This document shows, piece after piece, positions 1 through 64,000 of a stretch of 64,000 bases of DNA. The stretch covers positions 124,001-188,000 of the forward strand of contig BAXE01000006.1 in assembly GCA_001310415.1 (NCBI GenBank), in the 5' to 3' direction. Position numbers and translations under genes: made by a program. This stretch comes from Enterovibrio sp. JCM 19048. GTDB taxonomy: Bacteria > Pseudomonadota > Gammaproteobacteria > Enterobacterales > Vibrionaceae. Numbering within the stretch: position 1 is the stretch's first letter; the number at the start of each line of letters is the position of its first letter. A model generated the notes under the pieces. That model worked only from the letters and a program-made list of their open reading frames with translations, ran no database searches and had not been told where the DNA came from.

Positions 1-210
1 CGGATAACACCCACGGTATAACCTTCGTGCGTGTGGCGCGAAAAAGTTTGCTTTTCGTAACTGGCTTGGAGAAGTTCTAACCCGCCAGGAGGGGGGAGGA
101 TTCAAACGTGGCGCGTTCCATTGCATACCCTGTTGTTCATTCGAACTAAGTATACGATACCTGCGCGTTGGAATTTTGTACAAAATTGCGATGTGGAGAT
201 ATTACCGCAA
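1..210. other. left edge, no assignable gene
   Basis: I see no convincing gene here. On the plus strand positions 3-80 are an open run ending in TAA that could be the last 25 codons of a gene entering from the left, but it has no recognisable motif. On the minus strand only a 12-codon ORF is present. The stretch is also downstream of the minus-strand cold-shock gene. Confidence 0.3.
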
Positions 211-243
211 CAAAAGAAAAAGGATGCCTTTTGGGCATCCTTT
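211..243 (-). terminator. Rho-independent terminator of csp
   Basis: On the minus strand a GGATGCC / GGCATCC stem with a short CAAAA loop is followed by a T-rich run (TTTTTCTTTTG). It begins about 25 bases after the csp stop codon. Confidence 0.85.
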
Positions 244-266
244 ACAATTCTCTGCGAATAGAAAAA

Positions 267-473
267 TTATGCTTTTTCTACGTTTGCAGCTTGTGGACCT
301 TTTTGGCCTTGTTCGATTTCGAAAACTACTTTTTGGCCTTCAGCCAGAGTTTTGAAACCTTCGCCAGTGATAGCACGGAAGTGAACAAAAACGTCTGGGC
401 CATTTTCTTGTTGAATGAAACCAAAACCTTTTTCTTCGTTAAACCACTTCACGGTACCGGTAGATTTAGACAT
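267..473 (-). CDS. csp: cold-shock protein, CspA family
   Basis: This is a 68-residue single cold-shock domain, a small OB-fold that binds single-stranded RNA and DNA and melts mRNA structure. RNP1 (KGFGFI) and RNP2 (VFVHF) are both intact and the length is typical for the family. I chose the ATG at 473 because AGGAG lies about 7 bases upstream and the product starts [12 protein letters not shown] as in other Csp proteins; an in-frame ATG 11 codons earlier has no ribosome site. It is monocistronic, with its own terminator and a long untranslated upstream region, as is usual for cold-shock genes. Which csp paralogue it is (cspA, C, E or D) cannot be told from sequence alone. Confidence 0.95.
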
Positions 474-1063
474 GTTGTCTCCTGAAAGTATTTCTATTTG
501 TAACATTGCGCGTACGCATTAAGACCTATTAATGAATCACTTATGGTGGCAAATGTAGCGAATAGCTTCAGGACAACTTTCTTTTTGCGAAGGTAGTGTA
601 ACGAAGTTTTCAATTGCAGCATAAAGAGCTCTATTAACCAGGCCGAACGATAGTACCACAGAGTTTCCAATTGTATAGTTAAATTATGACAACTCTGTTT
701 GACCGTGTGTTTTTGTCGCCTTCTTCACGAAACCAAGCCGAGAATTGATGCAACAATGAACACCTCTTAAAAATAGTCTGATTTGATGGAAAAGAAAGTG
801 AGACATCTCTCGATTTTCGCAAGAAACGGTGTATTTATTCTAATAATCATCAAGTTAGCGGGTGATTTGCCACAAACATGCTACGGGTGTGTCAAAACGG
901 TAAGCAGCAAATTTGTCCGTTAAAGCGAGGAAAATGCGGTTGTACTGCCCCCGTCACTGACGCCATACCGATAAAAAAATAAAAATTTAAAAAAATGCGG
1001 AGAGGCGAGCCATTCATGGTTTGTTGAGGCGCAGTGATGCAGTAAGAGTCTGGAGGACATTGG
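474..1063. other. intergenic region between csp and mak
   Basis: About 590 AT-rich bases lie between two divergent genes. The part next to csp probably holds its 5' leader and promoter. The right end has an A/T-only stretch near 970-995. I found no confident promoter, small gene or RNA. Confidence 0.4.
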
Positions 1064-1957
1064 GTGAAAATTGGAATTGACCTTGGCGGCACGAAGATCG
1101 AGGCCGTGGTTTTAAATGCTGAAGGCGAGCAAATTCATGTAGAACGCATTCCTACGCCGCAGCATGACTATCAAGGGACGTTAGACGCCTGAAAGCTGGT
1201 GGACAGAGCTGAAGCAGCGGTTAACCACACCTGTACAGTCGGTTTGGGGATTCCGGGAACGTTGTCGCCGGTGACAGGAAAAGTCAAAAACGCCAATTCT
1301 GTCTGGCTCAATGGTCAGCCACTGGATAAAGACCTGGAACGTATGCTCGGTCGTGAAGTTCGCATTGCCAACGATGCCAACTGTCTGGCGGTTTCTGAAG
1401 CCGTAGACGGTGCGGCGGCCGGAAAGCACATGGTGTTTGGCGTTATCATCGGCACAGGCTGTGGCGGTGGCATTGCTATCGATGGCAAAGTCCATGTCGG
1501 CGCAACGGTGTTGCCGGAGAATGGGGACACAATCCATTGCCATGGCAAAATGAGCAGGACAGACGCCACGCCGAAAAAATCCATTGCTACTGTGGCAAGC
1601 CAAGCTGTCAGGAAGTGTTTATTTCAGGTACTGGTTTGTGGAAAGACTTTGAACTGGTGAATGGTGAGACGCTTCGTGGCCCTGACATTATGGCTCGAGT
1701 GGCGAAGGGCGATGCGGAAGCAGAAGTGCATTGCACGTTACGAAGATCGTCTGGCGCGTGCGCTGGCATCAGTAGTGAATATGGTGGATCCGGACGTGAT
1801 TGTGCTGGGCGGCGGTATGTCGAATGTCGAACGCTTATATACCAACGTTCCAGTGCTGATGCGCCAGTGGGTGATGGGCGGCGAATGTGCTACCCCTATT
1901 GTGAAAGCAAAGTACGGCGATTCCAGCGGCGTGCGCGGTGCGGCGCGGCTTTGGTAA
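1064..1957 (+). CDS. mak: ROK-family fructokinase, Mak-like (frame interrupted)
   Basis: ROK sugar kinases phosphorylate hexoses with ATP; this one resembles E. coli Mak (fructokinase, 302 aa). Visible are the ATP-binding start IGIDLGGTK, the [11 protein letters not shown] segment, IIGTGCGGG, the zinc-binding Cys motif (CYCGKPSC), the C-terminal LGGGMSNV and the ending [10 protein letters not shown]. The frame is broken: an in-frame TGA at 1190, a shift near 1500 and another near 1730. All are explained by missing single G or C bases: three between 1187 and 1198 restoring LDALESLVDRAEA, one at about 1503, two at about 1727-1735. Repaired length is 299 aa. The start is GTG with GGAGG about 8 bases upstream. 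Its product could feed fructose released by the nearby sucrose genes, though that operon has its own kinase. Confidence 0.85.
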
Positions 1958-2127
1958 GAGAGCCTTTCGGCAACAAAAGTGAAGCAGGGTGCGCAAGTGC
2001 CTGTTTTTCTATCTGGCGGACAGCCTGAATTAATTCCCTCCTTCTCCCAAATTCCATCAATTGATCCAGTAGCCAGAATCAGCTTTCGCTATGATGAGCA
2101 GAATTTCAAAAGGTTAGGACTAACAAA

Positions 2128-3072
2128 ATGGACTTTCTGTCAATACTCCCTTCAATCGTAAATATCTGGGTCATTCTCGCTATCCTGGTGGTTATCGTAC
2201 TGAGATCAGCAGTGAAATTTGTGCCGCAGAATACGGCATATGTCATTGAGCGCTTTGGTAAGTACAACAAAACCATGGAAGCAGGCCTGAATGTTCTGGT
2301 TCCCTTTATCGACAGGGTCGCCTATGTGCGCACCTTGAAAGAGCAAGCTTTCGATGTGCCTTCTCAGTCAGCCATTACCCGCGACAACATTTCGCTGGTG
2401 GTCGACGGTGTGTTGTATATCAAGGTATTGGATCCGGTTAAGGCGTGTTACGGCGTTGACGATTATATTTTCTCTGTGACCCAATTGGCGCAGACGTCGA
2501 TGCGTTCTGAGATCGGTCGTATGGAACTGGACAAAACCTTCGAAGAGCGTGAAAGCCTCAACACCGCTATTGTGTCGGCAATCAACGAAGCCGCGCAGCC
2601 TTGGGGTGTGCAGGTGTTGCGTTACGAAATTAAAGACATTGATCCGCCACGTTCTGTACTGGATGCCATGGAGCGTCAAATGAAGGCAGAGCGTGAAAAG
2701 CGTGCGGTTGTTCTTGAATCAGAAGGTGCACGTCAAGCAGATATCAACGTGGCTGAAGGTCAGAAACAGGCACGTGTTTTGGCCGCCGAGGCAGAAAAGT
2801 CTGAGCAAATCCTGAAAGCAGAAGGTGAAGCGCAGGCGATTCTGGCGGTTGCACAGGCGCAGGCGGAAGCGTTAGAAATCGTTGGTCGCACGGCGGCGAC
2901 GGAAGAAGGCCAGAAAGCAATCCAACTGGATCTGGCAGACAAAGCCATCGAGGCGAAAAAGGCAATTGCCAAAGAGTCTTCGGTTGTACTGCTGCCAGAC
3001 AGCCAGTCCAGCGCCGCATCAATTGTTGCAGAATCGATGAGTATCATTAACTCGTTGAACGCGAGGAAGTAA
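2128..3072 (+). CDS. qmcA: SPFH/Band-7 membrane protein, QmcA (paraslipin-like)
   Basis: This 314-residue protein has one N-terminal membrane segment (about residues 10-28), then an SPFH/Band-7 domain (FVPQNTAYVIERFGKY onward) and a long Ala/Glu-rich coiled coil (about 190-270). Such proteins form large oligomeric cages in inner-membrane microdomains and often associate with FtsH-type proteases. It is followed two bases later by nfeD, the classic paired arrangement (E. coli qmcA-ybbJ), so the two are co-transcribed. The start is the ATG after GGTTAGGAC. The gene is intact. Confidence 0.93.
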   Translation: MDFLSILPSIVNIWVILAILVVIVLRSAVKFVPQNTAYVIERFGKYNKTMEAGLNVLVPFIDRVAYVRTLKEQAFDVPSQSAITRDNISLVVDGVLYIKVLDPVKACYGVDDYIFSVTQLAQTSMRSEIGRMELDKTFEERESLNTAIVSAINEAAQPWGVQVLRYEIKDIDPPRSVLDAMERQMKAEREKRAVVLESEGARQADINVAEGQKQARVLAAEAEKSEQILKAEGEAQAILAVAQAQAEALEIVGRTAATEEGQKAIQLDLADKAIEAKKAIAKESSVVLLPDSQSSAASIVAESMSIINSLNARK

Positions 3073-3074
3073 AT

Positions 3075-3575
3075 ATGGATGTAACCCTGTACCTGCAAAA
3101 CAACATGGCGCAAACCACCATCATTATTGGCCTGATTTTGCTGATCATTGAAGTGTGGTTGCTTGGGCTGTCGACAATTGTTCTGCTGGCGCTGGGTGTT
3201 GCCGCTGTTATCACTGGTGTTCTGGCGCTGATTGGTGTGGTGCCTGAAACCCTCACTGCGCTGATTGCTACGTCTGGGATCGGGGCGGGTGTCCTTACCG
3301 CAGTATTGTGGAAGCCGCTGAAAAAATCCCAGAAATCACCGCGTCGTGAGTTCAACATCCACAGCGATTTAATAGGGCTGGAGTTCCAGCTTGACGCTGA
3401 TATGGATGCCACCCACCCGGCGACCGTAAAATACTCCGGTGTGAGCTGGAAATTGGTGTTGGCAGCGCCCCACCGTGATGCGATTCTACCGGCAGGGTCA
3501 ATGGTTAAAGTGGTGGCAGTGGATGTGGGTAGATTCACGGTCGAGCCCACACCAGAGCCTAATTTGTCCCAATAA
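3075..3575 (+). CDS. NfeD-like membrane protein (YbbJ)
   Basis: This 166-residue NfeD/YbbJ-type partner of QmcA has two or three hydrophobic segments within residues 15-85 and a C-terminal OB-fold domain (about 95-160) that faces the cytoplasm and is thought to contact the SPFH partner. It starts right after the qmcA stop, with GAGG as ribosome site inside the end of qmcA. Intact. The biochemical role of the pair is membrane quality control or microdomain organisation; the detail is not visible here. Confidence 0.9.
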   Translation: MDVTLYLQNNMAQTTIIIGLILLIIEVWLLGLSTIVLLALGVAAVITGVLALIGVVPETLTALIATSGIGAGVLTAVLWKPLKKSQKSPRREFNIHSDLIGLEFQLDADMDATHPATVKYSGVSWKLVLAAPHRDAILPAGSMVKVVAVDVGRFTVEPTPEPNLSQ

Positions 3576-3578
3576 AGG

Positions 3579-4525
3579 TCAACGCACTACCAATCGAGGC
3601 GGAAAACGTATGCTGGTAAAACAGCCATGTTTTCCGCCTTTTGCATTCACGAGTAACAGCATTTCTTCAAACCCACGGTAGGCCATCTCATTGATAGGTT
3701 GGGCGATACTGGAAAAAGCCATTAAACGCGCTGTCATACTGTCGTCGAAACCCACCACATCAATTCCGCTGATGCCTTGCTTTTGCAGTTCCCTGAGCAG
3801 TTTGTCAGCCGTCACATCGTTCATGCAGAAAAAAGCGGTTGGCGGTTTTGGCTGCTCAAAACATTGCTTTAGAAAGGCCACAAGATCAGGCTCTTTTTTC
3901 ACATCAAAGCAATTGGACTCCTTCAGTGGGAAACCGCGTTCAGCCAAATGCTGCCGGAACCCGATAAACTTGTTTTCCGAACTGCTGGTAACGCCGATAA
4001 AACCGATTCGGGTGTGCCCGCTGTCAATCAGGTGCTTAGCTGCGAGCATTCCGCCCATGGCATGGTCGACACCGAAACTGGTAATCAGTGGTGAGGTGCG
4101 GGTCAGCACAACGACCGGATAAGGCAGTTTTGCAGCTGTTTTAAGTAGGCCGGTGCGCAATTCAGTGGCAGCAAAAAAACTCCGTCAACTTTGTGCCTTG
4201 CACACTCTTCCAGATACAACCGCTCTTTATGTCTGTCATGGCGACTGTTGAAAAACAGGATACTGCGGCCGTGCAGGTAAGCCTGCTTTTCAAGCACATC
4301 CAGAAATTGGCTGAAGAAAGGGTTGGTGATGTCGGGCACGATAACGCCGAAAAGCTCTGTAGGTTTAGCGCGTTTGCGTTGATGGGGCTGGTAACCGATC
4401 TCATTCATCACAGCTTCCACCCGTGCCCTTGCTTCCGGCGACACCTTTTCCGGTGTATTTACCACCCTGGATACTGTGGCGATCGAAACTCCCGCCAGCT
4501 TTGCAATGTCCCGAACGTTACTCAT
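3579..4525 (-). CDS. scrR: LacI-family repressor of sucrose genes, ScrR-like (frame interrupted)
   Basis: A LacI-type regulator with an N-terminal helix-turn-helix (VRDIAKLAGVSIATVSRVVN), the LFGVIVPDITNPFFSQ start of the periplasmic-binding-like effector domain, the GFIGV segment and the usual LPPRLVVR-type ending. It is divergent from scrB-scrA-scrK, so it most likely represses them and responds to sucrose or fructose derivatives. The frame breaks near 4140 in a run of A's (YLK, then TAAKLPYPVVV); one added A restores a 315-aa protein. I chose the ATG at 4525 because the HTH begins there; longer upstream frames run into the promoter region. Confidence 0.9.
3598..3638. terminator. hairpin at the nfeD/scrR convergence
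   Basis: A perfect 10-base inverted repeat (GGCGGAAAAC / GTTTTCCGCC, 21-base loop) is followed by TTTT on the plus strand. It lies inside the last codons of scrR, 23 bases after nfeD, and may end nfeD transcription. The long loop makes it a weak prediction. Confidence 0.45.
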
Positions 4526-4557
4526 GGTGAAGCCCAAAAGAAAATGAAGGATATCAA

Positions 4558-4580
4558 TGTAACAAAATTCATTTGTTACA
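4558..4580. promoter_or_regulatory. candidate ScrR operator, palindrome
   Basis: A perfect 9-base inverted repeat, TGTAACAAA-N5-TTTGTTACA, sits in the 136-base gap between divergent scrR and scrB. Position and symmetry suit a repressor site. The half-sites do not show the central CG typical of many LacI-family operators, so the cognate protein is an inference. Confidence 0.55.
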
Positions 4581-4661
4581 TCACAGTTCAATTTGAAGAC
4601 AGGGAAAAATGAGGGCGAATTGCCTTCACCCATGCGCTACCCCCTGAGCAAGGACAAGACG

Positions 4662-6253
4662 ATGGATTATTCTGTCGCCATCGCACACCAACAACCTTTT
4701 GTTCCAGAGAGAATGACGTTGAAACTCCTGTCTGATCCGAAATATGTCGCCTTGAATGCGCAAACCTGGCCCCGCTATGACGCCTACCAGCATCAGGTGA
4801 AGGAAAGCCATTGGCGCCCGGCATTTCACGTGTCTCCGGTGGCGGGTCTTTTGAATGATCCGAACGGCTTTTGCTATTTCGCCGGTGAGTACCACCTGTT
4901 CTACCAGTGGTTTCCGTTTGGCATTGCCCATGGCATGAAACACTGGGCGCACGTGCGCTCCAACGATTTGGTTAACTGGTCAGCCCCTTCACTGGCGATG
5001 ACGCCAGATTCAGATTATGACCCACGAGGCGTCTATTCCGGCGCAGCGTTCCTTCATCCTGTTGATAACCAAATGCTGCTCTATTTCACCGGTAACCTGA
5101 AATATGAGGGTGACAAACGGGATGCGACCCAGTGCGTGGCAACCCTGTTTGCAGATGGCAAGGTCACCAAAAATGCCAACAACCCGCTTATTCCTCATGT
5201 ACCTGAGGGCTTAAGTGGTCATGTCCGTGACCCGAAAGTAATTGTTGTAGAAGACGGTTATCGCATGTTGCTTGGTGCGCAAACACTTGGCGACAAGGGC
5301 TGTGTTCTGGTGTATCGCAGCGATGATGCATTCAACTGGACACTGTTGGGACAGCTTGAAGTGGCTTTTCCGGCTGGTCAGGAGATTGCAGGCTACATGT
5401 GGGAGTGTCCGGATTACTTCGTACTCGATGGTCACGATGTGCTGGTCTTCTCACCACAGGGAATTGAATCGCAAGGCGCCCGTTTCCAAAACCAGTTCAA
5501 CGTAGTGTATTGCCTTGGCAAAGCGGACTGGAATGCACTGACTTTCCGTGTCGACACGGTTGAGGAGTTTGACCGCGGCTTTGATTTTTATGCGCCGCAG
5601 ACAATGGAAAACAACCCGGACGGAAAACGGGTGCTTTCTGCGTGGGCCGGTTGTGGTGACCCTGAATTTCCGAGCGATGTAGAAGGCTGGTCAAACTGCC
5701 TGACGTTCCCACGTGAACTTTACATTCAGGAAAACCAGCTCTGCCAACGTCCGGTACCTGCCATTGAAAAGCTCTACCTCAGCAGCCAGTCCGGCAGCGG
5801 AGAGGTCAAGGGCATTGAGGTGCTGGCGGACAATATCCCCACTGTTATCGCCTTACCCTGACACTCTCCAACCTGTCTGATGAAACGCTGGAACTACAGC
5901 TGCTCGCTGACGGCAGAGAATCGCTCAATCTGCTTCTCGATAGGGTAAACGGCCGCGTCACCTTTGACCGCAGCAAAATGCAGCACCGCTTTGCCACTGC
6001 CTGGGGCGAGCAACGAGACCTGGATTACCCGCTCGGCAACACCGTTCAGGTTGATGTTCTGGTGGACGGCAGCATCGTTGAAATCTTCCTTGATGGTGGA
6101 CGTGCTGCGATGACTGCGAGGGTTTTCCCAACAGGCGCAACAGGCGATATCCGGCTGCTCGGCTCGGCATCGGCGCAATATCAATGCGTGATGCACCTTT
6201 TGAAATCTTCCGTGAACACTGCACCAATCTCGGCAGACGTCTTATCAAAATAA
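4662..6253 (+). CDS. scrB: sucrose-6-phosphate hydrolase (GH32), ScrB (frame interrupted)
   Basis: A GH32 beta-fructosidase that splits sucrose-6-phosphate, made by the PTS permease next door, into glucose-6-phosphate and fructose. The three GH32 acids are visible: the nucleophile in LLNDPNG (D66), the transition-state Asp in HVRDPK (D190) and the acid/base Glu in WECPD (E248). The C-terminal beta-sandwich holds the DGSIVEIFLDGG motif. The frame breaks near 5852; one added A (TTACCC to TTAACCC) joins the catalytic domain to the rest and gives 530 aa. I chose the ATG at 4662 with AAGGAC upstream; an ATG at 4632 is possible. First gene of the scrBAK operon. Confidence 0.93.
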
Positions 6254-6271
6254 AACGATCAGGATTCATGT

Positions 6272-7660
6272 ATGGACTATCCAGCTATTGCTAAGAAAAT
6301 CGTTGCCTCTGTAGGGGGCTTACAAAACATAAAAAATGCGGAACATTGTGCGACACGTTTGCGACTGGTGCTGGCTGATGCCGGGCAGGTGGACGTGGAA
6401 GCCGCTAAAGGCATTTCTGAAATCAGTGGCTATTTCGCCCAGTCCGGACAGCACCAGTTTATTATTGGTACGGGCAAGGTCACCCATGTGTTTGAAGAAG
6501 TGAAGAAACTGATGGGCAATGGCGGCGAGGAAACCGCGTCAGGAGCCAACTTCAAACAAGATGCGTATGCCAATATGACCGCAGGCCAAAAAGTGGTGCG
6601 TACCTTTGCCGACATTCTGATCCCCCTGATCCCTGTTCTGGTTACCACGGGTCTGTTGATGGGTCTTCGTGGGCTGATGTTGCAGCTGGGCGTGCCTTTC
6701 AGTGAGAACGGGCTGGCGCTGTTCAGCATGCTGACAGATACCGCGTTTGCTTTCTTGCCTGTTCTTATCACCTATTCTGCGGTCAAACGTTTTGGCGGTA
6801 ACCCGGTTTTCGGCATCGTAGTGGGTTTGATGATGGTTGCCCCGCAACTGCCCAATGCATGGGTGGTCGCGGGTGGAAATGCCGACCCGATGACCATCTC
6901 ATTGCTGGGTATCACTATCCCGCTGGTGGGTTATCAGGGGACAGTCCTACCGGCAATTTTCGCAGGCTGGTTCCTGTCACTGGTTGAAAAACGTTTGAGA
7001 ACCTTTGTTCCTGCGGTCATGGATCTGGTGGTAACCCCGTTTCTGACCATCCTGTTTTCCATTGCGGTTATCCTGCTGGTCGTCGGCCCGATCCTCCAGG
7101 TGATTGAACATCAAATCACCCAGCTGGTGGTGCTGGGTCTGGAACTGCCGTTTGGCATCGGTTACGTATTGGTTGGTGCGTTGCAGCAATTGATCACCAT
7201 CTCTGGCCTGCACCATGCGCTCGGCGTCATTGAAATCGGCCTGATCAATGAGCGTGGCAGTAACCCGCTTAACCCGCTCATCACAGCATCCATGGCCGGT
7301 CAGTTTGGCGCAGCTATTGCGATTGCGACCCTGCTGAAAGACAAAGTGAAGAAAGCCAATGCCTACAGCGCCTCTATGTCGACCCTGTTCGGTATCACAG
7401 AGCCACTGCTGTTTGGCGTAAACCTGCAATACGGCAAAGCCTTCCTGATTGGTATGAGTGGCGGTGCGGTTGGCGGCATGGTTGCCTATATATTCAATGT
7501 CAGCGCCTCTGGCATGGGCATTACCTTTATCCCTGGCCTGTTGCTTTATACCAGCTCACTGTTTGATTTAGCCATGTATGTGGCAGTGATAGCGGCGGCG
7601 TTTTCAACCTCCTTTATCCTTACCCGGATCTATAATCCAGTGGTAAACAGCGCAAACTGA
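6272..7660 (+). CDS. scrA: PTS sucrose-specific EIIBC component, ScrA
   Basis: This 462-residue permease imports and phosphorylates sucrose at C6. The N-terminal EIIB domain has the phospho-accepting Cys26 in HCATRLRL; the EIIC domain (about residues 105-455) has some ten hydrophobic segments and the GITEPLLFGVN substrate-site motif. There is no EIIA domain, so phosphate must come from a separate EIIA-Glc, as for other ScrA proteins. It follows scrB by 18 bases and is intact. Confidence 0.96.
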   Translation: MDYPAIAKKIVASVGGLQNIKNAEHCATRLRLVLADAGQVDVEAAKGISEISGYFAQSGQHQFIIGTGKVTHVFEEVKKLMGNGGEETASGANFKQDAYANMTAGQKVVRTFADILIPLIPVLVTTGLLMGLRGLMLQLGVPFSENGLALFSMLTDTAFAFLPVLITYSAVKRFGGNPVFGIVVGLMMVAPQLPNAWVVAGGNADPMTISLLGITIPLVGYQGTVLPAIFAGWFLSLVEKRLRTFVPAVMDLVVTPFLTILFSIAVILLVVGPILQVIEHQITQLVVLGLELPFGIGYVLVGALQQLITISGLHHALGVIEIGLINERGSNPLNPLITASMAGQFGAAIAIATLLKDKVKKANAYSASMSTLFGITEPLLFGVNLQYGKAFLIGMSGGAVGGMVAYIFNVSASGMGITFIPGLLLYTSSLFDLAMYVAVIAAAFSTSFILTRIYNPVVNSAN

Positions 7661-7668
7661 TAGCAACC

Positions 7669-7694
7669 TGCAGGCCGTCGAATGACGGCCTGCA
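7669..7694 (+). other. strong hairpin in the scrA-scrK gap
   Basis: A perfect 11-base stem (TGCAGGCCGTC / GACGGCCTGCA) with a GAAT loop lies between scrA and scrK. No T-run follows, so it is not a typical terminator. It may stabilise the upstream mRNA or set the level of scrK. Confidence 0.6.
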
Positions 7695-7717
7695 AGCCTA
7701 AAAAAGGAATACGTTTA

Positions 7718-8641
7718 ATGAAGAAAGTGTGGCTGACAGGTGATGCGGTTGTAGACCTGATCCCCGATACGGAAATGACCTATCTGAAATGCCCGGGCGG
7801 TGCGCCTGCCAATGTGGCGGTAGGCGTGGCACGTCTAGGCGGGAACGTTGGCTTCTTTGGCCGCGTGGGTGGCGATCCGTTTGGCCGTTTTTTGAAAGAA
7901 ACCCTGAACAAGGAAAACGTTGGCACCGGGCATCTGGTGCTGGATGCTGACCACCGCACCTCCACCGTGGTTGTGGAGTTGGATGCCCATGGCGAGCGCA
8001 GTTTTACCTTTATGGTGAAACCCAGCGCCGATCAGTTCCTGCAACCACAGGATATTCCCGCCTTCTCAGCCGGCGAATGGCTTCATACCTGCTCAATTTC
8101 GCTGGCGAACGAACCGAGCCGCAGCAGCACCTTTGGCGCAATGGAGGCGATCAAAGCCGCGGGTGGCTTCATCAGTTTTGATCCCAACCTGCGGGAAGAA
8201 GTGTGGCAAAACCCGGACGAAATACGTGCAACCGTGATGCGTGCCGTGGCGTTGGCGGATGTGGTGAAATTTTCTGACGATGAATTGCTGTTCCTGACAG
8301 GTACCAATGACTTGGACGCTGCCCTTGAAGTGGTCAAACTGCTCAACATTCCTATGATCCTCATTACCCAGGGCGCACAGGGTGCATGGTTGGTCATGGG
8401 AGACAATAAAGCGTTGGTCACCGGAAAATCAGTCTCGCCAGTTGATACTACAGGCGCGGGTGACGCTTTTGTTGGCGGGTTACTGGCTTATTTGTCACGG
8501 GTTGATGACTGGCAGCAGCAAGACGTAGCGAAGCAGGCAGTGGTTTGGGCGAATGCCTGCGGGGCGCTATCGACCACCCAAAAAGGGGCGATGACAGCAC
8601 TGCCGGATTTGGAAAGCCTTGAGCGTTTTATTCAGAACTGA
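7718..8641 (+). CDS. scrK: fructokinase (PfkB family), ScrK
   Basis: A PfkB-type carbohydrate kinase of 307 residues that phosphorylates the fructose released by ScrB. Seen are the GDAVVDLIP start, the PGGAPANVA and GRVGGDPFG substrate-binding motifs, and the C-terminal DTTGAGDAF motif with catalytic Asp and anion hole. I placed the start at 7718 after AAGGAA; the in-frame ATG at 7682 lies within the intergenic hairpin. Last gene of the operon, intact. Confidence 0.95.
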   Translation: MKKVWLTGDAVVDLIPDTEMTYLKCPGGAPANVAVGVARLGGNVGFFGRVGGDPFGRFLKETLNKENVGTGHLVLDADHRTSTVVVELDAHGERSFTFMVKPSADQFLQPQDIPAFSAGEWLHTCSISLANEPSRSSTFGAMEAIKAAGGFISFDPNLREEVWQNPDEIRATVMRAVALADVVKFSDDELLFLTGTNDLDAALEVVKLLNIPMILITQGAQGAWLVMGDNKALVTGKSVSPVDTTGAGDAFVGGLLAYLSRVDDWQQQDVAKQAVVWANACGALSTTQKGAMTALPDLESLERFIQN

Positions 8642-8664
8642 ATGGGTTATCAATAGCTGAACAA

Positions 8665-8693
8665 TAAAAATCGCTCCGCTGGGGCGATTTTTT
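8665..8693. terminator. bidirectional terminator, scrK / histidine kinase
   Basis: An AAAAATCGC...GCGATTTTTT stem with a short loop and A/T runs on both sides ends scrK on the plus strand and overlaps the stop of the convergent kinase gene on the minus strand. Confidence 0.85.
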
Positions 8694-11323
8694 ATTCACT
8701 GGTTAGCATGGCCAGGCGTGTTTTCGCCGCTTCCTGTAACGTTTTCTGCAGTCTTGACCTGCTAACCGGTTTGGTAAGGTAGCTGTTCATGCCAGCGGCA
8801 AAAGCGCGTGCGTAATCTTCTTGACCGGCATGGGCTGACAGGCCGATGACGAACACCGAGGGTAACTGGTGTTCCCCCTCAAACTTTCGTATTTTCTGAG
8901 TCAGCTCATAGCCGTCCATTTCCGGCATGGTCACATCGGTGATCAATATGTCGAAAAGGTTACGCCGATAGTGGGCAATGGCTTCAGCGCCGCTGGAAAA
9001 GAAGGTGATGTTTTCCGTCATTCCTTCGATGTAGAGGCGGATTATCTCGCGGTCATATTCCATATCATCGACGATAGCGACAGCGAAGTTATTCAGTGTG
9101 GAAAGCTCTGCAGCTTCACTTTTTTGGGCAACGCGTAAAGGCTGGGGCTCGCTTTGCATGGCCAGCTGCAACTCCTGCAGTAACTGGTTCATGCGAAGGG
9201 GCTTAGCTATCAATCGGCGGTCGCGGTCTGTAGCTTCAAGATTAAGCTGGCGCATTTTGGCCACGACGCCAACCCAAGGGCAATGAGGCGTTGGGTTGAG
9301 ATCTTCGATTTGCCCCGCCATCACAATGGCAACATCAAATTCCTGGGATGCCAGCGAAGGGTGCTCGAGGCTGTTCAGATAGGTAGTTTCTGCCTGCCAG
9401 TGGTTCAGGTATCGATCCAGCAAAGGGCGGTGGAGCGGGTCGGCATTGACCACGGCAATGTTACGTCCTTTCAACACGCCGAGGTAGTCGTGCTCAGGCT
9501 GGCAGTGCGGCAGGCAGAGGGAAAAAGAGAATTTGCTGCCTTTGCCAGGTTCGGACTCCAATTCCAACTGGCTGTCGAACAGCTCCAGAAGGCTGCGGGT
9601 AATGGAGAGCCCGAGACCTGTTCCGCTGTACCTGCGGCTATTAAAGGCGTCGTTGCTGTCGAAAGAATGGGTAAGTTCGTCAATTTTATCGGTGCTGATA
9701 CCGACACCGGTGTCTTCGACGGAAACCGAGAAAGCGGATGTTGTTGGGTCATCGCTGAGGGCGCCGCGAACCACTACCTTGATGTAACCGTGAGGCGTAA
9801 ATTTCACGGCATTGCTGAGAAGGTTATAAAGTACCTGGCGCAACCGGGTTTCATCCCCCAACACCCAGGTATTGAGTTCAGGCGGAATATCAATCACTAC
9901 CAGCAACTCTTTCTCTGCAGCGGTCACCGAAGCGAGCGTTGCGGTTTCCTCCACCACATCCTGAATAGAGAAAACAACCTGCTCCAGCGTCAACTGGTTG
10001 GCTTCCAGCTTGGAAAAGTCGAGCAGGTCATTCATCAGTTGCAGCAATTCATTGGCCGAGTTGTTGATGATCGTGGCGAAATCCGCCTGCTCCTTGCTCA
10101 AGGGAGAATCTTTCAACAAATCAGACAATCCGATAATGCCGTTCATGGGCGTGCGGATAGCATGGCTCATGTTGGCAAGGAAACTGACTTGGCCTTGGTG
10201 GCCTGCTGGGCGATATCGGCCGCTTCACGAAGTTTCAATTCCAGTGCGTAGTGCTCACGGACATCCCGCACGATCAATGCAAACCGTTCGACATTGCCAC
10301 TGCTGCCATGGATGGGAAAAACCGTAATTTCAGTGCGCAGGCTGGCATTGCTGCGCGTCAGGCAGGTTGTGCGTACTGTGATGCTTTGCCCCTGTGCCAT
10401 TGCATCACTCAACCGGTAAGCGGCTTCCTCTGCGGTGTGTTCGCCGAACAGCAGGGTCTGGAAGTGAATCCCGGTGGCATTTCTCTCGTCGTAACCGGTA
10501 AGCTCGAACAACGCCTGGTTGGCATTGGAAACCACACCTGAAAGGTCGGTCACCAGATATGCTTCGTGGGATTGCTCAACAATCTCAGCCAGCAGCTTGT
10601 TTTGCTTTGCCAGTTGCTTAAAGCGATCTTTTTCCCAGGAGATTTCCTTGTAGCTGTGTGACAGCGCGACAGACATGCTGTTGAACGCTTCCGCTACCTG
10701 TGCGACTTCATCTTTTCCTTTGATCGGCACCGTCTCGCCCGGGCCGTTTTCCTGAATGCTCAGGGCGCTTTGCCGGAGCTGTAAAAGTTGCTTGGTGAGC
10801 AGGGAGCCGAAAAGGAGAGAAAACAGGGCGACAAGCCCCATTTCCAGCATTGCCAGGGACACCGCATATTTCTGCGCATTGTTGATTAGCTGGCTGAATG
10901 CACTGACATCAAGCCCTATCTCAATTTGTCCGATGTTGAAGTCATCAATCATCACATCGCTGCGGATATCGTAAATGCCATCTGACGACAGGGAAGGGGT
11001 TTCGTCGTAGTTGGGTGGTGGAGAATCTTCCGGCAACAGGGACTCTTCTGCCAGCGTTTTACCCTGATCACTTCTAATGCGGATATAGGCAATGTCGCTG
11101 TGCTGGACGGCCTCGCGGGTGAAGGCGCGCAGGTTGGCGAGGTCGGTGGAGATCACGCATCACGCACTGCAATCGCAAATGTGCGGGAAAGGCGCTCGCC
11201 GTTATTGATGATTTGCTGTTCGTTGGAATCCCGAAGCCATCCAATCCCGGATGCAATGAGGATCGCGAGCAATATCAACTCGATAAATGCAATCCCCAGT
11301 ATGGTTTTGAGGCGAAATGACAT
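8692..11323 (-). CDS. membrane hybrid sensor histidine kinase (frame interrupted)
   Basis: Repaired length is 877 aa. In order: a membrane helix near residues 8-28, a periplasmic domain, a second helix near 155-175, HAMP, a PAS domain (about 240-350), HisKA with H-box MSHAIRTPMNG, HATPase (DTGVGIS, GTGLGLSI), a degenerate receiver whose phospho-site is replaced (DVAIVMAGQ, Met where Asp is expected), and a C-terminal receiver with ILITDVTMPEMDG. No Hpt domain is present, so relay would need a separate Hpt protein. Two missing bases break the frame, near 11155 (GCG-GTG) and near 10180 (a T run before FLANMSH). It starts 20 bases after the PhnD-like gene, so they form an operon; the binding protein may present the ligand to the periplasmic domain. 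Confidence 0.9.
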
Positions 11324-11343
11324 AGGCAGTTTATCCGGGTGGG

Positions 11344-12219
11344 CTAGTCCACGTTAAGCACCGAAATTTGCAGCGCCCGTACGTCGTCCCAGTCCTTGTC
11401 TTCCGCTTGCTCGAATGCCTTTATGTTGAGCGCTTTCAGTGCATTTTCTCCCTCATTGCTGTCGGATAACGTGACAAACGCATTCTGCAGACGTATACGG
11501 GCATCCTCGGAGACGGAAGGATGGGTCGCTATGGCGTGCGGGGTGAACCCCTCGGTGGTAAACAATACCCGCAGTTTGCTTTTGGCATCAGGTGGGGCAG
11601 CACCAAGGGTTCGGACAATGCCGCCGCCTCCGTCAAACAGCCCGTCTGCAACGGCAAGGTAGGAAGAATCGTGGGAGCCAACATAGTGCGGCGTAAATAA
11701 GATCCCCTGGTTTTTCAGCGTGGCTTGAGTGAGCAAGGTTGCCGCGAATGCAGCCGGAGCCGGGAAAGCGAGATTTTTGCCCTGGAGATCGCTGACTGAT
11801 TTGATGTCAGAACTTTTGTTAACGACAAGGATCCCTTTGATGCGTTTGCCTTTGGCATGAGCGAATGCCTTATAGCCGGGAGACTGGTTGTACACGGTGA
11901 AGTGGTAAGGGTTCATGTAAGCCACATCATACTCCCCGGCAGCCAGGCGCTTTTCAAATTCAGGGATGTTGGGCGCTGTGGCAAAGCGGATTTTAAGGCC
12001 AGAAATCTCACTGACTTTTTTCAGCACAGGGCTCCAGTCCCGGATGAGTTTGGCAGACGACTGTTGGGGTACGACACCGAATACCAGTGGCTGTGTTTCA
12101 TCATCATGGTTACCGGCATGGGCAAAGGCGTTGGAGACGGCAATGGCTGCGCCAAACGCAGCAGTAAGCAACAGATGCCGGAAAGAGGTAACAATGTGGC
12201 GTTTAACTATTGATCTCAT
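11344..12219 (-). CDS. PhnD-like periplasmic binding protein
   Basis: A 291-residue periplasmic solute-binding protein of the phosphate/phosphite/phosphonate (PhnD) class. It has an N-terminal signal peptide (hydrophobic, ending near SNAFA), LVFGVVPQQ at the start of the mature fold, the EYDVAYMNPYHF segment and VGSHDSSYLAV, both typical of this class. No ABC permease or ATPase genes adjoin it; instead it precedes the hybrid histidine kinase by 20 bases. That suggests a sensory rather than transport role. The ligand cannot be read from the sequence. The gene is intact. Confidence 0.85.
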   Translation of the reverse strand: MRSIVKRHIVTSFRHLLLTAAFGAAIAVSNAFAHAGNHDDETQPLVFGVVPQQSSAKLIRDWSPVLKKVSEISGLKIRFATAPNIPEFEKRLAAGEYDVAYMNPYHFTVYNQSPGYKAFAHAKGKRIKGILVVNKSSDIKSVSDLQGKNLAFPAPAAFAATLLTQATLKNQGILFTPHYVGSHDSSYLAVADGLFDGGGGIVRTLGAAPPDAKSKLRVLFTTEGFTPHAIATHPSVSEDARIRLQNAFVTLSDSNEGENALKALNIKAFEQAEDKDWDDVRALQISVLNVD

Positions 12220-12485
12220 TGCAAATATTTCCTGATGTGAAACATTTTCTTAACTATAGTACAGCGTTGCTCTTTTGCGCCTGATTTCATCGTCAGCCAA
12301 AAGATGGCGCACAGTATTTTGTGGTTTGCGGATATTGGCCGGAATGAAAATAGTGAAGGGAAAACAGGCAGCAACAGCGCTGTAATTTAGGGGGAAGTGC
12401 GTTACTCTTGGGCACCGGGAATGAATTATCGAATTCGGCAAATGCCAGGCACAGACGAACCCGCGCTAAAGAAAAAGGAGCTTTC

Positions 12486-13676
12486 ATGTCGTCAGAAAAA
12501 TTGAACACCACGCTGGTGACCGCCGGAAGAAAAAAGAAATACTGTAACGGCAGCGTGAACACGGTTATCCAGCGCGCCTCTTCCATCGTTTTTGAATCGG
12601 TTGAACAGAAGAAACATGCCACCAAACACCGCGGTGAGCGTGAGCTTTTTTACGGCCGCCGTGGCACGCTGACCCATTTCGCGTTTCAGGATGCGATGAC
12701 TGAGCTGGAAGGCGGTGCAGGCTGTGTACTTTATCCATGTGGTGCTGCCGCTATCGCCAACAGCATTCTCTCTTTTGTGAAAACTGGCGGTCATGTGCTG
12801 ATGTCCGGTGGCGCGTATGAGCCAACCCAGGCGTTTTGCAACACCATCTTGCATGATATGGGCATTACCACCACTTATTACGACCCGATGATAGGTGCCG
12901 GGCTTGGCAGCCTGATGACGCCGGACACCCAGGTGGTGTTTCTGGAGTCCCCAAGTTCAATCACCATGGAAGTGCCGGACATTCCCGCCATGGTTAAATC
13001 GGTGCGTGCCGTCAATCCGGATGTGGTGGTGATGATCGACAACACCTGGGCGGCGGGAATTCTGCTTAAGGCGCTTGACCATGACATCGACATTTCCATT
13101 CAGGCGGGGACCAAATATATTGTCGGTCACTCGGATGCCATGATTGGCACGGCCGTCGCCAATGCCCGTTGCTGGGAAAGGCTTCGCGAGCGCTCCTATC
13201 TGATGGGGCAAATGGTTGATGCCGATACCGCTTATGTCGCGTCCCGCGGCCTGCGCACTTTGGGTGTACGTCTGAAACAGCATCATGAAAGCAGCATTGC
13301 CATTGCCAACTGGCTGGCGCAACGACCTGAGGTGGCGCGTGTTAACCATCCGGCGCTGGAAGGCTCGGTGGGGCATGAATTCTACCAGCGTGATTTTTCC
13401 GGCAGTTGCGGCCTGTTTTCCTTTGTGCTCAAAGCCAGACTGACCGATGAGCAAGTGGCAGACTATCTCGATAATTTCAGCCATTTCAGCATGGCTTATT
13501 CCTGGGGTGGGTTTGAATCGCTGATCCTTGCCAACCAACCGGAGGAGCTGAACGCTATCCGTCCTGCAGGCCCGGTGGATTTTGAAGGCACACTGGTGCG
13601 GGTGCACATTGGCCTTGAAGATGTGGACGATCTTATTGCGGATTTGGACGCTGGTTTTTCCCGGTTGGCCAAGTGA
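12486..13676 (+). CDS. metC: cystathionine beta-lyase, MetC
   Basis: A 396-residue PLP enzyme of the Cys/Met metabolism family that cleaves cystathionine to homocysteine, pyruvate and ammonia in methionine synthesis. The PLP-binding Lys lies in [14 protein letters not shown], the cofactor Asp in VVMIDNTWA, and the [13 protein letters not shown] segment is family-typical. The start at 12486 follows AAGGAG by 7 bases; the ORF extends upstream without a ribosome site. No clear MetJ boxes were seen in the 266 bases upstream. Intact. Confidence 0.95.
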
Positions 13677-13710
13677 GGCCCGCGGGAAAGTGCCCGCAAT
13701 TGCAGAAAAC

Positions 13711-13736
13711 AAAAATGGCGCCTCGGCGCCATTTTT
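13711..13736. terminator. bidirectional terminator, metC / monooxygenase
   Basis: A near-perfect palindrome AAAAATGGCGCC-TC-GGCGCCATTTTT sits between the convergent metC and the small monooxygenase gene, with A and T runs on both sides. Confidence 0.85.
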
Positions 13737-14035
13737 CAGTTCAGGCCAGCAACAGCCTCATAATGTTCAACCGTAGGGAAGGGCTGATAGAAATGATGCA
13801 GCAGCGTTTTCCATGACTGGTAGCCGTCAGATTGCCGGAAACCTTCCGTATGATCTTCCAGCGTTTCCCAATTGACCAAAAGCAGGTAGCGGCTTTCATT
13901 TTCCATGCAGCGGCGTACTTCGTGTGAGAGGTACCCACGCTGTGAACGGATAATGGCCTGCGCCTGGTTAAACGCTGCCTCGAATTCCTTTTCCTGACCG
14001 GGTATCACATTCAAAATCGCGACTTCCAGAATCAT
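13736..14035 (-). CDS. small ABM-domain monooxygenase-like protein
   Basis: A 99-residue single-domain protein of the antibiotic biosynthesis monooxygenase fold (ferredoxin-like dimer). The opening MILEVAILNVIPGQEKEFEAAF and the central RYLLLVNWETLEDH are typical. Members oxidise quinols or other aromatics without cofactor, but many are uncharacterised; I cannot name a substrate. It lies 20 bases downstream of the DsbA-like gene on the same strand, so the two may be co-transcribed. Intact. Confidence 0.8.
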   Translation of the reverse strand: MILEVAILNVIPGQEKEFEAAFNQAQAIIRSQRGYLSHEVRRCMENESRYLLLVNWETLEDHTEGFRQSDGYQSWKTLLHHFYQPFPTVEHYEAVAGLN

Positions 14036-14055
14036 TCCCTTTCCCTGTCGAATCG

Positions 14056-14675
14056 TTATTGGTTGAGCAGTGTTTTGATGGTCGCCACCATCTCTTCTAC
14101 GCTCTTGTGCGCGGAGGTATTGACGATGTATTTGCCGTCCACCATAAATGTCGGTACGGAGGTAATGCCAGATTCCTGGGTGATCAAATCCGCACGTTCC
14201 AGCATAGCAAACAGGTCAGTCTGCTGCGCTTCATTCAGCTCATAAGGGCTGGTCAGGCCTGCATCGTTAAAGATTTGGGTCAGGCGCTTCTGGTTTTCTT
14301 CCTGTGATTCGCTCTGTTCTTCCTGCACGTATTTGAACAGCGCATCAGTTAGTGCTTTTGGCGGGTTGCTTCAGTCTGGATAACCGCCGAGTAGTAGATC
14401 AGCGCGGCGAAAGTAGAGCTTTCATTGAAAGTGACATGCACCTTATCCACTTTCTGACCCGTTTGCTCTTCAATCACAGGGATCACCGATTCCATCGAGC
14501 GGCAGTGGTCACAGGCAAGGCTGAAAAACTCGGTCAATGGCGCCAGATTTTCTACCGATACCGGTTTTTCCAGCGTGGTGTAGGTTTGTACCTGAGGTGC
14601 TTCGTCGCTACAGGCGGTCAATGTCAGTGCTGCAAAAACAGTGATTGCTGGCAGGAAAAGGCGTTTGAGTGTCAT
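14056..14675 (-). CDS. DsbA-like thiol-disulfide lipoprotein (frame interrupted)
   Basis: Repaired length 206 aa. The N-terminus is a lipoprotein signal peptide (LTLTAC lipobox, Cys about residue 22), so the protein is probably membrane-anchored in the periplasm. The thioredoxin-fold active site is ACDHC, inside the segment EFFSLACDHCRSME, and the cis-Pro loop is GITSVPTFMVDGKY. It resembles DsbA oxidases with a CxHC centre. One missing A near 14354 (CCAAAAGCA) breaks the frame between residues 107 and 108. The same strand continues into the small monooxygenase gene. Confidence 0.88.
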
Positions 14676-14796
14676 GCGTTAACGTTACCCGGTTTCGATG
14701 GTTTTTCGCCATCACAGTGGAAAAGAAAAGGTGCCCGATTATATACCATTTAGCCGCTGAGGCACGTCAGCGACGTAGGTAAAGATTCGTAAAGAT

Positions 14797-14829
14797 AAAA
14801 AAATGCCAGTCAGCGAACTGACCGGCAAT
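14797..14829 (-). terminator. terminator of the giant adhesin gene
   Basis: On the minus strand a GCCGGTCAG-TTCG-CTGACTGGC stem (one G-T pair) is followed by seven T's, about 32 bases after the adhesin stop codon. Confidence 0.88.
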
Positions 14830-14860
14830 CAGGCTCTTGGGCTTGAGCTGTCTGGTTTTC

Positions 14861-17800
14861 TTAATCGACGATCATCCGGTTTTGCAGGATCATGGCATCA
14901 ATCACGGACGTGCTGATCTGTTCTGTTGTCATGCCGGAGGTATCGACGGCATAAGCGCTTGCCATGTCATCAAGCTCATGTTGTCGAACACCACCTGTTG
15001 GTCGACATTGCCATCACCCTGGGTGGAGATGTTCAGAACCGCATTACCGTTTCCATCGTCGATCAGTGACAGATAGCTCTCCAGTGTTTCCGTCGGATCG
15101 GAACCCATCAAATCTGACAGGTTAATCGTGTCCTGATTGGTATCGAAATCAACGATATGGTCGACCGCTGGGTCTTCAACGGTACCTTCATCCCCGCGCA
15201 GGAAGGCAAAGGTGTCTGAACCCGAACCACCGGCGAGCAAGTCATTGCCCTCGCCACCAATGATAAGGTCATCACCCAGGCCGCCGTCGATGATGTCGTT
15301 GCCGAGATGACCGTGAATGATGTCGTTACCACCACCGCCAACCAGCACATCATCGCTGATACTGCCTCCAATTCGGTCGTTGTTGTCTGTACCGGCAAAG
15401 GTTACATCTTCCAGCGATATTACGTCGCTCAGCACACTGCTGACGCCACTGAGTGATGCTTCGGCAATGGCAGTGTCAGAGCCGCCAATGGTGACGTTCA
15501 CCTGGGTCTGGTAACCGTTGTCCGCTGTCAGGGTGATTACTTCGCTCACCGTGTCGTTATCGCCCAAGGTTGGCGTTGAGCGCGGATCCAGTGTGTAAGT
15601 CCAGTTGCCGTTATCCAGCACGAGTGTGCCGTACTGGCCATTGACCGTGGTGTTGGCGAAGGATGGGCTATCGTTGGCATCCAAATCCACGATTGAAAGC
15701 GCACCATGCGCCTGGAATGTCGCGGTTTCCGCCGCTATATCCTGATAGTTGAGGCTGCCGTCACGGACCAAGGAGCCATCGACAAAGGCCAGTTTGGTGC
15801 CTGCCGTGATCGTTGGACCTGACATTTGGATCAGGAAATTACCCTGCTCGTTGTGATCAGTGTTGTGCCAACGGTCATTGTCATAATCAATATCCACCAC
15901 TGCAAAGGTGTAGATATTGCCTGATGCGTCTTTGTAATCAATGGTGTAGTCGAAGTTTACATTGTAAAGCACGCCGTTCACTTCGACTTTCTGGGTCGTA
16001 TCGTAAACGTACTCGTTGGTGCCCATGGCATCGGTGCCGTCACCGTCCAAGATGCTGTCGGTGTCGTAAATGCGGGCGACAGTTGCCGATTTGTGGAAAT
16101 CCAGCTCAGGTGGATGGTTGCCAATATATTGCATGTCACCGCTGGTGAACGAGTAGCCGTCTCCGAGCCAGAACACATTGGCAATATCGACATAATCCTG
16201 CGTGGCCGAATCCGGTGCGACAATCGTGGCGCTATTGGTGCCAACAATAAATGGGTCGTCGTTGGTGCCCGAAATCGAGATGTTCACATTCTGCGTTGTG
16301 CCGTCGGTGGCGGTCAGTGTGAACACATCCTGAACGTAGTCGTTGCTGGAAAGGACTTCCGCTTTGACCGAATCAAGCTCGTAGGTCCACACGCCGTTTT
16401 CCAGTGTCAGGGTGCCGTAGGTGCCGTTGATTTCGGTGTTAAGGAATTCCGGCGTGTCTTCGGCGTCAGGGTCTGAAATGCTAATGGTGCCACTGACTTT
16501 GATCTCGTCGCCAAAATCCCCTTCAGTAACAGCACCGGTGAAGACCCCTGTAACGATCGGCGCATCATCGGTGCCGTGCAGCGCGATGACGATTTCATAT
16601 TCACCGCCTTCAGAATCGGTGATCACAATGGTTTCCAGCGTTTCGTCGTCGATGAGCTGGGCGTTGTCTGGGTCAAAGGTGTATTCCCAGCGGCCATTGG
16701 TCAGCACCAGTGTGCCGTACTCGCCTTCTATGGTCGTATTTGGCAGGGTAGGGTTGTCACCGCTATCTACGTCCGACACAGAAATATTACCGCTCGCCGT
16801 GATTGGCTGGGCTTGGTATTGCGATGCAGTGACATAAAACGTTGCATCGTTAAAGTCGCGATCACCGCCGCCGGCAATATCTTCCCAGGCTGAGTAGGTG
16901 CCAGAGTTGTGTTCATAATCGAAGCCGCCATTTTTGACGACTCTGACACGAACGCTGTCCCGGATGCTCCGCCTTGGTAGGCAGTTACTCCGCCACTGCT
17001 AAAGCTCAGGCTGACACTGCCGGTGTTGAAACCTTTGGTATCACCGTCCGGGATCATAAACAGCCCCACTTTTTCACCACCAGAGGTGTTGATGTTGACG
17101 CTGGTGCCACTGGTATTGTGGGCATTGTCGAACAGAATTGCGGCACGCAGAACATTGCCATTGGCGTCCAGCACGTAGTAACCCACGCTGTTGTTATAGG
17201 CTGCATCCGAACCGACGTTGGAAATATTGAGGTAGAGATTGTTCCCTTCGCTCACATCCCAGGTGCCATCCGAATCACGGCTGATGGAAACGTTTTGGGT
17301 AGAAGGCGTCAGGTTGTTGATGGTACCCGTGGTGGTACCGGACAACACTGCCGCATCGTCACTGCCCGTGATGTTTACGACAATATCCTGGGTCGTGCCG
17401 TCCGTAGCTTTTACCGTGAATGTGTCCGTTACCTGCTGGCCTTCGTTGAGGCTGTCCGCCTTATTGTGGTCCAGCGTGTAAGTCCATTCGCCATTCATCA
17501 GGGCGAAGGTGCCATAGTTGCCAACCTGGTGCCTTCCTCGAAAGAGACCACGTCGCCATCGGCGTCTGATACGGAAAGCGAACCACTTGTTGAGACCGCA
17601 GCGCCGGCATTGGCCTCTGTCACGCTGCCGCTGAATGTGCCGGTAATGACAGAAGCGTCATTTTCACCGGTGACGGTAATGACGATTTCCTGCACTGTGC
17701 CGTCGGTTGCGGTGAGGGTAAACACCTCTTGTTGCTGTTCACCGTCTGTGAGTGTTTGGGCGTTGGCATTCAGGGTATAAGTCCAGACACCATCAACCAG

Positions 17801-20800
17801 TACCAGGGTGCCATAGCTTCCGCCAAGGGTGACGTTGTTGAAAGCGGGTGGTGTTTCCGCGTCAGGGTCGGTGATCGCCAGCGTGCCTGTGACAGATTGG
17901 CTGGCGCTGTCTTCACTGATCTGTGCGGAAACATCCCCGGTGACGACAGGCTTGTCATCACTGCCGGTGACCGAGATGGTAATTTGCTGTTCGGTGCCAT
18001 CGCTTGCCGTCAGGGTGATCACATCCTGTGCGATTTCGCCTTCTGCGAGGCTGGCGGATTTGGTTTCGTCCAATACATAGGTCCATACGCCATCCGTCAG
18101 TGTCAGGGTACCGTAAGTGCTTTCGACGGAGGTGTTTTCAAAATAGGGCGAGTCATCGGTATCAACGTCGCTGATATTCAAGGTACCAGATACCGTCAGG
18201 TCGGACGGTGTGCCTACGTCCAGTTTCACGGAAGTGGCATTGCCGTCTGCATCCACCAGGAAGTAACTGCCATCAGCGGTCTGCACGATAACCGGCGGTG
18301 TTTTGTCGTTTTCGATTCCCGCAATATTGGTTTGCAGTACCAGTTTTCCATCTTGTGAAAGAGTGTACAAATCAACACCGCCGTCCGGATTCGGGGTCGC
18401 AAACACGGGTTCGCCATCGATATACCCGGCGGTAGACATGTAGGCACCTGAGCCGGTCATCGCATCTGTCTGCACCAGTTCGCCGCTCTGGGTCAGTTCA
18501 AATACGGTGGCATTGCTTCTGTGTTTCCGGAGGCAATGGCATAGGTACGGCCGTCTCCGGTTTGGTAGAAATTAACGGAAGCCCCACCGCCAATTTGAAC
18601 AGCACTGCTGTCAACCGTGGTGAGGGCGGCAGTATTGTTGTCCACAACATACAGGGTGACGCCATCAGAGCCCGCCGTCGCAAGGTAAGTCACCGTGCCG
18701 ACTTTGATGATGTCGACACCGGATACCACATCGTTGCTGGCGAATGTCATCCCTGTTTCAGTCAGGGCTCCGGTCTCGGCATCATAGCGAAGTATGTCAA
18801 CCCGATCTGTCTGAGAGCGGGTGGCAATGACATACTCAGTGCCGTCATCCGCTTCAAACACCACGTTTTCACGCACGATACCACCACGGGTTTGGGACTG
18901 GGAGTTGCCAAACTCTGACAAGCCGCCGATTAAAGAAAGGCTGCCATCGCTGCCAATGCCCCAGGTGGTGATGGAGCCGCTGTTCTGTGAGGTGAGGAAC
19001 AGGGTGGTTTCACCATCAATGTCAGCGATATTTGACTGGGTGAGACCATTACCCAGCGCGGCAGGGGAAATGCCGGCTGCAATAAGGGCGGCCGTGATGT
19101 CTCCGCTGGATGTGCTTATGACGGTTCCCGCGCTGGAGTCGTAGGTGAGGCGGTCTGTTTCTGTCAGTGTGCCGTCATTTTCGACACGGGAAATGACAGT
19201 GACGCCGCTGTAACCAAAATGGGTTGAAACCACATAGGGCACACCGTCAATGGTGGTTGTTGTGGTTGTCCAAGTGTTATTGCTGCCGTTGTCTACCACG
19301 TCACCATTCACCGAGAGGCTGCCGCCCAAATCGGGATTGATGGTGAACCCGGAAGCATTGACGCTGCCGGTTGTCACGCCGCTAACCACCGCCGCGTTAT
19401 CAATACCGGTGACAGAAACCGTCACCGTATGCTGGGAACCGTCAGAGCCTGAGACAGTAAAGGTTTCCGTCTCTGACTGATCGCCGGGAATGGTGGCGGC
19501 CTTGTCCGGATCAACGGTGTAAGTCCACTGGCCGTTAACCAGGCTGAATGAGCATATTCCCCTTCCTGACTGCTGTCTACCAGGGTTGGCGGCGTTGCAG
19601 CATCCGGATCGGTAATGGTGATACTGCCGGAGACTGAACCCGAAGTGCCATCATCTGTGATCATGCGGTGAGATCGCCGGAGACATAGGCGGCATCATCG
19701 CTGCCAGTGACCGAGATGGTAATTTGCTGCTCTGTGTTGTCCGTTGCAGTCAGGGTGAAGACATCCTGCACCACTTCGCCATCTTTGAGTGGTGCTGCTT
19801 TGTCGGGATCCAGGGTGTAGGTCCACTCGCCGCTGTCGAGCGTGAAGGTGCCATACGTGCCTTCAATCGTGGTATCGGCAAACGATGGGGTGTCGTTGGC
19901 GTCGGCATCCGTGATTCCGATGGAGCCGGTTGTTGTGACATCTTCGGCGATATTCAGGTAGCTGATAGCGCTGGTTTCAGTGTAGGAGCCGTCGACCAGG
20001 GTCAGCTCGGTGCCGGGGACAATGGCTGGCCCATCAATTTGTACCAACACTGTCGTGGGTTCGCTTCCGCCATCGTAATAACCGTTGTTTTGGCTTTCAC
20101 CAATACTCAGTACACCCATGGTGTAGGTGTTGCCGTAGGCATCTGTGTAATCAACGGTAGCCGTTACCGTGACTGGGTATTCGACCCCGTCAAGTTTGAG
20201 ATTCTGGGTGGTATCGCCTTGCGCGGCGTTGGTCAGAGCGCCATCGCTGTCGGTGATGGTGGCGGTAAATCCGGCGTTGTTAAAGTGAAGAGAGTCAGGC
20301 TGGCTGCTGTTACCAAACGCCTCGCCATCGCTGTCTGCATCGTCACCCAGTATGTAGAGGTTGGGAACTGTCACAATTGGGCCGGTTGTCGTGCTCACGG
20401 CACCGGCAAAGTCGCCGGTAACAACCGGTGCATCATCCGACCCTTCAATGGTGATAACGATTTGGTGATCAGTGCCCTCAGAGTCCGTCAGGGTGAAGGT
20501 TTCGGTGGTGCTTTCACCGGCACCGAACGACTGAGCCGCCCCCGGAGTTAATGTGTATGTCCACTCGCCGTCTGTCAGGGTCAGCTTGCCGTATTGACCA
20601 TCCAGTTCTGTGTTGTCGATTGTGGTGACGTCGCCGCTGTCCGGATCAACCAATGAGACGGAGCCTGAAACGCTGCTATCAACGCCTTCAACCAGATTGC
20701 CGGTGGTGTCGCCTGTGAGTGTCGCGGCATCTTCGGTACCGGTCACACTGATCACCAGCTCATGTTTGCCACCCATGGAGTCGGTGAGCGTAATGGTGTC

Positions 20801-23800
20801 GGTAACCGTCACCCCCGCATCCAGCGATTCCGCCAGCTCCGGGTCGAGGGTGTACGTCCATTGGCCATTGGCCATGGAGAAGGTGCCGTACTGGCCATCC
20901 TGATCGGTATCGGGCAGCGTAGGGTTGTCGTTGGCATCCGGATCGCTGATGGTAAGCGATCCGCCGGTGGTCAGTGATCCGGCTTCGTCAGTGACGCTGC
21001 CTGACGTATCACCGCTCAGTTCGGCGCATCTTCGCTGCCGGTAATAGTAATAACGATGTCATGCACTGTTCCATCAGACGCGGTAATGCTGATGGTGTCT
21101 GTGGTGGATTGGCCTTCATCCAGATATTGGGCGAGTTCAGGGTCGAGGGTGTAAGTCCAGTTGCCGTTTACCAGTTCCAGCGAACCGTATTGGCCTCGTA
21201 TGTGCCGCTTGGCAGGGTGGGGTTTTCCCCTTCATCGGCATCGGTTAAACCCACAGTTCCAGATGTGGTGAGTACGCCCGAACCCTCAGTGATATTTCCT
21301 GTGGTAGTGCCGGTCAGAACTGGTTCCTGATCGGTGCCAGTGATGGTGATGGTAATGTCATGTTTCGAGCTGTCGGACGCCGTCACGGTAATCACGTCCG
21401 TGGTGGTTTCCCCATCCGGCAGTGAGACCACAGAATCCGGATCCAGCGTGTAAGTCCACTCGCCGTCATCCAACACCAGGGTGCCGTATTGCCCGTCGAT
21501 GGTGTCGTTGGGAAGTGTCGGTGTGTCATTGGTGTCAGGGTCAAACAGGTCAATGGTGCCTGACGTGGTTAAGTTACCGCCGTCTGAGACTGAACCTATA
21601 GTGTCACCGCGCAGCACCGGCTCGTCGTTGGTGCCGGTCACGCTGATCACAATGCTTTGCTGGGTGCCGTCTGATGCGGTAAGGGTAATGACATCTGTGT
21701 CCAACTCCCCCGGATTGAGTGTGGCGGCAGCATCTTTGTCGAGGGTGTAAGTCCATTCCCCGTCGGTTAGTTCCAGTACGCCGTATTTGCCTTCAATGCG
21801 GGTGTTGTCAAACGCCGGGGTGTCATCGTCATCGACATCCGAGATAGACAGGGTGCCGGAAACAGTCTGGGCGACGCCATCGGTGGTGTCTGTCAGGCTG
21901 CCGCCAAATTCGCCGCTCACCACGGCAGATCGTCGGTGCCCTGAATGGTGATTTGGATATCCAGCGGTGTGCCGTCCTGTGCCAGCACTGTAATGGTTTC
22001 GGGCAGTGAATCCCCTGCATCCAGCGCATCAAAGGTTGCAGTGTTGGCAGGGTCTGAGGTGTAGGTCCAGTTACCGGCACGATCGATTACAATTTCGCCA
22101 TAGCTGCCATTGTAAGTGCCGGGCTGGAAGAAATACTCACCGTAGTCAGCATCACTCACTGTAGCACGGCCGCTGGTGGTCAGCACGCTGTCAGTTTCGT
22201 TGATGGTGACGGCGGTTTTACCGCCAAATACGGCGGCATCATTGGTGCATCAATCGTGATGGTAATGGTTTGCACTGTGCCATCTTCAGCGCGCACGGAG
22301 AGGGTATCGGTCAGTTGATCCCCTTCACCTAAACGGTTTATTGCGCCTTTGGCGTCGTCAGAGCTGTATGTCCAGCTGCCATCGGCATCAATGGTCAGCT
22401 CACCCCAACGGCCAGTGATGGTTTGCGGAGTGAAAGTATTGTCATTGCCATCCACATCAGTAGATGTCAACTGACCGGACGTGCTCATAGTGCCATCGGC
22501 TTCCACAATGGTGCCGATGATATCCCCGGCAATTTGCGCCGGATCATTGGTGCCAATGATGGTCACCGTCAGTTCGGTTTCGGTGCCGTCAACGGAGCGC
22601 ACAGTAATGGTGTCAGTGATTTTTTCGCCTTCGCTCAGGGTGTCGAGCGCTGCGCTTTGCGCTGGATCGGAAGTGAAAGTCCAGTTACCGGCGCGATCTA
22701 TGGTGACCGAACCGTAGTCACCCATGTAGGTACCGGCCAGCATGAAAGATTCGCCAGCGTCCGGATCGACGACATTGATTGAGCCGGACACGCTGATCAC
22801 ATCGTTGGTTTCGTAGACGTCACGGCTGGAAATGGCTGAGAACACAGGGGCATCGTTAACACCCTCTATCGTCAGGACGATTTGCTGCTCCGTGCCGTCT
22901 TCCGCGCGCACGGTGACCACTTCAGTCAGGGTTTCCCCTTCCGGCAGGCGCTGGATAGCGCCCGTGGGGTCGGTGGTGGTATATGTCCAGTGACCGTCTT
23001 CATCAATAGTTACTTCGCCACGCGGTGTGGTAATGGTTTCAGCGATGAACTTGTTGTCGCTGCCGTCCACATCGGTCGAGGTTAGGGTACCTGATGTCGA
23101 CATGGTGCCACCGTTGTCTGTGATGGTCGCAGTGATGTCCCCACCAATAACCGCATCATCGTTGGTGCCGTTGATATTGATGGTTATTTGGGTTTCCGAG
23201 CCGTCGACGGAGTACACAGTGATGGTGTCCGTCAGCTTCTCACCATCAGTAAGGGATTGAATGGCATCGCGGCTGCTGTCGCTGGCGGTATAGCTCCAGT
23301 TCCCGGCTGCATCAATCACCACTGAACCCCAGCTGCCTTCAAACGTTCCTGCTTGCATGAAGGATTCACCATTGTCGGCGTCGACCACATTGATGGTGCC
23401 ATTGGTTGACATGACGCCATAGCTTTCGGTGAGCTCCCCGGTGCTGATGGCCGAAAATACCGCGTCGTCGTTGACACCCTGAAAGGTGATTTCAATCTGC
23501 TGCTCAGTACCGTCTGCAGCGCGAACTGTCACATATTCGGTCAGGGTCTCGCCTTCGCCCAGCGCCTTGATTGCGCCAGTCGGGTCGTTGGAAACGTAGC
23601 TCCAACTGCCATCTTCGTTGATGGTCAGTTCTCCGCGCAGGGTTGGAATCGTCTCTGCGACAAAGGTGTTGTCTTCTCCGTCGACGTCCGCGGAGTTCAG
23701 TTGCCCGGAAGCTTGCAACGCGCCGCTGTTATCGACGATGGTGGCGGAAATGTCGCCGGATATCAGCGCTGGGTCGTTGGTGCCTTCGATATTCAGCACT

Positions 23801-25169
23801 ATGTCATGAGTGCTGCCATCTGATGCGGTAATGGTGATCACATCCGTGGCTTGCTCGCCTTCAGCCAGTGGCGCTACCGCTTCTTTATCGACGGTGTAGG
23901 TCCAGTTGCCATCTTTGACGACCAGGGTGCCGTATTCCCCTTTGTACGTGCCGTCATTGAGGGTGGTTTCGTTGTTCGAATCCGGGTCGATAACGTTAAT
24001 TGAACCGGAAGCGGAAGCGGGAACCGTGCCGGTGCCGTCGGTGACAGTACCGGTTAAATCGCCCTCCAGCGTGGCGTCATCATCGGTGCGGGTAATGGGC
24101 AGAGTGATACTTTCCTCGACCGTGTTTTTGCCATCCGACACACTGACGGTCACGGTGATTTCACTTAGGTTGAGAATGTCATCGTCGATAGCAGCAGCAC
24201 CTGCTTCTGTCAGCACGACCTGATCGCCTTCAATGCGGAAATAACCATTTGGGTCATTGGTGACAGATACCGTCAGAGTATCGCCATCCCCGTCACTGGC
24301 TGAAATGGTAGCGACTGGGCTGCCTTCGGAGACATTTTCATCCTCGGTCAGGGCTACCGGCGTCAGTGTTACCTCGGGAAGGTCTTCCACGGCAGCAACG
24401 TCTACGTTCACGTTGCCGGAGAAAGAGGTGGTGCCATCGGTAATGTCGACGGTGAAGGAAATGTCCCCGTTGTAATTGGGTGGCGGGACAAGGGTAAACG
24501 AGCCGTCGCCATTGTCTTTTATTGAAACACCGTCAACGTCTGAGCGAACGCCGGTGATGCGGATATTGTCGCTATCGCCACCGGTGATCGCGCCAAGGAT
24601 ATCTTCGCGGGAAAGAATAATTTCCCCATCTTCTTCTGCACGGATATCAAGGCCACTAAAGGTGGGGGAGTGTAGGGGTCATCCTGGGCGGTGCTGAACA
24701 GGCTGCCATATCGGGCGCTGCCCAGAGATTCGATTTGTGCTGAGGTTACCCCGGAATCAGTCAGGCCTGTGGTATCGAATCCGACGGTGATCTGCTGCCC
24801 CTCGTAGGTGTTACCTTCAATGATCACCTGGGAAGTGAGAGCCGAGCCTGAGGCAGCTTCGCCGGCGGCCGTTTCTGTCCCTTCCTGCTGGGTAGGGTCA
24901 TCACCCTCTTCAATGGCAGCGATGATATCGGCAACATCGGAAGGAAGATCCAGGCCGGAAAAACCCTCTTCCGTCAATATCAATGCTTCATCCAGCACAT
25001 CAACCTGTTCTTGTTCTTCTGTCACCAGCCAGGCATTTTTTCCATTGGGTACAGACACCACATCGCCAGATTCAATAACGGTGTTTGGCAGCGCCGGCAC
25101 GACTTCGCCGTCTGGTTTCACTATAAATGCCTGTCCAACTACCTGACTCAGAACCAAGTTGATAGCCAT
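14861..25169 (-). CDS. giant LapA-like VCBS/RTX adhesin, type I secreted (11 frame breaks)
   Basis: With one base added at each of 11 breaks the gene encodes about 3,439 residues. Order: an N-terminal retention module (AINLVLSQVVGQAFIVKPDGEVV) and a TAAG di-alanine site at residues 100-103; a linker and cadherin-like part; about 20 VCBS-type repeats, counted by their W-T/S/E-Y/F core; a beta-propeller-like insert (about 1950-2290); a DUF4114-type domain (about 2610-2770, GGGDRDFNDATF); six or so RTX nonapeptides; and a T1SS C-terminal domain ending MILQNRMIVD. Such proteins leave through a type I exporter and stay lodged in the outer membrane. Breaks lie near 24668, 22240, 21925, 21195, 21020, 19665, 19553, 18510, 17523, 16935 and 14975. 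I chose the ATG at 25169 because GGGAG is 6 bases before it; an ATG at 25175 abuts that site. No exporter genes are in the window. Confidence 0.92.
15205..15385 (-). repeat. RTX calcium-binding nonapeptide block of the giant adhesin
   Basis: Tandem GGxGxDxLx-type units (GGGGNDIIH, GHLGNDIID, GGLGDDLII, GGEGNDLLA, GGSGSDTFA) form a short calcium-binding beta roll just before the C-terminal secretion domain. Confidence 0.9.
21930..23790 (-). repeat. alternating two-type VCBS repeat array
   Basis: Three successive A-B pairs of about 200 residues each. Type A carries DVDGxDNxF and RGELTI/RGEVTI/WGELTI with GAI-x-x-L; type B carries VxDxDxGExF and GSVxID/GEIVID with AGNW. The remaining VCBS units of the protein are of a third, more standard type (YGTL...WTYTLD). 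Confidence 0.8.
24861..24872 (-). other. TAAG di-alanine motif, candidate LapG cleavage site
   Basis: Codons ACG GCC GCC GGC encode T-A-A-G at residues 100-103, just after the retention module. In LapA of Pseudomonas fluorescens the periplasmic protease LapG cuts between the alanines of a TAAG motif at almost the same distance from the N-terminus. Cleavage here is an inference. Confidence 0.65.
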
Positions 25170-25396
25170 AATCATCTCCCGGTTTTAATGACTCAAAATG
25201 GAGTCATTTGTTTACTATTCGCTCAGCTTGTTAAACGTAGTACAGAAAATTCTCGGCTGATAAACCGTCATGGCGGAAAGACAAACTTTTGATAGTAAAG
25301 TGTTTCATTGTTGAGACGGGCAGGGTTTTATGTGCGCTGCAGGAGGAGGGGAGAAAGCGACTTGCCGGGAAAAAAGTCTTTGCTGTTTAAGTGCCT

Positions 25397-25418
25397 AAAT
25401 GTGATTTATATCATGTGG
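25397..25418. promoter_or_regulatory. candidate CRP-type site in the adhesin / kinase-like divergent region
   Basis: AAATGTGA-N6-TCATGTGG matches the left half of the CRP consensus perfectly (AAATGTGA) and the right half partly (TCA then mismatches). It lies about 155 bases before the start of the plus-strand gene and 230 before the adhesin. The rest of the 383-base gap holds no gene that I can see. Confidence 0.45.
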
Positions 25419-25552
25419 AATTGGCAGTCGGTTTAAATTGCCACTAGTTTTAAGAGACGAAGTTGCGTTTCAAATGCGAGACGTTGCGGCACCAATTACT
25501 GTCAAATAAACCGACAGTTGGATGTAACCAACAGTGTCATAAGGAAGGCCCA

Positions 25553-28249
25553 ATGAAAGGTTTGGTTAAGAACGAGCCAATCGTCGTGCTTGCAGACGAA
25601 GATCTTTCTCATATCGATTTTTTCCAGCAGGTGCTGGGCGAAAGTGGTTACTGGCTCCGCTCCGTAGCGACTCCGGAAAAACTGATGACCATTCTGGAAC
25701 AGCATCCGGTCAATATTCTCGTTGTGGATATCAATTTTCCCTTCACTACCGGTGGCTCGCTTGCAAAAGAGCTGCGAAAAATTCGCCTGCTGCCAACCTG
25801 CCAGGACACGCGCATTGTCGTGACTTCCCAAGAATATTCCAGCGAGCAGAAACAGGAAGCTTACCGCGCAGGAGCCTGTGACTACACTATTTACCCGATT
25901 GCGCCGGAAGAGTTGTTCCTCAAAATGGGAACGCATCTGACCGCCGGGGCGCGCAAAAGCGTGGCCGGCGCGTTAAGCCGCAGCTTCAACACTCTGTCTG
26001 AAGCCAACATGGCGCTGTATCCCCTGATGGCGACAGCAAGAAGTTGTACCCAGATGCTGCGCCAGACTTCGCTCAGCAACAAACAGGCTATGTATGTTGA
26101 TACGTTGAACAAAAGCTTGAAACGGGCAGCGGTTATTGCCGACAACCTGCGTGACTTTGAAGAGCTGTCGAATGATTTGCTGGCTCTGGAGACTACGCCG
26201 TTTGACCTTGACCAGTTGCTGGGAAGTTTGCGTGACTACCTCATCGGTGAAGCTGAAAGCCGGTCTGTTGAGCTTCTGTTCAACGTCCCGCTGGATGTTC
26301 CGCGCTCGCTGGTCGGTGACCCGGATCGCTTTCGCCGTATCCTGCTCAATATTATCAGTGAAGCCATTATCATCGGCGAGGGCCAGCCGATTATCCTGAG
26401 TATTTCCACCAAACAGCTGACCGACCATGCGGTGACGCTTGAGGTTGCCATCAATCAGAAGGTCACCGATGACGATGCCACGTTTGATGAACTCGAGGAG
26501 CTGGCAGAGCGTGTCGCTATCGCGAAGTCAGAAGTGGATGAGTCGGTTAACCTGCTGATTGCCAGCTGCCTGATTGAGCAGATGGGCGGTGAGGTATTAC
26601 AGGAGCAATACGACAAAGACGCAGGTGTGTATTTCAATGTGGAACTGCAATTGGCCAAAACCACCTCGGACAAGAGTTTTGCCGTACCGGTTGACCTGCG
26701 GGAATTGCGGGTACTGATTGTCGATGACAACCCATCTTCCATCGCTGTTCACCAAGCGATCATCGAGTCGCTGGGCTTTAAGGTTGATTCCGCCAAAAGT
26801 GTCGATGCCGCTTATACCGCTATCGTTGAAGGGCACATGGACATGGAACTGGAGCCCTATGATCTGGTGTTGCTTGACTGGCATATGCCGGGCAAAAAAG
26901 GGTTCCACCTGCTTGAAAAACTGCAGGGTGAACTGGCACCGGAGAAGCACCCGTTGGTGATTGTGATCAGCGCCTTCGACAAAGCGAAGATTGACAGCGA
27001 ACGTGGCCGTGGAAAGATTGCCGGCTACCTGCACAAACCCATTTCTGCCTCAGTCATGTTCGACACCATCATGGATGTGATGGGACATAACCTGCCCAAG
27101 ACCCACCGCCGTATCCTGGATGCCAAAGCCGGCATGTCCGGCGTTTCTGTGAGTGGTGGCGGCCGCCGTGTGCTGGTTGTTGACGATATGCCCATCAACC
27201 AGCAAATCGCCAAAGAGGTGTTGATCAGCAACGACTTTCAGGTCGACTTTGCCGGGTCAGGTAAAGAAGCGTTGGCAAAAGTCTGTCCGGCTCCGGAACT
27301 GTATGACGCGGTATTGATGGATCTCGAAATGCCGGAAATGAACGGACTGGAAGCGACCCGCATCATCCGTGAAACGGCAGACATGGAAGCGCTTCCCATC
27401 TTCGCTGTTACTGCCCATACCATGGAGCGCGACCGCCAACGCTGCATGGAGGCGGGTATGAACGACCACATTTCCAAACCGTTGGATGCTGATGCCCTGT
27501 TGCAAAAACTGGCGGCATATCTGGGCTTGGTGGTGACCTCAGTGGTACCGAGTGACAGTAAAGCTACTGAAAATGCAGACGACTATGAGTATGTCGATAT
27601 CAAAGATGGCGTGAAGCGTGTTATCGGCAACGAAACGCTCTACTTCAAGCTGCTGAGCGATTTTGTCCATCAGGCCCGCAGTCAGGAAAACCAGATCTAC
27701 CGTCTGCTTGATGCCGGTCGACAGACAGAAGCCGCCGAGCAGGCTCACACCATCGCGGGCAGTGCCGGGAACCTGTCGATTAATGCGCTCAGGAAATCAG
27801 CCAAGCAGTTACAAAACACGTTGATGTCACTGGATGACTATAAAAATGCCCTGGCCCGCTTTAAAAGGGACATGAATAATGCGATCCGTGAAATTGGCGA
27901 AATCCTCCTTAACCGCAGCAACACGGCCTTGCCGGAACACTTGCTGAAACCCCTGCCGGATCCCGCCAGCAACAGTGAGAAAAACAAGCCTTCGTCATTT
28001 TCTGATGGCGCTTTCCTGCAGCGGCTGAGTGCCTTCCGTAACCAGATTAAATCGCAGGAACTGATCGCGATTGATACCTACTACCAGTTGCTGATGGATT
28101 ATTGCGATGTGGCGAGTGCGCTCAAACCTGTGGGCGACAAACTGATTGAACTGGAATACACCCAGGCCCTGACGGCGCTTAACATCTTTATGACTGACAA
28201 CGAGCTTGACGAAGCCATTGAAGAGAAGGGGATGTCCAATGCTGGTTAA
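25553..28249 (+). CDS. triple-receiver, Hpt-containing pseudo-histidine kinase
   Basis: An 898-residue cytoplasmic signalling protein with no membrane segment. In order: receiver 1 (D59 in NILVVDINFPF), a degenerate dimerisation/kinase region (about 135-370), receiver 2 (D442 in LVLLDWHMP), receiver 3 (D590 in VLMDLEMPEMNG), an Hpt domain (H732 in AHTIAGSAGN) and a C-terminal extension. The kinase core keeps GDPDRFRRILLNIISEA, but the segment that should carry the H-box has no histidine, the N-box Asn is Glu, and no G1/G2 glycine boxes are visible. It is probably not an active kinase but a relay scaffold fed by another kinase. The start has AAGGAAGG upstream. Its last codons overlap the next gene by 11 bases, so the two are translationally coupled. 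Confidence 0.88.
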   Translation: MKGLVKNEPIVVLADEDLSHIDFFQQVLGESGYWLRSVATPEKLMTILEQHPVNILVVDINFPFTTGGSLAKELRKIRLLPTCQDTRIVVTSQEYSSEQKQEAYRAGACDYTIYPIAPEELFLKMGTHLTAGARKSVAGALSRSFNTLSEANMALYPLMATARSCTQMLRQTSLSNKQAMYVDTLNKSLKRAAVIADNLRDFEELSNDLLALETTPFDLDQLLGSLRDYLIGEAESRSVELLFNVPLDVPRSLVGDPDRFRRILLNIISEAIIIGEGQPIILSISTKQLTDHAVTLEVAINQKVTDDDATFDELEELAERVAIAKSEVDESVNLLIASCLIEQMGGEVLQEQYDKDAGVYFNVELQLAKTTSDKSFAVPVDLRELRVLIVDDNPSSIAVHQAIIESLGFKVDSAKSVDAAYTAIVEGHMDMELEPYDLVLLDWHMPGKKGFHLLEKLQGELAPEKHPLVIVISAFDKAKIDSERGRGKIAGYLHKPISASVMFDTIMDVMGHNLPKTHRRILDAKAGMSGVSVSGGGRRVLVVDDMPINQQIAKEVLISNDFQVDFAGSGKEALAKVCPAPELYDAVLMDLEMPEMNGLEATRIIRETADMEALPIFAVTAHTMERDRQRCMEAGMNDHISKPLDADALLQKLAAYLGLVVTSVVPSDSKATENADDYEYVDIKDGVKRVIGNETLYFKLLSDFVHQARSQENQIYRLLDAGRQTEAAEQAHTIAGSAGNLSINALRKSAKQLQNTLMSLDDYKNALARFKRDMNNAIREIGEILLNRSNTALPEHLLKPLPDPASNSEKNKPSSFSDGAFLQRLSAFRNQIKSQELIAIDTYYQLLMDYCDVASALKPVGDKLIELEYTQALTALNIFMTDNELDEAIEEKGMSNAG

Positions 28250-29982
28250 ACAGAATATGCCTGAAAAAGACACCCTGCTGATCATCGATGCATCGCCCAA
28301 CAGCATTCGCATTCTCAATGCCATTTTGGGCGAAGAGTACCGCGTGGTTTTTTCGACAACAGGTGCCACCGCCAAAGTGCTGGCGAAATCGGAAAACCCG
28401 AAACTCATCCTGATGGACATCGATTTGCCAGACATGGATGGCTTTGAGCTTTGCCAGTCGTTTAAAACCGGTACTGCGACAAAAGATATTCCCATCATCC
28501 TCATTACAGAGCACAAGGAAGACGAAGAGCGGGAAATGGGTTTTCGTATCGGATGTTCGGATTACATCGCCAAGCCGGTATCCCCCGCGGAAGTGAAACT
28601 GCGCATTTATAACCAACTCCGAATCCGCCGTAATGAAGAGCTGATTGTCCAGCGCGCACTCTATGACTCCCTCACCGGGCTTGCCAACCGCAACCTCACC
28701 CTCGACAGGCTTCGTTATGCCATTGCCCATGATTTACGCCGCGGTTTGCTGACCGGTGTCATGCTGGTGGATATCGACAATTTCAAAATTATCAACGACA
28801 CCCTGAGCCACGACGTGGGGGATCAAGTGTTGGTGGAACTGTCCCGTCGCATTGGAAAAACGGTGCGGGAAGTCGACACCGTAGGTCGCGTCAGTGGGGA
28901 CGAGTTCTTGATCGTGTTGCCGGGCTTGCACCAGACCGAAAATGCCTCTCAGATCGCCAGTAAACTCAGAAAAGAGATTGGTAAGCCGGTGCAGCTAAGT
29001 GGTGGTGGGGAAGTACATGTCACGGCCAGCATGGGGATTGCCCTTTCACCGTTGGATTCGGATGACTTCAAGCGATTGTTTGCCAGCGCCGATTTGGCCA
29101 AACATCAGGCCAAACAAGGTGGAAGGGACAGCTACCGTCTTTACACGTCAGATATGAATGACAACATACAGCGCCGTATGCGTATCGAATATCACCTGGT
29201 GTGGGCGTTGTCACGCGGCGAGTTTAAAGTGGCTTACCAACCGTTGATTGATCTAAAAACAATCAGGTGGTGGGAGCGGAAGCCTTGTTGCGCTGGCACA
29301 ACGAAGAGCTGGGGCATGTGTCTCCCGTCGAGTTTATTCCCATCGCAGAACAGTCCAACCTGATCCATGAAATCGGCAAGTTTGTTCTGGATACTGCTAC
29401 CCGTGATTTCCTGACATTGACCAATGAAGCGGGCGAGTTAATCCACGTAGCAGTGAATATCTCCCCGCAGCAGATCCGCCAGCCGGAATTTGTAAGAGAT
29501 TTGGAAAGCATTCTTGAAACCAACGGGTTTGCCCCTGAGCGTCTTGAAGTCGAGGTGACGGAAGGCTTGCTGCTCAGCAATCAACCCAACGTCAAAGAGA
29601 TCATCGGCAAACTGCACAATATCGGTGCTGCGTTGTCGATGGATGACTTCGGTACCGGTTATTCCTCTCTCAGCTACCTGCTCCAGTTCCCGTTTGATGC
29701 CCTGAAAATCGACCGGGAGTTTGTCGATGGCATCACGGATGTCGAGCTGAATGAAGCACTGGCAACCGCGGTGATTTCCATGGCACAGGGACTGAACCTG
29801 AAAACGGTCGCTGAGGGGGTGGAAACCGCCGAGCAACTGGAAATGCTCAAATCCAAAGGGTGTGACTTGGCGCAGGCTTTTACCTCAGCCGCCCGTTGGA
29901 GATAGACAAGTTCAGGGAATTTATCGGGGTCAGCGACGTTACTCAGCAAGCGGCCGAAAATTGTGAGATTGAAAAATCCTGA
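28239..29982 (+). CDS. response regulator with GGDEF and EAL domains (frame interrupted)
   Basis: Repaired length 581 aa. A receiver (D60 in LILMDIDLPDMDG) is followed by a GGDEF domain with the signature SGDEF and an EAL domain (AEALLRW, VNISPQQ, EVTEG, MDDFGTGYSS, KIDREFVDGI, KTVAEGVE). It may make or break down cyclic di-GMP; the EAL residues look complete, and SGDEF is a tolerated variant, so either or both activities are possible. Two missing bases break the frame: an A near 29263 (restoring DLKNNQVVGAEALL) and a G near 29876 (restoring AQGFYLSRPLE). Start at 28239 overlaps the preceding stop. It is the natural output partner of the preceding scaffold. Confidence 0.92.
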
Positions 29983-30000
29983 GCCAGAAGATGGCACTCC

Positions 30001-30028
30001 AAAAAGCGAACCTAGCGTTCGCTTTTTT
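30001..30028 (+). terminator. terminator of the signalling operon
   Basis: An AAAAAGCGAAC / GTTCGCTTTTT stem with a 5-base loop and a six-T run sits 19 bases after the GGDEF-EAL gene. Confidence 0.88.
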
Positions 30029-30301
30029 CTGCCCAGATATTTCTGAGTTTGCACAGTTCGTTGAGCACTCTCGGTGACGTCAAAAATTCCTTTAAGGGAA
30101 AAGTAAGCGAACTCCGTTCGGATAACCTCAGTCTTTAATATGAAAGTTAATATAAAACATAGGGATAACTTCAATTACGCAGCGTTTTTCTTGCTCATTT
30201 TTGTTCTCATTTTGAGACTCAAATTTCATATTTGAAACCTTTTTACGCCTCAGCTATTGATTGAACCATGGTCACTCAGTTTGAAGTGATTGGAGGATGT
30301 G

Positions 30302-32698
30302 ATGGCTAAACGAGATCTTGCAGTCGAAGCGGTAACAGGCAGCGTTTCAGTGATCAGTAATGCGGGAAAAATAACGCAACTGGTTGAGGGTGAATCGCTA
30401 AAGGCCGGTGACATTGTGGCAACGGAATATCAGGAAGATGCATCAGTCACTGTCGATGGACAGCTGATTGAGCTTCTCAACTCGTCAGTGGTGATGGGTA
30501 GTGATGAAGACACGCCCCTGGTTTGGCCGTCATCGACACCTGCACTGACCGTAGAAATCGTCAGCAACCAAATTGAACTGGTGGAGGTTGGGTCGCCCGT
30601 TGATTTCTCTCTGATGGAAAACAAAGACGGCTCTTTGTTAGATTCATTGTATGAGGCCACCAGTGCGTTGAACCCTGATGTCTCCCTATCTTCCTCTGCA
30701 TTTACCTCATTACTCTCTGTCCGTTATGGCACCTATGTTCTAGAGCAACTCGCTGACGAGATTGAAGACCGCCTGAATGAAAACGTCATTGTTGGCACAT
30801 CTCAGGATGAGGAGATCTCAGGCACCGATGCTGACGACGTGGTTTTCGCACGGCAAAGCAACGATATCGTCTATGGCTTGGCGGGCGATGACCGTCTTTA
30901 CGGCAGCCAGGGAGACGACCTGCTCAGTGGTGGAGAAGGTGATGATACTTTGTATGGCAGTGAAGGTACTGACGACCTGCAAGGTGATGCGGGGGATGAC
31001 CTTCTCTATGGCGGCAATGCCAAAGACATACTCAATGGCGGAAGCGGCGACGATCTTCTCTATGGTGGAAAAGGCGTGGATTTTCTGTCGGGCGGTGCGG
31101 ATAACGATACCCTCTATGGCGATGTAGGCAACGATACTTTAAAGGGTGACGACGGGGATGACCGCCTGTATGGCGGCAAAGGTAATGACTCTATGCTTGG
31201 CGGCGCCGGTGAGGACCGCCTTTGGGGTGATAAGGGCAATGATACTGGCCGGGGGTGATGATAACGATCTGATATATGGCGGCGTCGGTAATGACTTGGT
31301 CAAAGGCGACAGTGGTGATGACACCCTCTACGGCAGTGACGGTAACGATCAGGTATTCGGCAACACAGGCGCTGACAAACTCTATGGCGGGGACGGCGAT
31401 GACCTGCTGGATGGCGGTCAGGGAGATGATCATCTGAATGGTGGTAGTGGTGACGATACCTTGCTTGGCGGCGATGGGGATGATCTGCTTCTGGGCAGTA
31501 GCGGCAGCGATATTGTGTATGGTGGTTCGGGCAACAACACACTGACACTCGGCAGTGGCGATAATATCGTTGTGTACGATGGTGCCGGAAACGACAGGGT
31601 GACAGATTTCAGCACCCGCGATGACAAAATTGTCGTTCCCCGTTCGCTGGGATTCACTTCTCTGGTCAGTCTGGCACTGCTGCAGGTGGGTGCGGATACG
31701 GTACTGACCATTGGCGGTAACACGTTAACGCTGAGCAATGTTTCTCTCGACAAACTGACTGATGACCATTTTATTTTCGCCAGTGATGATGCCTTTGCGG
31801 CGTACACCTCACAGGTTGAAATCTCTCTAGACCAGACCGCTGTGGTGAATGCCAGTCAGGGCAATTTCCTTGCGTCGGGAAATTTGCTCGACAACGAGGA
31901 CTTGGTCGGCGGATGGCATGTTTCAACCATCACCCTCAATGGCGCGGTTTATGAGCTGGGTGTTGGCGTTGCTGTGATTGAAACCGAGCGTGGAGAACTG
32001 ACGGTTTATGGCTACGGTGATGATGTTCATGAGGCGGGTGACTATGTTTATCACGTAACCTCCGAAGCCGCTTTGGATGAGGCGCTGGACACTTTCGAAC
32101 TGGGCTTTGCCAATGAAGTTGGCGATGAGATGTCGGCTGAGTTGTCTATCCAGACTGGTGTTGAGATAACAGACCTCGGCGATTTGGTCGACGACAATGC
32201 CTTTCAGGCTTCTCAGACAATGATCTGTTGTTGGGGGACAGCCAGGACAATGTGCTGATGGGCTTCGCGGGTGACGATTTTATTGATGCGGGGCTGGGCA
32301 ATGACCTTATCACCGGTGGGCAAGGCTCAGACGATATGTATGGTGGTGAGGGTTCTGATACGTTTGTATTCCTACAATCTGATGCGGCATTGGGCACGGT
32401 GGATACAATCCACGATTTCTCCCTTAGCAACGACAGCGTTGATCTCAGCGACATTCTCGCTGATGTCGCCAGTGAATCCCTCGACAGTTATCTGGTGTCG
32501 CTGGAAAACAACGGGGCGGGAGAAGCGGTGCTTTCTGTTGCGACCACGGGTGAGGAGGTTGATCAGCAGATCACCCTGGCCAACCTGTCTGTATCCGACA
32601 TCGCAGAAGGCCTGCAAATGACAGGCTCTTCGAGCGGTCAGGAAATCATCAATACGTTGATTGAGGAAAACATCTTACTGACTTCATCAACATTCTAA
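30302..32698 (+). CDS. RTX (hemolysin-type calcium-binding repeat) secreted protein (frame interrupted)
   Basis: Repaired length 799 aa. The N-terminal 70 residues (LAVEAVTGSVSVISNAGK...VEGESLKAGDIV) look like a LapA-type retention module. Then come about twenty GGxGxDxLY nonapeptides (roughly residues 160-415), a region of no known family (about 415-640), a few more RTX units and a T1SS-type C-terminal domain (GSDTFVF, DTIHDFSLSNDSVDLSDIL). No di-alanine site like that of the giant adhesin was seen between module and repeats. Breaks near 31250 (two bases missing, restoring NDTLAGGDDND and the nine-residue register) and 32216 (one T). Start at 30302 with GGAGG upstream. Confidence 0.9.
30790..31570 (+). 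repeat. RTX nonapeptide array
   Basis: Nine-residue units of the GGxGxDxLY form repeat with strict 27-base spacing, rich in GGTGATGA/GGCGATGA codons. The array is the calcium-folded beta roll of the secreted protein. A short second block lies at about 32220-32350. Confidence 0.92.
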
Positions 32699-32716
32699 GG
32701 AAGGTTGAGAGGGAAT

Positions 32717-32745
32717 GCTGGGTGGTTCAACGAGGCTCACCCAGC
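32717..32745. terminator. weak hairpin between convergent genes
   Basis: GCTGGGTG / CACCCAGC with a 12-base loop lies 18 bases after the RTX gene and overlaps the end of the convergent DUF1223 gene. No T-run follows on either strand. Confidence 0.35.
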
Positions 32746-33433
32746 CATCCCGCCACGGTCTGCACAGGATCGCCGCCTTGAGTGGGGGTCAGCCAAACGG
32801 CAATTGCGTCGGCGGTAGTGTCAGGCACGGTAAAACGCCATTCGCCTTGTCCTGCTTTTTCGCCAAACGCGACCACCACAAAATTATGCTCCAGCGTTTT
32901 ACCCCGGTTTTCACCCCGTTTCACATCGGTGCGTTGGTTCATCGCCAGCAAAGCGTAATGGGCTTTAAGCGATTGCCCGTTTCCGTAGTGCAGATTCAGG
33001 GTTGAACCTTCAAGGTTGGCGGTCAGTGATGCGGCTTTCGGGCCTGTTACGAAAGGCACAGGCTGGCGGGAGAAAAAGCCGCGCCACTCCTGATCATTGA
33101 TAAACCATCCCGGTGTATAAACGCCGCTGGCATTGGCTTGTGTGACTTTCTGCCGTTGGCGCTGGGAAAACTCCGGTTTGGCAAAACGGTCCGGCCAGCC
33201 AATGTAATTCCAGTAGTCGACATGAAAAGCCAGTGGGATCACCTCTGTCCATAACCCCTCTTGCGCAGCCAACCGGTTCAGGGCGGCATCCGCCGGTGGG
33301 CAACTGCTGCACCCTTCTGATGTAAAAAGCTCAACAACGGTTGCCGGTGAACCGTGATTTTCCCAGATCTGGCACTGGCCGATGCTGAAAACAGCGCGGT
33401 GAGGGCAACACTGAGCGCAAGGGGATATTGCAT
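32727..33433 (-). CDS. DUF1223 secreted thioredoxin-like protein (frame interrupted)
   Basis: Repaired length 235 aa. A signal peptide (LALSVALTALFSASASA) precedes a DUF1223 domain with the signature VVELFTSEGCSSCPPAD and, downstream, FHVDYWNYIGWPDRF. The CSSC pair in a thioredoxin-like fold suggests a redox role in the periplasm, but no function is established for the family. One missing C near 33366 breaks the frame just after the signal peptide. The start at 33433 has TAGGAG upstream. Confidence 0.88.
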
Positions 33434-33579
33434 GATAAGGCTCCTAATCTGGACTGAAGACAGCGACTTCAGCGAATTCAGGTACAAAAAGGAGACCTAA
33501 ATGGAAAGGATTTACTTTCATTTGACCTTCATCCTTGTGCCATTTAACAAACCTGAATGGTCATTTGACTATGCTATTA

Positions 33580-33648
33580 AAAGACCAAAGACCAAAGACC
33601 AAAGACCAAAGACCAAAGACCAAAGACCAAAGACCAAAGACCAAAGAC
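33580..33648 (+). repeat. heptanucleotide tandem repeat (AAAGACC), 9.9 copies
   Basis: Nine perfect copies plus six bases of a tenth. The array ends 11 bases before the ATG of the small lipoprotein, with only GTGAGG between. It lies in the leader of that gene and in no reading frame that I recognise. Confidence 0.97.
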
Positions 33649-33659
33649 AGTGAGGCACT

Positions 33660-33848
33660 ATGAGAGTACTGGTTATCTTCCTTCTAACTTTGTTTGTTGC
33701 CACAGGCTGCCGGATCACCAGCATTGAGGGTGAAACCGATGATGTGGAAATCAAGGTGAATTCGAAAGGGGATGGTGATTATGATGGCGATTACGAAGGC
33801 AAAGGAAAATTCTGCCCTCCTGGTCAAGCCAAGAAAGGCCGTTGTTGA
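33660..33848 (+). CDS. small lipoprotein of unknown function
   Basis: A 62-residue protein with a lipoprotein signal peptide (LLTLFVATGC, Cys17 as lipid site). The mature part is short, acidic then Gly/Asp/Lys-rich (GDGDYDGDYEGKGK) and ends with two cysteines (FCPPGQAKKGRC). I recognise no family. GTGAGG provides a ribosome site. The heptamer array directly upstream could change its expression. cutA follows 8 bases later, so they may share a transcript. Confidence 0.75.
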   Translation: MRVLVIFLLTLFVATGCRITSIEGETDDVEIKVNSKGDGDYDGDYEGKGKFCPPGQAKKGRC

Positions 33849-33856
33849 GGCAACGT

Positions 33857-34192
33857 ATGGCTGACAACATTGAAGCCTGCATTGTAATGACCACGTTTGC
33901 CGATGAGGATGTCGGCAAACGTATCATCAATGCTTTGCTGGAGAAAAAGCTCGCCGCCTGTGTGCAGGTGATGCCAATCCATAGCTACTACCATTGGCAG
34001 GGCAAAGTGGAAAAAGACAGCGAAAAGCTGGTTTTCATCAAAACCCTGACATCACTGTACGCGCAGGTTGAAGCGGAAATCTGCCGCCTGCATGACTACG
34101 ATGTTCCGGAAATACTGCAAATTCCCGTTGGGGCAGGTTTGGGGGCCTATCTGGGATGGATGGAGGAAAGCTGTTCACCCACAGGGGAATAA
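33857..34192 (+). CDS. cutA: divalent-cation tolerance protein CutA
   Basis: A 111-residue CutA1-family protein, a small trimeric ferredoxin-like fold linked to copper tolerance, though its exact job is uncertain. Typical stretches are ALLEKKLAACVQVMP, YHWQGKVEKDSE and YDVPEILQIPV. Start at 33857 with GAGG 9 bases upstream; an upstream in-frame ATG overlaps the lipoprotein gene. Intact. Confidence 0.95.
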   Translation: MADNIEACIVMTTFADEDVGKRIINALLEKKLAACVQVMPIHSYYHWQGKVEKDSEKLVFIKTLTSLYAQVEAEICRLHDYDVPEILQIPVGAGLGAYLGWMEESCSPTGE

Positions 34193-34205
34193 CCTTCCAT
34201 CACAC

Positions 34206-34652
34206 TTACAGATCGAGATATAAACGCAGCATGTCTTTGTGCTGGATTCCGTTTTCCCACACCGGCTCTTCGTAGTTATCCAGAAAATGGTTTTTCACTA
34301 CGCTCTCCACCCGAAAACCCAAACGCTGATAAAACGCCAACTGGTAGCCGAATGTACCGGTTCCTAGCTCAATCCGCTTTATGTCACGGGCTTTGAGCGA
34401 GGTAAGCACATAGCGCATCAGTCGGGTGCCCCAGTTTTTCCCCTGCAGATCCGGAGAGATAGCCAGGTTGGAAAGCTCCGCGACATGGCTTTTTTCCGGC
34501 GTTACCACACAGGCACCGACCACGTTTTCCTTATCCAATACCCCAAAACACCAGGAATCGAGCAGATAAGTCGCGATATTGGCGGCCGAAGGGTCTGCTT
34601 CCAGCAACAGGCTGGGCGGGATTTGTAAGGGTGAAATTTCAGCGAAATTCAT
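34206..34652 (-). CDS. GNAT-family N-acetyltransferase
   Basis: A 148-residue acetyltransferase. The acetyl-CoA binding motif is in LAISPDLQGKNWGTRLMRY, and the C-terminal FYQRLGFR is typical of the fold. The substrate is unknown. I placed the start at the ATG at 34652; the frame is open further upstream but overlaps the neighbouring VOC gene's 3' region. It lies downstream of the VOC gene on the same strand and converges with cutA. Confidence 0.82.
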   Translation of the reverse strand: MNFAEISPLQIPPSLLLEADPSAANIATYLLDSWCFGVLDKENVVGACVVTPEKSHVAELSNLAISPDLQGKNWGTRLMRYVLTSLKARDIKRIELGTGTFGYQLAFYQRLGFRVESVVKNHFLDNYEEPVWENGIQHKDMLRLYLDL

Positions 34653-34795
34653 AGTATCGCTGGCATGGTCGGTTTTCGATAACGCAGCTTTTCTGCGCGT
34701 TGACGTATTGCGGAAAGGTTCTGTTACTGCCATAGAATTTTAGGTTCGTGCTTGGGCCACGTCCGGTGAGGCTCGCAGCAGGTTGGGGTTGCTCA

Positions 34796-35202
34796 CTAAG
34801 CCAAGGTGCAGCGCAACTCGACGGTATTACCTGTGGGTCTTGGATGTAAATTGAATTGCCGAATCCTTGTGCACCATATCGCTTTTTGAATCCTTCTGTT
34901 TTCACACCATGGGAAGCGAGGTGTTCCAAAATTGCAGTCTCGTCCTGAGCGGCGATACGCAGGCAAAAATGGTCCATATTGTTTCCCGTTTCACCCGGTG
35001 CATCGCCTCCCAGTGCACCCAATTGACTATTAATGCTGACAATGTCAATCAGGGCATTTCCGGCACGAAGTTGGATAAGACCAACATCGGGAGCGGTTTC
35101 CCGCTCTACGATACAACCGAGCACCTCAGTATAAAACGTGACCATTTCATTGCGTTTGTCAGTTCTGAGAACCAGGTGATCTATGTCCAGAATTTCAAGC
35201 AT
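34796..35202 (-). CDS. VOC/glyoxalase-family protein (frame interrupted)
   Basis: Repaired length 135 aa. A vicinal-oxygen-chelate fold protein with two beta-alpha-beta-beta-beta modules. It opens with ILDIDHLVLRT (metal-ligand His9), has DHFCLRI in the middle and ends SIYIQDPQGNTVELRCTLA once one G is added near 34842. Without the repair it runs on for 50 unrelated residues. The enzyme activity (glyoxalase, dioxygenase or resistance protein) cannot be told. Confidence 0.87.
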
Positions 35203-35359
35203 AATTTCTCTCCAATCTGACAGTCAGTCATCAAAGCTGATTGTTTAGGTGCAAACAGGCCGGCAAACCCAGAATGTGGTGGCATTTCAACCAATGAAGG
35301 ATTGGCTCTGAGGATAACGAATTTTTACAAATTCGGTTCAACTTATGCGCATTGTGCGA

Positions 35360-36201
35360 TCAGGGTTCAAGAGTGTCGTGAGAAGCACGGTTGTAGAAGC
35401 GCGGTGAATCTGTGCGAGGCAGGTGCACCAGGTTCAGGTTGGTTTTGATGGCTGTGCTGACCGCCAGCGAGGTTGGGGTGCAAGGGTGATCAGGGTGCCG
35501 ACCCCGGCCATCAGTGTTTTTTGCACCAACTCGATGCTGCACCGGCTGGTCACCAGAATCGCTTGTGAAGACATTAACGCTTTGCCGCGAAGCGCGGTTC
35601 CAATCGCCTTGTCCAAGGCGTTGTGCCTGCCAATGTCTTCCCGGCAAAGCAAGATCTCGCCCTTGTCATCGACCAATAATGCAGCGTGAATGGCACCACT
35701 GATATGACCGAGGGACTGCCATTGGCGCAGCGAGTCGCGCAATTTCAAGATGGCGGCATCGCTTAAAGGCTCAACAAAAGGCTGGGGCTCAAAACCCGGA
35801 ATAGCCTGTTCGAGGGATTCCGCCCCGCAAATGCCACAGCCCGTGCGTCCGGCCAGGTGTCGCTTGGTCAGGGAAAGTCTGGCTTGGGCGCGGTTGGCGA
35901 GTTTGACATCCACAATCAGCGCGTCATCCTGCGGCTCAATGATGATGTCGTGCACTTCGGTACAGTCACGGATGATGCGCTCAGTGAAAGAAAACCCATA
36001 GATAAAATCTTCGACATCCTGCGGTGTGGTCATCATCACCGCATGGCTGACACCGTTATAACTGATAGCCAGCGGTGTCTCGCTTGGCAAAGTGGCAAAG
36101 CAAGTGGACTGATTGGCGTTGTCGAGATAGTGGTGTAGCGAGTGTGGGGGCAATTCTGCATTCGGGGTGTCAGACTCGTCTATCCGTTTTCGATTTGTCA
36201 T
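35360..36201 (-). CDS. fdhD: formate dehydrogenase sulfurtransferase FdhD (frame interrupted)
   Basis: Repaired length 280 aa. FdhD passes sulfur from IscS to the molybdenum cofactor and is needed to activate formate dehydrogenases. Visible are GRTGCGICG with the functional cysteines, CREDIGRHNALDKAIG and ILVTSRCSIELVQK. One missing base near 35480 breaks the frame; the conserved tail LNLVHLPRTDSPRFYN follows in the next frame. No formate dehydrogenase subunit is in the window. Divergent from soxB; sarcosine breakdown yields C1 units that may end as formate. Confidence 0.92.
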
Positions 36202-36473
36202 GGGAAACCTTTTCAGCCGCTCAGACCCTAATCATAGTTCACTATCAAAGTTAACAGTCTACTGTGCTGAAACGGATGCCAAAACGGTGACATGACGCTT
36301 TGTCGCAAACGCAATGCCGTCAGGCGCAATCTCATATTTCCACCTTAACGCAGCACTCTACCATGAGCACATTATGGTGGCGGATTTCCGCCTACACGCG
36401 GTGAAATGGCTACACTTTCGGTGCAGAGATCATCATTGCAGTTATCCTCAAACCGGCTAATCAGGACAAAGGA

Positions 36474-37722
36474 ATGACACATTACTCAGGATTTGGGTTA
36501 TTCAAGCATGCGCTGACGTTTCATGAAAACTGGCAACGGGCTTGGCGCAATCCGACACCGAAGCCCCATTACGATGTGATCATCGTCGGCGGTGGCGGCC
36601 ACGGATTGGCAACGGCCTACTACCTTGCCAAAGAGTGCGGGGTCAAAAATGTCGCCGTATTGGAAAAAGGCTGGCTGGGTGGCGGTAACACCGCGCGGAA
36701 TACCACCATTGTGCGCTCCAACTATCTTTGGGACGAAGCCGCACACCTTTACGAACACTCCATGAAACTGTGGGAAGGGCTGTCGCAGGAGCTGAACTTC
36801 AACCTGATGTTCAGCCAGCGCGGCGTGCTGAATCTCGGCCATACCCTGCAGGATATGCGTGATATTGAGCGCCGGGTCAGTGCCAACCGCCTGAACGGCA
36901 TCGACAGTGAAGTGCTGGATACCAAAGCGGTGCGGGATTTAGTGCCGCTGCTCGATTGTTCAGAAAATGCCCGCTATCCGGTACTCGGTGCCAGCTGGCA
37001 ACCCCGCGGTGGTGTCGCGCGCCATGATGCTGTTGCCTGGGGCTTTGCCCGCGCGGCAGACAGTCTGGGCGTTGACTTATCCAGCAAACCGAAGTGACCG
37101 GCCTTCGCATTGAAGATGGCCGCATCAAAGGCGTTGAGACAGCAAGAGGCTTTATTGGTGCAGACAAAGTGGGCTGCGTGGTGGCCGGTAATTCCGGCGA
37201 GCTGGCGCGCATGGCGGGCATGACACTGCCGGTTGAATCCCACCCTTTGCAGGCCATGGTTTCAGAGCCCCTCAAACCCTGCATTGATACCGTGATCATG
37301 TCGAATCAGGTGCACGGGTATATCAGCCAGTCCGATAAAGGGGATCTGGTGATTGGTGCTGGGATCGACAGTTACAACGGCTTTGGCCAGCGCGGTTCGT
37401 TCCCGGTGATTGAACACACCATCTCCGCCATTATCGAAATGTTCCCTTTCCTCAGCCGCGTGCGAATGAACCGCCATTGGGGTGGAATCGTGGATACCTG
37501 CCAGATGCTTGTCCCATCATCAGCAAAACCGACATCAAAGGGCTCTTTTTCAACTGTGGCTGGGGCACCGGCGGATTTAAAGCCACGCCCGGATCCGGCC
37601 ATGTGTTTGCCCACACCCTTGCCAATGGCTCGCCGCATCCGCTGGCCGCACCGTTCAATCTCAACCGGTTTGTGACTGGCTACCTGATTGATGAACACGG
37701 CGCTGCGGGCGTTGCACATTGA
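36474..37722 (+). CDS. soxB: sarcosine oxidase beta subunit, SoxB (frame interrupted)
   Basis: Repaired length 416 aa. Beta subunit of heterotetrameric sarcosine oxidase, which demethylates sarcosine to glycine and passes the methyl carbon to tetrahydrofolate. The N-terminal dinucleotide-binding motif is [34 protein letters not shown] carries the His that should tether FMN in this family; the C-terminal end is [21 protein letters not shown]. Two missing bases break the frame: an A near 37081 (restoring [10 protein letters not shown]) and a C near 37505 (restoring DTCPDACPI). First gene of soxBDAG. Confidence 0.93.
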
Positions 37723-37761
37723 GTTAACTGTCTGAAAACGTTGCGGGATTGAGGAAGAAAA

Positions 37762-38073
37762 ATGCTACGGATTTACTGCCCCTACTGTGAAGAGCACAGA
37801 GAAGAAGACGAATTCAGCTATGGTGGCGAGGCGCACATTGTACGCCCCAAAGACCCGGATGCGGTCAGCGATGAAGAATGGGGACACTACCTGTTCCACC
37901 GCCAAAACATCAAAGGCAGTCACCGCGAAATGTGGTACCACGCGACAGGATGCCGCAAGTTTTTCAACGTCCAGCGCAATACGGTGACTTACAAGATAGA
38001 AGCGGTTTACAAAATGGGTGAAGCCGCCCCAGAGACGACAACATCAGGGAATGCTGGGGAGGCGAAGGCATGA
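37762..38073 (+). CDS. soxD: sarcosine oxidase delta subunit, SoxD
   Basis: A 103-residue delta subunit, the small zinc-binding part of heterotetrameric sarcosine oxidase. IYCPYCEEHR at the N-terminus and YHATGCRKFFNV provide the Cys/His ligands. It starts after GAGGAAG, 39 bases past soxB, and its stop overlaps the soxA start (ATGA). Intact. Confidence 0.95.
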   Translation: MLRIYCPYCEEHREEDEFSYGGEAHIVRPKDPDAVSDEEWGHYLFHRQNIKGSHREMWYHATGCRKFFNVQRNTVTYKIEAVYKMGEAAPETTTSGNAGEAKA

Positions 38074-41000
38074 GTCAGATTAACCGACTGGACCAGGGTG
38101 GGCGCATTGACCGCCAATCTTCTTTCACGTTTACCTTTAACGGTGAGATTTATCAGGGGCACAACGGGGACACCCTGGCGTCGGCGTTGCTGGCAAACGG
38201 GGTGAAAGTGATTGGCCGCAGTTTTAAGTATCACCGTCCACGCGGCATTTTAGGCTCGGGCGCGGAAGAGCCCAATGCCATCCTGCAGGTGGGTTTGGAT
38301 GACGCTACCACCTTACCGAACCAACGTGCAACCCAGACTGAACTCTACGACGGGCTGGATGCCACCACAGTGAATGCATGGCCGAGCCTTGACCGCGATG
38401 CCATGGCACTGTTGGGCAAAGTCGGCGGAGCCATGATGCCGGCAGGTTTCTACTACAAAACCTTTATGAACCCGCCATCGCTGTGGCCGACCTATGAAAA
38501 ACATATCCGTAACGCGGCGGGGCTGGGTGAGATCCCCAAAGCGCGGGATCCGGATTTGTACGATCACATGCACCAGCATTGCGAAGTGTTGATCATCGGC
38601 GCAGGCCCAGCGGGTCTGATGGCGGCAAGACAACTTGCGGGCATTGGCCTTCGCATTATTGTGGTGGATGAGCAATCCGAAATGGGCGGCAGCTTACTGC
38701 ATTGCCGGGAGCAGATAGACGCCCAAGCAGCAATTGCCTGGCGTGATGAAACGCTGGCGCTGCTGGAGGCAGATAGCAAGGTCACCCTGTTGCCGAAAGC
38801 GACCGCATTTGGCTACTACGATCATAACTTTGTCGGTGTGGTAGAGCGCAAAACCGACCACCTTGGTGATGACGTGCGGGGCATTCGCCAGCGTATCCAC
38901 CATATCCGTGCGGCGCAGGTCTTGCTTGCGACCGGTGCCATTGAGCGCCCGCTGGTGTTTGGCAATAACGATTTGCCGGGCAGCATGCTGGCGTCGGCCA
39001 TTTCTGTCTATCTCAACCGTTATGCGGTCGCGCCGGGTGAAACCCTGGTACTCATGACCACCAATGACGAAGCCTATGACGCGGCGATCAGCTGGCATCA
39101 AAGCGGCAAAACGGTCGCGGCGATTGTCGATACCCGCAGCTTTTCGGATGGAGAGCGTGTCAGGCAAGCCAGGGAGTTGGGCATTGAGGTGCTGTTTGGT
39201 CATGCGGTCACCAATCTACAGGGCAGTAAATGCGTGACCGGCGCAGAGATCGTCCCGTTAGAAAAAGACGGCCGCTCGGTCGCGGGCCCGATCAAAGTGA
39301 TCAACTGCGATCTGGTTGCCAGCAGTGGCGGCTGGAGTCCGGCGCTGCATTTGAGCTGCCACACCGGTGGTCGTCCTGTCTGGCGTGATGATATCGCCGC
39401 TTTCGTCCCAGCGGGCAATGTGGAAGGGATGGATTACGCAGGGTCTGTCGCGGGAGAAGGCACCCTGCTGGATGTGATGCAAAGCGGGGCAGACGCGGCT
39501 TCACGCATAGCTTCTGCTCTGGATGTGGTGCCGCTGGAAAGTGCGTTGCCTGTGGTAGAAACTTTCCAGACCGATCCAGCAATGGCCATGTATCTGGTGC
39601 CTTACCGTTTGCCCGTCAGCCGGGCACCTAAACAATTTGTCGACTTCCAGAACGATGTGACAGCGGCTGGCATAGAGCTGGCTGTGCGTGAAGGGTATGA
39701 GTCGATTGAACATATCAAACGCTATACCGCCATGGGTTTTGGTACTGATCAGGGGAAAACCGGCAACATCAACGGTATGGCCATTGCGGCAAGGGCGATG
39801 GGCAAAACCATTGCAGAAACCGGCACCACCATTTTCCGCCCTATGTACACGCCGGTGACCTTTGGTGCGCTGGCCGGGCAACACGTCGGTAAGCTGTTCG
39901 ACCCAGAACGCTACACCGCCATGCACCAGTGGCACATTAAGCACGGTGCCAAGTTTGAGGATGTCGGCCAGTGGAAGCGCCCGTGGTATTTCCCGAAAGA
40001 GGGCGAGTCCATGGAAGACGCGTTGGCGCGGGAGTGTAAAGCCACCCGCGACAGCGTCGGCATTCTGGATGCATCCACGCTCGGCAAAATTGATATCCAG
40101 GGCAAAGATGCCCGGGATTTCCTCAACCGCATTTACACCAATGGCTGGGACAAACTCGCACCGGGACGCTGTCGCTACGGCGTGATGTGTCATGAAGACG
40201 GCATGGTGTTCGATGACGGCGTGACCTCCTGCATTGCCGATGATCATTTCCTGATGACGACGACCTCTGGCGGCGCTGCGGGCGTGCTGCGCTGGCTGGA
40301 AGTGTGGCACCAGACGGAATGGCCGGAGCTGGAAGTCTATTTCACCAGTGTGACCGACCACTGGGCGACCATGACAATCTCCGGCCCCAACAGCCGCAAT
40401 GTGCTCAAACAGCTGGTGGGCGGCGAAGATGTTTCCGAAGAAGCCATGCCGTTTATGAGCTGGAAACCTATGATGGTTGCAGGCGTACCTGCGCGGGTTT
40501 TCCGCATCAGTTTCACCGGTGAACTGTCATTCGAGATCAACGTTAACGCTGACTTTGGCCTCTACGTGTGGGAGCAGGTGATGGCGGCGGGGAAACCTTA
40601 CAACATCACCCCGTATGGCACGGAAACCATGCACATCCTGCGTGCAGAGAAAGGCTTCATTATCGTCGGGCAGGATACCGACGGTTCAGTGACGCCGCAG
40701 GATCTCAACATGGGCTGGATCACCGGCAAGCAGAAAACCTACAGCTTTATCGGGCGGCGCTCCTGGGCGCGGGAAGATACCTCACGCAGTGATCGCAAAC
40801 AGCTGGTTGGGCTGAGATGCACCGAGCCGAGCAAGGTGATCCCCGAAGGCTCAGGCGGTGGACAATCCCAATCACCCAATCCCGATGCCTATGGTTGGCC
40901 ATGTGACTTCGTCTTATCACAGCGCATCGCTGGGTTACTCAATTGCGATGGGCCTGATTAAAAACGGCCTTAACCGCGAAGGGGATTATGTATATTTCCC

Positions 41001-41087
41001 GCTGGCAGATGGTACCACCCTGAAAGCGCAGATCGTCAGCTCCGTCTTTTACGATGTGAAAAACGAAAAACCGACACAAACCCATGA
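38070..41087 (+). CDS. soxA: sarcosine oxidase alpha subunit, SoxA (frame interrupted)
   Basis: Repaired length about 1,006 aa, usual for SoxA. In order: a ferredoxin-like start (FTFNGEIYQGHNGDTLASALLANG), a dinucleotide-binding domain (VLIIGAGPAGLMAARQL), a second reductase-type domain (LLATGAIERPLVFGNNDLPG) and C-terminal folate-binding GcvT-like domains (SVGILDASTLGKIDIQGKDA, LRAEKGFIIVGQDTDG). It binds NAD+ and tetrahydrofolate. Two G's appear missing near 40854 and one A near 41071. With that A restored the protein stops at the TGA at 41085, overlapping the soxG ATG; as written the frame runs on into soxG. Confidence 0.92.
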
Positions 41088-41696
41088 CGAAGAGGTGGCG
41101 CCGCTGAGTGACTCATTCGTGCCTGTTGTGCGTCGCGCCCTGCAACATTTGGGGCAGACCCACCCTGACAACTCGCCGGGTGTTCACCTCCATGAGCGTA
41201 AGGAAGTGAGCCAGTTGGTGTTGCGCGGTGAGGCAACGGCAGAATTTGCTGCGGGTGTGGAATCGGCGTTAGGAGTGCCCTTACCTACCTCTCCTTGCAC
41301 TTCTGAAGCGAAAGGACGTATTGAGGTGTGGTGGCTTTCACCGGATGAATGGCTGATCCTCGGCTTTGACGACAGCGCAGCAGCGCTGGAAGAAAAGCTC
41401 AGAGCAGCGCTGAGCGGCATTATTCGGTGACAGACGTCAGCGGCGGACAGACGCTTTTGACGCTGACAGGCTCCCACGCCAAAGATGTGCTAAAGAAATC
41501 GACCTCTTACGATGTGGACGGCCGCCATTTCCCGATGGGCAAATGTGTTGGGACGACGTTCGGCAAAACCCAGGTGTTTCTCCGTCACCACAGTGAGAAC
41601 TGTTATGACCTGATTGTGCGCCGCAGTTTTGCCGATTACACCGCGCTGTGGATTCAGCAATCGGCTGAAGAATACGGATTGGCGCTCGACTGTTAA
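41084..41696 (+). CDS. soxG: sarcosine oxidase gamma subunit, SoxG (frame interrupted)
   Basis: Repaired length 204 aa. The gamma subunit is a small GcvT-like protein. Seen are LVLRGEATAEFAAGVESALG, WWLSPDEWLILGF, SGGQTLLTLTGSHAKDVL and FLRHHSENCYDLIVRRSFADY. I place the start at 41084 in an ATGA overlap with soxA, assuming one missing base near 41092; a second missing T near 41424 breaks the frame again. Without repairs the first two thirds read as an in-frame extension of soxA. Last gene of the operon, followed by a terminator. Confidence 0.85.
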
Positions 41697-41707
41697 TCTG
41701 TATTGAA

Positions 41708-41796
41708 ACAAACCCAAAGCCCGCATCACTTGCGGGCTTTGTTGTTTTTATCCATCGAGATTCAGGTTAATCAAACCGGACGCGGGAGAAATGGGG
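41708..41796. repeat. 89-bp direct repeat, copy 1 (left border of protease segment)
   Basis: Matches 43724-43812 at 87 of 89 positions, same orientation; the two differences are in the loop of the terminator. It contains the terminator behind soxG and a copy of the last ten codons of the minus-strand rof gene. Confidence 0.95.
41716..41749 (+). terminator. terminator of soxBDAG
   Basis: AAAGCCCGCA / TGCGGGCTTT stem with a 5-base loop, followed by GTTGTTTTT, 20 bases after the soxG stop. Confidence 0.9.
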
Positions 41797-42319
41797 GTCG
41801 ATGGTTAGGTTCTGCTACCTCAATTCTCTTTTAATTGAATTAAGTTCCCTTGATTCTGAAGCTCAATTAAAGATTCAAAATTTATATTTTTGACTTCTAA
41901 ATCAGCTCTGCAAGGAATGGTGGTTTTACGTAATTAACCATTACTTAACAATGCATTAGATGTAGGTTGCAACATTTGAAAGTGCCACTTCCAATGGTAA
42001 ATATTTCGTCCTATCTTCTCGTTACTGTTGCTTTTATCAATGAGTTGGATGGCATTCTTATCAATGCCCAGAGTTAGCTCTTTTAAGCTGTGAGATGGTT
42101 TACTTACATGTGTATGTTTTTTGCGGTTAACTCATTGTAATCAAACCCAAAGTAACGCCAAAAAAAGCAATTTTATAGCCAGCAGTTTGTGTGAAGAAAA
42201 GTCTCCGTAAAGCGTGAGGTACTGAGGTACTCAGAAAAACAAACATGGATTAGGTAGCGCTGGATTTTCTACATCCATACCAATATGGCGTTATCTTTTT
42301 GATATATAGGGAAATAACC
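41797..42319. other. AT-rich non-coding segment upstream of the protease gene
   Basis: About 520 bases, visibly AT-richer than the flanking sox genes, with no open frame of note and no recognised RNA. It lies inside the segment bounded by the 89-bp direct repeats and presumably carries the protease promoter. Confidence 0.6.
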
Positions 42320-43711
42320 ATGAAAAAACTTCTAACGGTCAGCATTCTAGCTGCTCTGGCATCATCACAAGCACATGCTGTGCGCTCTGGGTCAGACGTA
42401 GCAGAGTCCGACTATCGTGATTACATCGTGCGTTTTGAAGCGGCTGACACAACAGGCAACACGTCAACTTGTGGCGGTTTGCTGGTGGCCGGAGAATACA
42501 TTGTCACGGCAGCTCACTGTGTTGCTGACTACAGCCACAATGGCACAAACGCAGAGTATCAATGGTGGACAGATAACGGTGCTGACAATTCTATTTCTAT
42601 TTATCAGGGTGTTAATTTCAACGCTGACAAGAAAACCGACACCACCTACCAAGTAGTCAATTTTCTTGATCTAGATGAAACTGAAACGGCCGCTAACAAT
42701 GAAGCGTATGCGGTTCAAGCGTCAAAACCTGCGGTTGACTGGAACTTTGACAACAACCGCCGAGGCGCAACTTGGTCACATGGGGCATTCCACTACGACA
42801 TAGCACTAATCAAGCTTGGCAAAAAAATCAGCCAAACCAGCCACGCTGCAATGTTGCCATCGTATGACGCGGCAACTGGCAACTGGAACGTGCAGGGCGA
42901 AGATACATTTATCTTTCGAGGGTGGGGCAAAGATGAAACAGGCCAAACACCTGCAAACATGCAACAAACAGAGCTGGTGTACACATCTGTCCACCCAACA
43001 TGGATCGGTTTTGCCGCCTACATTCCAAACATGCCAAGAACCACTAGCAACAATCAGGCTTGCACTGGAGCACCTTTGGAAACATGCGTATACGGGCAAA
43101 TCGACTTCAATCTACTATTCCCAACTACAGTGGGCGGAACTCCCTCCACAGGAGATTCCGGAACACCAATCGAAATCGCGCCGAACCAAGTTTATGCTTT
43201 AGCAAAAGCAGAACACCTTTCAAACGCGCCAGAATGGGTTCAGTTCACGCACTATAGCTGGTATTTAGAATCAATGGCGCAGCACATCAACAAGGTCGTA
43301 GCTCCGTCAAGCATGGAGTTTGAATTCACAGAAGGGAAAAGCGAAACCTCTACCCAAAAGTTCGCTATTCAGAACCTGACTGCCTTCAACGAAACCGTGA
43401 ATCTATACGTCACGGGCGGCGGCAACGTATTTGAAGTATCAGGCTGTGACACGACACTGGAACCACTTCAATCATGCGAAGCAACCGTCACGATAAAGGG
43501 CGCAGCACAGCCTGCCAATGCAACCTTGTTCATTGGTGATAGCAACGATGCAAGTGTAGCTCTAAGCTATACAGCAACAGAAACCGATGGCTCAGGGGAA
43601 TCAGGCACTGAACCACCGACTGCTGGTGGCAGTGGCGGCAGCGGTTCCATTGGCTTCTTCGGCCTATTGGCAATGATGAGCTTTGTTCAAATACGAAGGG
43701 CTAAGCGATAG
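42320..43711 (+). CDS. secreted trypsin-like serine protease with GlyGly-CTERM tail
   Basis: A 463-residue protein. Signal peptide cleaved after about residue 20 (SSQAHA). S1-family catalytic triad: H66 in VTAAHC, D160 in HYDIALIKL, S280 in STGDSGTP. A C-terminal accessory domain (about 330-430) precedes a GGSGGSGS linker, a hydrophobic helix and the basic end RRAKR, which together form a GlyGly-CTERM sorting tail. In vibrios such tails mark type II-secreted proteins that are cut by rhombosortase and held at the surface (as for VesB). Start at 42320 with GGGAA upstream. The gene is intact, AT-richer than its neighbours and flanked by 89-bp direct repeats, so it is probably acquired. Confidence 0.92.
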   Translation: MKKLLTVSILAALASSQAHAVRSGSDVAESDYRDYIVRFEAADTTGNTSTCGGLLVAGEYIVTAAHCVADYSHNGTNAEYQWWTDNGADNSISIYQGVNFNADKKTDTTYQVVNFLDLDETETAANNEAYAVQASKPAVDWNFDNNRRGATWSHGAFHYDIALIKLGKKISQTSHAAMLPSYDAATGNWNVQGEDTFIFRGWGKDETGQTPANMQQTELVYTSVHPTWIGFAAYIPNMPRTTSNNQACTGAPLETCVYGQIDFNLLFPTTVGGTPSTGDSGTPIEIAPNQVYALAKAEHLSNAPEWVQFTHYSWYLESMAQHINKVVAPSSMEFEFTEGKSETSTQKFAIQNLTAFNETVNLYVTGGGNVFEVSGCDTTLEPLQSCEATVTIKGAAQPANATLFIGDSNDASVALSYTATETDGSGESGTEPPTAGGSGGSGSIGFFGLLAMMSFVQIRRAKR

Positions 43712-43723
43712 TCGCTCCCAGTT

Positions 43724-43812
43724 ACAAACCCAAAGCCCGCATCAACTGCGGGCTTTGTTGTTTTTATCCATCGAGATTCAGGTTAATCAAACCGGACGCG
43801 GGAGAAATGGGG
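43724..43812. repeat. 89-bp direct repeat, copy 2 (right border of protease segment)
   Basis: Second copy of the repeat at 41708-41796. Here its right part is the true 3' end of rof. The protease terminator (stem at 43732-43741 and 43747-43756, then GTTGTTTTT) lies in it. Confidence 0.95.
43732..43765 (+). terminator. terminator of the protease gene
   Basis: AAAGCCCGCA / TGCGGGCTTT stem followed by GTTGTTTTT, the duplicate of the soxG terminator with a different loop (TCAAC instead of TCACT). Confidence 0.88.
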
Positions 43813-44028
43813 ATTATCGACGGTGACTTCGAGAACAGAAACGGTGTCCAGCACAACCAGTTTGTCGCCACTTGGTGTTTCTATGGCGATGCATTCGGCT
43901 TTATCGGCATTTCTGACGGTGTCTTTGGCTGTGCCTTCCTCGACGTCACCATTTTTCATCGTCAGCCTGACGGGGTAGTGAAACAGACAGACAATTTCGA
44001 CGTAGTCGTAATCAGAGCAACTGATCAT
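43783..44028 (-). CDS. rof: Rho-binding antiterminator, Rof family
   Basis: An 81-residue Rof/YaeO-type protein, a small acidic beta-barrel that binds transcription terminator Rho and blocks its RNA site. The start SCSDYDYVEIVCLFHYPVRLTMKNG is typical of the family. Its 3' end forms part of the 89-bp direct repeat. Intact. Confidence 0.85.
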   Translation of the reverse strand: MISCSDYDYVEIVCLFHYPVRLTMKNGDVEEGTAKDTVRNADKAECIAIETPSGDKLVVLDTVSVLEVTVDNPHFSRVRFD

Positions 44029-44068
44029 GTAAGTTCCTAAGTCATTGGCTATTGCTTATCAGTTAAGC

Positions 44069-44093
44069 AGAAAAAAGGGTGCCATAGGCACCC
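44069..44093 (-). terminator. terminator of the minus-strand lipoprotein gene
   Basis: GGGTGCC-TAT-GGCACCC followed by TTTTTTCT on the minus strand, about 57 bases after the lipoprotein stop codon. Confidence 0.88.
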
Positions 44094-44150
44094 GAGGAAA
44101 GCAAAAGGGATGTTTCATTGTTATTATATGCGACAACGTCACTTATTCGT

Positions 44151-44690
44151 TTAAAAGGCAACGCCTTCAAATTGGTTTTTGCCCGGATCTCCCGCCAGCT
44201 CGGTTTCCGGGTAGACATCGTTTTCCCAGCGTAGCGTCTGCACGACGCAGCCATCGGTATCAGCCATCGCCAAGGTTTGTGATGACGGCGCGCAATCGGG
44301 TTGATGCGCTTGATAAATGGTGGTTGAAACGGTCACAGTGTCTTCTGGTTGCTCGTCAACATATACCATCGATAGCTTGTTTTGAGGCGTCCCCTGGCGT
44401 ATCAGCCAGCGATAGCTTTTCTGCGCCAGTTTCTCTCCCACCTCACCATGCCAGAATATTTCTGCGCCATACACAGCCAGCGCGTTGCGGTTCAGCAATA
44501 GGTAGGCATCCAGCTCGTCCCTTGCGCGGATAACCCCGTTATCGTTTACAGCAACGCTGTACTGATAGTGGACGGGAAAGCCTGAGGTTTTGGCTTCCTG
44601 GTAAGCAGTGGAATTGGCAGATGTGGTATTGCAGCCGGAAAGGGCTAAAAGGATTGTGCTGCCTACCAGTGAACCGAATACAAACTTCAT
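44151..44690 (-). CDS. hypothetical lipoprotein
   Basis: A 179-residue protein with a lipoprotein signal peptide (ILLALSGC, Cys20). The mature part carries two cysteines in the second half (QPDCAPSS and TDGCVVQ) that could form a disulfide. I recognise no family. It is monocistronic with its own terminator. Confidence 0.8.
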   Translation of the reverse strand: MKFVFGSLVGSTILLALSGCNTTSANSTAYQEAKTSGFPVHYQYSVAVNDNGVIRARDELDAYLLLNRNALAVYGAEIFWHGEVGEKLAQKSYRWLIRQGTPQNKLSMVYVDEQPEDTVTVSTTIYQAHQPDCAPSSQTLAMADTDGCVVQTLRWENDVYPETELAGDPGKNQFEGVAF

Positions 44691-45234
44691 GGTTACGCCT
44701 CCATGCCATGTTTAAAAATTAAAAGCATGCAACAACTGCAAAAGCTATCCCTGTATTAGCAATCAGCCGGATAATAAGGTTAAGTGGTATTTTCATTTTG
44801 TCTGGAAGAATAATTTAGAGTATCTACAAATTTGTTCTAGTTTATTTTTTTACACTATACATGCGATGTCTTTTTTATGAGTCACGACTTGAAAGTGAAG
44901 GGATATATTGATAGCTAACAAGTTGAATAAGATGAAGTAATGAATTGGCTTTTGCTCACGAAATTTAATATGAAACGGGTTTTTACGTCTCAATTTTAAA
45001 CAAAATGAGACACTGAATTATATTTCTCATTCTTTGAAGATAATCACAATGGAAAATACCTAAACAACCCGAACTCTGCATCTCCAGGTCGCTTGGGTGT
45101 ATAGCGTGATTCATTGTTTCATTAGGTGGTGGTGAAATAATAGTCAGTGAATAAGAAGTTGGATATTTATGGAGTATGTGTAAGGAATTTAGTTTTCCAT
45201 CTTCAGGTTGTTTGGGAATACATTATTTGGATAG
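44691..45234. other. AT-rich intergenic stretch
   Basis: About 540 bases with no open frame or RNA that I can support. Two imperfect copies of a 23-base motif occur at about 45079 (CATCTCCAGGTCGCTTGGG) and 45199 (CATCTTCAGGTTGTTTGGG); they may be remnants of something larger. Confidence 0.5.
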
Positions 45235-45259
45235 AAAAAAGCAAGGTATTTAACCTTGC
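45235..45259 (-). terminator. terminator of the YeeE/YedE pair
   Basis: GCAAGGT-N5-ACCTTGC stem followed by TTTTTTCT on the minus strand, 23 bases after the stop codon. Confidence 0.82.
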
Positions 45260-45281
45260 CTTTTCAATGGTGGGTAGGAGT

Positions 45282-45727
45282 TTAGCTTTGTGAGCGAAGA
45301 GCAAACGCAGCTTTTTTCTCTGTAAGCACATTCACGATAAACATACCCGCGACCATGCTCAGTACAAACAACCCAACAACCGGCGCACCTGAACCCAGAG
45401 CCGTGATAGCAGGGCCGGGACAAATACCCGCGATACCCCAGCCGATACCAAACAGCGCTGAACCACCAATCAGTTTCTTATCCAACTGGGTGTTGTTGCT
45501 CAGGCAAAAAGTTTCAGCCAGCACAGGCTTTGGCTGTTTTTTCACCAGCAGGAAATAGCCGGGTGCGAATACCATCAATGCACCGCCCATAACGAATGCA
45601 AGGCTCGGATCCCAATGACCAAAAATATTGAGGAAGCCAATGACTTTTGCCGGATCTACCATGCCGGAGATCATCATGCCAAGCCGAATAAAAAGCCAGC
45701 GATGAGCGAAACAACGCGAAATAACAT
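45282..45727 (-). CDS. YeeE/YedE-family transporter half, second gene (frame interrupted)
   Basis: Repaired length 148 aa. A small membrane protein with about four helices and the motif GWGIAGICPGPAI, the partner half of the YeeE/YedE (sulfur-compound transport, DUF395) fold. It begins MLFRVVSLIAGFLFGLGMMISGMVDP once a missing G near 45684 is restored. Start at 45727 with AAGGAG upstream. It follows the other half by 9 bases; together they should form one transporter, probably for thiosulfate or a related sulfur anion. Confidence 0.88.
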
Positions 45728-45736
45728 GATGACTCC

Positions 45737-46162
45737 TTAAACGTGAAAGCGAATGAAGACAGTAACAACTGCTGCGGCCATGAAAGTCATTGTCGCTGCA
45801 ATTGAACGTTTTGAAAGTCGGCCCATACCGCAAATGCCGTGACCACTGGTACAGCCGTTAGCCAGCTTGGTACCCATGCCCACCAACAAGCCTGCAGCGA
45901 CGGCTGAAAGCGGCGTTACTGCTGGATTCAGTGCCGCAAAGTCCGGAAATGCGAAACCCATTGCTGTGGCGGTAAAACCTGCCGCAACCATGCCTGCCAG
46001 GAACAACAGGCGCCACGAAAACTCGCCTTTGCTTGGTTTGAGTAAGCCACCGATGATGCCGCTGATACCGGCAATTCTGCCGTTCAATGCCAGCAACACC
46101 AGACCTGAAACGCCAAGAAGCATTCCACCGAATAGGGCATCCCACGGGATTTGGAATGTCAT
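45737..46162 (-). CDS. YeeE/YedE-family transporter half, first gene
   Basis: A 141-residue membrane protein with about four helices and the motif GTKLANGCTSGHGICGMGRLS, whose cysteine-containing loops line the substrate path in YeeE-type thiosulfate transporters. Start at 46162 with GGGGAG upstream. It is divergent from the CoA-disulfide reductase-rhodanese gene, 238 bases away. Intact. Confidence 0.9.
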   Translation of the reverse strand: MTFQIPWDALFGGMLLGVSGLVLLALNGRIAGISGIIGGLLKPSKGEFSWRLLFLAGMVAAGFTATAMGFAFPDFAALNPAVTPLSAVAAGLLVGMGTKLANGCTSGHGICGMGRLSKRSIAATMTFMAAAVVTVFIRFHV

Positions 46163-46268
46163 TGTCTCTCCCCAGAATAAAAGCTGTGAAAACTGTGGCG
46201 GAAACGCCAAGAAGTGAGGGAATGATATCGCGTCACTAATATAAGTCAATTCTAATTTAGATGATTGT

Positions 46269-46295
46269 GAATCAGATCTATCTAATATATGATTC
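46269..46295. promoter_or_regulatory. candidate operator in the divergent sulfur-gene region
   Basis: Inverted repeat GAATCA-N15-TGATTC, with a smaller GATT-GTG-AATC palindrome at its left edge, lies between the divergent transporter and reductase genes. A shared regulator of the sulfur genes is plausible; none is encoded in the window. Confidence 0.35.
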
Positions 46296-46400
46296 TCCCA
46301 TCAACTCGTCACAGCAATGAAAATCGAGTAAGTTTAAAACTCTCCAAGGCCCGCAAATCTTTCAATGCTTTCGGCCTCATAGATATACAGGAGCTTTACC

Positions 46401-48103
46401 ATGCCTAAGATCCTCATCATTGGTGGTGTTGCCGGTGGCGCATCAGCAGCAGCACGTGCCCGTCGTTTGAGTGAAGATGCCGAAATCATCATGTTCGAGC
46501 GTGGCAACTATGTCTCATTCGCCAACTGTGGCCTGCCATACCACATTGGTGGTGACATTCAGGACCGCAGCAAACTGTTGTTGCAAACCCCTGAGAGCTT
46601 CCTTGCGCGATTCAATGTGGATGTGCGCGTGATGAACGAAGTAGTGTCTATCCAGCGTGAAGATAAAACCGTAACGGTGAAAAACCTGCTGGATGGCTCG
46701 GAATACACGGAAAGCTATGACTTCCTGCTACTGAGCCCAGGTGCTGCGCCAATCGTTCCGCCAATCCCTGGTATTGAAAACCCGCTGACTTTCTCACTGC
46801 GCAACATTCCGGATATGGACAGCATTATCAACAGCATCCAGATGAATAATGTGCAGCATGCGACTGTGGTCGGTGGCGGCTTCATTGGCCTTGAGATGAT
46901 GGAAGCCTTCCATCAACTGGGTATTAAAACGACCCTGCTGGAGCTGGCCGATCAGGTGATGACCCCGGTTGACCCTGAAATGGCGGGCTTTGTTCATCAG
47001 GAAATCCGTGCCAAAGGTATCGATTTGCGTTTGGGTACTGCACTGACAGGCGTTGAGTATATTCCTGAGACCCACATTGCCAGCGAAGAAGCGGGCGAAG
47101 ACAGCATCAACCAGCACATTCATGGCCAGTTGCAGCTTTCCCTGAGCACTGGCGACACCCTGACAACAGACATGCTGATCATGGCGATTGGTGTGCGCCC
47201 AGAAGTGTCACTGGCGCGTGCTGCTGGCCTGCAAATCGGTGAGTTAGGCGGTATCTGGGTTAACGACGCGCTGCAAACCAGTGACCCGTCTATCTATGCA
47301 GTAGGCGATGCGATTGAAGAAAAAGACTTTGTGACCGGTAAACAAACCGTGGTACCACTGGCTGGCCCTGCTAACCGCCAGGGTCGTATGGCTGCTGACA
47401 ACATGTTGGGCGCAAACGAAACCTACCGTGGCACACAGGGTACGGCAATCTGTAAGGTGTTCGATCTGGCAGTAGCTTCTACCGGTAAAAACGAGAAACA
47501 ACTGAAGCGCGAAGAAATCGCTTACGACAAGGTTTACGTACACACCGCCAGCCATGCAAGCTACTACCCGGGCGCAGAAGTGGTTTCACTGAAACTCATG
47601 TATGCACCGGACAGCGGCAAGATCCTCGGTGCTCAGGCAGTCGGTAAAGATGGCGTTGATAAACGTATCGACATTCTGGCTGTAGCACAACGTGCGGGCA
47701 TGACCGTTGAGCAACTTCAGCATGTGGAGCTGACCTATGCACCGCCTTATGGCAGCGCGAAAGACGTGATCAACCAGGCCGCATTTGTGGCAACCAACAT
47801 CATGAAAGGTGATGTCAAAGCCATTCATTACGACCAAATAGCGAATCTGGGCGATGATCAGGTTCTGCTGGACGTTCGCAATCCGGTTGAACTGCAAAAT
47901 GTCGGCACCTTCCCGGCGCAATCAATATCCCGGTTGACCAACTGCGTGACCGTATGAATGAGCTGCCAAAAGACAAAGAAATCGTTGTGGCTTGTCAGGT
48001 TGGCCTGCGTGGTAACGTCGCTTATCGCCAGTTGGCAAATAACGGTTTCAACGCTCGAAATCTGGTGGGTGGTTACCGTACCTGGTGCGCATCAAACCAG
48101 TAA
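46401..48103 (+). CDS. CoA-disulfide reductase fused to rhodanese domain (frame interrupted)
   Basis: Repaired length 567 aa. A flavin- and NAD(P)H-dependent reductase with single redox Cys43 in SFANCGLPYH, FAD motif ILIIGGVAGGASAAARAR, a second dinucleotide site (ATVVGGGFIGLEMME) and the SIYAVGDAIE motif, followed by a C-terminal rhodanese domain with active-site Cys in VVACQVGLRG. CoADR-RHD proteins reduce CoA persulfides, polysulfides or CoA disulfide. One missing G near 47916 (restoring FPGAINIPVDQLRDRM) separates the rhodanese domain. Divergent from the sulfur transporter pair, which supports a sulfane-sulfur role. Confidence 0.93.
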
Positions 48104-48122
48104 ATTTCAGTAATCTGTCGTT

Positions 48123-48149
48123 AAAATGCAGCCTTTGGGCTGCATTTTT
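48123..48149 (+). terminator. terminator of the reductase-rhodanese gene
   Basis: AAAATGCAGCC-TTT-GGGCTGCATTTTT hairpin with a T-run, 20 bases after the stop codon. Confidence 0.9.
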
Positions 48150-48283
48150 CGTTTCTGGCTGACTGTTCCGGATGAACAGATCGCGATGGAATGTGAAATT
48201 TCGGCTGTGTCCCATTTCCTGACACTTTTACACCGTGTGTTTGATTCATGCTAATCACTGGAATCCATGGTTAAGGCGTATGC

Positions 48284-48718
48284 ATGAACAAGGTCATCCA
48301 CCGCTGTTTGGTGCTGGCTACCCTGCTTATTGTTGTACCGTTTTCGGCGGTGGTGGGGGCAACCACACCGGCACCTTCGGGGGCGCACGTCTATTTTATC
48401 CAGCCAAAAGATGGTGAAACGGTACCTGAGACTTTCACTGTCGTCGTTGGTATGCGGGGAATGCGCCTGCTTCCCGCTGGGCCGACGCTCCCCAATACCG
48501 GACACCACCACCTCTTAATTGATGTCGATTCACTGGAAAACTTCTCGTTACCACTGCCTAAAAACGCCAATATCCTGCATCTGGACAGGGGCGAAGACAG
48601 GCTACGGCTTACGCTGCCACGGGGCAGACACACCCTGCAGGTGTTGATGGCAGACGGCGAACACATACCCCACACCCATCCCGTGCTGTCAGAAAAGATC
48701 ACCATTAATGTGCGTTAG
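48284..48718 (+). CDS. DUF4399 secreted protein
   Basis: A 144-residue protein with a signal peptide (about residues 1-26, cleaved after VVGA) and a DUF4399 domain. Its signature is the histidine cluster NTGHHHLLID and the later GEHIPHTHPVLSEKITI, which suggest metal binding. The family's function is not known. Start at 48284. Intact. Confidence 0.87.
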   Translation: MNKVIHRCLVLATLLIVVPFSAVVGATTPAPSGAHVYFIQPKDGETVPETFTVVVGMRGMRLLPAGPTLPNTGHHHLLIDVDSLENFSLPLPKNANILHLDRGEDRLRLTLPRGRHTLQVLMADGEHIPHTHPVLSEKITINVR

Positions 48719-48740
48719 AGCGTGATACTACGAGAGGGTG

Positions 48741-48776
48741 AAAATAAAAAGGCGCGGTGTTCTTCAACACCGCGCC
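48741..48776 (-). terminator. terminator of the polysaccharide operon
   Basis: GGCGCGGTGTT-GAAG-AACACCGCGCC followed by TTTTTATTTT on the minus strand, 17 bases after the sugar-transferase stop codon. Confidence 0.92.
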
Positions 48777-48792
48777 CTTCTGGCAGTTTGCC

Positions 48793-49446
48793 TTATTGTC
48801 CGCGCCCGCACACCATAACAACTAAGGTGCGGAAAATGATGTAAATGTCCATTTTCAGCCATGACAGCGGCGACGAGAGAGACAGGGCGTAGGAATGGTC
48901 AAATCCGACTTTTGAGCGAACGTCCTCAATGCAGGTGTCATAACCTTGGTTGACCTGTGCCAGACCAGTAATTCCCGGGGTGACGCCATAAGTACGTTCG
49001 ACAAAGTAGGGAATTTCGTTCTCCAGTTTCTGGTAGAAACCGGGACGCTCCGGACGTGGGCCAATCAGCGACATTTCGCCGGTCAGTACATTGATAAATT
49101 GAGGCAGTTCATCCAACCGGGTTTTACGCAGGAACTGGCCGACGCGGGTGATGCGCGGGTCTGATTTCGCCGCCCAAGTTGCACCGCTCGCTGCTTCTGC
49201 ATCTGTGCGCATGGTGCGGAATTTAATCATAAAAAACAGAAGGCTGCATTCAGGCGTGGCGCGGCCGATGCGCAACTGTCGGTAAAAAACCGGTCCGGGG
49301 CTGTCGAGTTTGATCGCCAGCGCAATCAGTGGAAAAAGTGGCAGTGTCAGAGTCAGGCCAATCATTGACAACACAATATCCATCGCGCGTTTGGCTTTTG
49401 CTGTGATGGGGTTAATGTCCATGTGAGTGTTCATATTCACGTTCAT
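48793..49446 (-). CDS. priming sugar transferase (undecaprenyl-phosphate sugar-1-phosphate transferase)
   Basis: A 217-residue bacterial sugar transferase of the PglC/WcaJ catalytic-core type. It has one N-terminal membrane helix (about 21-40), then LDSPGPVFYRQLRIGR, KFRTMRTDA, the acidic catalytic motif LDELPQFINVLTGEMSLIGPRPE and GITGLAQVNQG. It lacks the extra N-terminal helices of WcaJ/WbaP. It starts the lipid-linked repeat unit. Start at 49446 with GAGG upstream. Last gene of the operon, intact. Confidence 0.93.
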   Translation of the reverse strand: MNVNMNTHMDINPITAKAKRAMDIVLSMIGLTLTLPLFPLIALAIKLDSPGPVFYRQLRIGRATPECSLLFFMIKFRTMRTDAEAASGATWAAKSDPRITRVGQFLRKTRLDELPQFINVLTGEMSLIGPRPERPGFYQKLENEIPYFVERTYGVTPGITGLAQVNQGYDTCIEDVRSKVGFDHSYALSLSSPLSWLKMDIYIIFRTLVVMVCGRGQ

Positions 49447-49478
49447 TTCATCATCCTCTAAAAACGCAATGAAAAGGG

Positions 49479-50643
49479 CTAGACGCGTTGCCAGCGGCCT
49501 TTTTCCAATCCGGTGATATATCGCAATGTGCCAATAGCATTGGCTGTGTGCCCGGCAACCAGATAAGCCAGTGCCCGGCACAGTTTGGATTTGGGCTGGT
49601 AACCTGTGAGGCTCCAGAGCATGACCAAGCCATAGACTGTCGCCTGTCCGCCTGCAGCGACGGCAAAAAAGAGATTTTCCGGCGCCAGCAGGGCACTGCC
49701 GATCAGTGCAGTCATCATCAGGAAGGGCATCACTACCCTGAGCCCTTTGCTGGAAGCAAAGGTGAAGGCCACGCCCCCAAGCCTGGGATTCAGGCAGCCC
49801 GATAAGCGGAACAATTGCTGGCAGTTTCCGGCACCAATTCTCAGTCGGCGGCGGAAATCCTGTTGGGTGTTGGTTGGCTCCAGTTCAACCGCACGGATTT
49901 CTTCTTGAACCACGGCGCGGTAGCCTTTTTCCACGATTTTCATCGGCAGGATGAAATCGTCATTGATGGTGTCGAATTCAAAGGGGGAGAACAGTTCGCG
50001 GCGAATGAAGTAAAGCGCGCCGTGGGCACCGAGTGATGAGCCAATCACGGCTTCGTTGCTGCGGATTTTGTTCTGGTAATCCCAGTATTGCTGCTCACCT
50101 TCGCCGGGTTTGAGCAGGCAGTAGCGACTGTTGACCACCCCAACATCCGGCGCGCTGAAGTGGGCGGCAGCGAGCATCATTGCATCAAAGGAAATGAGCG
50201 CCGAAATATCGCTTAAGGCAACCACATCACTTTTGATTGTCGCCATCGCTTTGTTGATCACTATGGCCTTGCCGTGGTTCTCCACATACTCAATCACGCG
50301 AAGGTTCAGGCCAGCACACAGGGTTCTTGCGCTGTGGCTCTGGCGATGTCTGCGGTGTTATCAGTGCAACCATCACAGGCCAGCACCACTTCCAGTTTGT
50401 CTTGTGGGTAGTCGAGGGCGGCAAGGTTGCGTAGTTTCTCCGCGACCCATTGCGCTTCGTTATAGGCAGGCATCAGCACAGTGATGGAAGGTAGCTCAGC
50501 CATGTTTTGTTCATTGCTGGTTTCTTCCTGTGATGTGCGGGAAAGGCGCACCAGCATTTTCAGCAACAGCGGGTAGCGACGTGGTGATATATCACCAACA
50601 CAATGCTGGTGGCCGTCATCCAGAAAATCAGTTCATGCGCCAT
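49479..50643 (-). CDS. family 2 glycosyltransferase, membrane-bound (frame interrupted)
   Basis: Repaired length 388 aa. An N-terminal membrane helix, then a GT2 domain with ITVLMPAYNEAQWV, LACDGCTDNT, the metal-site-like LSDISALI and NDDFILPMKI, and a QDFRRRLRIGAGN segment; two or three C-terminal helices follow. This resembles processive or membrane-anchored GT2 enzymes. Two missing bases break the frame, near 50590 and near 50300. It starts at an ATG overlapping the preceding gene's stop by 11 bases. Confidence 0.88.
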
Positions 50644-51715
50644 AACACATCCCCTCTGCCAGTGAGTCGTAGGCTCGTGCCATGCCACGCACATCCGCAT
50701 TAGATTTCACAAACTCCCGCGGACAACCTGAAGGTGGATGGGCAATGTAGGAAAAGATCCTGTTTGCCATCTCAGCGGGCTCTCCGGCTTTCAACACCAA
50801 GCCGCTATCTGGGCACAGGGTTTCCGTTGCGCCGCCGACATCGGTGACTGCAGCTGGAATACCGCAAGCCTGTGCTTCAAGCGGGGCGAGGGGAAAACCT
50901 TCGTTAAAAGAGGGGAGACAAAAGAGATCCAATGCCTGATAAAAGCGGGGCATATCCTCAACGTGACCGAGAAAGTGCACCCGTTTTTCAACCGCCAGGT
51001 TGCGGGCCTGGTTTTTCAGTTGCTCAGCCAAAGAGCCGGAACCGGCAATGGCCAGATGAAAATTTTGCGGCAGTGCGGCCAGTGCAGCAATCAATACGCC
51101 GTGACCTTTTACTTCTTCCAGCCGACCACTGGCACCCAGCAGTTTTGCGTTTTGTGGCAATCCGAATGCACGACGGGCGTGGTGTTTGACACCAGGAACA
51201 AAGCGGCTGACATCAACACCGTTTTTAATCACCCGTAAATCGCGGTTTCCCGGCAAGTTACGCATGTTGTCGGCCACGATGTCTGCATCCGCAACCTTAA
51301 CCGGTGAGGCGACTAGCGAAACCAGACGGTGAAGCTGACGGTGGCGACGGTTGTTGTAGTGCCATGCATCATGCTCTGTATGCATGTGAGGAATGCCACA
51401 CAAGCGGGATGCGATGCCGCCATAGAAATAGGGGCCGATATGGTGGGTATGGACGACATCGGCCCGCAGACTTTTCAGCGTTTTTTTCAAATCGCGGATC
51501 AGGGAGAGGGAAAAGCCCGCCGGTTTGTTCATAAATATCAGCTGGTCTTTGTAGCTGTCCAGGCGCGGCCATGCCTTGATGGCAGATTCCAGGTCACCTT
51601 CAAGGCTGACGATTTTCATATTGTGGCGGTGGCGGGAAAAATTCATGAACTCAAGCGCCATGACTTCCAGCCCGCCGGGGCGTAAATGCTGTACAACCTG
51701 AACAATGGTTTTCAT
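50633..51715 (-). CDS. GT4-type glycosyltransferase
   Basis: A 360-residue GT-B enzyme. N-terminal VVQHLRPGGLEVMALEF, a mid-region DVVHTHHIGPYF, and the nucleotide-sugar site LDLFCLPSFNEGFPLAPLEAQACGIP with the E-x7-E motif. Sugar specificity is not readable. Start at 51715 with GAGG upstream; the stop overlaps the next start. Intact. Confidence 0.92.
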   Translation of the reverse strand: MKTIVQVVQHLRPGGLEVMALEFMNFSRHRHNMKIVSLEGDLESAIKAWPRLDSYKDQLIFMNKPAGFSLSLIRDLKKTLKSLRADVVHTHHIGPYFYGGIASRLCGIPHMHTEHDAWHYNNRRHRQLHRLVSLVASPVKVADADIVADNMRNLPGNRDLRVIKNGVDVSRFVPGVKHHARRAFGLPQNAKLLGASGRLEEVKGHGVLIAALAALPQNFHLAIAGSGSLAEQLKNQARNLAVEKRVHFLGHVEDMPRFYQALDLFCLPSFNEGFPLAPLEAQACGIPAAVTDVGGATETLCPDSGLVLKAGEPAEMANRIFSYIAHPPSGCPREFVKSNADVRGMARAYDSLAEGMCYGA

Positions 51716-51834
51716 GGATACCTCAAACAGTGCGTTTGTCGTTATCCGTGTATCTGCACAGGATGTGCCACTTTCTGATTGCCGTTTAACTCATTGAAAT
51801 ATATCGGCTGTGCTGGTTTTCTCCGCGAATTCTG

Positions 51835-51862
51835 GGGAGATTTCTCATTCTGAGAATCTCCC
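51835..51862 (-). other. intra-operon hairpin
   Basis: GGGAGATTCTC-N5-GAG-A-AATCTCCC forms an 11-pair stem with one bulged base, in the 153-base gap between the DUF4091 gene and the next glycosyltransferase. No T-run follows. It may protect or attenuate the transcript. Confidence 0.5.
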
Positions 51863-51868
51863 TGAGAG

Positions 51869-54223
51869 TCAGCGGGCGAGGTCAATGATCTGGGCGCGCC
51901 ACGTGTCGAGCATCGCGGTATCAATTGCCAGCATCCCTTCCCAGGTATCGGTACCTGTTTGGTCATCTGCAATAACAGCGACTTTGCGTTTGGGTTGGTT
52001 TCGGCCGCTGCTTCCAGCCATTGAAGCCAGCGGTGATCAACAATGCCCTGGGCGATCTCATAGAGATCTGCATGGATGTCCGGGGCATCCGGGCAGGGCT
52101 GCGCCGAAGGGTAAAGAAGCTGCACATCAAATTCGCGGCCATCGGTAGGATCGAACGGATCGGCAGTCGGCATCCTGCCGTGCCATTTCAAAAAGCCATC
52201 CGCGCCGGAGCGCCAAAGGTAAAAACCGGCGGCTGCGCGGGGGTGTGGCAGGTTATAGAGCCAGACTTCCCGTTCGTCCTTTTGAGTTTCCTGGACGTCT
52301 TCCACATCAATGCCAAAACCATCGTTGATAAGAACCAAATCGAACATCGAAAGGTATGCCCTGTCTTCGCGGCTGTTCAGGTGTCCGGCTAACTTGGCTT
52401 CCGGCGCCAGCATGGAAAAGCTTTTGTGCATGTCGAGGAAAAGATCCTTGTTGCCGGGGTTGCTCGGTTCATCGGCAATCGACCAATAAGGTGTCGGTTG
52501 CAGGCGTTTTTTGTATTCGGTTTCGATTTCCTGCACCGCCATGGCGGCATTGCCTACCCCCAACGCCTGGGTCAGGCGTTTTGCCGGGGCATACGCGAGG
52601 GGTGAGAAAAAACCACGGGTAGCCAGTGCATCGGATAGGCGGTTGAATTCGGCGCGTGATTTCTCGTCGCTGGGCGTGCTGTAGGGCGGCGATATGCCGG
52701 TCAGTCCCAATTTATGCAGATAACGCAAATCGCACTGCATGGCATCCATACCCAGATTGTTGGTCTCGGGAAACCAGCCAAAATGTACCGGCTTTTCAAG
52801 ATAGATCCCGACAGGTTTATTCAGCGCAGGAATGGTGGCATTCACCACGGATACCGAGAAAGGCGCACTCAAGGTCGTCCCCTGCATTTTCACCTGAAGC
52901 TGACCTTCATAATCGCCAGGCTGCGCATTGGCAGGGATCCCGACCCGGACGACCAAACGTCTGGGCAGGGCGACACCGTCATTTTCCGGCATCATGCGTG
53001 GCGGAAATAGTCATCATTCGGCGCAAGCAGGGTGGATGATAAGTGGGTGCGGGTGAGTTGCCACTGGCTCCAGTGCCAGTCGGTATGAAGCCGTTTTCCA
53101 AGGTGTTGAGGCTGGTTAACGACAACTAAGGGGGCGCCGGGCAGGTTGCCTTGCTCAAAGTCAAACGTGACTAGCACAGAGGTATCTGGTGCGGCGACCC
53201 AGTTTGACTGGCGGGCGCTGAGGCGAGGCTGGCCGGTTGGCCATTTTGTCCAGTCCGCCACCGGCCAGTTTCTGTCCCACCAAAGTTTTCGCTGACGGGT
53301 CAACATCTCCAGCACTTGTGGGTTATATGCTGGCACGGCCAGAATAGCGCTGACAAATTGCGCATCTGATGTATCGCCAAGTAGGGAAAGCAGGACAGGT
53401 TTTCCTGAGCTGCTGACATTAAAAGTGACACGGTCACTTCTTCGTTCGCCGAAATGATCCCAACTGCTGCTGCGGGGCGACACTTTCTCGTTCTGGCGTC
53501 CAAGGTAAACTTCATCAATCCACACCTGTGGGTTGCGGCGCTGCTGGAACACGGTTCTTCCATCCACTCGGATTTCGCGCTCCAGCGGGTGGGGAAGGTA
53601 TTCCCATTCACCGGGGTCGCGCAGCCACAATGTGATGTTCCATTTACCGGCAGGCAGGGGGAGCGCCACAGTTTCAATACCGCGTATGCCGTCAAATGTC
53701 AGAGCATCGGCCGCCTGCATCCGAGCGCTTCTGTCTATGCCCTGCAGATAGTGACCGGCCAGTAACGGGGAGTCCGGCGTCAGGGGTTTAAACCCTGGCC
53801 AGATGGCACTGCCCACCGGGCCCAGATCCCAGGCAAAAATACCTTTCCCGAGCGGTGGCGGGTTGTTGACCGACACGTCCTGAATCACAAACCTTCCGTT
53901 TCCCTGCCAGCAAAGACAATGATTTGCTCCAGCGCGGACAGGTCTAGCTGTCTTCCTGCGGGGGTGCGGAAGCTGGCAAAAAGTACGTCGAGGTGAAACT
54001 CACCGGGCGGGATCACCCGCTCAATGTTCGCGCGATCGGCATATCCGGGATTGCGGCTGTCATCGGCGCGGATCACCACAATGGCATCGCTTGAAGCAGG
54101 GTTGTTTCCGGAAATCACCAGCATGGTGGTGTCCAGCGCATCCGCGAGCGCGGCTTTTTCAAGGCGGAGTTCCGCATTGGCAAACATGGGGATGAGAAGC
54201 AGTGCCAGCAGCCAGTTTTTCAT
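51869..54223 (-). CDS. secreted DUF4091 protein, glycoside-hydrolase-like (frame interrupted)
   Basis: Repaired length 785 aa. It has a signal peptide (MKNWLLALLLIPMFANA), a long beta-rich N-terminal half that I cannot assign, and a C-terminal DUF4091 domain (from about residue 500) with GYWS-type YWSIADEPSNPGNKDLF and LPHPRAAAGFYLWRSGADGFLKWHG. DUF4091 proteins are thought to be TIM-barrel glycoside hydrolases; the EP of DEPSNPG may hold a catalytic acid. Three missing bases break the frame near 53893, 52995 and 51985; the last restores a tail ending QIIDLAR. It lies 11 bases after the Wzz-like gene, so it likely trims or degrades the polymer in the periplasm. Confidence 0.85.
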
Positions 54224-54234
54224 CGAATGCTCCT

Positions 54235-55712
54235 TCAGTTCACATCAATGGCTTTCGGTTCCATTTGGGAACCCAGCGCAGGGAATTCATGCTTGATATT
54301 GGGAATGCGGGTAAGTACGGGGGCACCGGCAATCGCTTCCAGCGTGGCAATGCGGCGAATCGTGGTGTCAGTAAGCTCCATCAAAATGGCCAGCCCACAG
54401 CCAAGGAATAGACCACCTACCAAACCGGCAATCGCAAACACAGCCAGCGGCAGGTTACTCGGGGCGCTGGGCGAGTAGGGGCGGTCAATGATCTTGATGC
54501 GCTTGTCCTGCTCAAAGACACCAAGTGAACTGGTTAAACGGGCTTTTTCATGGCGGGTCAACAGCTCCTGGAACAGGGCGCGTTTGACTTCCAGATCCCG
54601 CTCCAACTTGCGGATCTTCTGTTCTTTCTCACCGGACATATTGGTTTTCTGTTGCAGCTCATCAATCATCTTGCGCAAACTGGCTGTCTCTTCTTCCAGC
54701 GTTTCCACTTTGCTGCGGGCAGACTGCAGGTTTTCGAGCTGGGAGATCAGCAAGGGCTGGGATTCCCCATCGGCATTCATGCGTGCACTGCTGGCAATGT
54801 CCCAAAGCTGGTTGGTGTCGATGGTTTGTTGGGTGGTGGCGACCAGTTGCGCGCGCTGCTCTTCAAGGCGGCGCAGGTTACGCAAGGCACCCTGAACTAG
54901 GCTGTGTTGGTCGGTATAGCGGGCTTTAAGCAAGGCTAGTTCGCTACGCAGTTTGACGATTTGATCTTCAATACTGCCAATCACAGGGTTGGTGCTGGAC
55001 AGTTGCTGGTCAAGTCCGCCAAGGCTTCTTTGCGCCCCCGCCATTTCCGCCTCTTTTTCTGACAGGCGTTGTTTCAGCTGTTCAATGCGGGCGTAGTTGG
55101 CAACCTGAAGTTCCGGCAGGCCGTCGGCGTGCTTGCTGCGAAAATCTGACAGTGCGGCTTCCGCTTTATCCAATTCCTCGCGACGAAATTCGATATGTTC
55201 AGCCAGAAAATAGCTGGAATCTTTCATGGATGAGCGCTCCGGGGCGAGCAGCTCCTCGACCACATGGTCGCTGACGGTCTCCAGGATCTCTTTCATGCCA
55301 TGGGGATTGCTGGCGCGGTAGTCGATGCGGATAACATCCTTACCGATGGTGAGCATGGTCAGGCTGTTGGAAAGACGCACAATCTCCGCATCCATTTTCT
55401 CCGGCGGATCGTTTTCATTCACTAACCCCTGTTCCAACGCTACCTTGCCGAGGATATGGCGGCTATGCAGCAGGGTTTGCAGCCCGCTGAAACGCTCCTT
55501 CATCTGGGATGAAACGGCCAGATCTTCCAGGAAGGGGTTCATCTTGGAGGTTTCCTGCACCAGCATGCTGGTATGCGATACGTATTGCTTCGGGCTTAAC
55601 AGACCAATCACAACTCCCATCAACGGGAAGATAAAATCGGCATGACGATGACATAACGGCGACGCCATGCGCCATCAAGCAGGATCAGGAATTTGTAGGT
55701 CAGGGAATTCAT
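54235..55712 (-). CDS. Wzz/GNVR-type polysaccharide chain-length protein (frame interrupted)
   Basis: Repaired length 492 aa. One helix near each end: N-terminal after a missing base near 55640, and VFAIAGLVGGLFLGCGLAIL near residue 440. Between them lies a long coiled coil (about 170-390). The sequence IIDRPYSPSAPSNLP before the last helix is the family's proline-rich motif. It sets polymer length, and it lacks a fused tyrosine kinase domain. The start overlaps the stop of the preceding glycosyltransferase gene (ATGA). Confidence 0.9.
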
Positions 55713-56833
55713 AGTGCATCCAGCCAAGTTGATAATTCTTGCGCGCGGGCATCCCAGGTGTGGGGGCTGACCGCTTTCTGTTGTTGATGGTTCGACGTTT
55801 TTTGCGCAGCCAGTTCGAGTGCTTCTTCCATTTCGGCAGAGGTGCGTACTACAGAAACAAAACGCATGTATTCGTTCAGTGCAGGAAACGGCGTGCTGAT
55901 AACCGGTCGCCCGGTTGCCAGGTATTCGCGCAGCTTGAGTGGGTTACAGGCACGGATTTGCCCGTTGTCGGTAAAAGGCAGCAGGCTTGCTGTCCAATGC
56001 TGGCTATAGCTCGGCAATTCGTGGTGGTTTTTGGGGCCAAGCAGACAGACGTTGCTGTGCTGGCTAAGTGTTTTTGCTGCGGAACAGGTATTGCCAATAA
56101 ATACGAAATTCCAGTGCGGCATCTTGGCGATGGTTTCATGGAGCAGGGCGTAATCCAGCCAATCGGAAAGTGAGCCGTAGAATCCCGCTGTGGGTTTGCC
56201 GTTTTGCGGTAAATCCGCAGCCATCTTTGCGGGGGTGGAAAACAGGTTGAAGTCCACGCCGTGAGGCAGCAATCGGGTGCGGCATGACGGGAAGCGGCTG
56301 AACAAGGTTTCGCTGGCGGCAAGGATAAGGTCTGCTTTGCTGACCAGCTCGCTTTCACGCTGGGCAACGGTGGCGTGGTCGACTCCCGCCAGTTTGGAAA
56401 AGTCATCGCCGCAGTAATAAACCAGCGTCGAAGCATCGAGCTTCTCTGACATATCCACGGCTGTGGGAAGCGACGTCCAGAGAATAGGGTCATGGAGCCC
56501 GGCTTTTTTCAGGATGGGCTGGAGTTGTTTGGCCAACATGCCGGAAGCCATATTGCGGCCAAGTTGGGTGCGCGGTGCAGGCAGGGTAGAGGGATTCACC
56601 AGCGTCAGGTTTTCAGGAACAGACTGCGTTGTGTTTTCCGCCTTTGGCTCGGACTTGGCGGTAAGCTTGTGCCATACGCGCTTGGCATCGCGCAGGGTAA
56701 ATGTGGGACGGCGCAGGCCAATGGAATTGACCCACACAATTTTTCGCTGCTGCGAGATACAACGGATCAGGTGCTGTGTGCTGGAAGGCAAACCGCCCCA
56801 GTCTTCGCCAAATACAATCAGGTCACGGCTCAT
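55709..56833 (-). CDS. glycosyltransferase, GT4/GT1-like
   Basis: A 374-residue GT-B-type glycosyltransferase. FGEDWGGLPSSTQHLIRC at the N-terminus, YYCGDDFSKLAGVDH in the first domain, and GFYGSLSDWLDYALL and LPFTDNGQIRACNPLKLREYLATGRPVIST in the nucleotide-sugar site. Start overlaps the preceding acyltransferase stop (ATGA) and its stop overlaps the next start. Intact. Confidence 0.9.
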   Translation of the reverse strand: MSRDLIVFGEDWGGLPSSTQHLIRCISQQRKIVWVNSIGLRRPTFTLRDAKRVWHKLTAKSEPKAENTTQSVPENLTLVNPSTLPAPRTQLGRNMASGMLAKQLQPILKKAGLHDPILWTSLPTAVDMSEKLDASTLVYYCGDDFSKLAGVDHATVAQRESELVSKADLILAASETLFSRFPSCRTRLLPHGVDFNLFSTPAKMAADLPQNGKPTAGFYGSLSDWLDYALLHETIAKMPHWNFVFIGNTCSAAKTLSQHSNVCLLGPKNHHELPSYSQHWTASLLPFTDNGQIRACNPLKLREYLATGRPVISTPFPALNEYMRFVSVVRTSAEMEEALELAAQKTSNHQQQKAVSPHTWDARAQELSTWLDAL

Positions 56834-57435
56834 TGTCCTTTCTCCTTGTCGCTCAAGGGGCGGATGACTTTGGCGGGTACGCCGCCTGCGACCACAAAGG
56901 GCGGCAAGTCGTGGGTGACGACGCTACCAGCTGCAACAATGGTGCCTTCGCCGATGGTGACGCCGGCCATGACAGACACGCCGGTGGCAAGCCAGACATC
57001 GTTTTCTAGCACAATATCGCCGACCTGCTCATCAAGCTCCGGCAATCCGGCTGCGCGGTCAGCGGCATTGACCGGATGACCGGGGTAACCCGCCAGAAAT
57101 GCGCGACCAGCGATACGCACGTTGTCGCCAATCACCACTTTGGTGCCGACGGCAATGGTGGTCTGCCAGCCGATATCGATGTTGCTGCCGACAATCAGCT
57201 GGGGGGTGGTTGGGCTGCAGGTGCGGCCAGAAAATGTGGTGTGGCCGGAGACGCGGCAGTTATCGCCGAAAGAAAGGGCAACAGGGCCGCTGACATAAGG
57301 CATACCGCCGTAGAGGTAAAATCCGCGGCCGACCTGATGCACACGACCCTTGAACACCGGCGTCCACCACAGGGTGCGGGTCAGGTTTGCCCACGCGCTT
57401 TGTACTAACACCGTCAGGCGATAAAGCGGCATCAC
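56830..57435 (-). CDS. hexapeptide-repeat acyltransferase
   Basis: A 201-residue left-handed beta-helix acetyltransferase with imperfect [LIV]Gxx hexapeptides (SNIDIG, GTKVVIGDNVRIAG, NDVWLATGVSVMAGVTIGEGTIVAAGSVV) and the usual PPFVVAGGVPAKVIR end. It probably O-acetylates a sugar of the polymer. Overlaps its neighbours on both sides by four bases. Intact. Confidence 0.92.
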   Translation of the reverse strand: MMPLYRLTVLVQSAWANLTRTLWWTPVFKGRVHQVGRGFYLYGGMPYVSGPVALSFGDNCRVSGHTTFSGRTCSPTTPQLIVGSNIDIGWQTTIAVGTKVVIGDNVRIAGRAFLAGYPGHPVNAADRAAGLPELDEQVGDIVLENDVWLATGVSVMAGVTIGEGTIVAAGSVVTHDLPPFVVAGGVPAKVIRPLSDKEKGQ

Positions 57436-57551
57436 GATGAGCTTTGGCGCAGGCAGCTGAACTGCAATACGCCTTTGATGACTTTGAACAGCCCGCGTGC
57501 AACGGGGCTTGGGCTGTTTTTAATCCAGTGTCGGGTCGCTTGCATGGTCAT
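57432..57551 (-). CDS. small peptide, 39 residues, unknown
   Basis: An open frame of 39 codons (MTMQATRHWIKNSPSPVARG...) starts six bases after the GlmS-like mini-gene stop, has GTGGAG 9 bases upstream and ends in an ATGA overlap with the acyltransferase start. The arrangement suggests real coupled translation. Basic and mildly amphipathic; no family recognised. It could also be the remnant of a longer gene. Confidence 0.5.
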   Translation of the reverse strand: MTMQATRHWIKNSPSPVARGLFKVIKGVLQFSCLRQSSS

Positions 57552-57556
57552 GGCAA

Positions 57557-57706
57557 TTACTCCACGGTTACCGATTTTGCGAGGTTGCGTGCCCCTTCCT
57601 GCGCCAGCTGGAACGCGACGCCACGGGCGAAGAACAGGGGATGTTTGGCGTTCACCAGCGTCGCGGTGACAGACGTTTCTGATACGGCTGCAAAGATCCC
57701 ACACAT
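57557..57706 (-). CDS. 49-residue GlmS-like mini-protein
   Basis: It begins MCGIFAAVSETSVTATLV, like the N-terminus of glucosamine-6-phosphate synthase with its catalytic Cys2, and ends ARNLAKSVTVE, which is almost the exact C-terminus of GlmS (RNLAKSVTVE). About 560 residues in between are absent. The frame is intact and AAGGAG lies 9 bases before the ATG, so it should be translated. It is the first gene of the second polysaccharide operon. It may be a deletion relic of a duplicated glmS, or a functional peptide using the GlmS termini. No activity can be assumed, as neither catalytic domain is present. Confidence 0.75.
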   Translation of the reverse strand: MCGIFAAVSETSVTATLVNAKHPLFFARGVAFQLAQEGARNLAKSVTVE

Positions 57707-57807
57707 AACATTTCTCCTTAGTGTAATGGCGCGCCGTAACGCGCTTTTTCAAGGAGATAGCAGGAAGTGAGCCAGTTTTTTAGGTGTTTAAAATCAGAGT
57801 GTTAGAT

Positions 57808-57840
57808 AAAAACGCCATGCGGTAACATGGCGTTTTGTCA
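57808..57840. terminator. bidirectional terminator upstream of the mini-GlmS operon
   Basis: AAAACGCCATG-N6-CATGGCGTTTT hairpin. On the minus strand TTTTTATCT follows, so it would end the small membrane-protein transcript and separate the two polysaccharide units. Confidence 0.8.
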
Positions 57841-57902
57841 TTTTGACAGTCAATACGAAAGGGATTGTGAAGAACTATTGGTTGGCTGTACTGGGACTAG
57901 AG

Positions 57903-58289
57903 TTAGTTTCGGAAAAACTCAATAAGTTGAATTTCTCCCAACGAAGTATTATCCACTTTGATTTGCAGTGCTTCGTTAAACAAAATCGCAAAACCAAACA
58001 TCATGACGAACGAGAAGAGCGTGTTTGCAACGTGGAATCTCCAACCATCAAGTTCATACAACTTAACGACCTTGTGTTTAAGGTAGCTTGTATTTGCAAA
58101 GAACAAATAGACGGATGCCAATACAAAAGTGAAACCGGAAATTTTGTACGCATATTCGAATATAAGTATTTCAGTCTCATAGAAAATTGCGTGAAAGCCG
58201 ATGTAGCAAACAACCCCGCAAAGGGCATAATTTGTTATTCCATCAAATACATCTTTTAGCTTTTCTTTGTCGTGATACCACTTGGACAT
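57903..58289 (-). CDS. small membrane protein of unknown function
   Basis: A 128-residue protein with about four hydrophobic helices (residues ~22-40, 47-65, 92-110 approximately). It starts at 58289 after AAGGAAGAG. No family recognised. It and its flanks are clearly AT-richer than the glycosyltransferase genes on both sides, which suggests a separate origin. It has its own downstream terminator. Confidence 0.7.
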   Translation of the reverse strand: MSKWYHDKEKLKDVFDGITNYALCGVVCYIGFHAIFYETEILIFEYAYKISGFTFVLASVYLFFANTSYLKHKVVKLYELDGWRFHVANTLFSFVMMFGFAILFNEALQIKVDNTSLGEIQLIEFFRN

Positions 58290-58436
58290 TTTCTCTTCCT
58301 TCACAAGCACTTGGAATTTGCTAGTCAGCCCTATTTTTGAGCAAAGTAGCTATCCAGATTTTAACACATTGAATGTAATAACATTCTTATGCTTGCTGTT
58401 TGAAAGTAGGAAATGCGACAAGTGGTCTAGTTGACA

Positions 58437-59861
58437 TCAATTAGTAGTCTGTCTCGAAAATCGCAGCAAAGCGATCTCAGGCAACAGCCCCTGCTTTTGA
58501 GCCGCGTAGGAGGTGGACACCAGCGCGAGCAGCATCAACCCGATGCCTTCCAGCATCGACCAGTCATGGTTGGCCACATACAACCAGAACAGGCAGAAAA
58601 CGGCGCAAAGGGTGAGGTCGCCGACCGGGTAGGCAGGCGGTAAAGGTACTGACTGACAAGGTAAAACAGCAGGAAACGCACGCCTTGGGTGAAAACCAAT
58701 GCCAGCAATACACCGTAAACCCCGTAGCTGTTACCCCACCACCACAGCGTGCTGACAGCAAGAATGGCTGAGACGGCGTTGATACCCATTTGGGCGTACG
58801 TGGTGTCGCTGGCAAAGCTGCCAAGGTTGACCAGCTCTGCCATTTCCTTAAACAGGGCGGCGATGATCAAAAACACCGTAAAGGCCGCCGCCACTGGTAC
58901 GTTCCCGGCAGCATCAGGCCAATAATGATGGGGGCAGCGAAGGCGACAAAAACGGCTATCAGCATCACGGCGACAATACCGTAGCAGGTAAAGCGGGCGG
59001 CGCGTTCTCGGCCGTTCACGTCATACAGCACGTCAAAGCGTTTGGGCATCCACCACATACCGAAAGGTTGCAGCAAGAGCACCACCGCGAGGCCGAATTT
59101 CGCGGCTACTCCAAATTGCGCCACATCTTCTAGTGTGCTGACTTCTGCCAGCACCCAGCGGTCAAGGCCGTTGAGGGTAAAGGCCATCAGCCCGCTAGCC
59201 ATAATAGGCAGGCTGTAGACCAATGACTGTTTGGCAACAGGCGACGAAAAGGCAATGCCAGTCTCGCGGATTTGGATAACACTCAGGATCGCTGCCTGAA
59301 CAACGGCGGCAATCACGCCAGCCTCAAGCACACCATCCACCCCGCGCCCAGCCAGTAGCATTGCTATGGTCAGTGCGGCATGAAATCCGGCGCGGCCGAC
59401 GGCCACACAGAAAAACGTCATGGCGCGGTTTTGCATCCGGATCCAGCCGAGCGGAACCGCAATACAGCCTCCAGTGCCAGCATGATCAGCACCAGTTTCA
59501 GTTGATAAGCGGTGAGGCCACCTGGCAAATCTGAGCCGATTAAATCTGTCGCAAACCAGGCGACAGGCATGACCAGCGAGCAAACCATCAAGGTCAGAGT
59601 GAATATCCGCGCGGCCATGGTCAGGCGCTCTTTTTCTTCACGGCAGCGGCCGACGAAGCGGTATAGCGCATCTTCCAGTCCCAGCCCGACCAGAATGCTA
59701 CCGAGCGCGGCGATACTGCTGATAATTTCGAGTTTACCGAACTCAGCCTGTGGCAACTGGTGGGTGATAAAAGGCAGCATCAGAAGTGAGATGCCTTTCA
59801 TCAGCGCCATACTGCTGCCATACAGCAGGGTCTGCTTCAAAACCGGGGACAGTGCTTTCAT
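58437..59861 (-). CDS. Wzx-type polysaccharide flippase (frame interrupted)
   Basis: Repaired length 475 aa, with 12 or more hydrophobic segments. The N-terminus (TLLYGSSMALMKGISLLMLPFITHQLPQ in part) and SLVYSLPIMASGLMAFTLNGLDRW are typical of the MOP-superfamily polysaccharide exporters that flip lipid-linked units. Three missing bases break the frame, near 59470, 58885 and 58625; the last restores a C-terminal helix region ending RFSRQTTN. Start overlaps the preceding glycosyltransferase stop. Confidence 0.9.
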
Positions 59862-61000
59862 CCTTGCACCTCATCACTGGTTAGTGACCGCAGTGTTCCG
59901 CTTGCGGTTTGGGTTAAGGCATCGCAAATGGCAGAGAAGCAGTGTTCCGCGCGGTATTGCTGCGCCAGAACACTGGCTGCGGTGCCCAGCTGTTTCATCT
60001 TTCTCATGTCACTTTGCGCCAGCTTGAGTACACGCCTCAGGTCATCTGCGTTATCAGCCTGGTATTTGAAACAGTTTTCGCCGTCAGTCAGTTGGTTATC
60101 CCAATAAGCGCCATCGGCCGGGATCAACACGCACATGCCTGCTGCCATGGCTTCCAGAATGGAAAGGCCAAAGGGCTCTTTGGTGCTGGTGGAGACAAAA
60201 ATATTGCATCCCGAGCGGATAGCATCGAGGTTGTCCGGCTCCTGGTGCCAGAAGACTTTATTGATAGGCTGAGGCGCATCACTGACCGCAAGGTTGGTTT
60301 GCTTGGGACGGATATAGCAGACATGGGTTTCAGGCCTTTCTGACGGCGTAAGCCGTCCCAGCGCTTTGGTCAGGACATCAAGCCCTTTCCATTTCAGCAA
60401 GGAGGCAGCCCAGAAAACGGCGGCGGACTCATACTGGCACTGGGTCGGCCATGTTTCGCGTGGCAGCCCATTGCGAAAAGTTTTGAAATGGGAAAACTCA
60501 TCAGCATCCAGCGCTGAACTGGCGGCCTCCAAAGCACGGTTGAGTGAATCACGCGTTGAGTCGAGATAGAACACCTTGTCAGCATCCAGCAAACACCGCC
60601 CAATCGTGCGTGAGCAGGCAACAGGCCCGTGAATCATCTGGACGATATCAAACCCGGCCAATAAGCGGGCGAGGTATAGCCCAAGGTCAACACCGGGGCC
60701 GGATGCAGCAAGCGCGACGTCTACCTTGCCGATAAAAAGGCGTAGCCACAGCACTTGCAGTGCAATCAGTCCATGACGAAGAAAATAGGCGATCCCCTGT
60801 TCAGTGCGTTCCAGTTTCTTTGGCATGCGAAGGCGGGTGATCCTGGCATCTGATTTTGCCCAGCTTTGTGGATCCGCCGTCAGGATGGAAATGCGAGTTG
60901 CCTCTCCTTCTAACTGTTGGAGGATGTGCTTGGTTGCCACCTTGGATCCTCCCGCAAATGGGATCGGGTCAAGGATCAGGATATGTTTTCTGCTGCTCAT
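59858..61000 (-). CDS. GT4-type glycosyltransferase
   Basis: A 380-residue GT-B enzyme. ILDPIPFAGGSKVATKHIL at the N-terminus, AAVFWAASLLKWKGLDVL at the start of the second domain, and NIFVSTSTKEPFGLSILEAMAAGMCVLIP with the E-x7-E motif. Start overlaps the preceding gene by four bases (ATGA) and its stop overlaps wzx. Intact. Confidence 0.92.
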   Translation of the reverse strand: MSSRKHILILDPIPFAGGSKVATKHILQQLEGEATRISILTADPQSWAKSDARITRLRMPKKLERTEQGIAYFLRHGLIALQVLWLRLFIGKVDVALAASGPGVDLGLYLARLLAGFDIVQMIHGPVACSRTIGRCLLDADKVFYLDSTRDSLNRALEAASSALDADEFSHFKTFRNGLPRETWPTQCQYESAAVFWAASLLKWKGLDVLTKALGRLTPSERPETHVCYIRPKQTNLAVSDAPQPINKVFWHQEPDNLDAIRSGCNIFVSTSTKEPFGLSILEAMAAGMCVLIPADGAYWDNQLTDGENCFKYQADNADDLRRVLKLAQSDMRKMKQLGTAASVLAQQYRAEHCFSAICDALTQTASGTLRSLTSDEVQG

Positions 61001-62252
61001 TGCGTCGCCCCCGCAGAATCAGCCACCGCATAGTTCTTCATAAACTTGATCGAGGCTTTGACCGGTGCAGATATCTGCCAGTGCTCATCCAGCGGGTCAT
61101 CATGTCAGGGTCGTTGAGCAGCGTGGTATAGAGCTGTTCGAAGCGGTGGGTATAGGTGGTGATGCCGAAATTCTCCGTGACATGTTTATATCCTTGCTGC
61201 CCCAACTCTATCCGGCGCTCCGGATTAACACACAGGTGGAAGGCGGCATTGGCGAGCGCATGGGCATTGTTTGGTGAGACCAGCAGGCCGCCATTCTGAT
61301 GTTTAATCACACTTGGAATGCCACCGACACAAGGGGCGATAACCGGAAGTCTGGCAAGACCGGCTTCCGCCAGTGTCAGCCCGAACACTTCTTCGCGTGC
61401 GCCAGACATGTAGAGATCGGCACCGCCGCGCATCAGGCCAACCACGTCATCACTTTCACCCACTAAGTGGACAAATTCCTGCAGACCACTCTCGGCAATT
61501 TGTTGCTCAAGGATGCCACGATCCGGCCCTTCGCCAATAACCACCAGGTGGAAAGGCAGTTTCAGTTCATGTAACTGCCGGGTTGCTTCGATCAACAGGT
61601 CGACGCCCTTACGATGGATAAGTGAGCAAACACTTACCGCAACAAACGCACCACTGGGCAGTCCATAGGTGTGCCTGATGTCCTGAACCGGTTGGCTCAG
61701 CAGCCTGTCTACATCAATGCCATTGGGAATAACCTGACAGCGCTGGGCGCGCACACCATCGTTCAGCAGTTGATCTACCACCGGTTGGCTGACACCGACA
61801 GCCATGCTGGCGTGATGCAAGCCGAGCGTAATGCGTTCGCGCAGGGGATAACGGGCGTGAAGGTGCAATACCAGAGGCAGCTTCCGGGCGCGGGAGACCA
61901 GGTTGAGCCACTGGAGCGGCGCGCCACTGTTGGCGTGAACCAGGGAGATCTTGTGTTTATCAATGATGCGCAACCCTTCTTTGATCAGTTTGCTGTAGCC
62001 GACAACATCCCACTTAGGCGTGCGTTCACCGAACAGCAGGGTAAAGTTGCTGACATACACCGGAATGCCGATCTTTTGGGCTTCATGCGCCAGTGCTTCA
62101 TTGTTGCACCACAGCACGGGCTCAAAGGCATCTTTGTCGATGTGGTTGAGCAGGTCGATCAGGCAGCGCTCACTGCCACGAATCCAGTTATCGCCGTAGT
62201 GAACAAATAGCAACGGCTTGCGTGTGGGTTTGTTTTTTGCCGTGTACATCAT
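60997..62252 (-). CDS. GT4-type glycosyltransferase (frame interrupted at the end)
   Basis: Repaired length 418 aa. VHYGDNWIRGSERCLIDLL at the N-terminus, VIPNGIDVDRL and VCSLIHRKGVDLLIEA in the linker and second domain, and ADLYMSGAREEVFGLTLAEAGLARLP with the E-x7-E motif. One missing base near 61085 hides the true tail (ASIKFMKNYAVADSAGATQ), which ends in an ATGA overlap with the next gene. Start at 62252 with GGAGG upstream. Confidence 0.92.
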
Positions 62253-62283
62253 GATATGTCCTCCGGTCTCTTGGGCCGTCTGT

Positions 62284-63285
62284 TTACTGTGAATAGGCTT
62301 TCAACAGTTTTGGCACGACAGCTTCTGCCGAGTAGCGTTGACGGATAGTGCGCACAGCGTTGGCTCGTATCCGGGCGCGGTGTTGTGAGTCGCTGTTTCG
62401 CCAACGATGGATAACATCCACCATGCCGCTCACATCGTTCTGGGGCAGGAGCCAGCCGTTTTTATCGTGTTGGATAAGTTGGTCCAGCGCGCCCACATTG
62501 AAGGCGGCGACGGGAATGCCCCGAGCCATGGCTTCCAGTGACGCCATAGGCAGGCCTTCGGCGCGGGAAGGGATAATCAACAGCCCCACGCGCGGCCAAA
62601 TTTTATGCATATCAGCCTGTGCGCCATGGAAGGTGACATTTGGAGGGGCGATTTTTTCCAGTGGTTTTCGTAGCGGGCCATCACCGTATACGTGGAAATC
62701 CAGCTGCGGGAAGCGTTTTGCCAGAGAGACAAAACGCTCGGTGCCTTTTTCTTTGCTCAGGCGGCCGACAAAGGCAATTTGGTCACCTTTTGAAAGCGAG
62801 ATTTCCCGCATGTTCACGAAGTTGTCTGCCAACTCTGCCTTGCAGGGGAGGGTTGACAGGATAGGGGGGCTGACGGCGAATACCTTGTGGGCAAGAAAGG
62901 CGGTACGGCGATCAAACCAGTCATAGAGCTTAATTAAGCCTTCTTTGTCTTCGCCGCTGTGGAAAGTGCTGACACAGGTAATATTTAGCAGGCGGCAAAG
63001 GGGGCGCACCAAAATCCCGGCTTTGTAGCCGTGGGTATGGATAACGTCCGGACGGCCATTTTTAATGGCGCGCCATAGCGATCCAAAGCGTCCATCGAGA
63101 GATTCGCAGTTGAGCCCTGCATACAGCAAGCGGCGTTGCACAGGATGACTGCCATAGTTACTGATAAAAACGACGGTGACTTCAGTCCGGACACTGCTAA
63201 GGCCAAGTGCCAGCTGCTCAACGTGGGATTCAATTCCACCAAACCCGCGACTGTCCAACATTAACCATATCTTGGTTTTCTTCAT
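62284..63285 (-). CDS. GT4-type glycosyltransferase
   Basis: A 333-residue GT-B enzyme. MLDSRGFGGIESHVEQLALGL at the N-terminus in part, DVIHTHGYKAGILVRPLC, FVGRLSKEKGTERFV, and GLLIIPSRAEGLPMASLEAMARGIPV. I chose the ATG at 63285 because AGGTGAAACC precedes it and the family start follows; an upstream in-frame ATG at 63333 is less likely. First gene of the first polysaccharide unit, intact. Confidence 0.92.
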   Translation of the reverse strand: MKKTKIWLMLDSRGFGGIESHVEQLALGLSSVRTEVTVVFISNYGSHPVQRRLLYAGLNCESLDGRFGSLWRAIKNGRPDVIHTHGYKAGILVRPLCRLLNITCVSTFHSGEDKEGLIKLYDWFDRRTAFLAHKVFAVSPPILSTLPCKAELADNFVNMREISLSKGDQIAFVGRLSKEKGTERFVSLAKRFPQLDFHVYGDGPLRKPLEKIAPPNVTFHGAQADMHKIWPRVGLLIIPSRAEGLPMASLEAMARGIPVAAFNVGALDQLIQHDKNGWLLPQNDVSGMVDVIHRWRNSDSQHRARIRANAVRTIRQRYSAEAVVPKLLKAYSQ

Positions 63286-63702
63286 TTTGGTTTCACCTGA
63301 ATTCATGAAAAAGACTTGTCGTAGCCAGAGCAACGCAAAGTTAGTGCCACTTAGCTATCTATCTGAAATTTAATGGTTAGCGATGGAATTTCCGCCGAGC
63401 GCTGATTCAAAATGACAAACCTGGTGCTGGGATTCGTCAAAGCGCATGTCAATTTGACGAAAAGGAGGGGAAAGGAAGGAAAGTGATAGCAACAGATTGC
63501 TGCAACTGGGAAAACAAAGGCACTTTCCGGTCGGTTAACATGTGGCGGCAATAAGGAAGAAAATGCATTAACACTGCGGCTCAGGGCGATGAGTACCGGT
63601 ACGTGGGAGTGAGCAGAGCCTGCGAATACCCTTCAAATCTGTAAACATGGCAAACCCTTTGCAAAGTGACTGCCAGAACGTTGAAAAAACAGTGAGGCAG
63701 AG
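63286..63702. other. divergent intergenic region of the polysaccharide cluster
   Basis: About 415 bases between the leftward glycosyltransferase and the rightward epimerase. It should hold promoters for both. A purine-rich patch (GAAAAGGAGGGGAAAGG) lies near 63460. I see no JUMPstart element, gene or RNA. Confidence 0.4.
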
Positions 63703-64000
63703 ATGGCAAGTTTCTTAGTGACAGGCGGTTGTGGTTTTATTGGTTCTCATCTGGTTGAATCGCTGTTAGCGGATGGCCACCATGTACGGGTTGTAGACAA
63801 TTTATCAACCGGTTACCGCAGCAATGTGCCGCCCCACTGCGAAGTCCGAGTGGCGGATATCTGCAATGACGGTGTGCTTGAAGATGCAATGGAAGATATG
63901 GATGGCTGCTTTCACCTTGCGGCCATTGCATCGGTAGAACGCTCCAATGAAGCCTGGGTAGATACCACGATGTGAACCTGACAGGCAGCATCCGTGTTTT
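63703..64000 (+). CDS. NAD-dependent sugar epimerase/dehydratase, partial (frame interrupted)
   Basis: N-terminal 99 residues of an extended short-chain dehydrogenase acting on nucleotide sugars. The Rossmann motif [16 protein letters not shown], the VVDNLSTG loop and [16 protein letters not shown] are visible. One missing base near 63968 precedes [11 protein letters not shown]. The catalytic YxxxK lies beyond the window edge, so the product (4-epimerase, dehydratase or other) is undecided. It probably supplies a sugar nucleotide for the cluster. Confidence 0.88.

Follow-up and report, generated by a model that had tools for sequence, protein, structure and literature searches.

Why should a polysaccharide operon begin with a reading frame of 49 codons whose two ends resemble those of glucosamine-6-phosphate synthase (GlmS)? 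In the 64,000-nucleotide stretch of Enterovibrio DNA that we analyzed (the window), this ORF extends from ATG to TAA over positions 57557-57706 of the minus strand and encodes 49 residues (MCGIFAAVSETSVTATLVNAKHPLFFARGVAFQLAQEGARNLAKSVTVE). A gap of 5 nt separates its stop codon (57557-57559) from the start of the next gene (ATG at 57549-57551), and the strong ribosome site ascribed to it by the original prediction was found as an AAGGAG at 57714-57719 on the same strand. That prediction described the ORF as the two termini of GlmS joined in frame with the middle wholly gone, and proposed that it regulates GlmS assembly, acts as the leader of a polysaccharide operon or is a neat deletion relic.

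In a search of 61 genomes (its own and 60 relatives), the whole 49-residue ORF occurred in its own genome only. In three genomes of the same genus, residues 1-26 and 8/9-43 matched separate regions of a single full-length GlmS paralogue (E 2.6e-5 to 3.0e-4), within reading frames of 635 or 658 codons, and the other 57 genomes gave no match at E 0.001. We also searched viral contigs and plasmids with the ORF, and viral contigs with the first 60 residues of the paralogue, and found no relative. Against the GlmS family models (TIGR01135 and NF001484), only the last 11 residues (39-49) were matched, weakly (E 0.0019) and at 16.6 bits, far below the NF001484 cut-off of 381. No Pfam domain was detected in the ORF at E 0.1. 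Judged from the matches to the paralogue, the resemblance to GlmS is not due to chance.

The matched paralogue, glmS2, is a second glutamine-fructose-6-phosphate transaminase gene, which in relatives belongs to a syp/eps polysaccharide cluster and immediately precedes its sypM-like gene. In the three same-genus genomes it encodes 607 residues and lies between a flippase gene and a gene for a 240-residue hexapeptide acyltransferase. The Grimontia celer copy passes the GlmS models with 777 and 757 bits (cut-offs 381 and 418), and the G. indica copy shares 45-50% identity with the genus's housekeeping GlmS. Set against the 607 codons of glmS2, the ORF consists of three colinear pieces on the minus strand: codons 1-18 (MCGIFAAVSETSVTATLV; 57653-57706), codons 461-481 (57590-57652) and codons 598-607 with the stop (GTGGAGTAA; 57557-57589), the last of which includes the GGAG of the next gene. 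The middle piece (residues 19-39, NAKHPLFFARGVAFQLAQEGA) is a diverged fragment of the second sugar-isomerase domain. Two internal segments are absent, both in frame: codons 19-460 (442 codons) and codons 482-597 (116 codons). The ends of GlmS are therefore fused in frame, as had been proposed, and both match one paralogue, but the middle is not wholly gone, since codons 461-481 remain. At the positions that are invariant across six full-length glmS2 copies, we observed 0 of 12 changes in the first piece, 3 of 11 in the second and 0 of 10 in the third (0 of 22 for the two ends together).

The three pieces lie between the same flanking genes as the gene found at this place in relatives, and the tail of the housekeeping glmS reads AKAVTVE, unlike the end of the relic. 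By sequence and position, the relic descends from the paralogue in the operon, and the housekeeping gene is not its source. Overall, the ORF is very probably an internally deleted, in-frame remnant of glmS2, from which two in-frame deletions would have removed 442 and 116 codons; the deletion relic of the original prediction is supported, as 6 of 17 relatives have a full-length glmS2 at exactly this position. Leu-Val (CTGGTG) stands at the first junction and also at both flanks of the deletion in two of the six full-length copies (G. celer and G003), so that the first deletion may have occurred through a short repeat; the second junction has little sequence in common. Because 558 of the 607 codons are lost, the relic should be unable to make glucosamine-6-phosphate. 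We propose that glmS2 became dispensable because the housekeeping GlmS supplies this sugar.

A GlmS gene in the same cluster, glmS2, has been described in the syp/eps cluster of Enterovibrio coralii (PMC5801674). At the E. coralii locus (L067) we observed a full-length glmS2 before sypM, with the same ends as the relic, where it encodes a 607-residue enzyme in place of the 49-residue relic of the window. The portions of PMC5801674 consulted contain no mention of short forms, and no description of such forms was found in the literature, judged mostly from titles and the beginnings of abstracts. The same paper reports no such cluster in the Grimontia members examined there; G. celer and G. indica (L059, L060) carry one.

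The neighbours of the relic show the state of this assembly. Downstream, the sypM-like hexapeptide acyltransferase gene (56830-57551, minus strand) changes frame between 57456 and 57513, which is probably a sequencing error, and upstream the sypK-like flippase gene (58437-59861, minus strand) is split into several frames; the families of both were matched on the G. celer copies, and the syp letters used here rest on family and gene order, not on alignment to Vibrio fischeri proteins. Of 13 neighbouring genes in the cluster, eight lie in more than one frame. Elsewhere in the assembly, rpoB (G000:C26) is broken into five pieces, with a change of frame from each to the next, and the housekeeping glmS (G000:C21) into three, with a TGA; frame-breaking indels amount to roughly one per kilobase in these two genes. 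Most simply, these breaks are base-call indels, and the open frame of the relic therefore carries some risk of base-call error. Caution is also due with any other finding in the window that depends on a broken frame. The assembly is 87.5% complete, and the species is represented by one strain.

Such an assembly could itself have produced the relic, if 1.67 kb of an intact glmS2 had been dropped or collapsed. The many frame-breaking indels and the incomplete assembly speak for this reading, but the errors elsewhere are mostly changes of frame, not losses of kilobases. A full-length glmS2 was not found in the assembly, nor was any other glmS2-like stretch: of 11 matches to the GlmS model, eight were compared and none was glmS2 (the three weakest were left out). 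In addition, the 30-base 3' end of the relic occurs once, the middle piece is altered at positions invariant in the six full-length copies, and the same kind of loss is seen in other species. An artefact is therefore improbable. The 30-base 3' end also served as the query of a repeat search; it gave no repeat family and only one occurrence in the genome with up to 3 mismatches, and the idea of a mobile element or att site was dropped.

Between the flippase gene and the promoter elements described below, the window carries an AT-rich insert within about 57850-58436 (about 37-42% GC against 52-63% around it), with a 135-residue ORF (57903-58310, minus strand) between the flippase and the SypG-like box; this ORF gave no Pfam or NCBIfam match and had no relative among the 60 other genomes. 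Directly upstream of the short ORF, where several other genomes have the flippase, E. baiacu and E. norvegicus DSM 15893 encode a protein whose C-terminal tail is hydrophobic; its copy in L052 (2-904) matches DUF4114, and a similar ORF is present in L053.

We surveyed the locus in 18 Grimontia and Enterovibrio genomes, that of the window included, calling the acyltransferase at E 1e-20. The sypM-like gene was present in 14 of them. Immediately upstream of it, six carry the full-length glmS2 of 607 residues (G001, G002, G003, G. celer G008, G. indica G010 and G016), and four carry a short ORF, of 49 residues in the window, 41 in E. norvegicus DSM 15893 (G009), 31 in G005 (the same locus as in E. 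baiacu) and 22 in Ca. E. luxaltus (G004). The 22-residue form is assigned to glmS2 by position only and shows almost no peptide resemblance. A long decayed copy is found in Ca. E. escacola (G012), about 30% identical over 305 residues with stops interrupting the frame, its 5' part lying beyond the contig end. The remaining three genomes, E. sp. ZSDZ42 (G011), E. norvegicus FF-33 (G013) and E. calviensis (G015), have no ORF at this place. The check for the same short ORF in relatives thus yielded shorter ORFs in three relatives and not the whole ORF.

As to the number of reductions, we built a FastTree phylogeny from the concatenated DNA of the housekeeping glmS, the acyltransferase and neighbouring sequence for 14 genomes, and a second tree from glmS only for 18 genomes. 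In the concatenated tree, the window genome adjoins the Grimontia clade with full glmS2 (support 1.0), Ca. E. luxaltus is sister to Ca. E. escacola, and E. baiacu and E. norvegicus DSM 15893 adjoin these two (support 1.0). The glmS-only tree places the window genome likewise (0.999) but differs elsewhere: E. baiacu and E. norvegicus DSM 15893 fall, with weak support (0.505), beside E. sp. ZSDZ42 and E. calviensis, and escacola is pulled towards two distant genomes. In both trees the window genome stands with the glmS2-bearing Grimontia, apart from the other short-ORF species. Since escacola still holds a long copy, the reductions in luxaltus and in the E. baiacu/E. norvegicus pair were counted separately, and the concatenated tree implies, by inference, at least three separate reductions and at least one clean loss; this count is subject to the frame errors in the window's housekeeping glmS and to the possibility that the locus moves between species.

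Beyond the genus, we scanned the best 80 of 242 named loci homologous to this one. In 26 of these 80, the acyltransferase is immediately preceded by a GlmS tail. The stop of this tail begins, in 22 of the 26, at most 9 nt ahead of or 5 nt past the first base of the acyltransferase start; in 11 of those 22 the GlmS stop and the acyltransferase start overlap as a 4-nt ATGA. Close spacing of stop and start is therefore widespread among these best 80 loci. A short ORF directly before the acyltransferase was seen in only three loci among the best 80 of 242, all of them from Enterovibrio, with no comparable ORF outside the genus. According to the record titles, the glmS2-acyltransferase pair, often with the ATGA overlap, is also carried by Alphaproteobacteria and other Gammaproteobacteria (L105, L108, L112, L113, L135 and others).

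Ahead of the relic we observed a sigma-54-like -24/-12 site (TGGCTCACTTCCTGC; 57760-57774, minus strand) at the same distance as in relatives, and a SypG-like box (57835-57849) at the same position as in relatives, with 2 mismatches to the motif TTCTCANNNTGMDWN given in PMC10162802. In 13 of 13 readable leaders (its own and those of 12 relatives), a GG-N10-GC site lies 65-72 nt before the leader start and a box with 0-2 mismatches lies at -142 to -149. Neither motif is rare alone: in raw counts, the leaders contain six further GG-N10-GC matches and the 64 kb window 14 box matches with at most 1 mismatch. Since the boxes of the window, luxaltus and G013 (the last in the other orientation) carry 2 mismatches, it is the shared position, not the motif match, that bears the argument. 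Because the 13 leaders share both elements, the relic is probably the first cistron of a syp-type polysaccharide operon, with predicted control by SypG and sigma-54. As seen in G. celer, the regulator of the cluster contains a sigma-54 activator domain together with receiver and Fis domains, and its best NCBIfam match is LuxO, below the cut-off.

The syp locus of V. fischeri comprises four sigma-54/SypG operons whose first genes are sypA, sypI, sypM and sypP, as described in PMC10804989. The operon studied here is like the sypM operon of Vibrio (Aliivibrio) fischeri in having a sigma-54-like site and a SypG-like box upstream, with acyltransferase, glycosyltransferase and chain-length genes following. 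It is unlike it in its extra first cistron, glmS2 or a short remnant, which is present in 10 of the 14 genomes with sypM and decayed in an eleventh. Two further SypG-like boxes in the window are paired with sigma-54-like sites (51842-51856 with 51756-51770, and 63404-63418 with 63335-63349); they have 0 and 1 mismatch, stand ahead of sypQ-like and sypI-like glycosyltransferase genes and resemble the multi-operon plan of V. fischeri.

The position of the relic at the head of an operon leaves the question of its product. A functional small protein that binds or regulates the housekeeping GlmS or GlmS2 would be consistent with the unchanged catalytic Cys end and invariant C-terminal tail (0 of 22 invariant positions altered), but the ends are about equally conserved between distant full-length copies, which leaves no excess of constraint. 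A contrast of ends against middle (Fisher p 0.005) was dropped as evidence of selection, since more distant pairs of full-length copies behave similarly; for the same reason, the conserved ends do not show that the peptide has a function today. Furthermore, codon conservation, which had been suggested as a check, was not observed between the sister 31- and 41-residue ORFs: 8 of their first 17 codons differ, with 1 synonymous and 7 nonsynonymous changes, against 68 synonymous and 13 nonsynonymous changes over the 240 codons of sypM in the same pair of E. baiacu and E. norvegicus DSM 15893 (Fisher p 8e-5). Purifying selection was thus not detected in this pair, to which the comparison applies rather than to the 49-residue form itself, and the short-ORF peptide looks unconstrained. 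The third short ORF bears almost no resemblance, three relatives have no ORF at all, the window assembly retains no full-length glmS2, and Pfam gave no match to the ORF at E 0.1. Regulation of GlmS assembly, as first proposed, is very unlikely indeed.

If the peptide is not what is kept, its reading frame may be. In translation-coupled leader ORFs, a short ORF with a strong ribosome site stops at the start of the next gene, where ribosomes terminate and reinitiate. The window ORF is alike in layout, differs in coming from a decayed enzyme gene, and is a candidate for such coupling. All four short ORFs start behind the ribosome site of the leader, and their stops fall in the range from 5 nt ahead of the sypM start to within that start: the gap is 5 nt in the window, luxaltus has an ATGA overlap, and the 31-, 41- and 22-codon ORFs have the same kind of ribosome site as the relic, each ending at the sypM start. 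We propose that the ends persist because they carry cis signals, namely the first strong ribosome site and start of the operon at one end and the GGAG and stop just before sypM at the other. Translation of the short ORF would then probably still bring ribosomes to sypM, by termination and restart, as full-length glmS2 would.

The ribosome site of sypM itself has the same dG, -5.9 kcal/mol, in the window as in each of the six genomes with full-length glmS2. It is weaker in escacola (-4.9) and luxaltus (0.4), and stronger in E. baiacu and E. norvegicus DSM 15893 (-8.6 and -8.7) and in the genomes without the ORF (-7.7 to -8.5); all three genomes without the ORF have AAGGAG directly before sypM. 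The predicted accessibility of the sypM start in the mRNA showed no pattern between genomes with and without the ORF. Coupling fits luxaltus, where sypM lacks its own ribosome site, and perhaps the window genome as well. It is possibly not required in E. baiacu and E. norvegicus DSM 15893, because their sypM ribosome sites are stronger than -5.9.

A plain neutral relic shares the same origin and differs on coupling: both deletions would have been in frame by chance, the ORF would have no role, and the ends would survive only because losing part of the promoter or of the sypM start would be harmful. When single random deletions sparing the ends were simulated on the G. indica gene, 33% kept the frame, so that one third of such deletions would retain it. 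The premise that in-frame survival of both ends is rare in decayed copies is accordingly weak, all the more as the ends hold translation signals that are probably needed. The unconstrained peptide of the E. baiacu/E. norvegicus pair and the 3 of 11 invariant middle positions changed in the window ORF also agree with neutrality, to which we give an even chance. Against it stand the open short ORFs ending at the sypM start in four of four remnant genomes, probably from three reductions, and the luxaltus sypM without a ribosome site of its own. Three independent frame-keeping events would have a probability of about 0.04, and frame retention is suggestive only as evidence for selection. Thus, of the proposed role as a polysaccharide-operon leader, the position stands, as first cistron behind a sigma-54/SypG-like promoter, while retention for translational coupling is a possible but unproven role, with somewhat less than even chances.

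Taken together, these results account for the odd 49-residue ORF and warn against reading it as a GlmS regulator. They show that in Grimontia and Enterovibrio an operon probably controlled by SypG starts with a dedicated glmS paralogue. Of some interest is that related species have repeatedly reduced this gene to short ORFs, which presents at one promoter a small natural series of full gene, decayed copy, four short remnants and clean loss. This series suits the question of whether an operon that has lost its first protein still requires translation of the first cistron. More tentatively, and on balance doubtfully, the first enzyme gene of the operon may repeatedly and independently have been turned into a minimal leader cistron of 22-49 codons, with the strong ribosome site retained and the end lying on the sypM start. 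If so, selection would preserve the traffic of translation and not the protein, and this would be a repeated route from dead genes to leader ORFs.
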